In this document: positions 1 through 39,281 of the stretch, in pieces
Layout of the letters: each line of letters starts with the position of its first letter
How positions within the stretch are numbered: position 1 is the stretch's first letter
Assembly (NCBI GenBank): GCA_026395915.1
Contig: JAPLXU010000009.1
Location: 1 to 39,281, forward strand
Reading direction: 5' to 3'
Length of the DNA stretch: 39,281 bases
Origin: Candidatus Nomurabacteria bacterium
Lineage (GTDB): Bacteria; Patescibacteriota; Minisyncoccia; Phycocordibacterales; UBA9973
Translations under genes and position numbers: made by a program
The notes under the pieces: model-generated
Told to the model about the DNA's origin: nothing
Seen by the model: only the letters and a program-made list of their open reading frames with translations
Database searches by the model: none

Positions 1-498
1 GCCTCCCGTGTCATAACAAATTGTTTGATTAGTTTTTAATAATCCGGCAGATCTGGCGTTTCCCGTCACTCCAAAAATAGAAACATTATTTTTGATATTC
101 CCAGCCTGAAGATTTGTATCTCCGGCAGTAGCAGTTTTAGAGCCAGAATAGATCCCATTTGGAATAGTAAAGGTAAGTAGACCATTGCCTCCTGTGACAT
201 TAGAGCCAGCGCTTGGAATAGAATTGTATATATCATCTAGTGTGTGCATTGTGGAACCGGGAGCTTGTGATGGAGAATTGAATGAAGTGTTCTTTGTGGC
301 AGAGGTGCCATTTGCTAGTTTTTGATAGATTTGTTCTAATGTATACATTCTGCCTGAAGTAGATGGAGAGCCTGGGGAATCTATGTTGCCTGCGTGGACG
401 AATACATAGACTAGAGTGACAGAGAGGACTATGCTACAGATTCCTGTTGTGAGCTTGTAGAGAAAGGAATTTGATTTTGGGTTGGGTTTATTAGTCAT
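1..498 (-). CDS. Repeat-containing anchored surface protein, partial (C-terminus beyond window edge)
   Basis: The frame is open from an ATG at 498 to the window edge, so 166 codons are visible. The N-terminus is basic (about 15 residues), then a hydrophobic segment at about 17-36 acts as signal anchor. The exported part is rich in Ser, Thr, Gly and Asn. It holds two copies of a motif of the form (M)xTLxxIYxxxxxxS separated by a spacer, then a stretch ending in GVTGNA and ICYDTGG. In CPR genomes this kind of head often precedes a DUF1566/Lcl-type C-terminal domain, but that domain lies outside the window, so this is inference. The gene follows the 500-658 zinc-ribbon gene with a 1-nt gap and probably shares its promoter. 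Confidence 0.7.
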   Translation of the reverse strand, partial: MTNKPNPKSNSFLYKLTTGICSIVLSVTLVYVFVHAGNIDSPGSPSTSGRMYTLEQIYQKLANGTSATKNTSFNSPSQAPGSTMHTLDDIYNSIPSAGSNVTGGNGLLTFTIPNGIYSGSKTATAGDTNLQAGNIKNNVSIFGVTGNARSAGLLKTNQTICYDTGG

Positions 499-499
499 A

Positions 500-658
500 C
501 TATTTTTCTTCTTTTATTAATTTATGCTTCTTTAAGAAATCTAGTATCGGCTTTCCGCATTTTGAACAGAAATCATTTCCTACAAAATAACCTACACCAG
601 CCCTCACTTGGTCATCCTTCAATCTCTTTTTGCAAATGTCGCATTTCGTAAGATTCAT
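500..658 (-). CDS. 52-residue zinc-ribbon microprotein
   Basis: A short reading frame with ATG at 658 and TAG at 500-502. It carries two CxxC knuckles, CDIC near residues 6-9 and CSKCGK near 34-39, followed by a Lys-rich helix. This is the arrangement of a one-zinc ribbon, in a cytoplasmic protein with no membrane segment. The start is supported by an extended -10 box TGG-TATACT placed exactly 6 nt upstream, the leaderless arrangement seen all over the window. It leads a two-gene unit with the partial surface protein, 1 nt downstream. Function is unknown; nucleic-acid or protein binding is the usual role of such ribbons. Confidence 0.72.
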   Translation of the reverse strand: MNLTKCDICKKRLKDDQVRAGVGYFVGNDFCSKCGKPILDFLKKHKLIKEEK

Positions 659-664
659 ATCTAA

Positions 665-673
665 AGTATACCA
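665..673 (-). promoter_or_regulatory. Extended -10 promoter, leaderless type, for 658
   Basis: On the minus strand this reads TGG followed by TATACT, then 6 nt (ttagat), then the ATG at 658. Transcription starting about 7 nt after the -10 would begin at the start codon. Confidence 0.6.
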
Positions 674-698
674 AACACTATTTTTTACGCAACTGAAT

Positions 699-914
699 TT
701 ATACTAATTTCTTCAACTCCTCCTCGTATTTTTTCATCACTTGCATCCCAGCATCAGTCTGACTCATTCCGCTTTTCACTTTTTCTTGAACTTCCTCGGC
801 TATGGTTTTGAAAAGCTCTGGATTTTTCTCTATCATCCGCACAAACATTTCAATCTGCGCTTCAGGCACGCCTTGAGTTCGGAGCATTTTTCTAATTAAA
901 AAATTTTGAAACAT
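699..914 (-). CDS. Small conserved helical protein of unknown function (71 aa)
   Basis: A 71-residue, mostly helical, charged protein with no membrane segment and no cysteine. It opens with MFQNFLIRKMLRTQG and continues with an amphipathic region rich in Glu and Lys (about 20-70). I recognise the general type as a small CPR protein but no named domain. The ATG at 914 is supported by an extended -10 (TGT-TATAAT) ending 8 nt upstream and by the absence of any earlier in-frame start. It stands alone between the zinc-ribbon gene and the DUF167 gene. Confidence 0.65.
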   Translation of the reverse strand: MFQNFLIRKMLRTQGVPEAQIEMFVRMIEKNPELFKTIAEEVQEKVKSGMSQTDAGMQVMKKYEEELKKLV

Positions 915-922
915 ATTTGGAG

Positions 923-931
923 ATTATAACA
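923..931 (-). promoter_or_regulatory. Extended -10 promoter for 914
   Basis: Minus strand TGT-TATAAT, 8 nt (ctccaaat) before ATG 914. The transcript should have at most one or two untranslated bases. Confidence 0.6.
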
Positions 932-935
932 TTAA

Positions 936-1157
936 CTAATCTATAATCAAAAGCTTGGAAGGATGCCGATGGCCGTTCACAATGCGAACTTTGTTTTTGG
1001 TAACTTTAAAATGTTCTGCTACGAGTTCCAAGACGCGCGAATTTGCTATATTGCGTTCGGCTTTTTCTTTTACAGAAATTTCAAAATGGTCCTCAGATTT
1101 TTGTTTGAAAGATTCCTTCCCCGCGCCTGCTGTGACTTTTACGTGGATATAACTCAA
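936..1157 (-). CDS. DUF167 (YggU-like) family protein
   Basis: 73 residues matching the DUF167/YggU fold: an N-terminal strand with VKVTAGAGKES, then FEISVKEKAERNIAN (known members have VxAxPxxGxAN), a helix with VLELVAEHF, and a C-terminal VRIVNGHRHPSKLLII strand. YggU members are small single-domain proteins whose role is not settled. The start appears to be TTG at 1157, one nucleotide after the stop of the upstream membrane-protein gene, so the two are probably translated from one message. No internal ATG gives a plausible alternative because the first strand would be lost. Confidence 0.8.
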   Translation of the reverse strand: MSYIHVKVTAGAGKESFKQKSEDHFEISVKEKAERNIANSRVLELVAEHFKVTKNKVRIVNGHRHPSKLLIID

Positions 1158-1158
1158 T

Positions 1159-1530
1159 TTATTTCAAGAAAAAAAGATACAAGCCAATGACTATAGCTAT
1201 CAAACCGTAAACAACGAATGGTCCTCGGAATCTTTTAAGAGACACTTCATTAAGGATCTGAGGAAAAAACACATAGAACAAACCTTTCAGCATGACGAGA
1301 CAGACAAAGAGCGTTACCAACACCTGCGCAGTCCCATTCCAAACACTATATTGAATGAGATATATTGATGACAAGAAAATCAGAATTATGCCTGTCAAAA
1401 AAACTGTGGCGGGATGACCGAAAAAATCTTTCAATAAGTTCGGAATCGTCTTCCCTCTTATAATGAGAAACAATCCGCTCACCAACAGATAAATTCCAAG
1501 CACTTTTGCAACCAAAATTGTGATATCCAT
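1159..1530 (-). CDS. Small integral membrane protein, four predicted helices
   Basis: From ATG 1530 the product is 123 residues and strongly hydrophobic, with helices near 2-20, 35-55, 60-85 and 95-120, and charged turns between them. No catalytic motif is visible. An in-frame ATG exists at 1572, but it lies upstream of the -10 box TGC-TATAAT at 1561-1569, so a transcript from that promoter would not contain it; ATG 1530 is chosen. It is followed after 1 nt by the DUF167 gene. Function is unknown. Confidence 0.62.
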   Translation of the reverse strand: MDITILVAKVLGIYLLVSGLFLIIRGKTIPNLLKDFFGHPATVFLTGIILIFLSSIYLIQYSVWNGTAQVLVTLFVCLVMLKGLFYVFFPQILNEVSLKRFRGPFVVYGLIAIVIGLYLFFLK

Positions 1531-1560
1531 AAAAGAAAATTTATTGCTTGTAACAGTTTT

Positions 1561-1569
1561 ATTATAGCA
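1561..1569 (-). promoter_or_regulatory. Extended -10 promoter upstream of 1530
   Basis: Minus strand TGC-TATAAT, about 30 nt before ATG 1530, giving a short leader of roughly 20-25 nt without a Shine-Dalgarno sequence. It overlaps an upstream in-frame ATG and argues against using it. Confidence 0.5.
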
Positions 1570-1615
1570 CATATGCCATTAAAATAATCAAGGATAACAA
1601 AAAACGCAGATTATG

Positions 1616-1624
1616 TGATAAAAT
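1616..1624 (+). promoter_or_regulatory. Extended -10 promoter, leaderless type, for 1631
   Basis: TGA-TAAAAT, then 6 nt (aacagt), then ATG 1631. It diverges from the 1561-1569 promoter on the other strand. Confidence 0.55.
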
Positions 1625-1630
1625 AACAGT

Positions 1631-2287
1631 ATGGGAACAAAAATAATATATTTCGTGCGACATGGAGAGACGATACTTAACGCAAAAAATATCAGGCAAG
1701 GTCCAGACGGTTCGCTCTCGGAAAAAGGCAGAGCTCAAGCGCTTGCCACCGCGAAAAGATTTCCTAAATACAAAGGACGACCTCAAGTCATTATCGCGAG
1801 CCCCTATGAGCGCACGAGAGAGACAGCGGAAATCATCGCGAAAGAATTAAATATGAAAGTGAAATATTGCAATCTCCTCGTGGAGAGAAGAAATCCAAAA
1901 GAAATAATCGGTCACGAAGGAGGAGAACCGGAAGTTCGAAAAATTATAGACCGTATAGATAAAAGTTTCCACGACGATAATCTGCGGGTTTCTGACGAAG
2001 AGAATTTTGCTGATCTTAAGGAAAGAGCAAGAAAATTGCTGATCTACATCAGCAGGAGAAATGCAAAAAGGATCATCATGGTCACGCATGGAATCTTTCT
2101 GAAAATGATCGTGTCTTATATGCTCTACGGAGACAAGCTCACCGCGGCGGAATACAACAGCCTTTCTTATTTCAATCCGATAAACAACGCCAGCATGGCG
2201 ATTTGCTCATACACTCATCATTGGTTCAAAAAAAATGAATGGAAACTTTTAGTTTGGAACGACCTTGAATCAGGAAATTTTAAGTAG
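1631..2287 (+). CDS. Histidine phosphatase family protein (phosphoglycerate-mutase-like)
   Basis: 218 residues. The N-terminus has the catalytic RHGET motif at residues 10-14 after a hydrophobic strand, followed by LSEKGRAQA and SPYERTRETAE, which carries the phosphate-pocket Arg. A second catalytic His lies in MVTHGIFLKM at about 155. All core elements of the branch-1 histidine phosphatase fold are present, so it should form a phospho-histidine intermediate and remove phosphate from a small molecule. The substrate cannot be read from the sequence. It is monocistronic, converging on the histidine-kinase gene, with no obvious terminator in the 29-nt gap. Two other members of this superfamily are in the window. 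Confidence 0.85.
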   Translation: MGTKIIYFVRHGETILNAKNIRQGPDGSLSEKGRAQALATAKRFPKYKGRPQVIIASPYERTRETAEIIAKELNMKVKYCNLLVERRNPKEIIGHEGGEPEVRKIIDRIDKSFHDDNLRVSDEENFADLKERARKLLIYISRRNAKRIIMVTHGIFLKMIVSYMLYGDKLTAAEYNSLSYFNPINNASMAICSYTHHWFKKNEWKLLVWNDLESGNFK

Positions 2288-2316
2288 ACTATTTATATAA
2301 ATTTATTTTAGAAACT

Positions 2317-4008
2317 TTAAGCTTTTAGACTTTCATTAACAGTTTGACCGACAGGCAACTCCACAAAGAATGTAGATCCCTGACCTCTTCCTTCGGAAAT
2401 CCCGTACACTTTTCCATGATGGGCATCCAAGGTTTGCTTGGCAATGAAAAGCCCGAAACCGCTCGTGTGAACATTTTTCTTGATTGAGTCAGGTCCATGT
2501 CCACCAGCTTTAAAGAGGACTTTCTTGTCATCTTCCGTCATTCCCCAACCGGTGCCCTTAATAGACAACAAAACTGTCTTCGGATCTTTCTTTGACAAAT
2601 TAATCCAGATAGAACCATCCACAACATTGTAATTTACTGCGTTCTCAATCAAATTTTTCAACACATGAGGAACGATGAGCGAGCGATCCGCGTTGACCGT
2701 GTAATCTTCTTTCTCGTCAACTTGAACTTCAATTTTGATTTTCTGTTCATCAGCTTTGTCTTTGACAGATGCTACTACGTCCAGAACAGCTGTTTTAAAA
2801 TCAAAAGGTTTAATATCGGGTTTCATCTTGTCACCAGACTTCAGAATATTTGTGACTGAAGTAATTAAATCGGCAGTATCCACAGTCAATCTTTTGATAA
2901 AACTTTTCCCTTGGTCTGTGATTTCTCCGAATGTTCCCGCTTGCATTTCCACAAAGAGATCCCTGTCTTTTCCGAGGGTGTTTTTGATGTCGTGAGCGAG
3001 AATATGGTTGATGTTTTCAAAACGATTGGCTAATTCCTCAAATTTTTGACGTTGCAACCTTTCATTTTCTTTCGCTTTTACCTCTTTTTTGACGCTATTG
3101 ATAATCGAAAGCCCAAGCCACGCAGAAATAATAAGAGTGATTGCTGTGAGAATTTTATTTACATTACTTTGAATAAAAAAGAACTCTGCTCCAATCAATA
3201 TCACGAGCGCCCACACGAGCACTTGAGTCGCCAAAAGTTTGACATCAAATTCTTGATATTTTATAACTAAATAAGCTAGAAACCCGATAAGAATTGGCAT
3301 ACCGAAGAAAGCGTATAAGAAATAATTGTAATCAAAAACGCCAGACAAAAGATAGCCAGTGAAGACATATTCCATAACGAAGAAAAGAACAATGAATATA
3401 GAGACTCCGACAGAAGCTATGGTAATTTCTTTCCTTCTGCCTTTGCCTTTATAAATTGACCAAACGGCAAAAATCAATATGGAAAGTAAATATATGACAT
3501 CCATATAAAATCCATAAGTTCCAACAAGACTATTTTCAACAACTTCGCAAATCTGCCAGTTATAGCCAATCAAATTTTGACTTATGGAAAACAACAAAAC
3601 TCCAGCAAAGGATGTTATGGGCAAAAGCCAAATTATTTTATAAATTAAACGTACATCTTTTTTCTTAATTAAGACAAAAAGAAAATAAAAAGATAAAAGA
3701 AATAAGGTAAGATCCAGTAACTCTATGATAGAACGGGCAAACAAAACTGGTCCTCTTCCTAAAAAAATAAACCATTCAGTTAAATCACCTAGAGCAAAAA
3801 AGAAAAAAGCTATTGAAAGGAAGAAGAAAATCTTCGTTTCAAGTTTTCTGTTTTTAGTTAGTAAAAAAATACCAACAATTAAAGTAACAATAGCTGTAGG
3901 AATGTGCGCATATAACAACAACGATACAGGAGTATAAACTTGATTGACAATTAGCTGTGTATAACAGTATGTATCTCTTATGAAAAAAGAAAATAAATGA
4001 GTTAACAT
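2317..4008 (-). CDS. Membrane sensor histidine kinase with altered G1 box
   Basis: 563 residues. Residues about 30-305 form seven or eight membrane helices, followed by a short coiled coil (310-335), a HisKA-type helix with the phospho-acceptor in LAHDIKNTL (H339), and a HATPase domain. The N box is present (NLIENAVNY, 452-460) and so is the G2 region (SGFGL, 516-520). The G1 box, normally DxGxG, reads KGTGWGM, so the adenine-contacting Asp is Gly485 (codon GGC at 2554-2556). No response regulator is in the window. It is the last gene of a minus operon, 5 nt after the paralog A gene, and probably senses an envelope or membrane signal. Kinase fold is certain; activity is not. Confidence 0.88.
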   Translation of the reverse strand: MLTHLFSFFIRDTYCYTQLIVNQVYTPVSLLLYAHIPTAIVTLIVGIFLLTKNRKLETKIFFFLSIAFFFFALGDLTEWFIFLGRGPVLFARSIIELLDLTLFLLSFYFLFVLIKKKDVRLIYKIIWLLPITSFAGVLLFSISQNLIGYNWQICEVVENSLVGTYGFYMDVIYLLSILIFAVWSIYKGKGRRKEITIASVGVSIFIVLFFVMEYVFTGYLLSGVFDYNYFLYAFFGMPILIGFLAYLVIKYQEFDVKLLATQVLVWALVILIGAEFFFIQSNVNKILTAITLIISAWLGLSIINSVKKEVKAKENERLQRQKFEELANRFENINHILAHDIKNTLGKDRDLFVEMQAGTFGEITDQGKSFIKRLTVDTADLITSVTNILKSGDKMKPDIKPFDFKTAVLDVVASVKDKADEQKIKIEVQVDEKEDYTVNADRSLIVPHVLKNLIENAVNYNVVDGSIWINLSKKDPKTVLLSIKGTGWGMTEDDKKVLFKAGGHGPDSIKKNVHTSGFGLFIAKQTLDAHHGKVYGISEGRGQGSTFFVELPVGQTVNESLKA

Positions 4009-4013
4009 TTTAA

Positions 4014-4784
4014 TTATTTTTTATATGTTTTTATGTGATTATCCATAATAATCTTTGACTCTTTTGAATAACACCACCAGTCGGGATCCCGACTATGTTC
4101 GCCTACCTTTGATATCTTAACAATAATTGGCTTAAATCCAAAATATTTTTCCACTTCATAAAACTTCGGCAGAATAATTTCATCTATAAAATTCTTTTCA
4201 GATTCAAGCAGGTCATAATCATCAAAATAGACAGTATGACAGATAGCAAAAGATAAAATTGAAAAATAGTATTTTTCTGGAGTTCCACCACGTCTCTTCA
4301 TCCATTCTGATAAATCAATGGTTCTGTCTTTTATTATAGGAAACATTTCTTGTAAAAAAAAATGATGAAAATCAACCAGATTCTCTCCCCACAAAGTTTC
4401 AAGGTCACACATCCTTTTCCCTCCTGAACCATTGAAATCAACTATTCTTTCTTTTACAACATAATGCTGAAGATTTTTATTTATGCCGTTAGAAAATCTC
4501 AAATCGCAAAGCATATATTTTGTAAAATTACCGGCATGAAACTTATCCTGCGAATTTTCAAAACCAATCGGCTTAAGATCTGCTTGCTCGCATAAATCAA
4601 GAAATCTTTTGAATTCGCCGTCTGGGGTGCAAATACATCGCCAGATGAGTCCATGGGGTTCATCTTTTAGAATCTCTGGAAAATCGCCTTGCAATTTCTC
4701 CTCCACCTTTTTACGTAACTCCAAATCTGCCCAGCGTTTCCTGATTATCTCCCCCGCTTCTTCGATTGGAGTATAGATATCCAT
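4014..4784 (-). CDS. Conserved unknown protein, paralog A (256 aa)
   Basis: I do not recognise a named family. The protein is soluble and without signal peptide. It aligns along nearly its whole length with the product of 15760-16566: both share an N-terminal YTP, a GDxPEIL element, a TPxxExKRFLD element, DKF, VDF, ETLW and DFH motifs, a W(M/L)K(R/K)xGG element and a C-terminal KPxIV strand. The conserved Asp, Glu, His and Trp suggest a real binding or catalytic site rather than a scaffold. Its gene lies 3 nt after the Cys-rich anchored protein and 5 nt before the histidine kinase, so the three are co-transcribed. Confidence 0.72.
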   Translation of the reverse strand: MDIYTPIEEAGEIIRKRWADLELRKKVEEKLQGDFPEILKDEPHGLIWRCICTPDGEFKRFLDLCEQADLKPIGFENSQDKFHAGNFTKYMLCDLRFSNGINKNLQHYVVKERIVDFNGSGGKRMCDLETLWGENLVDFHHFFLQEMFPIIKDRTIDLSEWMKRRGGTPEKYYFSILSFAICHTVYFDDYDLLESEKNFIDEIILPKFYEVEKYFGFKPIIVKISKVGEHSRDPDWWCYSKESKIIMDNHIKTYKK

Positions 4785-4787
4785 ACA

Positions 4788-5135
4788 TTATTCAAAACAT
4801 TTTTCACCGGCTTCTATCGTGTCAGCATTGCAAGTGATTATTTTGCAATTCGGATTACCAACCACACATGTAAAACTGTCAAAATCGGAGCCGGCGTATT
4901 TCGAAGGAGCTGTGATTTTTTTATAAGTCGTAGTTTGGTCGCAAGAGGAATCATTCGCGTCGCAATCGGAAACAAAACAAGCTTCAGTCTTCGGATCGCA
5001 AGAAACTTGCTTGGTCACTTCGTAATCATTTTTAATGAAAAAATTATAATAGGCGGATATCACGATAAGCAACAAAGCCAAGCAAATTATTAAAAGAAAA
5101 TACTTTGATTGTTTTCTGTTTTTATTATCTTCCAT
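4788..5135 (-). CDS. Membrane-anchored Cys-rich exported protein
   Basis: 115 residues with a basic start (about 1-11), one hydrophobic helix at about 12-31, and an exported domain with eight cysteines in two clusters (CDPKTEACFVSDCD... and CVVGNPNCK...CNAD...C). The Cys spacing suggests disulfides formed outside the membrane, fitting the DsbB/thioredoxin pair elsewhere in the window; that link is inference. The ATG at 5135 is set by a TATAAT box exactly 6 nt upstream. It leads the operon with paralog A and the histidine kinase, so a sensory or accessory role at the membrane is possible. No family recognised. Confidence 0.68.
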   Translation of the reverse strand: MEDNKNRKQSKYFLLIICLALLLIVISAYYNFFIKNDYEVTKQVSCDPKTEACFVSDCDANDSSCDQTTTYKKITAPSKYAGSDFDSFTCVVGNPNCKIITCNADTIEAGEKCFE

Positions 5136-5141
5136 ATTCTT

Positions 5142-5147
5142 ATTATA
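5142..5147 (-). promoter_or_regulatory. -10 promoter, leaderless type, for 5135
   Basis: Minus strand TATAAT, then 6 nt (aagaat), then ATG 5135. Here the TG extension is absent. It probably drives the 5135-2317 operon. Confidence 0.55.
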
Positions 5148-5196
5148 CTACTAAAATATGTTTATTCAAATTTACCTCAAAATAAAAGAGTATAGA

Positions 5197-5757
5197 TCAT
5201 AGATTAAATTTGTCCTTAATTATAAGAGCAGTATCGTAAGCATTTATATTCGTATTATTTATTCTAAGATAATTCTTTTCTTTTATTTCACCTTCTTTTG
5301 AATTTAATCTGTGTTTCAACATACTATCTTTAAGATCTTTTTCCGACCATTTTATGTTTCTTTTTGTTGGCTTATGTTTCAATCTATGATCAGTTTTGTT
5401 TCTTTTTATTCTTTCTTCCATGTCTGCTTCGAGTTCTATCCAGAATATTTCTGCCCCCTTGTCTGTAAAGATTCTCGCTACATTTTCTATGTAATCCCAA
5501 GTTTCTTTGCGATCAAAATCCCACTGAAATGTAAAAACTAGTCCTTCTTGATCACTGGAAGCAACTTCTTTAAAAATTTCTTCACGAAAAAGTCTTACAA
5601 GTTTTTTACCAATTTCAGTATCATAATTAAAAAACGGGTTTACCAAATCAATTGTCATATGATTATGAAATAATTTTAAATTTGTGATTTTTTCTAACTC
5701 ATGTCCTACTGTCATTTTACCAACAGCCTGAGGACCAAACATGATTATCAATTTCAT
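5197..5757 (-). CDS. P-loop kinase-like NTPase (AAA_18/shikimate-kinase-like)
   Basis: 186 residues beginning with a strand and a Walker A motif, GPQAVGKMT (8-16). It continues as in small-molecule kinases: a helix, then NHMTIDLVNPFF, a TFQWDF strand that may hold the Walker B equivalent, and a basic lid region with KRNKTDHRLKHK. Members of this loose group phosphorylate small metabolites or nucleotides, but the substrate is not deducible. The start at 5757 is fixed by TGA-TATACT 6 nt upstream. It is transcribed away from the 5866 operon, and the 108-nt intergenic region between them holds a palindrome. Confidence 0.72.
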   Translation of the reverse strand: MKLIIMFGPQAVGKMTVGHELEKITNLKLFHNHMTIDLVNPFFNYDTEIGKKLVRLFREEIFKEVASSDQEGLVFTFQWDFDRKETWDYIENVARIFTDKGAEIFWIELEADMEERIKRNKTDHRLKHKPTKRNIKWSEKDLKDSMLKHRLNSKEGEIKEKNYLRINNTNINAYDTALIIKDKFNL

Positions 5758-5763
5758 GTTTAA

Positions 5764-5772
5764 AGTATATCA
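5764..5772 (-). promoter_or_regulatory. Extended -10 promoter, leaderless type, for 5757
   Basis: Minus strand TGA-TATACT, then 6 nt (ttaaac), then ATG 5757. Confidence 0.6.
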
Positions 5773-5777
5773 ACAAA

Positions 5778-5800
5778 GCGAGATATATGATATATCTTGC
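5778..5800. promoter_or_regulatory. Inverted repeat in divergent intergenic region (operator or attenuator candidate)
   Basis: Arms gcgagatatat and atatatcttgc around a central g pair along their full length with one G.T wobble, and on the plus strand a T-run (ttttta) follows. It sits between the minus promoter of 5757 and the plus operon starting at 5866. The symmetry suits a dimeric repressor; the stem followed by T-run also resembles an intrinsic terminator, so attenuation is an alternative. Confidence 0.4.
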
Positions 5801-5865
5801 TTTTTATTGTTAAGTGTGGTATTTTGTATATTGAGTATCAAAAAGTATTTAATATAAATAAGGTT

Positions 5866-6603
5866 ATGAAAAACAATCATTTAAAGTATAAATCAGCTTG
5901 GCTGATTGGATCTAGCGGTGAAATAGGAGAAAGTTTCTCTAAAATCCTCAGTGAATATGCTGACAAGATTTCATTGTGTGATATGAAAAACTCGTCTGAA
6001 ATAATAAATAAAGGCAACAATTTTTGGAAGATCGATTGTGCTGACGATAAACAATTCAAAAAATTTGCAGACGAATCAGTTGTAATGTTTGGGTCTCCAG
6101 ACTTAATGCTATTAACTGCAGGCTATGTCTTCTCTTCGGATCTAACCAATACTTCATCTAATGAGTTGGATAAAATTTATTCAAATAATTTTAAGTTGGT
6201 TTCAATTGCTCTTAAATTATTTTTTGAAAAATGCTCAAAAGATGTCAATATCCCAAAAAATATAATTGTTGTGAGTTCCAATGCTGGATTAGAACCGAGA
6301 CCAAATCAACCAGTCTATGCTGCAATGAAAAGTGCAATTAATAGTCTAGTCAAATCACAAGCAGCCATGTGGGGAAAATATAATATAAAAATTAATGCCA
6401 TTGCTCCAGGTACAGTTGTAGTCAATAGAAATATTGTATCTTTAAAAAAGAAATATCCTGATTTTCCTATTGACCTTTCTCGTCCGCTAGGACGAATATC
6501 TTTTCCAGAAGATCTTCATTCTATTTGTAGATTTTTACTTGACCAAAAACTTCTAATGACAGGCCAAATTCTAGTTATTGATGGCGGAAGCAGTTTAACT
6601 TGA
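5866..6603 (+). CDS. SDR-family oxidoreductase, first gene of the 5866-9804 operon
   Basis: 245 residues with a complete short-chain dehydrogenase core: nucleotide-binding GSSGEIG (15-21), LTAG in place of NNAG, a catalytic Ser138 in VVSSNAG, Tyr151 and Lys155 in YAAMK, PG after strand 6, and a C-terminal GQILVIDGG. It is FabG-like and should use NAD(P)H to interconvert a hydroxyl and a carbonyl. The ORF could be opened upstream at 5797, but that adds 23 residues before the Rossmann strand and crosses the palindrome; ATG 5866 is preferred. The next gene starts 19 nt downstream. The AT-rich codon use is shared by all genes of the operon. Confidence 0.85.
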   Translation: MKNNHLKYKSAWLIGSSGEIGESFSKILSEYADKISLCDMKNSSEIINKGNNFWKIDCADDKQFKKFADESVVMFGSPDLMLLTAGYVFSSDLTNTSSNELDKIYSNNFKLVSIALKLFFEKCSKDVNIPKNIIVVSSNAGLEPRPNQPVYAAMKSAINSLVKSQAAMWGKYNIKINAIAPGTVVVNRNIVSLKKKYPDFPIDLSRPLGRISFPEDLHSICRFLLDQKLLMTGQILVIDGGSSLT

Positions 6604-6622
6604 ATTAAAAACAACTATTGTT

Positions 6623-7948
6623 ATGAATAAAAATCGCCTTAAAGGAATAAAAGAATCTGCTTTGTTAACCAAAAAATTTAAAAGGAAATTGAAATTTTGT
6701 TTTAACAGTTGTTTTCATGAAAATGAGGCACTTCTTTTGTGTTGGGGAAGCATGGCTCGTGAAGAAATGGGACATTTCTCAGATTTAGACTTAATTTTGT
6801 TATTTTCTAATAAAACCAACAATAAAGAAATAAGGGTTTTCTTTGACTGCTTGAGTAAAAAATTTAAAAACCGCATTGATCTATTAGAAGCTTATGACTT
6901 AAAAACATTAGCTAAAATCGGTTCCATAGATGGAACAGATAGACAGGCAATATTGTTAGCCAGACCAGTTTGTGGTAGTTCAAAATTGAGAAAGAACTTT
7001 TCAAATTTACAAAATACTTTTCGTAATCAAACGCGTGAAAACACAAGAGAAATTATACACACATGGATTAGTCTTTTTTCCGTTTCAAAAAATATATACA
7101 CAAACAAAATTAATAATCTTAAATTTGGTCGTGGGTTCTTAAGACATATAATTTTTATTTTTTTGATTGTAAAATTATTTTTTGATAAAAAGAATAATAT
7201 ATGGTCAACACAAAAAGCAATACCTATTTTTTGTAAATCAGAAATGACAGATGATAATATAAATACAATTTATCTAACATCACTAAATTTTATTTTAGAA
7301 CTTAGAAATGCAATTCAATTTTTTATGCAAAAAGAAAGTTATTATATAGACGACATTTTATTAAAAGAGATGACAAAGAAATATAAATTTGATATTGACT
7401 CTCTTAAAAGAAAGTTGAGGGACAATCAGTCAAGTATTATTTTTCTTGAGAAAGATATAAGTGGAGTAATTTCTAAACTTGTATCTAAAAATTACGGTTC
7501 TGAATTTCAAAAGCATGCAAATCTCTTAAACATTTTAATTGATTTTGAAAAAGAAATTAGCCTTGATATAGAAAAAACAATAATGGATACCAAACTAGAG
7601 ATTTTACTTATTCTTCTTGCTCATCGAAGTAAGAATTCGCGAACTCTAGAAAAACTAAGAGTGGATAACATGAAGAATTGGTATATTATACATGGAATTG
7701 CAATAAATCCGCATAGCAATCCTGAGACTTTGTTAAAACTCATAAAGCCTGAGGATAAAATTAAAAATCATGTATATAAGCTATATTATGGTTTTGCGTG
7801 GAGAAATATTAGATTATATGTAGCAAAAAATAAAATGGCTGATAAAAAAACATTAAATTACATAATAAATCATAAAAATAGTCGACAAATGGATAGGGAC
7901 ACAGCTAAATACAGTCTTGCAAGTAAAAAATTAATTTATGTAGGATAG
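6623..7948 (+). CDS. GlnD-like nucleotidyltransferase with C-terminal helical repeats
   Basis: 441 residues. Residues 35-62 carry a polymerase-beta-type nucleotidyltransferase site: WGSMAREE then SDLDL with metal-binding D54 and D56. A helical region (about 110-260) includes LKFGRGFLRHI, which resembles the KxGxGGLRDI segment of GlnD. The C-terminal 120 residues look like short helical HEAT/LRV-type repeats (HRSKNSRTLEKL, NPHSNPETLLKL). GlnD proper also has HD and ACT domains, which are missing here, so this is probably not a PII uridylyltransferase. The partner may be a protein or a metabolite of the same operon. Spacing to the next gene is 10 nt. Confidence 0.72.
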   Translation: MNKNRLKGIKESALLTKKFKRKLKFCFNSCFHENEALLLCWGSMAREEMGHFSDLDLILLFSNKTNNKEIRVFFDCLSKKFKNRIDLLEAYDLKTLAKIGSIDGTDRQAILLARPVCGSSKLRKNFSNLQNTFRNQTRENTREIIHTWISLFSVSKNIYTNKINNLKFGRGFLRHIIFIFLIVKLFFDKKNNIWSTQKAIPIFCKSEMTDDNINTIYLTSLNFILELRNAIQFFMQKESYYIDDILLKEMTKKYKFDIDSLKRKLRDNQSSIIFLEKDISGVISKLVSKNYGSEFQKHANLLNILIDFEKEISLDIEKTIMDTKLEILLILLAHRSKNSRTLEKLRVDNMKNWYIIHGIAINPHSNPETLLKLIKPEDKIKNHVYKLYYGFAWRNIRLYVAKNKMADKKTLNYIINHKNSRQMDRDTAKYSLASKKLIYVG

Positions 7949-7958
7949 ATATAAAATC

Positions 7959-9164
7959 ATGATTGAAAAACATTGGTATTGTAATAAATGTGGGAAAAAA
8001 AATCAGGATGGTTTTAAAAGCGAATTTAATTTAATTTGTCCGATATGTTCTTATTCGCTTGAATTGATTTATGAAGGAAAAATAACTTGGAATGATTTCG
8101 ACAAAAATTTAAATGGTGTAATAAAATACGCTCAAATTATACCCGTTTCAATAGAAAATTTAAAGAAAATAACTGACAATAGTACACCAGAGTTTACTAA
8201 GCCTATAGAATCAAAGCAACTGGCGAATTTTTTAGGAGTTAAATCGGTTCACCTCTTGACTTCTATTGGTGGTCCATCTGGAACTTTTAAAGATAATGAG
8301 GCTGCCGTTGTAATTGCTAAATGCTTAGATTGGAATTTAAATCAAAGACTTTCTTGGCATAGTACAGGAAATACTGCACGAGCTTATCGAGAATATGCAA
8401 TTAAGGCCGGTTTTAAAAGTGATTCTTATTTTCCATTAAGCTGTATTAATAAATTTAAAGGTGCAACAGAAGATAAGAATAACAATTTAATTGCGTATAG
8501 TGGATCATTTCAAAAAATCTCACATATTGCAAAGGAACGAGCAAAAAATAACAACACCTTACATCTTGCCCCGCTTCCTTGGAAGATAGAAGGCAAGGCA
8601 ATTCTAGCTTACGCTATTTTTGAAAATCTTCCAGAAACGAATATAATTGTGCAGACTATTGCTGGTGGATATGGCGTATTGGGTTTGCAATTAGGTATTA
8701 AAAGGTTACATCAATTAAATCTTTTAAGGAATGAAATAAAACCTAAATATAACCTATTCCAAATTGAGGGAGCTGACACGATAGCGAAATTAATGACTCT
8801 TAATAAAGAAATCAGTGAAACCGATTTAAGATTACCAGTCAATCCTTTTGAACCCACACTTCAATCAACAAATCCACTATCAACTTTTAATCTAATAAGA
8901 AACATCATCCTAGAAACAAATTCAAATATAGATTCAGTAACAACCGAAGATGTTATTTCTTATAAAACTTTTTTCGAAGAAGAATGTCATTCTCTTGGTA
9001 TTGATATATCTTTTGAGGATGAAAAATCCCCATTCATCTCTTGGGCAGGATTAGTTAATGCTAGCAACAAAAAAAGATTCTCTTCCTCAGATAATATTGT
9101 AATTATTATAACCGGTTCAAAAAGAAGAAATGGCGCCGTGCCAAAACCAAGTTTAATTATTTAA
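7959..9164 (+). CDS. Threonine-synthase-like fold-II PLP enzyme with N-terminal zinc ribbon
   Basis: 401 residues. A zinc ribbon (C8, C11, C27, C30) precedes a fold-type II PLP domain. GGPSGTFKDNEA (104-115) contains the Schiff-base Lys111, STGNTA (135-140) is the substrate-anchoring loop, IEGKAILAYAI parallels threonine synthase, and AGGYGVLG replaces the usual GNGGN phosphate loop. The C-terminal region (NPLSTFNLIR onward) also follows threonine synthase. The enzyme should act on an amino acid with a leaving group at the beta or gamma carbon, perhaps O-phosphohomoserine. No homoserine kinase or dehydrogenase is nearby and the neighbours are unusual, so a non-threonine product is plausible. 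Next gene follows after 1 nt. Confidence 0.8.
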   Translation: MIEKHWYCNKCGKKNQDGFKSEFNLICPICSYSLELIYEGKITWNDFDKNLNGVIKYAQIIPVSIENLKKITDNSTPEFTKPIESKQLANFLGVKSVHLLTSIGGPSGTFKDNEAAVVIAKCLDWNLNQRLSWHSTGNTARAYREYAIKAGFKSDSYFPLSCINKFKGATEDKNNNLIAYSGSFQKISHIAKERAKNNNTLHLAPLPWKIEGKAILAYAIFENLPETNIIVQTIAGGYGVLGLQLGIKRLHQLNLLRNEIKPKYNLFQIEGADTIAKLMTLNKEISETDLRLPVNPFEPTLQSTNPLSTFNLIRNIILETNSNIDSVTTEDVISYKTFFEEECHSLGIDISFEDEKSPFISWAGLVNASNKKRFSSSDNIVIIITGSKRRNGAVPKPSLII

Positions 9165-9165
9165 A

Positions 9166-9804
9166 ATGAAATTAAAAATAATAATACCTTCTATATTTAG
9201 CTTTGATTTAAAAATAATCAGTAAAGATATAGAAAAAATACTCTCCAGTCAAGAAGCTAATGCGATCCATTTCGACGGATTAGATGGACTTGCTGAATTG
9301 AAAAATCTAATGGAAAAATATAAGACTATAGCTGATATACATTCATTAACGGATAGACCATTAGAAGATCTTAAAAAGATAATAAAAATGGATATGAATT
9401 TAGATGTCCGCCTTGCCATGCATCTTGAAACAAAAACAGATGTAAATGAATTCATTAATTTAGCTCGCGAAAATAATATCTCTCCTGGGTTGGCTATAAA
9501 GTTAAGCACACCTATAACAGAAAAATTTAAATCATACTCAGAATTTGATTATTTTCATCTAATTTGTAACGGCGAGCCAGCTAATCTTAAAGCGTTTCAA
9601 TATAGTGTTTTCGAAAAAATATCCGCATTACGTTCAATTATTCCTGACGCTCAAATCACTCTAGATTGTGGTATTAAAGAGGAATATATTACACCCGCTG
9701 TTAATGCAGGAGCTACTAATTTGATTATCGGTTCAGCAATATTTAAAAATATAAATCCATTTGAAACTATTAAAAAATTTAATAGGATGATACATAAAAT
9801 ATAG
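9166..9804 (+). CDS. Ribulose-phosphate 3-epimerase-like TIM-barrel protein
   Basis: 212 residues with the order of strands and active-site residues of ribulose-5-phosphate 3-epimerase: PSIFSFD at the start, IHFDG with H35 and D37, ADIHS with H59, MHLE (H86), and LDCGI with D167, then AGATNLIIGSAIF. The four metal and acid/base residues of the family are therefore kept. The PGFGGQ loop that holds the sugar phosphate in true Rpe is replaced by a segment around NGEPANLK, and length is slightly short, so the substrate is probably different. ATG 9166 is 1 nt after the PLP gene stop, indicating coupled translation. Confidence 0.75.
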   Translation: MKLKIIIPSIFSFDLKIISKDIEKILSSQEANAIHFDGLDGLAELKNLMEKYKTIADIHSLTDRPLEDLKKIIKMDMNLDVRLAMHLETKTDVNEFINLARENNISPGLAIKLSTPITEKFKSYSEFDYFHLICNGEPANLKAFQYSVFEKISALRSIIPDAQITLDCGIKEEYITPAVNAGATNLIIGSAIFKNINPFETIKKFNRMIHKI

Positions 9805-9813
9805 CTAAATTTT

Positions 9814-10404
9814 ATGTGGAAAAAATATTTTGAAAAAAATTTAAAAAGAAAACCTAGAGAACAATTAGTCCGAGCCTTTTCTTTTTGTTCGAAAAAGGAA
9901 AATGCTCTTGATCTAGGCGCGGGCACTCTTATCGAATCAAAATTCCTTATCAAAAAAGGATTTAAAAATGTCGTCGCTGTTGATAACGCGCCGGAAGTGA
10001 AAAAATTTGTTAAGAATTTTGACAACAAAAAACTTGTCTGCAAGAACATTTCTTTCCAAGAATATGATTACCCTAAAAATACTTTTGATCTAATAAATTC
10101 TCAGTTTTCACTTTATCTTTATGGCAAAAAGGGGTTTAACGCTTTTATCAAAAAAATAAAAAACTCTTTAAAACCCGAAGGTATTTTTGTAGCTCAATTT
10201 TTGGGTGTAAAGGACAGCTGGAATGGCAATCTAAAAAGCGCGACACCAAAAGCCAGTTATGTTTTTCATACAAAGAAACAAACTCTTGATTTATTGTCGG
10301 GCTTAAAGATTTTGGAATTTATAGAAGAAGACGAAGACGGAAAAACTATTTTGGGAGTAAAAAAACACTGGCATATTTTTTATTTTATCGCACAGAATAA
10401 GTAA
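9814..10404 (+). CDS. Class I SAM-dependent methyltransferase
   Basis: 196 residues. ALDLGAGTLIES (about 32-43) is motif I for SAM, VVAVDNAPE gives the acidic end of strand 2, and FDLINSQFSLYLYG is motif IV. The C-terminal part holds the remaining strands of the Rossmann-like domain. It resembles TehB/UbiE-type small-molecule methyltransferases; the substrate is not evident. It starts 9 nt after the epimerase-like gene on the same strand and may be the last gene of the operon, although its codons are a little less AT-rich, so it could be an independent neighbour. Confidence 0.8.
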   Translation: MWKKYFEKNLKRKPREQLVRAFSFCSKKENALDLGAGTLIESKFLIKKGFKNVVAVDNAPEVKKFVKNFDNKKLVCKNISFQEYDYPKNTFDLINSQFSLYLYGKKGFNAFIKKIKNSLKPEGIFVAQFLGVKDSWNGNLKSATPKASYVFHTKKQTLDLLSGLKILEFIEEDEDGKTILGVKKHWHIFYFIAQNK

Positions 10405-10414
10405 GAGAAATTGG

Positions 10415-10855
10415 TCAATCGTGAATATATCTAACTTGATCAGAAAGAATATTCCCCTTTTTGAAATCTTCCCATAAACTTTTTGGCTTCAAAGGAATAT
10501 TATCACTCGGCTTTATCCAACAAACTTCCGCAATTTCGTACGCATGTGTCTTTTTAAGATGATCGATATTTTTATATTCATGCGAATTGGTAATTTCAAA
10601 GAAAAATTCTATTGATTGTTTGGTGTCTCCATCCATAAAATTATTTATATAGAGCAATCTGCCAATATCAGGATTGACTCCGAGTTCTTCGATAATTTCC
10701 CGGCGTAAACATTCTTTGATGTCTTCTCCCCATTCGAGGTGCCCGCCGGGCAAAGCGCAAAAACTTGTGTCGTGCGGATGCTTCACAATTAAAAGCTCAT
10801 CATCAAATAAAATAATTCCTCTCACTCGAACAACAAATTTTTTATCTTTTTCCAT
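10415..10855 (-). CDS. Nudix hydrolase
   Basis: 146 residues with a perfect Nudix box at 38-60 (GHLEWGE through REIIEELGV), preceded by the usual strand pattern beginning VRGIILFDDELLIVK. It hydrolyses a nucleoside diphosphate linked to some moiety; the exact substrate is not visible. It is second in a two-gene minus unit, 6 nt behind the 10862-11290 gene, and converges on the methyltransferase gene with only 10 nt between stops. Confidence 0.88.
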   Translation of the reverse strand: MEKDKKFVVRVRGIILFDDELLIVKHPHDTSFCALPGGHLEWGEDIKECLRREIIEELGVNPDIGRLLYINNFMDGDTKQSIEFFFEITNSHEYKNIDHLKKTHAYEIAEVCWIKPSDNIPLKPKSLWEDFKKGNILSDQVRYIHD

Positions 10856-10861
10856 AGAAGT

Positions 10862-11290
10862 TCATTTAAGAAAAAACCATCTTTTCATTAACTGTTCCGC
10901 TTCTTCTGCTAATTCTTCCGGATCTAAATTATATTTGAGAGCGATGACTTTCAACTTTTCTATCTTTTTTGGATTGCGTACTTCTGTTATTTTTACATTC
11001 TTACCAATTTTCTTTCCTAAGACTCTGTAAAATCTCCAGCGAAGAGTGTATTTTGGAAACATATACAGAAGTCCAACGACAAAACTGATTTTTCCAAGAG
11101 GATATTTTATAGTTTTATGACCAGACCAGCGCGCTCGCGTATATGTGTAGACAACATCCGACAATTCACTCCATTTATTCATCAATCCTTTGGCTTCCTT
11201 AAATTCTATGAGTTCATCAGAAACATCGGCTTTGTGCCATTCAAAGTCTCTTTTTGGCATATCTAAAATTGAGTGCCAATAATTTATCAT
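10862..11290 (-). CDS. Conserved unknown protein, possibly MazG-like helical
   Basis: 142 residues, largely helical, soluble. The region DELIEFKEAKGLMNKWSEL then DVVYTYTRARW has the spacing of Glu and Asp residues seen in all-alpha NTP pyrophosphatases (MazG type), which would fit its co-transcription with a Nudix hydrolase. The match is loose and the second half (basic, KIGKNVKITEVRNPKK...) is not part of that family. ATG 11290 is supported by TGG-TATGAT 6 nt upstream. Confidence 0.6.
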   Translation of the reverse strand: MINYWHSILDMPKRDFEWHKADVSDELIEFKEAKGLMNKWSELSDVVYTYTRARWSGHKTIKYPLGKISFVVGLLYMFPKYTLRWRFYRVLGKKIGKNVKITEVRNPKKIEKLKVIALKYNLDPEELAEEAEQLMKRWFFLK

Positions 11291-11296
11291 AAAATA

Positions 11297-11305
11297 ATCA
11301 TACCA
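11297..11305 (-). promoter_or_regulatory. Extended -10 promoter, leaderless type, for 11290
   Basis: Minus strand TGG-TATGAT, then 6 nt (tatttt), then ATG 11290. Confidence 0.55.
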
Positions 11306-11350
11306 TAAAAAAAAGACAACAAGTTAATCAAGTATTTTTATTATTGCAAT

Positions 11351-11367
11351 CAGAGCTCAAAGCTCTG
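11351..11367. repeat. Short perfect inverted repeat
   Basis: Arms CAGAGCT and AGCTCTG with a 3-nt loop, between the divergent genes 11290 and 11440. No T-run follows on either strand, so it is not an obvious terminator. The rest of this 149-nt gap holds only the two promoters. Confidence 0.35.
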
Positions 11368-11424
11368 CAAAGCTACCTCAAAAACTTTTCCACTTCTTAA
11401 TTGGTGATTTTAGATTGTATTATG

Positions 11425-11433
11425 TGTTATAAT
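11425..11433 (+). promoter_or_regulatory. Extended -10 promoter, leaderless type, for 11440
   Basis: TGT-TATAAT, then 6 nt (aagttc), then ATG 11440. This decides the start against an in-frame TTG at 11401. Confidence 0.6.
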
Positions 11434-11439
11434 AAGTTC

Positions 11440-11766
11440 ATGAACTTTTGGAGAAAAATGCCATATTGGTTGAAGGGAGGGATAATTGTGCTTATAATAA
11501 CATTAATTCTGGCTTACTTTGATTCAGTGTGCATGCAATCTGCTTCAAAGACTTTTCTGGGGAGTGGTGGCAGTCAAGATTTCGCAGGTATTGAGTGTAT
11601 TTTGTTAGACTGGCCTACATGGCCTTTGGGATTAGTTTTGCCAGTATCTTATTCACTTCCAATTATTTCATTTACATTACTCAATTCGTCTATTTGGTTC
11701 ATTTTCGGTTCGCTAATTGGAGCTTTTGTTGGCTATATAAAATCTAAAAAGAAAAATTCTCAATAA
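11440..11766 (+). CDS. Small membrane protein, unknown
   Basis: 108 residues from ATG 11440. Two or three hydrophobic helices are visible (about 10-30, 55-75 and 80-102) with a short exported loop containing two cysteines (VCMQS, IECIL). The C-terminal tail is basic (KSKKKNSQ), which places it in the cytoplasm. No family recognised. It is monocistronic, and its stop codon touches the terminator hairpin of the convergent fusion gene. Confidence 0.6.
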   Translation: MNFWRKMPYWLKGGIIVLIITLILAYFDSVCMQSASKTFLGSGGSQDFAGIECILLDWPTWPLGLVLPVSYSLPIISFTLLNSSIWFIFGSLIGAFVGYIKSKKKNSQ

Positions 11767-11794
11767 AAAGAGCTCCCGTTTGAGGCGGAAGCCC
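11764..11794 (-). terminator. Intrinsic terminator of the 11817-14366 gene
   Basis: On the minus strand a 9-bp stem (GGGCTTCCG with CGGGAGCTC, two G.U pairs) and a 7-nt loop are followed by TTTTTATT. It lies 23 nt after the stop codon. Confidence 0.75.
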
Positions 11795-11816
11795 TGTGAA
11801 TTGATAAAGAGCTATT

Positions 11817-14366
11817 TCAATATCCGACTGCCCGATAGAATCTTGCAGCCGAATTTGATGATTGCTTGTCCACGAAAGGCACTGTGCCGTTCGTGTTGAC
11901 GAGAATCGCTATTGTATTCCAATCAATGAGGTTCGTGGAAGTTTCAACCGAATAATTGAAACCCGAGGGTCCTGTCAGTTTGAGCAGGGTGAATCCGTCC
12001 GCGTCTTTTCCTGTAAAGGAGAGACTGAACGAATCTGGTACGCCGACAAAACTGAGCGCAACGTTGGTCACGATAACGCTTGAGATGACATCCGTAAACG
12101 AGTCGAGACGGAAACCAAGCGTATGCGTCCCATTGGTAACAGTCAGAGGAATCGAGTAAGTGTAATGCCGAAATCCGGGCACCACTACCCTCTCGTCGAT
12201 CGTCCCAATTGCATTTGTGTCCCAGTAAACTGACAAAATGCCTTCTGCTCTCTCGGCGCTCTCGAACTCCGCGTCAAAAGAAACGGAATTAATCTTGTCA
12301 GTAATATTCAATACCGTTGCCAGCCACGCCGGCGTAGGTGATGTGTCAGAAACATTCGTTGTCAACGTCTTTGAGGAACGCAACTGCGAAGAACTGGTAC
12401 TAGAGAGAATGAGAAATGAACCGTAGTTCTCAATCGAACCAGTGTCGCTTGTGACCGACGGAGTTTGGCTGAAGTTTACTGGCAGACTCATTGATGAGAG
12501 AGCCTCGTTGTTTATCGTATAGCACGGCGTATCCGGAGTTCCAAGAACACGGATAGGATCTGAATACGCGGAATAATTTGCCTGCGCGAAGTCCCAATTT
12601 CCGCCCTCTTTCGAGAGAGGAAAACCGAAACCTTGCGAACTCTGTTGCACATTCGGCGGAATGGTATTCATGTAGAACTCGACCGGCCAACTGTGAGACG
12701 AAACTGTCTTGTAACACTTTTCGACAGTCTCTTTCCATGATGAACGGTATGTATCAAATGAAACTTTGTTCGGATCAAGCCAAGTTACTTCCACGCCATA
12801 AGCATGGTCGAGTTCGCCTTGAGTTTTGCCGACGACATCATCGAATGTCTCTGTATCGAACGAAAAATAATTGTCCGCCCAATTCGCGACTAGTCCATAC
12901 TTGCTTCTACCACCATAAGTGAATCCGACATATGGGTCGAGAAAAGTGGTATGAACAACCGTATTTACGTTCGCGCATTTGATATTTAACGCCGCGGCTT
13001 GAATAACTGCCGCCCCAGCACTGTGACCAATGAGATGGATATGACTCCATCCCTGATTTGCAAGATAGTTGCCTAGATTGCCGCCTTCTTTCTCAGCGCT
13101 GTCAAGAACATCGCCTTTTATAAGTTGTGGAATAGTCTGCCACGCCTTATCTGTCCACTTGTACGATTCAACTTGCCAATTGTTTAGACCTTGACTTGCG
13201 ATGTTGGCGCGGATGAGTTCCACCATGGTGTCCACCCAGTCTGGATTAGGAGGCAATGTCTGACCGATTTCTTTTCGTATCCATCCATGTGTCACCAAAA
13301 CCAAGCTATCCTTCCCCGGTTCCATTGCTGGACAGTTTCCGTAGGTCGGTTGTTCTGGTTGTGCTTCGATTACTTGCTTCCATTCGGAAATCGAAGACAA
13401 AACAGGACGGAACCCTATGACATCGTCTTTACCAGTTGAAATGTAATAGTGATAACGGTCTGTGGCTCTGCAACGGAACGCGTAGTCTCCCCAACTTCCG
13501 CCCCGAATTATACGATACGAGATAGATTCTGGTCCTCTGGGATCAATTTGTGAATCACTTGAATATAGATCATACCAATCCCAACACCATTCCCATATAT
13601 TCCCTGCCATATCGTAAAGACCGTAACCGTTCGATGCAAAGTAGCCAACTGGACTTGTATAAGGAAACATACCATCATTGAAAAATGGATGAAACCCACG
13701 AGAAGAACTGACATCGTAGGCATAACTACTGGAACTATAATAGTTCGCATAGTCATGTGTGATGTTATCTGTGTCGTACCATGGAAAACGATGTCCGCCT
13801 GACCCACCCCGTGCTGCTTTCTCCCATTCCGCCTCTGTTGGTAAACGATAGCCTGTGTTCCAGTTCACTGAACTATTATCTATGTTCACTTGTCCAGTGC
13901 GATACACCATTGTCTTCGCCGAACTCGTGTAATACGCTGGCGACTTTCCTTCTTTCTCACTTCTTGCATTACACCACTTCACACAATCATACCAACTCAC
14001 CATCTGCACTGGATGATCGGTGTCCTTGCCTGAACCAGCATTATCAAAAATGTAACCGTGCATGATTGCCCAATTGTAAACGTCATTCCACAACGCTTTT
14101 GTCACTTCATACTTGCCGATGTAAAAACCGCTTACGTATACTGTATGAACGGGAAGTCCTTCTGAAAACTCAGCAAAAGTATCACCCATCACAAAGTTGC
14201 CCGGAGCAACATATGCCATGCTTGCCTGATCTTCTGCCGTTGGTATTATTATCTCAGTGTTTGCTTTGACTTTTGAAGAGCGAGCTGATTGACCGAATGC
14301 TTGTGTTAAGATTATCGCCATGACAAAAATCATGGTCGCCATTACTATGATTCTGTTTCTTTTCAT
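11817..14366 (-). CDS. Secreted FGE/SUMF1-like domain fused to an alpha/beta-hydrolase (lipase-like) domain
   Basis: 849 residues from ATG 14366; an upstream ATG at 14435 would put 23 polar residues before the signal peptide and is rejected. A signal peptide (about 1-26) is followed by a formylglycine-generating-enzyme-like domain (VAPGNFVMGDT, GYRLPTEAEWEKAARGG, NIWEWCWDWY, RIIRGGSWGD, GFRPV). Then comes an alpha/beta-hydrolase with VTHGW and nucleophile elbow GHSAG, and a beta-rich tail. The tail ends in a motif (VETSTNLIDW ... RFYRAVGY) that I associate with secreted Verrucomicrobia-type proteins. Base composition is clearly more GC-rich and codon use differs from all neighbours. It is monocistronic with its own terminator. 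Horizontal acquisition is likely; function may be extracellular lipid or glycan hydrolysis. Confidence 0.8.
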   Translation of the reverse strand: MKRNRIIVMATMIFVMAIILTQAFGQSARSSKVKANTEIIIPTAEDQASMAYVAPGNFVMGDTFAEFSEGLPVHTVYVSGFYIGKYEVTKALWNDVYNWAIMHGYIFDNAGSGKDTDHPVQMVSWYDCVKWCNARSEKEGKSPAYYTSSAKTMVYRTGQVNIDNSSVNWNTGYRLPTEAEWEKAARGGSGGHRFPWYDTDNITHDYANYYSSSSYAYDVSSSRGFHPFFNDGMFPYTSPVGYFASNGYGLYDMAGNIWEWCWDWYDLYSSDSQIDPRGPESISYRIIRGGSWGDYAFRCRATDRYHYYISTGKDDVIGFRPVLSSISEWKQVIEAQPEQPTYGNCPAMEPGKDSLVLVTHGWIRKEIGQTLPPNPDWVDTMVELIRANIASQGLNNWQVESYKWTDKAWQTIPQLIKGDVLDSAEKEGGNLGNYLANQGWSHIHLIGHSAGAAVIQAAALNIKCANVNTVVHTTFLDPYVGFTYGGRSKYGLVANWADNYFSFDTETFDDVVGKTQGELDHAYGVEVTWLDPNKVSFDTYRSSWKETVEKCYKTVSSHSWPVEFYMNTIPPNVQQSSQGFGFPLSKEGGNWDFAQANYSAYSDPIRVLGTPDTPCYTINNEALSSMSLPVNFSQTPSVTSDTGSIENYGSFLILSSTSSSQLRSSKTLTTNVSDTSPTPAWLATVLNITDKINSVSFDAEFESAERAEGILSVYWDTNAIGTIDERVVVPGFRHYTYSIPLTVTNGTHTLGFRLDSFTDVISSVIVTNVALSFVGVPDSFSLSFTGKDADGFTLLKLTGPSGFNYSVETSTNLIDWNTIAILVNTNGTVPFVDKQSSNSAARFYRAVGY

Positions 14367-14481
14367 ATTTCCGTCTCTTTCGTTTTTATATTCTATTGTC
14401 AAGGACAACTTGCATTTTGCAAATTGTTTTAACAATGTCTTAGTCTTATATTCTCATCAAAAACTTTAATCGTCAATATTT

Positions 14482-14835
14482 TTAATTTCTAATATCTCGA
14501 ATGATCTCGGATTTGAAAAATTTTTCTTGAAAGTGAGTAGCAACACGGATTTCATCATCTGATAATTCTAATTGAGAAGGCACAACTATTAGCTTGTCAT
14601 CATCGTCATTCATCCGATGAATGACAGCAACACATTTTCCGTTAAATGTATCAACGGGTTGATCGATGCCAACAACGTAAACATCTAATTCTTTGCCGTC
14701 TGGCGACATAGTCCCCGGAATAAAACCATAATTAAGTTCATACTTCCAGTCGAACTTAGGATGTTTGGAATGCAATGGTCTATCTATTTTCACAGAAACA
14801 ATTTTTCCTAGATAATCTGTCGATTTTGTAATCAT
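14482..14835 (-). CDS. Inorganic pyrophosphatase-like protein
   Basis: 117 residues from ATG 14835, which lies 5 nt after the EamA gene stop; the longer frame from 14913 would run through the transporter gene. Motifs of the family I PPase-like group are present: VKIDRPLHSKHP, YELNYGFIPG, PDGKELDVYVVG with metal-binding Asp residues, VAVIHR and a C-terminal FQEKFF. It is shorter than classical Ppa (about 175 residues) and belongs to the compact variant often annotated as inorganic pyrophosphatase; true PPi hydrolysis is not certain. It ends an operon with the transporter and paralog B. Confidence 0.75.
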   Translation of the reverse strand: MITKSTDYLGKIVSVKIDRPLHSKHPKFDWKYELNYGFIPGTMSPDGKELDVYVVGIDQPVDTFNGKCVAVIHRMNDDDDKLIVVPSQLELSDDEIRVATHFQEKFFKSEIIRDIRN

Positions 14836-14840
14836 TATTT

Positions 14841-15758
14841 TTATTTCAAAATAAGATAGCTTCCAATAAAGATAATCAAAATCGCCAATATTTTTGGAAC
14901 TAAATGTTTCCAATGTGTTTTTTCTTGAAGAACTTTTGGGAACATCTTTGTGATAATTATACCGAAAATCAGGACGAAAATCGGTTGATACCCTTCGACA
15001 GTGCGAGCGAGAGCTATGGGCGCAAGCAAGAACGCGTAATTTAATGCCACATTGCCACCCAATGTAAAAATCTCGCTTAGCATCACGGAAAGAATGATTT
15101 CCGATTTATGCATTTTAATCGAATCAAAAAAAACATTTCTGTCTCTTTTTTTAATAAAGAAAACAATCGTGCCAAAAAGCGCGAAGCCGAAAGTCTCCCA
15201 GAAATTTGAAAGCCAAAAATTATTGCTCAAGGCGACAAACTTGAACAGAACTCCGGCAAACGCCATCAGCACAGCCATAGCCACCATCGATAGAACCACA
15301 TAGCGTCGAAATCTTATTTTCTTGCCTTCCTCAATTTCAATACTTAAAATCGCCGCGCCGGAAATAATCACGAGCGAACCGATCATTTGGGAAGTCGAAA
15401 GAGTCTCGCCCAAAATGATTCGACTTAAAATAAAGCTCGCAACAGGAATGAGTTGAAAAAAAGGAACAACCACCGAGGCGTCTTCTTTGTTTAAAGCAAC
15501 AAGATAAAAGTAAATCGCCCCCGCCTCGCAGATGCCCGCAATCGTTAAAATCGCAATGTCATAAAATGGAACTTGTAAGATGCCCGTTCCACCAAAAATC
15601 AAAAAAATCGGCAACAAAATTATCGAAGTGATTGCCGAATATATCATGAAAACATATAAACTAAAATTGCTGAAATACTTCGATAAAAGAATTTTGTCAA
15701 CGAAATTCGCAATACTGTGAGATACGGGAGTTATGAGAGCTATTAAGAACCATTGCAT
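14841..15758 (-). CDS. EamA/DMT-family transporter
   Basis: 305 residues with ten predicted membrane helices in two five-helix halves, each an EamA repeat. Conserved features are the N-terminal helix with HSIANFVDK, the EAGAIYFYLVAL and VVPFFQLIPV helices, and GETLSTSQMIGSLVIISG ending the first half. Such proteins move small metabolites, often amino acids or nucleotide precursors, by exchange or proton coupling. It starts 1 nt after the paralog B gene, so the two are translationally linked. Confidence 0.85.
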   Translation of the reverse strand: MQWFLIALITPVSHSIANFVDKILLSKYFSNFSLYVFMIYSAITSIILLPIFLIFGGTGILQVPFYDIAILTIAGICEAGAIYFYLVALNKEDASVVVPFFQLIPVASFILSRIILGETLSTSQMIGSLVIISGAAILSIEIEEGKKIRFRRYVVLSMVAMAVLMAFAGVLFKFVALSNNFWLSNFWETFGFALFGTIVFFIKKRDRNVFFDSIKMHKSEIILSVMLSEIFTLGGNVALNYAFLLAPIALARTVEGYQPIFVLIFGIIITKMFPKVLQEKTHWKHLVPKILAILIIFIGSYLILK

Positions 15759-15759
15759 A

Positions 15760-16566
15760 TTATTTTTGGGGTATTAAAGTTTTTACTTTTGGGTGATAAG
15801 AAGTCCAAAGTTCATCAGTTTCAATATCCATAGGCTCGAGAGGCACTATAAGAGGCTTAACACCAACCATATTTATCACGTTTTCCACAGACGGTAACAC
15901 AACTCCTTTTGTAAAATCGCCCTCAGAATTTTTTGATGTCAAGAAATTTTCAAATAAAACACCGAAGCAAGAACAAAGCAGAAAGAAGTTTGTATAATAA
16001 CAAACAGCCTTACCCCCATTTTTTTTAAGCCAAAGGGAAGCATCATAAAAATTGTCACCCCCCATATTATATTCATGAGCATTAAATAATTTCTTGTGAA
16101 AATCATTTAGTGGTTCTTTCCAAAGAGTTTCTACTTCCCGTAATTTCTTTCCATCAAATTTGGCAAAATCAACAACTGTTATTTTTTCAACATTATAATC
16201 GCCATTTTTACTGCATTTTCTTTGTATGTACAATTGTCCGAGAGAATGCTTGAATTCATTATTCGAAGTGAATTTGTCTTCATGATATTCAAAAATAACC
16301 GGATGGAGGCCATCTTCTTTAGCCATGTCTAAAAACCTTTTTGTCTCATGATTTGGAGTAGCGACTTGTCTAAAAAGAATAGCGCATTTTTTTTTTCTTA
16401 AAATCTCCGGTATATCCCCATTTAGCAACTTTTCAACTTTTCCAACGAGTATCTTGTCTTTTCTGCGTTCATCCAAAAGCTTCAGCGCCTCGGAGAGCGG
16501 AGTGTAAACGACTTGATTAAAGATATTATGGTCGTCCATTATTGCATTGTAATCTCCGATTTTCAT
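15760..16566 (-). CDS. Conserved unknown protein, paralog B (268 aa)
   Basis: Soluble protein, clearly homologous to the 4014-4784 product. Shared elements are YTP, GDIPEIL, TPNHETKRFLD, DKF, VDF, ETLW, DFH, WLKKNGG and KPLIV. It has extra cysteines in the middle (LLCSCFGVLF) that paralog A lacks. The start is ambiguous: ATG 16566 or an in-frame ATG nine codons later (16539); homology to paralog A begins only at residue 22. A TGT-TATAGT box about 40 nt upstream could serve it. It leads an operon with the EamA transporter and the PPase-like gene. Confidence 0.7.
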   Translation of the reverse strand: MKIGDYNAIMDDHNIFNQVVYTPLSEALKLLDERRKDKILVGKVEKLLNGDIPEILRKKKCAILFRQVATPNHETKRFLDMAKEDGLHPVIFEYHEDKFTSNNEFKHSLGQLYIQRKCSKNGDYNVEKITVVDFAKFDGKKLREVETLWKEPLNDFHKKLFNAHEYNMGGDNFYDASLWLKKNGGKAVCYYTNFFLLCSCFGVLFENFLTSKNSEGDFTKGVVLPSVENVINMVGVKPLIVPLEPMDIETDELWTSYHPKVKTLIPQK

Positions 16567-16643
16567 TTTTTTGCTTCGGACGTGTAATTCTGCACTATAA
16601 CATATTCTAAAAAAAATATAAATACGGGCGTACGGAATCCGAT

Positions 16644-16672
16644 TTGCATTCTTGTTTTAAATATGCAATAAT
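16644..16672 (+). promoter_or_regulatory. Promoter of the secG operon, leaderless type
   Basis: A -35 TTGCAT (16644-16649), 17-nt spacer, and extended -10 TGC-AATAAT (16667-16672) followed by 6 nt (tgcgaa) and ATG 16679. It is the only leaderless promoter in the window for which I also see a good -35. Confidence 0.6.
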
Positions 16673-16678
16673 TGCGAA

Positions 16679-16921
16679 ATGAATTTAGTTGCGAAAATTC
16701 TGCCATATGCGCAGATAATCCTTTCCGTCATATTAGTAACAGCAATCTTGCTCCAGCAATCGAGCGCAGGAGTAGGCGGAGCTTTGGGTGGAAGCAGCAA
16801 CGAAGGTTTTCACCACACTCGCCGAGGTTTTGAGAAGTTTCTTTTTTATTTGTCTATCGTTTGTGGAATCCTCTTTGCTTTATTTGCATTGCTCAGTATA
16901 ATAATAAAAGCGAATAGCTAA
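16679..16921 (+). CDS. secG: Preprotein translocase subunit SecG
   Basis: 80 residues with two membrane helices (about 8-26 and 55-77) separated by the characteristic Gly/Ser-rich segment SSAGVGGALGGSSNEGF. The first helix ends with LLQQSSAG, the family hallmark. SecG joins SecY and SecE in the inner-membrane protein-export channel. It heads a plus-strand operon with an exported solute-binding protein, RNase J and an MFS transporter. Confidence 0.92.
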   Translation: MNLVAKILPYAQIILSVILVTAILLQQSSAGVGGALGGSSNEGFHHTRRGFEKFLFYLSIVCGILFALFALLSIIIKANS

Positions 16922-16956
16922 TTCCTTTCGACTTTGTCACAGAAAATAAATATTGT

Positions 16957-18690
16957 ATGCGTAATTTCAAGTTACCTTCAAAAGCACAAATCAATTCTGT
17001 CTTTTACTCCTTCTCAAAAAAGGAACAGGTTGTTTTCGTTGGGCTTTTTGTTGTGTTGTTGTTGAGTACGATAGCAATACTTGAGAGCGTCAATGAATCT
17101 TTTATGGTGCAAGTGCCAGCGAGAGGAGGTTCTATCTCCGAAGGCATTGTCGGAGTTCCACGTTTTGTGAACCCAATACTTGCGAATTCTCTTACCGACC
17201 AAAGTTTGGTTTCCCTGATCTATTCTGGTCTAATGAGAAAAAATTCTGACGGCACCTTAATTCCAGATTTAGCAGAAAAATATGAAATGTCTAAAGACAG
17301 TTTGACTTACACTTTCACTTTGAAAGACAAGACATTTTTCCAAGATGGAAAACCTGTCACTGTGGATGATGTGGTTTTTACTATAAATAAGACAAAAGAT
17401 TCAATCATCAAAAGTCCACGAAAAGTGGACTGGGATGGCGTCTCTGTCGCAAAAATAAATGACACCACAATTCAATTCACTTTGAAACAACCTTATCCGT
17501 CATTTCTTGAAAACGCGACACTAGGCATTATGCCAGCGCATTTGTGGGACAACTCGCCTATAGAATTAAACGAAGCAAACATAAATCCGATTGGTTCCGG
17601 ACCTTATATGATAAAGAGTGTGAGCAAACAGTCTTCCGGAATTATTGATTCCTACGAACTGACACCTTTTAAGAAGTTCACGCTGGGTGAACCATATATC
17701 AATAACATAAATTTATATTTTTATAAAAACGAAGACGACCTTGTCAAAGCTCTAACTGATAAAAAAGTGGATGAGATAAGCTCGATCTCCCCTATCAATG
17801 CGGAAAGCTTGAAAGAAAAAAATTATCAAGTAGAGTCCGCAGTTCTCCCGAGAGTATTCGGACTTTTCTTCAATCAGAATCAAAACCAGCTTTTCATCGA
17901 CAAAGTCATCACAAACGCCATCAACCAAACCATCGATAAAGACAAAATAGTAAAAGAGGTTCTCTTGGGATACGGATCTGTGATTGACAGTCCAATACCG
18001 GCAAATAAGCTAGAATATCAAACGTTGAGCGCGGAAACCAATATTTCAAGACAGGATTTATTAAAGAAGGTGCAAGATAGTTTATCAAAAGACGGCTGGA
18101 AAACTGGCACAGATGGATTTTTAGAAAAAACAACTACAGTGAAAAAAAAGAAAGTCACCACGGGGCTAGAATTTTCTATTTCTACCGGTAACGTTCCGGA
18201 ACTTGTGAAAACCGCCGAACTGATAAAACAAGATCTTGCAACTATCGGTATGAAAGTCGATGTGAAAACTTTCGAAACTGGGAACTTGAATCAAAACGTC
18301 ATTCGTCCTCGTAAATACGACGCCCTTCTGTTTGGAGAAATTATCAATCGCGAATCTGATCTCTTTGCCTTCTGGCACTCCTCACAGAGAAAAGATCCAG
18401 GTCTTAATGTTGCCATGTACACGAACGCCAAAGTCGACAAAATTCTGGAAGACGCGGCTACCACAATCGATGAACAAGCCAGAGTTAAAAAATATATCCA
18501 ATTTTCCGAAGAAATTAAAAAAGATATGCCTGCAGTATTTTTATACAGTCCGGATTTCATATACACAGCGCCGAAAAATCTAATGGACTTCGAAATGAAA
18601 AATATCATCTCGCCTTCCGACCGCTATCTAAATGCGTATCTGTGGTACACTCAGACAGAAAAAGTTTGGAAAATATTTGCTACTAAATAG
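16957..18690 (+). CDS. Extracellular solute-binding protein, family 5 (oligopeptide-type)
   Basis: 577 residues. A basic N-terminus (1-25) and membrane helix (about 27-43) anchor it; no lipobox Cys is seen. Family 5 features follow: GISEGIVGVPRFVNPIL-like start, the LIYSGLMRKNSDGTLIPDLA element, YTFTLKD, FQDGKPVTVDDVVFT, and LNPIGSGPYM-like INPIGSGPYM. Such proteins bind peptides or other ligands outside the cell for an ABC transporter. No permease or ATPase genes lie next to it, which is common for the CPR copy beside secG, so its partner is unknown. It lies 35 nt after secG. Confidence 0.85.
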   Translation: MRNFKLPSKAQINSVFYSFSKKEQVVFVGLFVVLLLSTIAILESVNESFMVQVPARGGSISEGIVGVPRFVNPILANSLTDQSLVSLIYSGLMRKNSDGTLIPDLAEKYEMSKDSLTYTFTLKDKTFFQDGKPVTVDDVVFTINKTKDSIIKSPRKVDWDGVSVAKINDTTIQFTLKQPYPSFLENATLGIMPAHLWDNSPIELNEANINPIGSGPYMIKSVSKQSSGIIDSYELTPFKKFTLGEPYINNINLYFYKNEDDLVKALTDKKVDEISSISPINAESLKEKNYQVESAVLPRVFGLFFNQNQNQLFIDKVITNAINQTIDKDKIVKEVLLGYGSVIDSPIPANKLEYQTLSAETNISRQDLLKKVQDSLSKDGWKTGTDGFLEKTTTVKKKKVTTGLEFSISTGNVPELVKTAELIKQDLATIGMKVDVKTFETGNLNQNVIRPRKYDALLFGEIINRESDLFAFWHSSQRKDPGLNVAMYTNAKVDKILEDAATTIDEQARVKKYIQFSEEIKKDMPAVFLYSPDFIYTAPKNLMDFEMKNIISPSDRYLNAYLWYTQTEKVWKIFATK

Positions 18691-18719
18691 GAGATTTTAC
18701 TAAAAAAATAAAAAACACA

Positions 18720-20699
18720 ATGACAAAAAAAACTAGATTATCTTTCAGCTCCGTAAGTAAAGATCCAAATATTATTGAGAAGCCGGCTGTTCGGAGCGTA
18801 GCGCCCACCCGCAACGATTCGCATAGCTATTCGGGCAGGCAAACTGATGCAAATAGAAGCCCTCTTCCCCATAAACCTCCACTCGCGTCTGATAAAAAAA
18901 GAACAACAAAAAGTTCAACTTTCCAATATTCTAAAAAAAGATTTGGACAAAATCGAAGACCGCCTTTGTTCAATGGGAAAAGTCAATCGACCTCAAGCAA
19001 GAAAATTCTTCCTCCGGAAAAAGGAGTTGTTCGCATCATACCGCTTGGAGGCGTTGAGGAAATCGGCAAAAATATGACTGCTATTGAAATCGGCGACGAT
19101 ATAATAGTTATCGATGCCGGTATGCATTTTTCAAATGAAGCCACGCCTGGGGTAGATTACGTAATTCCAAACACGACATATCTCGAGGAACGCAAAGAGA
19201 AAATTCGCGCGCTCATCATAACTCACGGACACTTGGATCATATCGGAGGTGTGCCTCTCGTTCTTTCGCGTATCGGAAACCCACCAGTATATTCCCGTAG
19301 TCTTTCTGTATTGATGATGAGAAAGCGTCAGGCAGAATTCCCTCACTTACCTGCCATGAAAGAAAATATCGTGGAAAAAGACGCGACGATAACTTGCGGA
19401 AAAATAAAAGTGAGATTTTTTGGAGTCACTCACACTATTCCGGACTCCATGGGTATAATCATAGAGACAGAAAACGGATGGATCGTAACCCCCGGAGACT
19501 ATAAACTCGACCAAGTGGATGGAATTGTCTCGAAAGAAGAAGAAAAAGAATATTCCATTTTCGACAAAGTAAAAGTGCTTCTCCTTTTGACCGATTCCAC
19601 CAACATCGAAAATGAGGGCTTTTCCCTGCCTGAAATAAAAGTGCACCAAGGACTCGAGAATCTGATAAAAAAAATAAATGGCAGAATAATTATTGCCGCT
19701 TTTTCTTCGCACATCACTCGTCTGGCGCACATCGTCAAAGTGGCAGAAGCGCTAGGCAAAAAAGTGGCTATGGATGGACGTTCTATGAAAACAAACATTG
19801 AAGTGGCAATCGAAGCAGGATATTTTTCACCCAAAAAAGACACGATAATACCGCTCGAAGAAGTGAACAATTATCCGCCAAATAAAGTCGTTGTGCTCAT
19901 GACTGGCGCGCAAGGTGAAGAATTCGCTGCGCTCAATCGCGCCGCCAACAAATCCAACATGAAATTCTCTTTGAATAAAGGAGACACTATAATACTCTCC
20001 GCATCTATCGTTCCCGGTAACGAGCTCGCAGTTGTAAAAATGAGAGATGGACTTGCGAGACAAGGCGTGCACGTCATCAGCTATCGCACAGCCGGTGAAG
20101 ATTTCGTCCACGCGACCGGACACGGCAATCAAGAAGACGTGAAATGGCTACATAGAAAAACACATCCGAAGTTCTTTATTCCAATTCACGGCAATCATTA
20201 TCGTCTTCAGCTCCACAAAGACCTCGCGATGGAGCTCGGCATGAGTGAAGAAAACATCGTTGTGCCAGACAATGGTTCAATCATTGAAATATCTGCAGAT
20301 GGACAAAAGATAATCGCGCGCAAAGAAAAAGCGCCTAGCGGACTCATGATGGTGGATGGCTCTTCTGTCGGAGATGCGCAAGACGTCGTCATCCGTGACC
20401 GAGTCATGCTTGCGCAAGATGGCATGTTTGTCATTATTGCTCTTCTTGATCAAAAGACGGGAAGATTGAAAAAGTCTCCAGACTTAATCTCCCGCGGATT
20501 CGTATATCTGAAAGAAAACCAAGAACTTTTGCGCCAAGTCAGAATAATTATCAAAAAATCTGTGGAAGACGGCGCAGCCAAAAAGAACCCTATAGATTTC
20601 GACTACATCAAGGCAAGCTTGGGAGAGACGGTTTCAAAATTCTTGTATCAAAAAACAGAAAAGAGACCATTAGTCATACCGGTGATATTGAGCGTATAA
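18720..20699 (+). CDS. rnj: Ribonuclease J
   Basis: 659 residues. Residues 1-95 form a disordered basic tail rich in Lys, Arg, Ser and Pro. The metallo-beta-lactamase core begins near 103 (VVRIIPLGGVEEIGKNM) and has the HGHLDH metal motif at about 169-174. Downstream, the beta-CASP part includes SSHITRLAHI and HATGHGNQED, and IPIHGNHYRL precedes the C-terminal domain. RNase J degrades and matures RNA by 5'-to-3' exonuclease and endonuclease action and fits a genome where RNase E is not expected. The N-terminal tail is longer than in Bacillus enzymes and may bind RNA. It lies 29 nt after the binding-protein gene. Confidence 0.93.
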   Translation: MTKKTRLSFSSVSKDPNIIEKPAVRSVAPTRNDSHSYSGRQTDANRSPLPHKPPLASDKKRTTKSSTFQYSKKRFGQNRRPPLFNGKSQSTSSKKILPPEKGVVRIIPLGGVEEIGKNMTAIEIGDDIIVIDAGMHFSNEATPGVDYVIPNTTYLEERKEKIRALIITHGHLDHIGGVPLVLSRIGNPPVYSRSLSVLMMRKRQAEFPHLPAMKENIVEKDATITCGKIKVRFFGVTHTIPDSMGIIIETENGWIVTPGDYKLDQVDGIVSKEEEKEYSIFDKVKVLLLLTDSTNIENEGFSLPEIKVHQGLENLIKKINGRIIIAAFSSHITRLAHIVKVAEALGKKVAMDGRSMKTNIEVAIEAGYFSPKKDTIIPLEEVNNYPPNKVVVLMTGAQGEEFAALNRAANKSNMKFSLNKGDTIILSASIVPGNELAVVKMRDGLARQGVHVISYRTAGEDFVHATGHGNQEDVKWLHRKTHPKFFIPIHGNHYRLQLHKDLAMELGMSEENIVVPDNGSIIEISADGQKIIARKEKAPSGLMMVDGSSVGDAQDVVIRDRVMLAQDGMFVIIALLDQKTGRLKKSPDLISRGFVYLKENQELLRQVRIIIKKSVEDGAAKKNPIDFDYIKASLGETVSKFLYQKTEKRPLVIPVILSV

Positions 20700-20712
20700 A
20701 AATAAACAAAAA

Positions 20713-21873
20713 ATGTTTAAAGAAAATCCAAAATTAAAAAATATTTTTCTCTTGGGTTTCTTATTATCTTTGCATTTGGCTTTCACTTCTTACATTAGTT
20801 CGAGTTTCCTCTCTGTCTTTTCCGGAGAAAAAAATGTGGGCTTGATATATGTGCTCAGTTCCATCATTTTGATATGCGCGCTCTCTTTTGTGCCGAGGAT
20901 ATTCAGGAAATTTGGCGAATATAGATTTCTCCTCTGGTCTTCGGGGTTAAACGCCGTCTTACTTTTTCTGTTGTCCATCTCAAAAAGTTCCTCTGTGATC
21001 ATCCCAGTATTTATATTTTATTTTACCCTGAATACTTTAATTGTTTTCGCGTTGGATGAACTATTGCAAATACTTTCCAAAAATTCAAGCACGGGACATG
21101 TGCGTGGATTGTATCTTGCGATAGGCAACATGGCTTGGGTAATTTCTCAATTTATTTCCGGAAAGATATTATCACAGTCTCCCCTGTCCTTTTCATTTTT
21201 TATCGCTTTTGCAATAATGACATTATTCTTCCTTGTCGCATTTTTAAGCTTGAGAAATGTACATGATCCGCGATATGACAAAACTCCTGCTCGGCAATCA
21301 TTGAGAAGATTTTTTGCAAATAAAAATCTCGCTCGAGCCTACGCTATGAATTTCCTTTTGCAGTTTTTCTATGTCTGGATGATTATTTATACCCCGATAT
21401 ATCTCTACTCGCATTTGCATTTCAGCTGGCAAGAAATAAGCTTCATATTTAGCATCATGTTGATCCCGTTTGTGCTGATTCAGTTCCCTCTTGGCGGTTA
21501 TTCAGATAAAATTGGCGAGAAAAAAATGCTCCTGTTTGGTTTTGCGATAATTTCCTTGGCCACTTTGTCGCTTTTCTTCATAGAAAAACATGAAATCTGG
21601 ACTTGGGCGATAGCTCTTTTTACCACAAGAATCGGCGCTGCTATCATTGAAGTCATGAGCGATGTTTATTTCTTTAAGCATATTAATAAAGAAAATGATG
21701 AATTCATAGCTGTTTATCGCAACACTTCCCCGATGGCATACGTGTTCGCTCCATTATTCGCCTTCGCCGTCTTCTACTTCACGCCATCTTTCAATTATAT
21801 TTTTCTCGTTCTCGGAGCAATAATGTTTTTCGGGGTTTATCTTTCTTCCACCATCAAAAAAAGCGACATTTAA
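20713..21873 (+). CDS. Major facilitator superfamily transporter
   Basis: 386 residues with twelve predicted helices. Loop 2-3 contains RIFRKFGEYRFL and the equivalent loop in the second half reads GGYSDKIGEKKMLLFG, the MFS signature DxxGxR/K. The central loop (about 190-205, DPRYDKTPARQSLRR) is basic and cytoplasmic. Substrate cannot be told. It follows rnj after 13 nt and is probably the last gene of the secG operon, because the next gene has its own promoter. Confidence 0.83.
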   Translation: MFKENPKLKNIFLLGFLLSLHLAFTSYISSSFLSVFSGEKNVGLIYVLSSIILICALSFVPRIFRKFGEYRFLLWSSGLNAVLLFLLSISKSSSVIIPVFIFYFTLNTLIVFALDELLQILSKNSSTGHVRGLYLAIGNMAWVISQFISGKILSQSPLSFSFFIAFAIMTLFFLVAFLSLRNVHDPRYDKTPARQSLRRFFANKNLARAYAMNFLLQFFYVWMIIYTPIYLYSHLHFSWQEISFIFSIMLIPFVLIQFPLGGYSDKIGEKKMLLFGFAIISLATLSLFFIEKHEIWTWAIALFTTRIGAAIIEVMSDVYFFKHINKENDEFIAVYRNTSPMAYVFAPLFAFAVFYFTPSFNYIFLVLGAIMFFGVYLSSTIKKSDI

Positions 21874-21888
21874 GTTCTGGTTTTTTAA

Positions 21889-21897
21889 TGCTATAAT
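21889..21897 (+). promoter_or_regulatory. Extended -10 promoter for 21907
   Basis: TGC-TATAAT, then 9 nt to the first ATG (21907). A second ATG follows immediately at 21910. Either start would be used on an almost leaderless message. Confidence 0.55.
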
Positions 21898-21906
21898 TTT
21901 AGCGCT

Positions 21907-22431
21907 ATGATGAAAAAACAATCTGTCGGAATGCAATTCCTTGCGGAAGATACATCAGGAAAACTGGTGGCAGTTCTTCAAGTCCGACCAAAGTGGAATC
22001 AAGAGAAAAATACTCCGGAGTCCTACCCTGGCGCTTGCCAGGTCACGGTCCACGGCAAACTCGAAGAAGGAGAAGATTTCTTGCAAGCTCTATTGCGAGA
22101 AGTTGGAGAAGAATTGGGAGAAGAAATCGTGCCCGTCGTCAAAGATCTGAGAGAAAACAAAAAACTGATAGAACTGGTCAATCTTGAAGATCCCGAAAAA
22201 CATATCATCACCTATGGAGGAATTGTCGAGAAAGCTGTCTTGAACAAATCCACAAGCCGAGAAAAAAGCCGCGAGTTTGGCGGATTCAAATTGATCCAAC
22301 AAAACGAGATAGAAAAAATCGTCGACGTGCAAACATTCGACAAAAACACAGGTGTGACAGACGAAAATACTATAGCTATGTTTCCCGACGAAAAAGAAGC
22401 GGTGAAAATCGCTTTCGAAAAGCTAGTTTGA
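21907..22431 (+). CDS. Nudix hydrolase
   Basis: 174 residues with a complete Nudix box at 50-72 (GKLEEGE, REVGEELGE). N-terminal strands (VGMQFLAEDTSGKLVAVLQVRPKW) and the QVTVHG strand before the box fit the fold. The C-terminal third is Lys/Glu-rich and may form a lid or dimer helix. Substrate unknown. It has its own promoter behind the MFS gene. The start may be either of two adjacent ATG codons. Confidence 0.83.
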   Translation: MMKKQSVGMQFLAEDTSGKLVAVLQVRPKWNQEKNTPESYPGACQVTVHGKLEEGEDFLQALLREVGEELGEEIVPVVKDLRENKKLIELVNLEDPEKHIITYGGIVEKAVLNKSTSREKSREFGGFKLIQQNEIEKIVDVQTFDKNTGVTDENTIAMFPDEKEAVKIAFEKLV

Positions 22432-22436
22432 AAAAA

Positions 22437-22465
22437 TTGACATAAATGACTTTTTGACGTAAGGT
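22437..22465 (+). promoter_or_regulatory. Candidate promoter for the HD/Nudix unit
   Basis: A consensus -35 TTGACA (22437-22442), 17-nt spacer, and weak -10 TAAGGT (22460-22465). A transcript from here would have a leader of about 120 nt that contains the hairpin at 22507-22563. Confidence 0.4.
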
Positions 22466-22506
22466 AATTAAAAGCCCAAGTTCTTTGACATTCCTTTCAG
22501 ATGAAT

Positions 22507-22563
22507 GTTTTGCTGTAGCCATAAGGGACTTAATTTTAGGCCTTTTATGGGTAACAGCAAAAC
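22507..22563 (+). promoter_or_regulatory. Two-tier RNA hairpin in the leader of the HD gene
   Basis: The outer stem is a perfect 10-bp pairing of GTTTTGCTGT (22507-22516) with ACAGCAAAAC (22554-22563). After a 2x3 internal loop, an inner stem pairs CCATAAGGG (22519-22527) with the complement at 22542-22550, including two G.U pairs, and closes a 14-nt loop. Downstream is a CAA-rich unstructured stretch and an AAAGGA ribosome site before ATG 22594. A five-codon frame (22501-22518) overlaps the 5' side. It may be a riboswitch-like or stabilising element; no T-run follows, so it is not a terminator. Confidence 0.55.
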
Positions 22564-22593
22564 GAACAACAAACCATTGAAAGGAAACACAAC

Positions 22594-23109
22594 ATGCTAT
22601 CTGCAGAAAAACTGGCAACAATAACGAGTGACGTTCTCAGAATTCACTCAAAATTTGCAAGAACACCCAAAAAAGCATTCCGGGCGTTCGATGGGGTTAC
22701 ACCTTCTGGCGTCCACTCGGTTCTTTTGGGAATGCTCGCTCTCAACGAGGAGAGCCTGCCGGAAGAACTTCGGATCAGGGTAGCATTGACCCTGTTTGGT
22801 CATGACATACTCGAAGATACCACGGCAACACTCCCAAGTTGGGCCACTGAGGACACAGAGGTTTTAACTCTCATTCTTGGGATGACCTTTGACGAAGGCC
22901 AGAATAAGTACGAGGAAATGTGGAAACATGACAGGAAGATACTCCTCCCCGAGTTCTTCGACTGCACGATAAACCTCTCTTGTGCCAAAACAAAGAAGCC
23001 TGAGCGGACTGAGATGTGCAGAGCCGCAGTCCGCATGCTTTTGGCCTACATAGAACCTCTTTATCCAGGACTCGAAATTACAAAGATGGCAAAAGCGTTC
23101 CTGCAATAG
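22594..23109 (+). CDS. HD-domain phosphohydrolase (SpoT/RelA-hydrolase-like)
   Basis: 171 residues. The metal site of an HD hydrolase is visible: H41 in GVHS, H70-D71 in FGHDILED with E74-D75, and a later Asp in FFDCTINL. The HDxxED spacing is the form seen in (p)ppGpp hydrolase domains of SpoT and in small alarmone hydrolases, and no synthetase or TGS domain is attached. It may therefore hydrolyse an alarmone or another nucleotide. It begins after a strong leader with AAAGGA ribosome site 8-9 nt before ATG, unlike the leaderless genes around it, and is followed 39 nt later by a Nudix gene. Confidence 0.7.
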   Translation: MLSAEKLATITSDVLRIHSKFARTPKKAFRAFDGVTPSGVHSVLLGMLALNEESLPEELRIRVALTLFGHDILEDTTATLPSWATEDTEVLTLILGMTFDEGQNKYEEMWKHDRKILLPEFFDCTINLSCAKTKKPERTEMCRAAVRMLLAYIEPLYPGLEITKMAKAFLQ

Positions 23110-23148
23110 TCACCCCCAGTAAACAACCAACAACGAAAGGAGGCCGAA

Positions 23149-23697
23149 ATGGCCATTATTACGACAAGAAAACTAACCGGAATATTGAATGCGGGTGGTA
23201 TCTCCACCAAGAGTTGGGGAACCGGCAAGGCAAAACGGGTCAAAGATTTGGTCACTGAGATCAACGCCGGAGAAAGTCATCTCCGGATTACGAGGGTCAC
23301 CCGAGTCGTAAAGATGATTATCACGGATCGGGATCATCCTGAGCGTGGAGTTTTGAAGGAGACATGGCAGATTACTTCTGGTGGAATCAGGAGGGAACGA
23401 AATCAAGAACCCTCCGGTCACATAGAAAACGAGTCTCCCGAAAAAGCGTTACGCAGGGAACTAGAAGAAGAACTTGGGCTGAAAGTTGGCGACTATGATT
23501 ATCACCCAGGCTCGGTTACAATCGAAAATCAGGAGAGCAGGTCATTTCCAGGGCTTCCTTGCTCTTATGAAATTCACAAGTTCGACGTGTTCCCCCACCC
23601 CGGAACGAAAGTCATCTGCGATAACTTCATCGAAACGACAGAGCCTGATGGCACTGTCTCCCACTTCGAGTGGATTCCTATTCCCCAAGTCGGTTGA
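23149..23697 (+). CDS. Nudix hydrolase with altered first box residue
   Basis: 182 residues. The Nudix box lies at 89-111 (GHIENE, RRELEEELGL). Aligned to GX5EX7REX2EEXG, the first Gly is Ser89 while the second Gly and all catalytic Glu residues are kept. About 80 residues precede the box, with a basic N-terminus. A full AAAGGAGG ribosome site 5-6 nt before ATG 23149 is the strongest in the window. It is co-transcribed with the HD hydrolase and ends at a clear terminator. Substrate unknown; pairing with an HD enzyme suggests nucleotide metabolism. Confidence 0.78.
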   Translation: MAIITTRKLTGILNAGGISTKSWGTGKAKRVKDLVTEINAGESHLRITRVTRVVKMIITDRDHPERGVLKETWQITSGGIRRERNQEPSGHIENESPEKALRRELEEELGLKVGDYDYHPGSVTIENQESRSFPGLPCSYEIHKFDVFPHPGTKVICDNFIETTEPDGTVSHFEWIPIPQVG

Positions 23698-23745
23698 AAT
23701 TTCATCCTCAAAATTTCCCTAGTCGTGGGCATAACGACAACAACG

Positions 23746-23781
23746 ACCGCGCGAGTACTCCTCCGCGGTTTGTTTATTTTT
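23746..23781 (+). terminator. Intrinsic terminator of the HD/Nudix unit
   Basis: Stem ACCGCG with CGCGGT, 12-nt loop, then ttgtttattttt. It lies 49 nt after the Nudix stop and 12 nt before the end of the convergent HtrA gene. Confidence 0.65.
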
Positions 23782-23792
23782 ATACTGAAAAT

Positions 23793-25100
23793 CTAATTAT
23801 CTTTTGCAACTTCAAGAGTCACAGGAACAGTTTTCTCGGCGCCTTTGTGGAGAATTTTTAGACTTATTGTCTGACCGACGCTTTTCCCGCGGATAATGGA
23901 AGCCAAGCTTGTCTTGTCGTCAAGTTTGACTCCGTCAACTTCGAGAATTATGTCGTTTTCCACAATGCCAGCTTTATCAGCAGGACTGCCCGGAATAACC
24001 GCAAGCTCATTCGCGTTTGTACCTGCTTTTACCAGTACTCCATAATCAACAGTCAAATTATTTTTATCTTTCATTTCTGCGTTGATAGCCACATAACGAA
24101 GACCCAAATATGGGCGAACAATTTTACCTGTGGCTTTCACCGATTCGATCGCGCTTTTGACGCTATTTATCGGCAAAGCGAAACCCACATTTTGAGACCC
24201 TTGCGCGATAGCGACATCGACGCCGATAACGTTGCCAGAAAGATCTAGCAAAGGACCGCCGGAATTTCCCGGATTGATCGCCGCATCAGTTTGAATAACA
24301 TGGTCGAGAACTTCCGAATTCCCGGAACTATCTCCCGCCGTTATAGAACGAGCAAGTCCTGAAACGACTCCAACTGAGACAGTATTTCTAAATTCACCGA
24401 GAGCGTTACCTATCGCTATGACACTCTGCCCAACTTGAAGAGTGTCCGAATCTCCGAGCGACAAATACGGAAAGCCAGTTCCTTCAATTTTTATAAGAGC
24501 AATGTCTAAAATAGGATCTCGTGCTACCACTGTCGCTGGATGTTTCTTGCCATCATTTGTAAAAACAGTATACTCCGCGTTTTTCTGATCAACCACATGC
24601 TTGTTCGTGACAATCAATCCGTTGCTCGAAACAAAAAATCCGGAACCGCCACCAATATCTTTTTTCTCTGTGCCATTCTGACGCAGTTGCGGAACGTTGA
24701 AATTAAAATCAAAACCGGGGAACATGTCGCCAAACGGATTTGTCTGCTGATTCGGATCGACATAAGTTTCATACTTAGGAACTTCTTGAGAAATAATAAT
24801 TGATACGACAGCTGGATTGGTTTTCTTCACCGCGTCAATCACCAAAGAATCCTGCGAAAAGATCGATTGCTTCTCAATAATTTTTTCAGTGGCATTTTTT
24901 GTATCGTTGTTTGCAGTTTGCGATTCCTTCAGGTACTCTTTTGCGAAGTAACTAAAAATATTTCCTCTGTAATGCCAAACCACACTAACACCAATGATAA
25001 GAACTAGTAAAATTGTGAAAAAACTAGTCAAAAGCGCTGAAACAAAATCTTTATTTGTAAAACTTTTCTTAATAAATTTTATTATGTTTATTTCTTGCAT
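23793..25100 (-). CDS. HtrA/DegP-like membrane-anchored serine protease
   Basis: 435 residues from ATG 25100; a GTG three codons earlier is the alternative. A membrane helix (about 20-42) precedes a linker and a trypsin-like domain with His in VTNKHVVD, Asp in DPILDIALIKI and Ser in GNSGGPLLDL. One PDZ domain is at the C-terminus (YLGLRYV ... SPADKAGIVENDIILEVDG). It acts outside the membrane in degradation or refolding of damaged exported proteins. One PDZ and an N-terminal anchor match the HhoA/DegS-like form typical of small genomes. It is convergent with the HD/Nudix unit. Confidence 0.92.
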   Translation of the reverse strand: MQEINIIKFIKKSFTNKDFVSALLTSFFTILLVLIIGVSVVWHYRGNIFSYFAKEYLKESQTANNDTKNATEKIIEKQSIFSQDSLVIDAVKKTNPAVVSIIISQEVPKYETYVDPNQQTNPFGDMFPGFDFNFNVPQLRQNGTEKKDIGGGSGFFVSSNGLIVTNKHVVDQKNAEYTVFTNDGKKHPATVVARDPILDIALIKIEGTGFPYLSLGDSDTLQVGQSVIAIGNALGEFRNTVSVGVVSGLARSITAGDSSGNSEVLDHVIQTDAAINPGNSGGPLLDLSGNVIGVDVAIAQGSQNVGFALPINSVKSAIESVKATGKIVRPYLGLRYVAINAEMKDKNNLTVDYGVLVKAGTNANELAVIPGSPADKAGIVENDIILEVDGVKLDDKTSLASIIRGKSVGQTISLKILHKGAEKTVPVTLEVAKDN

Positions 25101-25139
25101 AATATTCACATTAATATTATTAATAATTTTATATTATAT

Positions 25140-25571
25140 TTATTTTTTTATTTGAAGCAAGCTATTTTTATACATATTTTGCTTATAGGGTTTTAGGCGC
25201 GCTATTTTGACTGATAGACCCTTATTTTTCAAATCTTTTTTGAGATTTTTGACATAAGCTTTTTGATCATAACCCAAAGCAATAATATCTGGACGCTCTT
25301 TCACAATATGTGGAATATGATTTTTAATACCCGACAGGACTACCTTATCAACTAACGAGCATTTATTCATCAGAGCTAACCTTTTTTTCTCGTCCAAAAC
25401 CGGACGCTTTCCTTTTATCATAAAAACATTTTTATCCCTAGCTATTGAAGCAATCAAAAATGAATTTTTCATGAAGCTTTTTGCTTGCTTAAAAAAATGG
25501 AGATGCCCTTCGTGTAACCCGTCGAAAGTTCCAAAGACCATTATTCTTGTTTGCTTTTTTTTATTTTGCAT
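25140..25571 (-). CDS. Cytidylyltransferase-family nucleotidyltransferase (FAD synthetase/GCT-like)
   Basis: 143 residues with the HxGH nucleotide-binding motif in VFGTFDGLHEGH (about 12-23) and the basic motif IKGKRPVLDEKKRLALM. The later segment DIIALGYDQ is the third conserved strand. Proteins of this size transfer AMP or CMP onto a phosphate: glycerol-3-phosphate cytidylyltransferase and the archaeal FAD synthetase RibL are the nearest types. The ISSTS-like motif of larger enzymes is absent. Its promoter overlaps the end of dsbB upstream, so it may also be read from there. Confidence 0.78.
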   Translation of the reverse strand: MQNKKKQTRIMVFGTFDGLHEGHLHFFKQAKSFMKNSFLIASIARDKNVFMIKGKRPVLDEKKRLALMNKCSLVDKVVLSGIKNHIPHIVKERPDIIALGYDQKAYVKNLKKDLKNKGLSVKIARLKPYKQNMYKNSLLQIKK

Positions 25572-25593
25572 AAAGAAAGAAAATCTCGCAGAG

Positions 25594-25599
25594 ATTATA
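25594..25599 (-). promoter_or_regulatory. -10 box for 25571
   Basis: Minus strand TATAAT, 22 nt before ATG 25571, giving a leader of about 16 nt without Shine-Dalgarno sequence. It overlaps the dsbB stop codon. Confidence 0.4.
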
Positions 25600-26143
25600 C
25601 CTTATTTTTATTGTAGAAATGGGCAACAGCAAGAAGAGTCAAAAGAGCGAAGAAAGCCGTGAGCGCCAGCATCGGAATTGAAATATATCCGCCGAATTCG
25701 GAAACCAAATGTTGATAACATGAAACTCCGGTAGCATCGCAAGGCAAATTTGAATTCTCTCCGAAATAATAGAAGAAATTCTGGTAAGCGGAAATCAAAA
25801 AGCCAATAGAGAGCAAAGGCGTAGCGTATCTGACAACTTTTCTGTCTTTATCCCAAAGAGCAGTGCCAAAAAGAAAGAGTGTCGGAAACATGAAGACCCT
25901 CTGCCACCAGCACAAAACGCATGGGAGAAAATGAATGATTTCGGAGTAGACTAGCGGAAAAATCGAAGAAAACAAAGAAATGAAAAAACTCAATACCAAA
26001 AAATGTTTGTCAACATAATCCAAAAATATATTTTTCTTGGGACCAAAAAAAAGCATCACTAGCATCGCGACAGAAAGAACTTGAAGAATAATCGCTCCCA
26101 ATCCCAGAAAAACATTCAGATAATGCGCAGTTTCAGTATTCAT
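25595..26143 (-). CDS. Disulfide bond formation protein DsbB-like
   Basis: 182 residues with four or five membrane helices. The first Cys pair lies in FLPCVLCWWQR, the DsbB signature, and the second in LPCDATGVSCYQH in the next exported loop. ATG 26143 is chosen because it follows the stop of the thioredoxin gene by 4 nt; the longer frame would overlap that gene. DsbB passes electrons from a thiol oxidase to quinone and so drives disulfide formation in exported proteins; its likely partner is the adjacent thioredoxin-fold protein. Confidence 0.88.
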   Translation of the reverse strand: MNTETAHYLNVFLGLGAIILQVLSVAMLVMLFFGPKKNIFLDYVDKHFLVLSFFISLFSSIFPLVYSEIIHFLPCVLCWWQRVFMFPTLFLFGTALWDKDRKVVRYATPLLSIGFLISAYQNFFYYFGENSNLPCDATGVSCYQHLVSEFGGYISIPMLALTAFFALLTLLAVAHFYNKNKV

Positions 26144-26147
26144 AAAT

Positions 26148-26552
26148 TTATTTGGGTAAAACACAACTAGTCTTGGCTGCAAGTGTTTCAAGTTTAACCC
26201 CCGCGCCAGTTAGCGAATCGTCAGGAATTCGTGTACCATCAGCAAGCTCCCAAGTCGGATAGTTTTCAATTTTTTTGTCTTTGCAGACTTGAGTCTGGTC
26301 AGAAGCGTCAGGAGTGGAACATTCGACGTAAGGCAACAGCTTAGCAGATGAGCCAAAAAGCTTTTTTTGTGCCTGACAATGCGGGCACCAGAAGGCTCCA
26401 TAAAAAACTGCGCCTTTGTCTTTCAAGCAAGTAGCAAAAGCGTCATATTTACCATCAGGCACATTATTACCTGATTGTATTATCACCATGGCAATAATTC
26501 CTATTATCAAAAGGCCAACCACCGCTACAAAAATTTTTATGTTTTTATCCAT
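26148..26552 (-). CDS. Membrane-anchored thioredoxin-fold thiol oxidoreductase
   Basis: 134 residues: an N-terminal anchor helix (about 6-25), then a thioredoxin-like domain with active site FWCPHCQAQKK and the cis-Pro in IENYPTWE. Two further Cys pairs (VECSTPDASDQTQVC, and C131) are present. The domain is small, like the thioredoxin part fused to or paired with VKOR and DsbB. CPHC is typical of oxidants (DsbA type), so it probably introduces disulfides in exported Cys-rich proteins, with the next gene's DsbB recycling it. Confidence 0.85.
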   Translation of the reverse strand: MDKNIKIFVAVVGLLIIGIIAMVIIQSGNNVPDGKYDAFATCLKDKGAVFYGAFWCPHCQAQKKLFGSSAKLLPYVECSTPDASDQTQVCKDKKIENYPTWELADGTRIPDDSLTGAGVKLETLAAKTSCVLPK

Positions 26553-26588
26553 TTAGTAAAATTAATTATTTGATAATCAGAACACACA

Positions 26589-26978
26589 CTATATCACATT
26601 AAAAACCTTTGGCAAAAAGATAATCAGCCCGACAATCACGGCGACGAAAACGGACAGGAGTACAGCCGCTGCCGCCACATCTTTGGTGTCTCTCGCATAA
26701 GGATGATATTCGGGAGAGGTCAGGTCTATGTCTATTTCGATGGCTGTGTTCAACGTCTCTGCGACAAAAACAAAACCGATGGCAAAAACTAACGCTATCC
26801 ATTCCAAACTTGAAACTTTGAAATAAAATCCAAAAGCAATCGCGACCAAAGCCGAGATGATATGTATAAAAAGGTGCCTAGTTGTTTTTGCGACAACATA
26901 CATGCCTCGAAAAGCGTTCCTGAATTTTTCACTGTATTTGACTTCCCGCCATGCCTTTTCTCCTTGTTGCGACTCCAT
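26589..26978 (-). CDS. dgkA: Diacylglycerol/undecaprenol kinase (DgkA family)
   Basis: 129 residues from ATG 26978. It has the DgkA pattern: an amphipathic N-terminus (FRNAFRGMYVV), a helix with RHLFIHIISALVAI, the catalytic and metal segment VAETLNTAIEIDIDL, and ARDTKDVAAAAVLLSVFVAV near the third helix. The enzyme phosphorylates a membrane lipid alcohol, probably undecaprenol in Gram-positive-like envelopes. A frame extension to 27002 is rejected because the TGC-TACAAT box lies inside it and ends 6 nt before 26978. Confidence 0.85.
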   Translation of the reverse strand: MESQQGEKAWREVKYSEKFRNAFRGMYVVAKTTRHLFIHIISALVAIAFGFYFKVSSLEWIALVFAIGFVFVAETLNTAIEIDIDLTSPEYHPYARDTKDVAAAAVLLSVFVAVIVGLIIFLPKVFNVI

Positions 26979-26984
26979 TCCCCC

Positions 26985-26993
26985 ATTGTAGCA
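26985..26993 (-). promoter_or_regulatory. Extended -10 promoter, leaderless type, for dgkA
   Basis: Minus strand TGC-TACAAT, then 6 nt (ggggga), then ATG 26978. Confidence 0.6.
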
Positions 26994-27012
26994 TTTAATC
27001 AAACAAAATCTA

Positions 27013-28197
27013 CTATTGATATTGGATATAGATGGGACGCGGATTTAATTTGAGCAAGTCTTCCGGTGTCATCAAGGTGCCACTTCCCTCCAAGGTGTCA
27101 TTTTTGTAAAATAATTTAAAGCCGGTGAATTGCACTGGCTCTGGATAAATGAAGGCTTTGTAAGTGCCGATTTTTCTCGACATTCCGCCCCAGCCATCCA
27201 TGTCCATCACAATCTGCACTTCCGGCAGAGGTTTTATCTCTTTGTAACCAGTGACCATTTTTCTCGTGTAACGATGCACAACTAAAATTTTCGGCGGGAG
27301 ATTGTTTTCTTTTACAATTTTTGCCAAATACTCCGCCGTGAAATTTATATCCGTGGCGTCGAGCGTGCCCACAACTTTCCCCGGTCGGATACCAGTTTTC
27401 ATCGAAAACTCTGGGTCAACGCCTAAATGCACATTAGGCAATTTCAAATATTTTTCTAGTAAAGGAACTTCTGTTTGTAAATTACTGAAACCAACTTGGA
27501 CATCCAAAAAAACAACGGCATCCCCGCCTGCATCAGCTATGCCTGAAGCATTGCGGGCAGGTATTTTCGCCGCTATCGCGAGCACTTTGTCTATCTCGGA
27601 AAAAGGCATACGCGTTCTGTATTTGCCATCTTTGCCAGCGGAGCCTTGCGCCACCACGGCTATGTAATGAAGCGCTGGAATAGCTGGAGTCGAAGGATCG
27701 GCAACATTCCATTTTTCAACCTCGACATTCAGTTTTGCCAGCATTTCGTCTTCAGGATATTGCCCGAGAACTCCCATGCTTTTTGAAGATAAGTTTCCAT
27801 AGTAGGCGACGATGCGATTAAAAGGCAGAAGCGCGCCCGCATTCGGATAGACTGCTGTTGCTGGCCAAAGATGTGTTCGTACAGGTTGCGGAGAAACGGG
27901 AACCTTTGTGGTTTTTGTCACGGGCTTGCCGTTTTTGTCTTTTGTGACAGTCTTCACAGTTTGATAGACAATTGGGTCGGGCGGATTGTTTGCAAGTTCA
28001 TTTGTTTTTTTTTCATAGGCAACAATATCAAGCGGTGGAAGAAGAGGAACTATAGGAGCAGGAGGTTTTTCTTGCTTCACTTCCCCATTGTCTTTTTTAT
28101 AGGATACGACATCGCCAAAAAATTTCGGAAAAATAAAAAATATAGCTAGCAGGGAAACAGCTATGATTAAAAAAATCCAAACGATATTTTTTTTCAT
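27013..28197 (-). CDS. Exported anchored protein of unknown function (TIM-barrel-like?)
   Basis: 394 residues. An N-terminal helix (about 5-24) is followed by a Pro/Lys-rich exported linker (to about 110) and a globular domain. Motifs include LPFNRIVAYYGN, HYIAVVAQG, AVVFLDVQVGFSN, NVHLGVDPEFSM, KILVVHRYT and VQIVMDMDGWGG. The alternation of strands ending in Asp or Glu with helices suggests a glycosidase-like barrel; this is inference. I know similar unnamed proteins in other bacteria but no function. It is last in a three-gene operon behind two membrane proteins, with a 4-nt ATGA overlap. Confidence 0.72.
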   Translation of the reverse strand: MKKNIVWIFLIIAVSLLAIFFIFPKFFGDVVSYKKDNGEVKQEKPPAPIVPLLPPLDIVAYEKKTNELANNPPDPIVYQTVKTVTKDKNGKPVTKTTKVPVSPQPVRTHLWPATAVYPNAGALLPFNRIVAYYGNLSSKSMGVLGQYPEDEMLAKLNVEVEKWNVADPSTPAIPALHYIAVVAQGSAGKDGKYRTRMPFSEIDKVLAIAAKIPARNASGIADAGGDAVVFLDVQVGFSNLQTEVPLLEKYLKLPNVHLGVDPEFSMKTGIRPGKVVGTLDATDINFTAEYLAKIVKENNLPPKILVVHRYTRKMVTGYKEIKPLPEVQIVMDMDGWGGMSRKIGTYKAFIYPEPVQFTGFKLFYKNDTLEGSGTLMTPEDLLKLNPRPIYIQYQ

Positions 28198-28667
28198 AAA
28201 ATAAACAAAATTCCTCCTAAAAGCACAATGATTAAAAGAAATACCAGTTTGAATATTTTTTCGTGTAAGATCTTTTTGTTACGCCTGATATTTATGATGG
28301 TGTAGATGACCATGAGCAGGCAAAACAACGCAAAATAAATAATAGATAAAGCTTGACTGAACTTTAGCGCGAGAAGGCCTATGGCGTTGATGACAAACAA
28401 GTTACCGAGAGTGTTTGTGAACCACCCGAGCACGTCCCATTCATAAGTTTCTTCGTAATAGCCTATTTTGGAATACGCCAAACTGGAAACATACAGCAAA
28501 GGAACAGCAAGGAACAACTGGGAAATTATCGCGTGTGAAAATTCGTTCGGACCGAGCGTGATGATGAGAGTTAGAACGAAAAACAAAGAGCCCATCATGA
28601 GACTGTTGATAGTCACTTTGTTAGCGGACTTTTGAGGATTTGTTTTGAATATAAATTCTGTGTCCAT
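28194..28667 (-). CDS. Membrane protein, five predicted helices
   Basis: 157 residues from ATG 28667. A polar N-terminal 20 residues lead into helices at about 23-40, 46-62, 78-98, 103-122 and 135-155. No motif recognised. A longer frame to 28751 is rejected because it would overlap the 41-residue gene upstream, whose stop lies 4 nt before ATG 28667. It overlaps the next gene by 4 nt (ATGA), implying translational coupling with the exported protein. Confidence 0.65.
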   Translation of the reverse strand: MDTEFIFKTNPQKSANKVTINSLMMGSLFFVLTLIITLGPNEFSHAIISQLFLAVPLLYVSSLAYSKIGYYEETYEWDVLGWFTNTLGNLFVINAIGLLALKFSQALSIIYFALFCLLMVIYTIINIRRNKKILHEKIFKLVFLLIIVLLGGILFIL

Positions 28668-28671
28668 GCGT

Positions 28672-28797
28672 TTATTTGTGGGCGTTTTCGTATGAAAGAA
28701 TCTGATCCACCAACCCCGGTACCCAGAGCTTTTGAGTGCAAAGCAACCCAATGCCGATAATTATTAAAATCAAAAGAAATATCCTAATGGCTTTCAT
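28672..28797 (-). CDS. 41-residue single-helix membrane peptide
   Basis: A very short gene: basic start MKAIR, one hydrophobic helix (about 5-20) ending near a Cys (LLC), then a 20-residue polar tail with KLWVPGLVDQ. It is credible because its ATG sits exactly 6 nt after an extended -10 (TGC-TATATT) and because it leads the operon with two longer genes at 4-nt spacing. Cys20 after LL could be a lipobox, although the following residue (Thr) is not the usual Gly, Ala or Ser before Cys pattern. Function unknown. Confidence 0.55.
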   Translation of the reverse strand: MKAIRIFLLILIIIGIGLLCTQKLWVPGLVDQILSYENAHK

Positions 28798-28803
28798 GAG
28801 TTA

Positions 28804-28812
28804 AATATAGCA
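28804..28812 (-). promoter_or_regulatory. Extended -10 promoter, leaderless type, for 28797
   Basis: Minus strand TGC-TATATT, then 6 nt (taactc), then ATG 28797. Confidence 0.55.
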
Positions 28813-28831
28813 CATTTTTTACAAAAACTAA

Positions 28832-29905
28832 TTATCCGAGTTCTTTTAATTGCTTCTTTGCTTTTTTAATAAATTTTCCAAACTTATAATCTTTTTCATT
28901 TCTTTCCATCTCAGACATATTATAGAATTCTGCTTCCTTTTTTAAATTAATGTAATTAGAATATTTATCTTTATTTAATTCACCAGATTTTAATGCGGAT
29001 AGCACTCCACAGCCGGGTTCATGAATATGCGTACAGTCTATAAATTTGCACTCCCTAGCCAAAGTTGTTATTTCATCAAATAAATTATCTATACCCATAT
29101 TCGTGTCTGTCATTCCTACCCCTCGCATTCCAGGATTATCTATCACGATGCCTCCATTTTCCAAAAAATATATTTCTCTATTTGTAGTGGTGTGTTTTCC
29201 TCTGTTTGTACTGATGCTTATATTTTCTGTTTTTATAATATCTTTTCCGAATAATTTGTTAATCAGAGAAGACTTGCCAACTCCGGACGAACCGAGGAAA
29301 CAATAAGTCTTTCTTTTTATTATATAATTTTTTAATTCATTTAAGCCTTCGTCGGTTATAGTGCTAGCTAAAATAATATCAACATCATTAAATCTATTTT
29401 TAATTTCAGCCAATTTCAGATCTAAATCTTCTTTAGAAATTAAATCCATTTTATTTAAAATAATGGCTGGTTTTATACCCCCATCATTCGCTATAGCAAA
29501 ATATCTTTCGAAACGATTCAAGTTATAATCTCTATCAACTGACTCGACGATGAAAGCTACGTCAATATTCGTTGCGATAACTTGTATTTCGTTTTTATTA
29601 TTTGATCTTCTTTTTATTATCGTTTTTCTAGGTAGCACCTTATGAATTACTGCTTGTTCTCGATTAAGTTCAGTAATGGCCACCCAGTCTCCCACGGCGG
29701 GATAATCTTCTCTTGAAGTGGCATCAAACATTTGCTTCCCAGTTATTTTTGCCAAGAATTCTCCGTTTGTATTTTTCACCTTATAAGCTCCTCTGTGTTC
29801 GACAGTAACTCGAGCAATTGAAAATTCATCTAATTTTAGTTTCTTACGATTAGATTCAAAAAAAGTATCATAGCCCAAATCTTCAATTTTTATTTCTTTC
29901 TGCAT
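28832..29905 (-). CDS. rsgA: Small ribosomal subunit biogenesis GTPase RsgA
   Basis: 357 residues. An OB-fold N-terminal domain (about 30-110) precedes the circularly permuted GTPase domain: NKMDL (G4) comes first, then GSSGVGKSSL (G1) and DNPGMRG (G3). The C-terminal zinc domain is clear in ECKFIDCTHIHEPGCGV with its Cys-His ligands. RsgA helps mature the 30S subunit in a GTP-dependent way. A TGA-TATTTA box 6 nt before ATG 29905 suggests a leaderless message, although the hexamer is weaker than elsewhere. Confidence 0.93.
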   Translation of the reverse strand: MQKEIKIEDLGYDTFFESNRKKLKLDEFSIARVTVEHRGAYKVKNTNGEFLAKITGKQMFDATSREDYPAVGDWVAITELNREQAVIHKVLPRKTIIKRRSNNKNEIQVIATNIDVAFIVESVDRDYNLNRFERYFAIANDGGIKPAIILNKMDLISKEDLDLKLAEIKNRFNDVDIILASTITDEGLNELKNYIIKRKTYCFLGSSGVGKSSLINKLFGKDIIKTENISISTNRGKHTTTNREIYFLENGGIVIDNPGMRGVGMTDTNMGIDNLFDEITTLARECKFIDCTHIHEPGCGVLSALKSGELNKDKYSNYINLKKEAEFYNMSEMERNEKDYKFGKFIKKAKKQLKELG

Positions 29906-29911
29906 AAATAA

Positions 29912-29920
29912 TAAATATCA
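29912..29920 (-). promoter_or_regulatory. Extended -10 promoter, leaderless type, for rsgA
   Basis: Minus strand TGA-TATTTA, then 6 nt (ttattt), then ATG 29905. Weak hexamer; supported mainly by position. Confidence 0.4.
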
Positions 29921-29976
29921 AGGTGGTCTGTTAATAACAAGGACTACTTTTGTGAAATCTCGGTACAGTAAAATTG

Positions 29977-30010
29977 AAAAGGGGCACAAGTTCTCACGAG
30001 TGCCCACTTT
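29977..30010 (-). terminator. Intrinsic terminator after tRNA-Pro
   Basis: Minus strand stem GGGCAC with GTGCCC (12-nt loop), followed by CTTTTCAATTTT. It begins a few nt after the encoded CCA end. Confidence 0.65.
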
Positions 30011-30087
30011 TGGTCTTGCTAACCAGATTTGAACTGGTTTCTCCCCGCCCCAAGCGGGGTGTCCTGCCTCCATTAAACGATAACAAG
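30011..30087 (-). tRNA. tRNA-Pro (UGG anticodon)
   Basis: 77 nt with encoded CCA. Acceptor stem CTTGTTA pairs with TAGCAAG (C1-G72, A73, as in bacterial tRNA-Pro). The D-arm is GTTT/GGAC, the anticodon stem CCCCG/CGGGG closes loop CTTGGGG with anticodon TGG and G37, and the T-arm ACCAG/CTGGT has loop TTCAAAT. It lies 7 nt after the stop of the zinc-protein gene on the same strand, so it is probably cut from a shared transcript. Confidence 0.92.
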
Positions 30088-30094
30088 ACAATGA

Positions 30095-30355
30095 TTATGC
30101 GACAGCGAGCCCACCTCCTTGTTGCCCGCCGAGAGCAGGGAGGTGTTTGACCTTGTTCAAGTGTACTCCCATCAGGGCTCCATGCCGAAGATTGAGTTCA
30201 CGCTTACATTGAGTCGAGCACCATGTAGAGTTTTCGTCTTGACCGGCGCCTAGAAAATGTGTCTGCACCCAGCTAGATGACACTGGATCGTTGCAATAAC
30301 TGCAGACACACTGCACCGCTTCCTGTCTTTCCGCAACTGCACTTATCATTAGCAT
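30095..30355 (-). CDS. Small Cys-rich zinc-binding protein
   Basis: 86 residues. A CSYC pair (about 18-21) and a WCSTQC pair (about 45-50) 23 residues later form a treble-clef or MYM-like zinc site; the C-terminus is Gly-rich. The start is ATG 30355 or the in-frame ATG at 30349, which overlaps the stop of a small upstream frame (TAATG). No known family name. The gene is followed after 7 nt by tRNA-Pro and shares its terminator. A 5-bp hairpin (CCGAG/CTCGG, 30381-30395) lies upstream. Confidence 0.6.
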   Translation of the reverse strand: MLMISAVAERQEAVQCVCSYCNDPVSSSWVQTHFLGAGQDENSTWCSTQCKRELNLRHGALMGVHLNKVKHLPALGGQQGGGLAVA

Positions 30356-30483
30356 ATTTTCATTGGTTGGTTTTTTACTGCCGAGCTACTCTCGGAAATT
30401 GTGTGATTATGTATCGCAAAGAGTATTCCTACCCCTTTTAAACCAAAGGCGATACTCGTCAAATCCTCGTGTTCTTGGGGCAT
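30349..30483 (-). CDS. Possible 44-codon upstream frame coupled to the zinc-protein gene
   Basis: ATG 30483 to TAA 30349-30351, polar, no recognised motif. Its stop overlaps the third codon (ATG) of the zinc protein, which suggests coupling. No leaderless promoter or ribosome site is visible, so it may simply be the leader of the zinc-protein mRNA. Confidence 0.25.
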   Translation of the reverse strand: MPQEHEDLTSIAFGLKGVGILFAIHNHTISESSSAVKNQPMKIC

Positions 30484-30580
30484 TTCAAAGAACAAAAGCC
30501 TCTCTTGTATACAGAATAAAGATTACCACCTCCCCTCCGCAGTTGCAACAGGATACAATAGTTCAGATAATTCTCATTAT

Positions 30581-30607
30581 TAGTAGCAAGGACTGTCCTT
30601 GCTACTA
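30581..30607. repeat. Palindromic repeat, copy 1 (10-1-10 core)
   Basis: Core TAGCAAGGAC, one central base, GTCCTTGCTA, extended by three more pairs (TAG/CTA) to 27 nt. The same 21-nt core occurs at 34191-34211 with different but still paired flanks, and a variant occurs at 34995-35015. A direct repeat TTGCTACTACT follows at 30600-30622. It lies just after the end of the 30616-31140 gene, without a T-run. Confidence 0.7.
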
Positions 30608-30615
30608 CTTTGCTA

Positions 30616-31140
30616 CTACTCTTTAATTTTTAAATTTTCAACCATGTATTTTGTGCCGATTAAAGAAACTACGTCAATATTCTTATCAAATAGTTTAATA
30701 AGATCAAGACCTGGACGATTAAATATTTCAACTCCCTTGATTTTCGTACCACTTAATAAAGAATTTTTTAATTTCAAATACTCTTCTTTATCTAAAACAA
30801 AATCAACATCACCAACCTCCTTATGCTGATCTGGTTTACGGACATAGAGATAAGTGTATGTGGCACCCGGAATTTCTCCTTGAGGAGGGATGATAATAGG
30901 TTCAAGAAGGCGATAATATTTTTTATTCCAATTATTCGACTCCTCTGTCAATTCCTTTCGCAGTTTTGTAAGAAATTCGTATTCGTCATCTTGATGACAA
31001 AAAATTCCAATATTGCCTGCAACAGGAAGATATTTTCCAAAATTTTTTTTGCACAATTCAAAACACGTTAAATGAGTATATTTTATAGCTTCAAGCAATT
31101 TGTCTTTGTTTTTGATTATATGTACATCTGAATTTTCCAT
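30616..31140 (-). CDS. Conserved unknown protein (174 aa)
   Basis: Soluble, mixed alpha/beta. I see VAGNIGIFCHQDDEYEFLTKL, IIIPPQGEIPGATYTYLYVRKPD, GDVDFVLDKEEYLKLK and DLIKLFDKNIDVVSLIG, with conserved-looking Asp, Glu and His but no known motif. ATG 31140 is set by TGA-TACAAT 6 nt upstream, so it is its own transcription unit behind the histidine-phosphatase gene. Function not assigned. Confidence 0.65.
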   Translation of the reverse strand: MENSDVHIIKNKDKLLEAIKYTHLTCFELCKKNFGKYLPVAGNIGIFCHQDDEYEFLTKLRKELTEESNNWNKKYYRLLEPIIIPPQGEIPGATYTYLYVRKPDQHKEVGDVDFVLDKEEYLKLKNSLLSGTKIKGVEIFNRPGLDLIKLFDKNIDVVSLIGTKYMVENLKIKE

Positions 31141-31146
31141 GTTTTT

Positions 31147-31155
31147 ATTGTATCA
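31147..31155 (-). promoter_or_regulatory. Extended -10 promoter, leaderless type, for 31140
   Basis: Minus strand TGA-TACAAT, then 6 nt (aaaaac), then ATG 31140. Confidence 0.6.
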
Positions 31156-31158
31156 AAT

Positions 31159-31704
31159 TTATTCAAGTTTGTATTTCCACCCCGGTTTCCATGATTTAGT
31201 TTTTCTCCAATCATCTTTCAGGGCTTCTTTCCAAGTCTTCCCTTTGAGCAAAACATCTAGCGCGAGTTGTGGCGCTTTGTGAGCGACGATGGCGACATTC
31301 TTACCGTCATAATTATTTTTTAGAAATTCAAGAAAATCAGCCACTCTGTTTTTCACATCTTCATAACTTTCCCCTTCCGGAAATCTTTTCATTATGCATT
31401 CCTCTTCGCACATCGGTTCGACTATGCTTGAAGGACTAGCATTTAATTCCCCATAATTGCATTCACGCAACCTACTATCCGTTACAATTGGAGCCATTCC
31501 CTTGAAAGCTAAGTTTGCCGAGTCCACAGCTCTTTTCAAATCTGAACAAAAAATAACATCAAACTTCTCGACGACTTGATTTCTTAATTCGATAGATTGT
31601 CTTATCCCCAATTCCGAAAGTTCAACATCATGCCACCCTGATGAAATCTCTTTTTCATTATCAGTCGTTGTCCCATGAACAAAGTATGTAATTTGAATTG
31701 ACAT
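31159..31704 (-). CDS. Histidine-phosphatase-fold protein lacking the Arg of the RHG motif
   Basis: 181 residues. The fold is clear: WHDVELSELGIRQS, CSDLKRAVDSA with Arg58, ECNYGE, FPEGESYEDVKNRVADFL and VAHKAP with the second His142. The N-terminal motif reads YFVHGTTTDNE instead of (V)RHGE, so His10 is kept but the preceding catalytic Arg codon is missing without disturbing the frame. I recall similar VHGTTTDNE proteins, so this may be a subfamily rather than a mutation. It lies 11 nt downstream of the OLD-like gene and is probably co-transcribed with it. Confidence 0.78.
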   Translation of the reverse strand: MSIQITYFVHGTTTDNEKEISSGWHDVELSELGIRQSIELRNQVVEKFDVIFCSDLKRAVDSANLAFKGMAPIVTDSRLRECNYGELNASPSSIVEPMCEEECIMKRFPEGESYEDVKNRVADFLEFLKNNYDGKNVAIVAHKAPQLALDVLLKGKTWKEALKDDWRKTKSWKPGWKYKLE

Positions 31705-31715
31705 AAGTTTATTAT

Positions 31716-32933
31716 TTATTTATTGAAATAATCAATAACTGATTTGATTTTTTCTCTAAAGTCATCACCGTATTTGTTACTTTTTGGTTCTAAAGAACAT
31801 TCACCTGTCTTTTCATTAAAAGAAAAGGCTCCTATTTTCGGTTTCTCCCCATATTTATCTCTTATATCTTCAGCTAAGAGTTTTTCTATTTGATATTGAG
31901 AGGGATATTTTTCTTTACATTTTTTATAGTGTATGTTTCCTTCATCATCATTATCGAAAAGAACTGATATTTTAGGAATTTTTAAATCGTGACATAAATC
32001 TAATATTTTTTCGATTTTAGATGCTCCTCCAGCTCCGTAACCAAAAAAAGTAAAGTCGCATTCTATTTTAGAATTATTTAAATATCGAGAGATGAGCCCT
32101 ACATCTTCTTGACCTTCTAATATAAAAACTTTATTTGAAAAAAATATATTTTTTGTTTCAACACCGTTTAGATGAGGACGCCTTCCGCCTGGCTTATTTA
32201 TCAACTTTGCAGTATCTGGATTTTTAAACCCTCCGACAAAAGATTCATTGCCTTGTTCATTTTTGTTCAACTTTATTATCGAAGCTCCATTTTCAAGATA
32301 ACTCCAATCAATGAAATATGGGGAGTGAGTAGTAATAAAGATTTGTTTTGTCTTTGCTAATTCAGCTAGTTCTTTCAAGAGCCTTATTTGAGTGTTAGGA
32401 TCAAGATATGCTTCTGGCTCTTCAATATAGTATATATCGTAATGTCGCGGTTTATCTACATACGCTTCACCAATTTCATGCATAAGTATACCAAACTTAG
32501 CTTCACCAGTACCACAATTCGTAACTGTTTTTGGGTACAATCTATTAAATCTATCTTTCGCGATTAACTTTTTCTGTAATCCTCCATTTGAAAGCACTTC
32601 TTCTTGTTCTTCTGAATTAGACAAATAATCTTTTTGCAATAATGAAATATTTTTATCAGTGAAGTATCCAAAACGTATTAATTTATTTATTTCTAAATTA
32701 TTTTCATCAAATAGTTGACTGGCAGACACAGTAATTGAATTATCTATTTTTGCCAAAGGAGAATTATCTCGAAAAGTAATCACCTGTAAAAAAGCTGTCT
32801 TACCAGCACCTGATTTACCGACAATAAAATTAATACCACTACCTTCTTTTTCCTTGTCAGGTAAAGAAAAATCAATTTCACATTTATCTATTAACGGATG
32901 TTTTTCATTTATTATAATTTTCGTGATAAACAT
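31716..32933 (-). CDS. OLD-like AAA/ABC ATPase with TOPRIM domain
   Basis: 405 residues. Walker A GKSGAGKT (39-46), an ABC-type signature near GTGEAKFG (141-148), Walker B with EEPEAYLDP (171-179) and a His switch in TTHSPYF (H203) make an ABC-class ATPase. A TOPRIM domain follows with E273 in ILEGQED and the DxD-type site in LFDNDDEG (327-331). This is the OLD family layout; OLD proteins are nucleases in anti-phage systems such as Gabija (GajA) and act alone in phage P2. No helicase or other known partner is present; the neighbour is the variant phosphatase. It lies downstream of tRNA-Gln on the same strand. Confidence 0.82.
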   Translation of the reverse strand: MFITKIIINEKHPLIDKCEIDFSLPDKEKEGSGINFIVGKSGAGKTAFLQVITFRDNSPLAKIDNSITVSASQLFDENNLEINKLIRFGYFTDKNISLLQKDYLSNSEEQEEVLSNGGLQKKLIAKDRFNRLYPKTVTNCGTGEAKFGILMHEIGEAYVDKPRHYDIYYIEEPEAYLDPNTQIRLLKELAELAKTKQIFITTHSPYFIDWSYLENGASIIKLNKNEQGNESFVGGFKNPDTAKLINKPGGRRPHLNGVETKNIFFSNKVFILEGQEDVGLISRYLNNSKIECDFTFFGYGAGGASKIEKILDLCHDLKIPKISVLFDNDDEGNIHYKKCKEKYPSQYQIEKLLAEDIRDKYGEKPKIGAFSFNEKTGECSLEPKSNKYGDDFREKIKSVIDYFNK

Positions 32934-32977
32934 TTGATTGGAATCTATAATAAACTTTTAATATAAAATCTTACGAG

Positions 32978-33048
32978 CTGCGGGACTTGGATTCGAACCA
33001 AAATTTTCGCTTTCAGAGAGCGACGGCCTACCCTTAGCCGATCCCGCA
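32978..33048 (-). tRNA. tRNA-Gln (CUG anticodon)
   Basis: 71 nt, CCA not encoded. Acceptor TGCGGGA pairs with TCCCGCA (U1-A72, with G73, identity features of tRNA-Gln). The short D-arm GGC/GCC has loop TAAGGGTAG, the anticodon stem TCGCT/AGCGA closes loop CTCTGAA with anticodon CTG, and the T-arm TTTGG/CCAAG has loop TTCGAAT. It begins 2 nt after the stop codon of the homing-endonuclease gene. Confidence 0.9.
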
Positions 33049-33050
33049 AT

Positions 33051-33749
33051 TTAATATTTTCGAAATTCAATCAATTTAATAAACTCAGATACTTCTTTTT
33101 TCCTTGATAACTGAATCATGTATTTGCTCTTGTGGGGATGAAATCCAAGTTTAGAAACCAACTTAAACACATTTTCCAACATAGAAACATTTCTGTTAGA
33201 AAACTGAACTTTATATGTGTAAGTGGCTTTGTGAACAGAGTAAGAACCTTCTGCTTCATATAACCCCCTAAGATACCTTACTATATACTTTTTATCTGAA
33301 ATAATCCATCTAGGTATGACTATTTTAAGATTTGCTCTTGGACTAAATGGAACTCCAAGACGCTCGCTTATTAATTTTTGATAAATACGTATCCTCACGC
33401 AATTTTTTCCTGAATGTTGTTTCGTAGTCGGTTTTTTGTTAAATATCTTTTCTATCAACAGAGAATACCTATTAATAAAACCTGGATTATTTGAATTAGA
33501 AAATATCGATAATTCTTCTGCCCTTGGATATGATCTGATGTGACCATCACCCAACACAACGCCAATGAGTTCAGCTAGGTCTCCATCTTTTTCTAAAGGC
33601 AGATATTCTGACTTTATTTTGCCTTCCATTTTCATTTTATCTCTCCAAATTTTAAAATTATCAATTCTTTTTTCTTTCATGGTATCAGAAATTTTTTTAA
33701 CCGAAAGATTTGTGTATTTAGTTTTGCCTTTGTTCCAATTACTTGGCAT
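33051..33749 (-). CDS. LAGLIDADG-type homing endonuclease-like protein
   Basis: 232 residues from ATG 33749. The N-terminal region (NWNKGKTKY, then a Lys-rich helix with SVKKISDTMKEKRIDNF) resembles DNA-binding modules of homing enzymes. Two LAGLIDADG motifs follow, LAELIGVVLGDGH (58-70, Asp68) and YLRGLYEAEGSY (159-170, acidic Glu165/Glu167), as in single-chain two-motif enzymes. The protein is free-standing, not inside an intron or intein. A frame extension to 33827 is rejected because the -10 box TGC-TATTAT lies in it 6 nt before 33749. tRNA-Gln starts 2 nt after the stop. Confidence 0.83.
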   Translation of the reverse strand: MPSNWNKGKTKYTNLSVKKISDTMKEKRIDNFKIWRDKMKMEGKIKSEYLPLEKDGDLAELIGVVLGDGHIRSYPRAEELSIFSNSNNPGFINRYSLLIEKIFNKKPTTKQHSGKNCVRIRIYQKLISERLGVPFSPRANLKIVIPRWIISDKKYIVRYLRGLYEAEGSYSVHKATYTYKVQFSNRNVSMLENVFKLVSKLGFHPHKSKYMIQLSRKKEVSEFIKLIEFRKY

Positions 33750-33755
33750 ATTAAT

Positions 33756-33764
33756 ATAATAGCA
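33756..33764 (-). promoter_or_regulatory. Extended -10 promoter, leaderless type, for 33749
   Basis: Minus strand TGC-TATTAT, then 6 nt (attaat), then ATG 33749. It would also transcribe tRNA-Gln. Confidence 0.55.
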
Positions 33765-33805
33765 CATTTTCCTACCATTAGACGATAATTCGTTATGATA
33801 CAACA

Positions 33806-33904
33806 ATGAACGGCTCAAATCCACCATTTGAGCCGTTTGAGATTGACTTTAAAAACTTAATGAGTAGCATACTATTTAGATGTAGAAAGAGAAAAAGCCT
33901 ATGA
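33806..33904 (+). CDS. Possible 32-residue leader peptide
   Basis: ATG 33806 to TGA 33902-33904. A TATGAT box (33794-33799) ends exactly 6 nt before this ATG, the leaderless arrangement used across the window. The stop overlaps the next gene start as ATGA, implying coupling. A perfect 12-bp hairpin covers codons 2-11. The peptide starts MNGSNPPFEPFEID and ends basic (FRCRKRKSL). It could be a regulatory upstream frame; coding is unproven. Confidence 0.4.
   Translation: MNGSNPPFEPFEIDFKNLMSSILFRCRKRKSL
33809..33837. promoter_or_regulatory. Perfect 12-bp hairpin in front of 33901
   Basis: Arms AACGGCTCAAAT and ATTTGAGCCGTT with a 5-nt loop (ccacc). It lies between the divergent genes 33749 and 33901 and inside the small upstream frame. 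No gene ends here and the T-content after it is low, so a leader or operator role is more likely than termination. Confidence 0.55.
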
Positions 33905-34137
33905 AAGAAGAAATTGACTATGGTCCAGTGGGACCTGAACTGGCAAGAGTCCTTAAGAAAATGCGGGAGACGATGTCACCGGATCAACTTCTGATACTGG
34001 CGAAACTTATTGCTCGCACGGTAGCTACGGATGGCAACGAGCAGGAGAAAATAATCGGACACGCCGTCGACGAGATCATCACGGCTCACTTCCATGAGAA
34101 GTTCTCGCCATCTGGATCGGGACCATCGCGGAATTAA
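33901..34137 (+). CDS. Small unknown protein (78 aa)
   Basis: A soluble helical protein with PVGPELARVLKKM, SPDQLLILAKLIARTV and KIIGHAVDEIITAHFHEKF, ending in a Gly/Ser/Pro-rich tail. No family recognised. Its codons are more GC-rich than those of neighbours. The start overlaps the stop of the upstream small frame (ATGA), and only a weak purine-rich stretch precedes it. A strong terminator follows at once, so it is a self-contained unit like the HD/Nudix pair. Confidence 0.6.
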   Translation: MKEEIDYGPVGPELARVLKKMRETMSPDQLLILAKLIARTVATDGNEQEKIIGHAVDEIITAHFHEKFSPSGSGPSRN

Positions 34138-34138
34138 T

Positions 34139-34184
34139 GACCGCCTTAACAACTTAGACCGTTGAAAGGCGGTCTTCGTTTTTT
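34139..34184 (+). terminator. Intrinsic terminator of 33901-34137
   Basis: Stem GACCGCCTT with AAGGCGGTC, then ttcgtttttt. The stem begins 1 nt after the stop codon. Confidence 0.8.
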
Positions 34185-34186
34185 AT

Positions 34187-34215
34187 ACAATAGCAAGGAC
34201 AGTCCTTGCTATTGT
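34187..34215. repeat. Palindromic repeat, copy 2 (10-1-10 core)
   Basis: Same core as copy 1 (TAGCAAGGAC, central a, GTCCTTGCTA), extended by four pairs (ACAA/TTGT) to 29 nt. It lies between the terminator of 33901 and the promoter of the IMPase gene. Confidence 0.7.
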
Positions 34216-34233
34216 CGCGCTTTTGGTTTTGTT

Positions 34234-34242
34234 TGGTATAAT
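34234..34242 (+). promoter_or_regulatory. Extended -10 promoter, leaderless type, for 34249
   Basis: TGG-TATAAT, then 6 nt (taaaag), then ATG 34249. Confidence 0.62.
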
Positions 34243-34248
34243 TAAAAG

Positions 34249-35115
34249 ATGGAAAATATTGCAGAAAAAGTATTACCTATTATAAAAAAGACGCGTGAAA
34301 TTACCTTGCCTCATTTTGGGAACATAGAAATTCTTGAACATAAAACTAAAAATGTTCATGACATAGTCACAAAGATAGACCAAGAAACTGAAAAATATTT
34401 GGAAAAAGAGCTTAAAAAACTTTGCCCTAATATTCCATTTATTGGTGAAGAGTTTGGCGGTGATAGAAAAGCAAAAAAATTCTGGCTAGTTGATCCGATA
34501 GATGGAACAAGCCTATATTCGAGAGGTATGCCTTTTTGCACGACAATGCTTGCTCTGATAGAAAATGGCGAGGTAACCTTTGCAGTTATTTATGATTTTG
34601 TCAGAGATATAATTTACCATGCAGAAAAAGGAAAAGGCGCTTATAAAAATGATGTCCGAATACACGTGAGTGATAGGCCAGTCAGCGATTCATACATCGG
34701 TTGGGAAACACATTTAGATAAACCTGAAAATCTAAAAATCGTTCTTGAATTGCGAAAATTCTCAGCTCTCTTTAAGACAATGTGCGCCGGTTATGAGTAT
34801 GCCATGGTCGCTGAAGGAAAATTAGACGGCAGAATTACATTTGATCCTTGGGGAAAAGATTACGATTTTGCTCCTGGCTCTCTCCTTGTGAAAGAAGCTG
34901 GCGGCTTCGTCACAAATTTAGGAAGCAAAAATTATGATTATAAAAATTTTGATTTTATAGTGGCTAATTTGCCCCTGTATAGACTCGCAAAGACTCGCAA
35001 GAACGGTTCTTGCGAAATTGCGAAATTCTTGCGAAATTCATGGCGAGGAAGTCATTGCCAAAATCAAAGAACTGATAAAAGCGGGAAACATTCGCCGAAT
35101 CATATTAAAGAATGA
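34249..35115 (+). CDS. Inositol monophosphatase family protein with an aberrant C-terminal tail
   Basis: 288 residues. Metal-site motifs are intact: GEEFGG (66-71), WLVDPIDGTSLY (79-90, Asp82 and Asp85) and WGKDYDFAPG near 205. The family hydrolyses inositol phosphate, 3'-phosphoadenosine phosphates or sugar phosphates. The conserved domain ends at about residue 244 (FIVANLPLY). The last 45 residues read through a 21-nt palindrome and then the first 98 nt of the DUF4342 gene in another frame, so they are not family sequence. The enzyme may still be active because the active site lies earlier. It has its own promoter. Confidence 0.83.
   Translation: MENIAEKVLPIIKKTREITLPHFGNIEILEHKTKNVHDIVTKIDQETEKYLEKELKKLCPNIPFIGEEFGGDRKAKKFWLVDPIDGTSLYSRGMPFCTTMLALIENGEVTFAVIYDFVRDIIYHAEKGKGAYKNDVRIHVSDRPVSDSYIGWETHLDKPENLKIVLELRKFSALFKTMCAGYEYAMVAEGKLDGRITFDPWGKDYDFAPGSLLVKEAGGFVTNLGSKNYDYKNFDFIVANLPLYRLAKTRKNGSCEIAKFLRNSWRGSHCQNQRTDKSGKHSPNHIKE
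34995..35015. repeat. Palindromic repeat, variant copy 3, inside the IMPase 3' end
   Basis: TCGCAAGAAC, central g, GTTCTTGCGA: same 10-1-10 layout as copies 1 and 2, with two paired base changes in each arm. It is preceded by the direct repeat AGACTCGCAA twice (34981-35000) and followed by TTGCGAAATT repeats (35011-35039). Confidence 0.6.
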
Positions 35116-35251
35116 TAAGGGTGAAACTATCATAGAAATCCCTCTAACTTTTGCCGTGGTGGGCACATTAGTAGCCCCAGCCCTAGCTGCGATAGGAGCA
35201 GTCGCAGCATTACTTACCCGTTGCACAATTATAGTTGAACGCAAGGTCTAG
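35018..35251 (+). CDS. DUF4342 family protein
   Basis: 77 residues. The family pattern is complete from about residue 9: GEEVIAKIKELIKAGNIRRIIL, then ETIIEIPLTFAVVG and a hydrophobic helix LVAPALAAIGAVAALLT before IIVER. DUF4342 proteins are small, with one amphipathic and one hydrophobic helix; function is unknown. No ATG is available, and the best start is TTG 35018, inside the repeat tract at the IMPase end. The frame overlaps IMPase by 98 nt in a different phase, suggesting that the junction was rebuilt by the palindrome insertion. Confidence 0.75.
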   Translation: MRNSCEIHGEEVIAKIKELIKAGNIRRIILKNDKGETIIEIPLTFAVVGTLVAPALAAIGAVAALLTRCTIIVERKV

Positions 35252-35297
35252 GTTCGAGTATCTAAAGAAATATCGAATAAACTTGCTCTAGTTTTTC

Positions 35298-35306
35298 TGT
35301 TATAAT
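35298..35306 (+). promoter_or_regulatory. Extended -10 promoter, leaderless type, for 35313
   Basis: TGT-TATAAT, then 6 nt (caatcc), then ATG 35313. Confidence 0.62.
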
Positions 35307-35312
35307 CAATCC

Positions 35313-35846
35313 ATGATCTATTTCGTAAGACACGGCTTAAGCGAAGCAAATGCAAAAAAGATCTTTGCCGGCCAGAGAGACGATTCTGTCTTGATAGATA
35401 AGGGAAGAGAACAAGCAAAAGAGACAGCAAAGAAAATAAAAGAAGATGGGATTAAAATACACAAAATTGTTTCTTCTCCTTCCAAAAGAACTCACGAGAC
35501 GGCGAAAATTATTGCTGAAGAATTGGGACTTAACATTTCCGACATAGTACTAGATAAGCGCATCACCGAATATGACATGGGCAGTATTTCTGGAACTCCT
35601 TGGGGAATAATCACATCTAAAATTTTGATTGGGGCTGAAAACGCAGAAGACCCCATCGGTTTTCATGATCGTGTTCATTCTTGTGTGAAAGAATTATCTC
35701 AGTCATCCGAGAATATTTTATTGGTTAGCCATGCCGGAGTTGGCAGAATGCTAGAAATTATTAAGATGAATGGAGACAAGAAACTTTTTTATGATTTGCC
35801 ACCCTATCCTAACGCTTCAATTATTGAAATTGATTGGATATCATAG
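35313..35846 (+). CDS. Histidine phosphatase family protein
   Basis: 177 residues with an intact RHG motif at 6-8 (YFVRHGLSEAN), LIDKGREQAKETA, SSPSKRTHETAKI with the pocket Arg, TEYDMG, and VSHAGVGRM with the second His. It is typical of small phosphatases acting on phospho-sugars or nucleotides; the substrate is not visible. It is monocistronic, with its own leaderless promoter and another promoter immediately behind. Confidence 0.86.
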   Translation: MIYFVRHGLSEANAKKIFAGQRDDSVLIDKGREQAKETAKKIKEDGIKIHKIVSSPSKRTHETAKIIAEELGLNISDIVLDKRITEYDMGSISGTPWGIITSKILIGAENAEDPIGFHDRVHSCVKELSQSSENILLVSHAGVGRMLEIIKMNGDKKLFYDLPPYPNASIIEIDWIS

Positions 35847-35855
35847 AAAATAATT

Positions 35856-35864
35856 TGATATAAT
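35856..35864 (+). promoter_or_regulatory. Extended -10 promoter, leaderless type, for 35871
   Basis: TGA-TATAAT, then 6 nt (taaaaa), then ATG 35871. Confidence 0.62.
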
Positions 35865-35870
35865 TAAAAA

Positions 35871-36410
35871 ATGGAAAAAATCACACATCAGGGAAAAATA
35901 ATTGAGGTCGTTCAAAAGGAAGTTGAACACAACGGCAAAACTCAAACTTTTGAATTTGCCCGCCGCTCCCCTGGCACACGTTTGATTATTCCAAAGGGAA
36001 ACAAAATACTTTTGTCGAAAGAGTTCAGGCATGAAATCAACGGATACGACTATCGCCTCCCCGGCGGAAAAGTTTATGATTCTTTGGAAGAATACAACAA
36101 AGCGATAGAATCAAAATTGGATATAAATGAATCGGCAAAAAATGCCGCCATAAAAGAAGCGCAAGAAGAAGTAGGGATTGAAGTGAAAGATATTTCTTTT
36201 TTCCATAAATCAATCTGCGGGGCGACAGTAGTTTGGGATTTGTTTTATTTTATCGTGAATGATTTTGATGAAGTTTCTCAGCAATTAGAACATGGCGAAG
36301 ACATTACAATCGAATCGGTTGATCGCAATGTTGCAAAAGAAATGTGCTTGAATGGAAAAATCAGTGAAGAACGCAGCGCTCTTGTTTTGTTGCGGTATTT
36401 GAGTAGTTAA
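35871..36410 (+). CDS. Nudix hydrolase, ADP-ribose-pyrophosphatase-like, with inserted Nudix box
   Basis: 179 residues. The N-terminal strand set and FEFARRSPGTRLIIP match the ADP-ribose pyrophosphatase group. The Nudix box begins YRLPGGKV (61-68), is interrupted by about 17 extra residues, then continues ESAKNAAIKEAQEEVGI (87-103), where the usual Arg before the first Glu is Lys95. Such an insertion is known to me in CPR relatives, so I treat it as functional. ADP-ribose or a nucleotide sugar is the probable substrate. Confidence 0.78.
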   Translation: MEKITHQGKIIEVVQKEVEHNGKTQTFEFARRSPGTRLIIPKGNKILLSKEFRHEINGYDYRLPGGKVYDSLEEYNKAIESKLDINESAKNAAIKEAQEEVGIEVKDISFFHKSICGATVVWDLFYFIVNDFDEVSQQLEHGEDITIESVDRNVAKEMCLNGKISEERSALVLLRYLSS

Positions 36411-36435
36411 AGTTCTACTTTGCTACTTATAAATC

Positions 36436-36444
36436 TGATATAAT
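36436..36444 (+). promoter_or_regulatory. Extended -10 promoter, leaderless type, for 36451
   Basis: TGA-TATAAT, then 6 nt (aaaaac), then ATG 36451. Confidence 0.62.
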
Positions 36445-36450
36445 AAAAAC

Positions 36451-36969
36451 ATGAAAATAGCAATCGCAACAGGAAGTGAATTAAAAATCAGAGCATTGAA
36501 AAAAGCTCTCGAAACTCTTAATATAAACGCTGAAATAATATCAGGTAAGACGGATTCAAAAATATCTAAACAACCTTTTGGATATGAAGAAACAATACAA
36601 GGCGCTCTTAATCGAGTCACACAATGCAAACAAAACTTTAATCCTGACATTGCTATAGCAATCGAAAGCGGGCTTATTGAAATCAGCGGAGATCATTTTG
36701 ATATAGCTTGCATTTATGCCATTTCAAAAGAAAATAAAAAGTCTATTGCGTTTAGTTCCGGCTACTTTGTACCAGGCTGGATGATAAAAGAAATAAAGGA
36801 AAAAGATACAGAACTTGGCGAGATTACCCGAAGACTTTCAGGTGATACAGACAAGGATCCCTTGAAATACCTCTCCGGTAATTCAATCAAGCGAGAAGAT
36901 CTGCTATCCCAAGCAATTATCCTTGCTCTAGTTAAGCTGTTTAACGAAAATAAATACACACAACAATGA
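36451..36969 (+). CDS. Inosine/xanthosine triphosphatase (YjjX/DUF84 family)
   Basis: 172 residues. Family features are KIAIATGSELKIRALKKAL at the start, SKISKQPFGYEETIQGALNR, IAIAIESGL and GEITRRLSGDTDKDP. YjjX removes non-canonical purine nucleotides (ITP/XTP) from the pool. It overlaps the next gene by 4 nt (ATGA), so both are made together. It is part of a run of sanitation-type enzymes from 34249 to 37394. Confidence 0.82.
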   Translation: MKIAIATGSELKIRALKKALETLNINAEIISGKTDSKISKQPFGYEETIQGALNRVTQCKQNFNPDIAIAIESGLIEISGDHFDIACIYAISKENKKSIAFSSGYFVPGWMIKEIKEKDTELGEITRRLSGDTDKDPLKYLSGNSIKREDLLSQAIILALVKLFNENKYTQQ

Positions 36970-37394
36970 AAATCACAGTCTGCGGGAGCATAAAATTTGC
37001 AAAGAATTTAGTTGAAGTCTATCGAGAACTCGAGAAACTCGGTCACGAGCCTTTGATGCATGAGCAGATGTTTGGGCTGGCAGACGGAACTGCTGGTCAA
37101 CTCAAAGACAAAGCGAATGGTCTCGAAACTAGCGAAATAAAAATAAAATATAATTATATAAAATGGTGGTATAGTTGCATCTTGAAAAGCGATGCGATTT
37201 TAGTTTGTAATTTTGACAAAAATGGAATTGAAAATTATGTGGGCGGAAACACTCTCATGGAAATAGGCTTCGCTTATGTGAATAATAAAAAAATATTTTT
37301 ATTGAATCCAATTCCGGAAAAAGTTTCTTACACCGACGAGATAAAAACAATGGTTGACATTGTATTGAATGGAGATTTAAAGGGTATCAAATAA
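36966..37394 (+). CDS. Nucleoside 2-deoxyribosyltransferase-like protein
   Basis: 142 residues. A Rossmann-like start (KITVCGSIKFAKNLVEVYREL) and the segment SDAILVCNFDKNG followed by YVGGNTLMEIGFAYVNNKKIFLL fit the nucleoside deoxyribosyltransferase-like superfamily, in which the Glu of MEIGFA is the catalytic nucleophile. True transferases exchange bases on deoxyribose; related hydrolases cleave dNMPs. Coupling to YjjX supports a nucleotide-salvage or sanitation role. The 109 nt after it contain no gene; I see only AT-rich sequence there. Confidence 0.7.
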   Translation: MKITVCGSIKFAKNLVEVYRELEKLGHEPLMHEQMFGLADGTAGQLKDKANGLETSEIKIKYNYIKWWYSCILKSDAILVCNFDKNGIENYVGGNTLMEIGFAYVNNKKIFLLNPIPEKVSYTDEIKTMVDIVLNGDLKGIK

Positions 37395-37503
37395 TTAAAG
37401 AACTCGATTTCACAATGATTTCATAATGTAAAAGCTATCATTGCGGCATAGTCGTTATTATTAATTTTTTTTATTAATTTTAACTTTATCTAGAAAAAAT
37501 ATT

Positions 37504-37719
37504 ATGAAAACAATAACTTGCAGGGAAATGGGCGGGCCGTGCGATACTCCATTATCAGCAAATAGTTACAAAGAGATGATAAATGCAGGAATGAGTCATC
37601 TAATGAAGGCTCATCCAAAAATGGCGGAAGACATGAATAAAATGTCAAAGGATGATCCGACGATGATAGAGTGGGAAAAAGATTTCAAGAGAACATGGGC
37701 CGAGACACCGGACATGTGA
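37504..37719 (+). CDS. DUF1059 family protein
   Basis: 71 residues. The DUF1059 pattern is obvious: MKTITCREMGGPCD at the start, then SYKEMINAGMSHLMKAHPKMAEDMNKM. Cys6 and Cys13 with the nearby His suggest a metal or redox site. The family is small, cytoplasmic and uncharacterised. No clear ribosome site or leaderless -10 precedes ATG 37504. The promoter of the next gene lies about 30 nt after its end. Confidence 0.82.
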   Translation: MKTITCREMGGPCDTPLSANSYKEMINAGMSHLMKAHPKMAEDMNKMSKDDPTMIEWEKDFKRTWAETPDM

Positions 37720-37750
37720 ACGCAAGTACTATTGTAGACATCCAGCAAGG

Positions 37751-37759
37751 TGATATAAT
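37751..37759 (+). promoter_or_regulatory. Extended -10 promoter for 37767
   Basis: TGA-TATAAT, then 7 nt to ATG 37767. It rejects the longer frame opening at 37671. Confidence 0.55.
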
Positions 37760-37766
37760 CAATGCA

Positions 37767-38138
37767 ATGAAAGAAAAAATAGTCGGGTTAAGTTTTATTG
37801 CCATCATCTTGCTTATAGTTATCCTTCTATTTACCATTACGGATCACTTTATACATGGATTGGAAAGCTCTTGGAGTGTGCCAGATTTTTACTTTAAAGA
37901 TAAAATACCTTTTGGATTTTTGTGGGGAATAGTTGGACTGTTGCTTGCTAGAAAATTTCAGAATATCTGGCTCAAAGCTATGATTGTATCCTGCACCATC
38001 GCTATAACTTTGCAATTTAGATATTTAATAGAAGGATATCCCCTTGGTTTCGTTTTTTTGTTTTTATTGATTCACTTTGTTATAATATACTTGTTATCAA
38101 TCCCAATGTTTTTAATATTAAATAAATATAAACAATGA
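37767..38138 (+). CDS. Membrane protein, four predicted helices
   Basis: 123 residues from ATG 37767. Helices lie at about 6-26, 46-62, 66-84 and 93-120, with a short exported loop (HGLESSWSVPDFYFKDK). No motif recognised. It overlaps the cupredoxin gene by 4 nt (ATGA), so the pair is translationally coupled and may act together at the membrane. Confidence 0.65.
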   Translation: MKEKIVGLSFIAIILLIVILLFTITDHFIHGLESSWSVPDFYFKDKIPFGFLWGIVGLLLARKFQNIWLKAMIVSCTIAITLQFRYLIEGYPLGFVFLFLLIHFVIIYLLSIPMFLILNKYKQ

Positions 38139-38554
38139 AAAAAATAATCATAGCTCTCATCATATTAGCGGTTGCCGGTCTTGGAACATATTATTTAGTT
38201 TTCAATAATAACAATTATCAAACTCCAACCACTACACAACCAACCACATCAACGCCAAACGCTATAACACCAATAACGACTACTCCTGCGTCCACTTCTT
38301 TGAGCGTTCCTGTAAAAATACAAGGTTTCGCTTTTAGTCCATCGACGCTCACAATCAAAAAAGGAACGAAGGTCACATGGACAAATAACGACGGCGTGGC
38401 TCATACTGTCACTTCCGATTCCGGCAGTCTTTTAGACTCTGGTCGGATTTTACCCGGCGGGACTTTCAGTTTCACTTTCAACACTGTCGGAACTTTTAAT
38501 TATCACTGCACGATCCATCCGATGATGACCGGCAATGTTGTTGTTCAAAATTAG
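38135..38554 (+). CDS. Membrane-anchored cupredoxin (amicyanin/plastocyanin-like)
   Basis: 139 residues: an N-terminal anchor helix (about 3-23), a Thr/Pro-rich linker (30-58), and a cupredoxin domain. Type-1 copper ligands are His90 (VAHTVTS), Cys125, His128 and Met131 in HCTIHPMM; the C-x2-H-x2-M spacing is of the amicyanin kind. The strand QGFAFSPSTLTIKKGTKVTWTN is typical. It carries electrons or copper at the outer face of the membrane. No oxidase is visible in the window; partner unknown. Confidence 0.9.
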   Translation: MKKIIIALIILAVAGLGTYYLVFNNNNYQTPTTTQPTTSTPNAITPITTTPASTSLSVPVKIQGFAFSPSTLTIKKGTKVTWTNNDGVAHTVTSDSGSLLDSGRILPGGTFSFTFNTVGTFNYHCTIHPMMTGNVVVQN

Positions 38555-38595
38555 CTAGTAAATGCCTTGCGTAAATAAAAACTAGTCAATTTTTG

Positions 38596-38604
38596 TGTTA
38601 TAAT
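38596..38604 (+). promoter_or_regulatory. Extended -10 promoter, leaderless type, for 38611
   Basis: TGT-TATAAT, then 6 nt (ttatac), then ATG 38611. Confidence 0.6.
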
Positions 38605-38610
38605 TTATAC

Positions 38611-38916
38611 ATGAAAAAGAAGACGCAAATATTTATCATTCACGGCGGAATGACTTTCAAAAACGAGAAAGATTATTTGCATTATTTAAAAACTGATGAA
38701 ATTTCTCTAGAAAAAAGAGTGAAATGGACCGGAGAATATATCGACAAAGCTCTTGGTAAAAATTTTGAAACAATCAAGCCATGCATGCCTTTGCAAGATT
38801 ACGCCGAATATAGAGATTGGAAAATATATTTTGAAAGATTTTTTCCATATCTGAAAGACGATATTATTTTAATCGGAAATTCTGGCATAAGGTACATTTT
38901 CCGTGGCTTAAATTGA
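38611..38916 (+). pseudogene. 5' fragment of an RBBP9/YdeN-like serine hydrolase, cut by an IS element
   Basis: The first 91 residues match small alpha/beta-hydrolases: IFIIHGGM at the start, then an aromatic and charged middle, then DDIILIGNS, the nucleophile elbow. Family members continue GNSLGG and run to about 180-200 residues. Here the match stops right after the Ser at 38883 and only 11 unrelated residues follow before TGA. The next base begins sequence that leads into a transposase, so an insertion at the catalytic Ser is the simplest explanation. The intact promoter shows that the gene was recently functional. Confidence 0.65.
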
Positions 38917-39281
38917 CCATTCCAACATTGTGGTATATGGCTAAAAGTGCTAACTTTTAACTATGAATTTAAAAAAACAACAAAATATGCAGTAAATGCG
39001 GTTCAAGTGAGGTAATTAAAAGAGGTGTTCAAGATGGGGTACAAGTATACAAATGTAAGAGCTGTGGAGTCAGATTTAGAAATGAAAGGAGGGAGAAAGT
39101 AATTTTAGAAAAAGATATTTGGTTTGATTTTGTATTTAAAAAGCAGGTGCATCGCGAATTAGTTGAAAAATATCATTTAGACAAAAGAAGTATTCACTCG
39201 TATTTAGAGAAATATGTTTTACCAAAAAAGACTCACACTCCGCGAGCTCTTTTTGTTGTGGTTGATGCCACGTATTTCAGA
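38884..39281 (+). mobile_element. Left end of an IS256-like insertion sequence (partial)
   Basis: Begins where hydrolase homology ends, with GGCATAAGGTACATTTTCC as a candidate terminal repeat, then about 80 nt of non-coding DNA including a small inverted repeat (TAAAAGT/ACTTTTA near 38942-38959), then a transposase frame that runs past the window. The right end and target duplication are outside, so the boundary is inferred. Confidence 0.55.
38963..39281 (+). CDS. Transposase, IS256 variant with N-terminal zinc ribbon, partial and with a frame break near the start
   Basis: From 38988 on, one frame is open to the window edge. It encodes a zinc ribbon (CSKCGS, then CKSCGVRF), a helical region (DIWFDFVFKKQVHREL, HLDKRSIHSYLEKY) and ALFVVVDATYF, which contains the first Asp of a DDE site. 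The nearest ATG (38963) is in another phase; the two frames would join if the A-run at 38971-38977 had one A fewer. Upstream of 38973 the transposase frame has a stop. Either polymerase slippage at the A-run restores the frame, or the start is non-standard, or this is an indel. Confidence 0.65.

Follow-up and report, generated by a model that had tools for sequence, protein, structure and literature searches.

What do four adjacent metabolic genes contribute to a Candidatus Nomurabacteria genome of only 812 kb? Most amino-acid biosynthetic pathways are missing from CPR genomes of about 0.8 Mb, and the present one (96% complete) carries a closely packed set of genes for an SDR oxidoreductase, a nucleotidyltransferase (NTase), a fold-II PLP enzyme and a protein resembling ribulose-phosphate 3-epimerase (Rpe) on its contig C15, which is the window, i.e. 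the whole stretch of 39,281 nt analysed here (Table 1). All four ORFs are open up to their stops and follow one another with gaps of 19, 10 and 1 nt; an alternative TTG start is present upstream of the SDR ORF, at 5797. The GC content is 29.6% in the four-gene block versus 37.8% in the remaining window, and GC3 is 20-24% in the operon versus 40-43% in two other window genes. Thus, the spacing and low GC from which the original prediction had deduced one operon are confirmed, and the catalytic residues claimed for all four proteins are present. Pfam assigned the proteins to the SDR, NTP_transf_2/Polbeta (weak), PALP and Ribul_P_3_epim families, and none of the four scored above its NCBIfam cut-off. 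Together with recurrence elsewhere (see below), the spacing and these scores support a single operon of diverged, non-housekeeping enzymes. The operon is real, rare and conserved. Its enzyme families are known, but we found no described pathway that combines them: no paper was found on threonine synthase with triosephosphate isomerase (TIM) in gene clusters, and broader literature searches gave no matching pathway either.

Table 1. Operon genes, other window genes and related genes in further records mentioned in the text
Feature	Length (aa)	Position	Strand	Sequence features
SDR oxidoreductase	245	window, 5866..6603	+	PF13561/PF00106 above cut-off; S138, Y151, K155
Nucleotidyltransferase, GlnD-N-terminal-like, without HD/ACT	441	window, 6623..7948	+	PF01909 just above cut-off; D54, D56, D86
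Fold-II PLP enzyme, distinct threonine/cysteate-synthase-like subfamily	401	window, 7959..9164	+	PF00291; K111; EPTLQSTN motif
Ribulose-phosphate-3-epimerase-like protein	212	window, 9166..9804	+	PF00834 66.5 bits (cut-off 21.1); H35, D37, H59, D167
Methyltransferase		window, 9814-10404		
Protein without significant Pfam match	256	window, 4014-4784	-	TPxxExKRFLD, HxxKF
Protein without significant Pfam match	268	window, 15760-16566	-	TPxxExKRFLD, HxxKF
Large ORF		window, 11817-14435	-	GHSAG
Other Rpe homologue of the host genome (contig C7)		L045, 1492-2199	+	EFDLMV
Distant NTase relative in G241	464	L049, 1324-2718	+	matches in NTase domain
Different threonine/cysteate-synthase-like PLP protein in G609		L044, 4832-6121	-	

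The PLP enzyme belongs to a subfamily of which 14 members were aligned. K111, E114, N138, T139, K165, P205 and E211 are invariant in all of them, and the motif EPTL(Q/N/W)(S/T)(T/A)N is common to the whole set. The positions aligned with the Asn-Ser pair of threonine synthase, which we take to contact the phosphate of O-phosphohomoserine as part of an Asn-Ser-x-x-x-x-Arg set, are occupied by A/T/S and an invariant Pro in 14/14 sequences; the nearby Arg stays K/R, and the complete threonine-synthase set is therefore lacking. This pattern suggests an acidic substrate other than O-phosphohomoserine. By sequence profile, the best PDB match was to threonine synthases, nearer than cysteate synthase, and the curated cut-offs were reached neither for threonine synthase (65.3 vs 421 for PRK05638; 43.3 vs 167.1 for TIGR00260) nor for cysteate synthase (33.9 vs 324.9 bits for TIGR03844). 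An AF2 model (pLDDT 88.5) was structurally closest to CapA2 of Alistipes finegoldii (PDB 9k3c; Z 38.0 over 378 residues), which is annotated as cysteate synthase, followed by threonine synthases (Z 27-34). In a tree with a single outgroup row, the window enzyme grouped with actinomycete ones (100/100), with that of the distant CPR genome G160 next (94/95). No relatives were found in viral contigs, and the matches in phages and plasmids were distant threonine-synthase-like proteins only. A different threonine/cysteate-synthase-like PLP protein, in G609, lies in a surface-polysaccharide-looking cluster, beside asparagine-synthase-like, glycosyltransferase-like and sulfotransferase-like genes.

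The Rpe-like protein exceeds the Pfam family threshold and has the metal ligands listed in Table 1. At the equivalog level it falls short (TIGR01163, 61.7 vs 212.6) and, in agreement with the predicted loss of the PGFGGQ loop, it has HLICNGEPANLKAF at the position of the canonical NPGFGGQ loop. For the NTase, which had been described as a GlnD-like protein without HD and ACT domains, Pfam matches were limited to the NTase region (with weak matches to PF18765, DUF294 and GlnD); HD and ACT gave no Pfam match and the GlnD helical domain PF08335 a sub-threshold one. It thus has the first part of the NTase, HD and ACT set that defines GlnD. The three Asp residues are present, D86 also in the G160 homologue, and the structure model, built from two sequences, had a pLDDT of 47, too low for a structural comparison. 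NTase relatives were absent from the viral contigs and plasmids searched. The distant relative in G241 is directly followed by a histidine-phosphatase gene. The SDR (90.4 bits against PF13561) is a Rossmann-type enzyme with the Ser and Tyr-x3-Lys residues, and the SDR similarity is no more than that shared by generic FabG-like SDRs.

Family searches of the host genome identified the operon PLP enzyme as its sole PALP-family (fold-II) enzyme and found no homoserine dehydrogenase, which was present in 14/14 control genomes; the original prediction had noted the lack of threonine-pathway neighbours. A second Rpe homologue lies on contig C7, directly after an RpiB gene. These observations argue that the operon proteins are neither a housekeeping set nor devoted to ordinary threonine synthesis. 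The C7 homologue apparently has Asp (EFDLMV) for the metal-ligand His of DVHLMV, which is kept in the operonic copy.

We searched 380 genomes of the phylum, a class-level sample of 384 and, more widely, samples of the orders around G160 and G716. Among the 380, the PLP subfamily was found in the window genome (G000) and G160, two weak matches representing another threonine-synthase-like protein; the full-length NTase was present in the same two genomes, the G241 match being confined to the NTase domain. In the class-level sample, G716 was a further carrier of the PLP subfamily and no additional NTase was found, and the order-level samples gave no further PLP-subfamily carriers. With three carriers among several hundred sampled species, the distribution is rare and patchy. 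G160 (LaPlata bin-3090) has a tight operon in the order PLP-RpiB-SDR-NTase, with every ORF overlapping its successor. It keeps three of the window families, namely the PLP enzyme (35% identity, 2e-70), the NTase (30%, 4e-56) and the SDR (33%, 5e-28), and has a non-homologous RpiB, scoring above the curated RpiB cut-off, in place of Rpe. Co-occurrence in other genomes, on which the original prediction could have failed, was therefore observed. In G716, a third CPR lineage, a single 925-residue protein (record L020) comprises Rpe, PRK-type kinase and PLP domains. The NTase is associated with the module in two CPR genomes only.

Outside CPR, PLP enzyme, isomerase and SDR were also found together in other phyla. 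The scan of the genome collection yielded 14 loci, including the G160 record itself. In Ardenticatenaceae (L014), TIM, PLP and SDR genes precede a large gene that carries an NRPS adenylation motif; in two Aminicenantes loci (L016, L018), an NRPS/PKS-type gene is followed by TIM and PLP genes, and in L016 by an SDR gene after these. Scytonema (L015) and Desulfonema (L017) have the order PLP, SDR, inositol-phosphatase family and TIM, with an APS kinase gene upstream in the former and a sulfotransferase gene in the latter. TIM thus adjoins the PLP enzyme in L014-L018, as does the SDR in L014-L017. In Streptomyces, Catellatospora and Actinoplanes (L007-L010), whose clusters contain adenylation-domain genes, a conserved barrel protein is encoded directly upstream of the PLP gene. 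Because its profile comparison was negative for Rpe and weak for TIM, confined to the C-terminal phosphate-binding region, we left it as 'TIM-barrel-like, unclassified' and excluded it from the partner statistics. L011 and L013 have no isomerase beside the PLP gene, and the L019 record is cut off. Counting each lineage once (window, G160, G716, L014, Aminicenantes, Scytonema/Desulfonema, L011 and L013), an Rpe, RpiB or TIM partner was near the PLP gene in 6/8, with a chance probability of ~4e-7 under a 5% base rate, both this rate and the grouping being our assumptions. The adenylation-domain codes of the NRPS genes, as read by eye, pointed to no clear substrate. The recurring core is a PLP enzyme, a phosphosugar isomerase and an SDR, in which the isomerase/epimerase slot is filled by Rpe here and by RpiB or TIM elsewhere.

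The interpretation offered previously held for the operon, its divergence and its conserved association, and failed for the downstream methyltransferase, proposed as a tailoring step. This gene has a 66% homologue in the same-genus genome G132, which lacks the four operon genes, DNA similarity to G132 starts at 9809, just beyond the last operon stop, and the G160 operon has no such gene. The methyltransferase may be co-transcribed with the operon and lies outside the conserved unit. Neither the PLP subfamily nor the NTase occurs in seven genomes of the same genus; this patchiness and the GC shift indicate that the operon was probably acquired horizontally. Elsewhere in the window, the 256- and 268-residue proteins are mutually alike by eye and are possibly paralogues of an undescribed family. 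The large ORF encodes an N-terminal part of the sulfatase-modifying/formylglycine type, together with a lipase-like motif (by eye); with a GC content of 46-47%, far over the window mean, it is likely another import.

Our preferred reading, which we put forward tentatively, is one horizontally acquired biosynthetic operon with a three-enzyme core and a nucleotide-adding NTase. The isomerase and SDR would remodel a hydroxy-carbonyl compound of three to five carbons that bears a phosphate, the SDR setting the oxidation state. The PLP enzyme would then act on an amino acid whose leaving group is acidic (phosphate-like), catalyzing its beta/gamma elimination or replacement and so yielding a building block of a non-standard amino-acid type. 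A nucleotide could be placed on a hydroxyl by the NTase, which would either activate the substrate for the PLP step or cap the product; a kinase or sulfotransferase-type gene may take its slot in other organisms, as gene neighbourhood suggests. For the isomerase, C4 tetrulose phosphates are attractive candidate substrates since both TIM- and RpiB-family enzymes use them in erythritol catabolism (PMC5992420) and threonine-synthase relatives act on a C4 amino acid phosphate. The step order and substrates are conjecture, the product and the NTase role are likewise inferred, and the NTase may instead be a regulator.

This last option belongs to an alternative that we consider unlikely, in which SDR and isomerase break down a polyol or sugar phosphate obtained by scavenging, a hydroxy-amino acid phosphate undergoes deamination or elimination by the PLP enzyme, and one of these proteins is regulated by the NTase in a GlnD-like manner. 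Proteins are the usual targets of modification by GlnD relatives, in keeping with such regulation. The erythritol-catabolism layout, with a dehydrogenase and TIM- and RpiB-family isomerases, also resembles the module (PMC5992420). However, the window operon has no transporter or sugar kinase, the NTase lacks an HD domain for nucleotide removal, and NRPS/PKS genes adjoin the related modules, which favours biosynthesis. A cysteate/sulfonate pathway is quite improbable: here the PLP enzyme would form cysteate from O-phosphoserine and sulfite, the SDR would catalyze a subsequent reduction, as happens in sulfonolipid synthesis, and the other two genes would be accessory. CapA2 as nearest solved fold, ahead of threonine synthases, and the APS kinase and sulfotransferase near two PLP relatives fit this pathway, as does the combination of cysteate synthase and 3-ketocapnine reductase in sulfonolipid synthesis, which runs from phosphoserine via cysteate synthase and an acyltransferase to that reductase (PMC11211663). 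On the other hand, the operon has no acyltransferase, the conserved isomerase is left unexplained, the sequence profile is closer to threonine synthase and the cysteate synthase score is far from its cut-off. Ordinary threonine synthesis with pentose-phosphate enzymes adjoining by chance agrees with the best profile match and is very improbable given the missing homoserine dehydrogenase, the threonine synthase scores far under cut-off, the second Rpe and an association conserved across phyla.

Returning to the biosynthetic operon, a broader but doubtful proposal is that CPR and the NRPS/PKS-type clusters of several phyla share a previously undescribed biosynthetic module. In it, an isomerase of any of the three families, an SDR and the PLP enzyme would start from a sugar phosphate of central metabolism and make amino-acid building blocks of a new class, and the hydroxyl could be activated interchangeably by nucleotidylation, phosphorylation or sulfation. 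Exchange of non-homologous isomerases places a strong constraint on the module's chemistry, and since the isomerase family differs between lineages, the chemistry may differ too. That a small CPR genome keeps an imported, intact four-enzyme pathway suggests a product worth keeping, probably an unusual small molecule and perhaps one serving interaction with a host cell. It can be sought in culturable carriers of relatives beside NRPS/PKS-type genes, i.e. Streptomyces gelaticus, Actinoplanes cyaneus, Scytonema and Desulfonema magnum.

Compared with known systems, the PLP enzyme shares fold II, the SxGTFKD lysine motif region and the STGNT loop with threonine synthase (ThrC), but differs in its A/T/S-Pro positions, extra EPTL motif, curated scores and lack of pathway partners. 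The fold match to CapA2 of the sulfonolipid pathway includes the N-terminal region, whereas identity is 16%, the gene partners are different and a phosphosugar isomerase neighbour is conserved. The Rpe-like protein has the family and metal ligands of ribulose-phosphate 3-epimerase, but not its phosphate loop or equivalog score, and coexists with a second genome copy. The NTase has the GS-x-AREE-x4-SDLDL motif and following R-x-D/DGTDRQ region of the N-terminal part of the PII-uridylyltransferase GlnD, but another C-terminal part in place of HD/ACT, and is operonic with metabolic enzymes. Finally, the erythritol/tetrose-phosphate isomerase sets (EryC, EryH/TpiA2, EryI/RpiB) likewise combine TIM- and RpiB-family isomerases acting on related C4 phosphates with a dehydrogenase (PMC5992420); they have neither PLP enzyme nor NTase, and the analogy is functional only.
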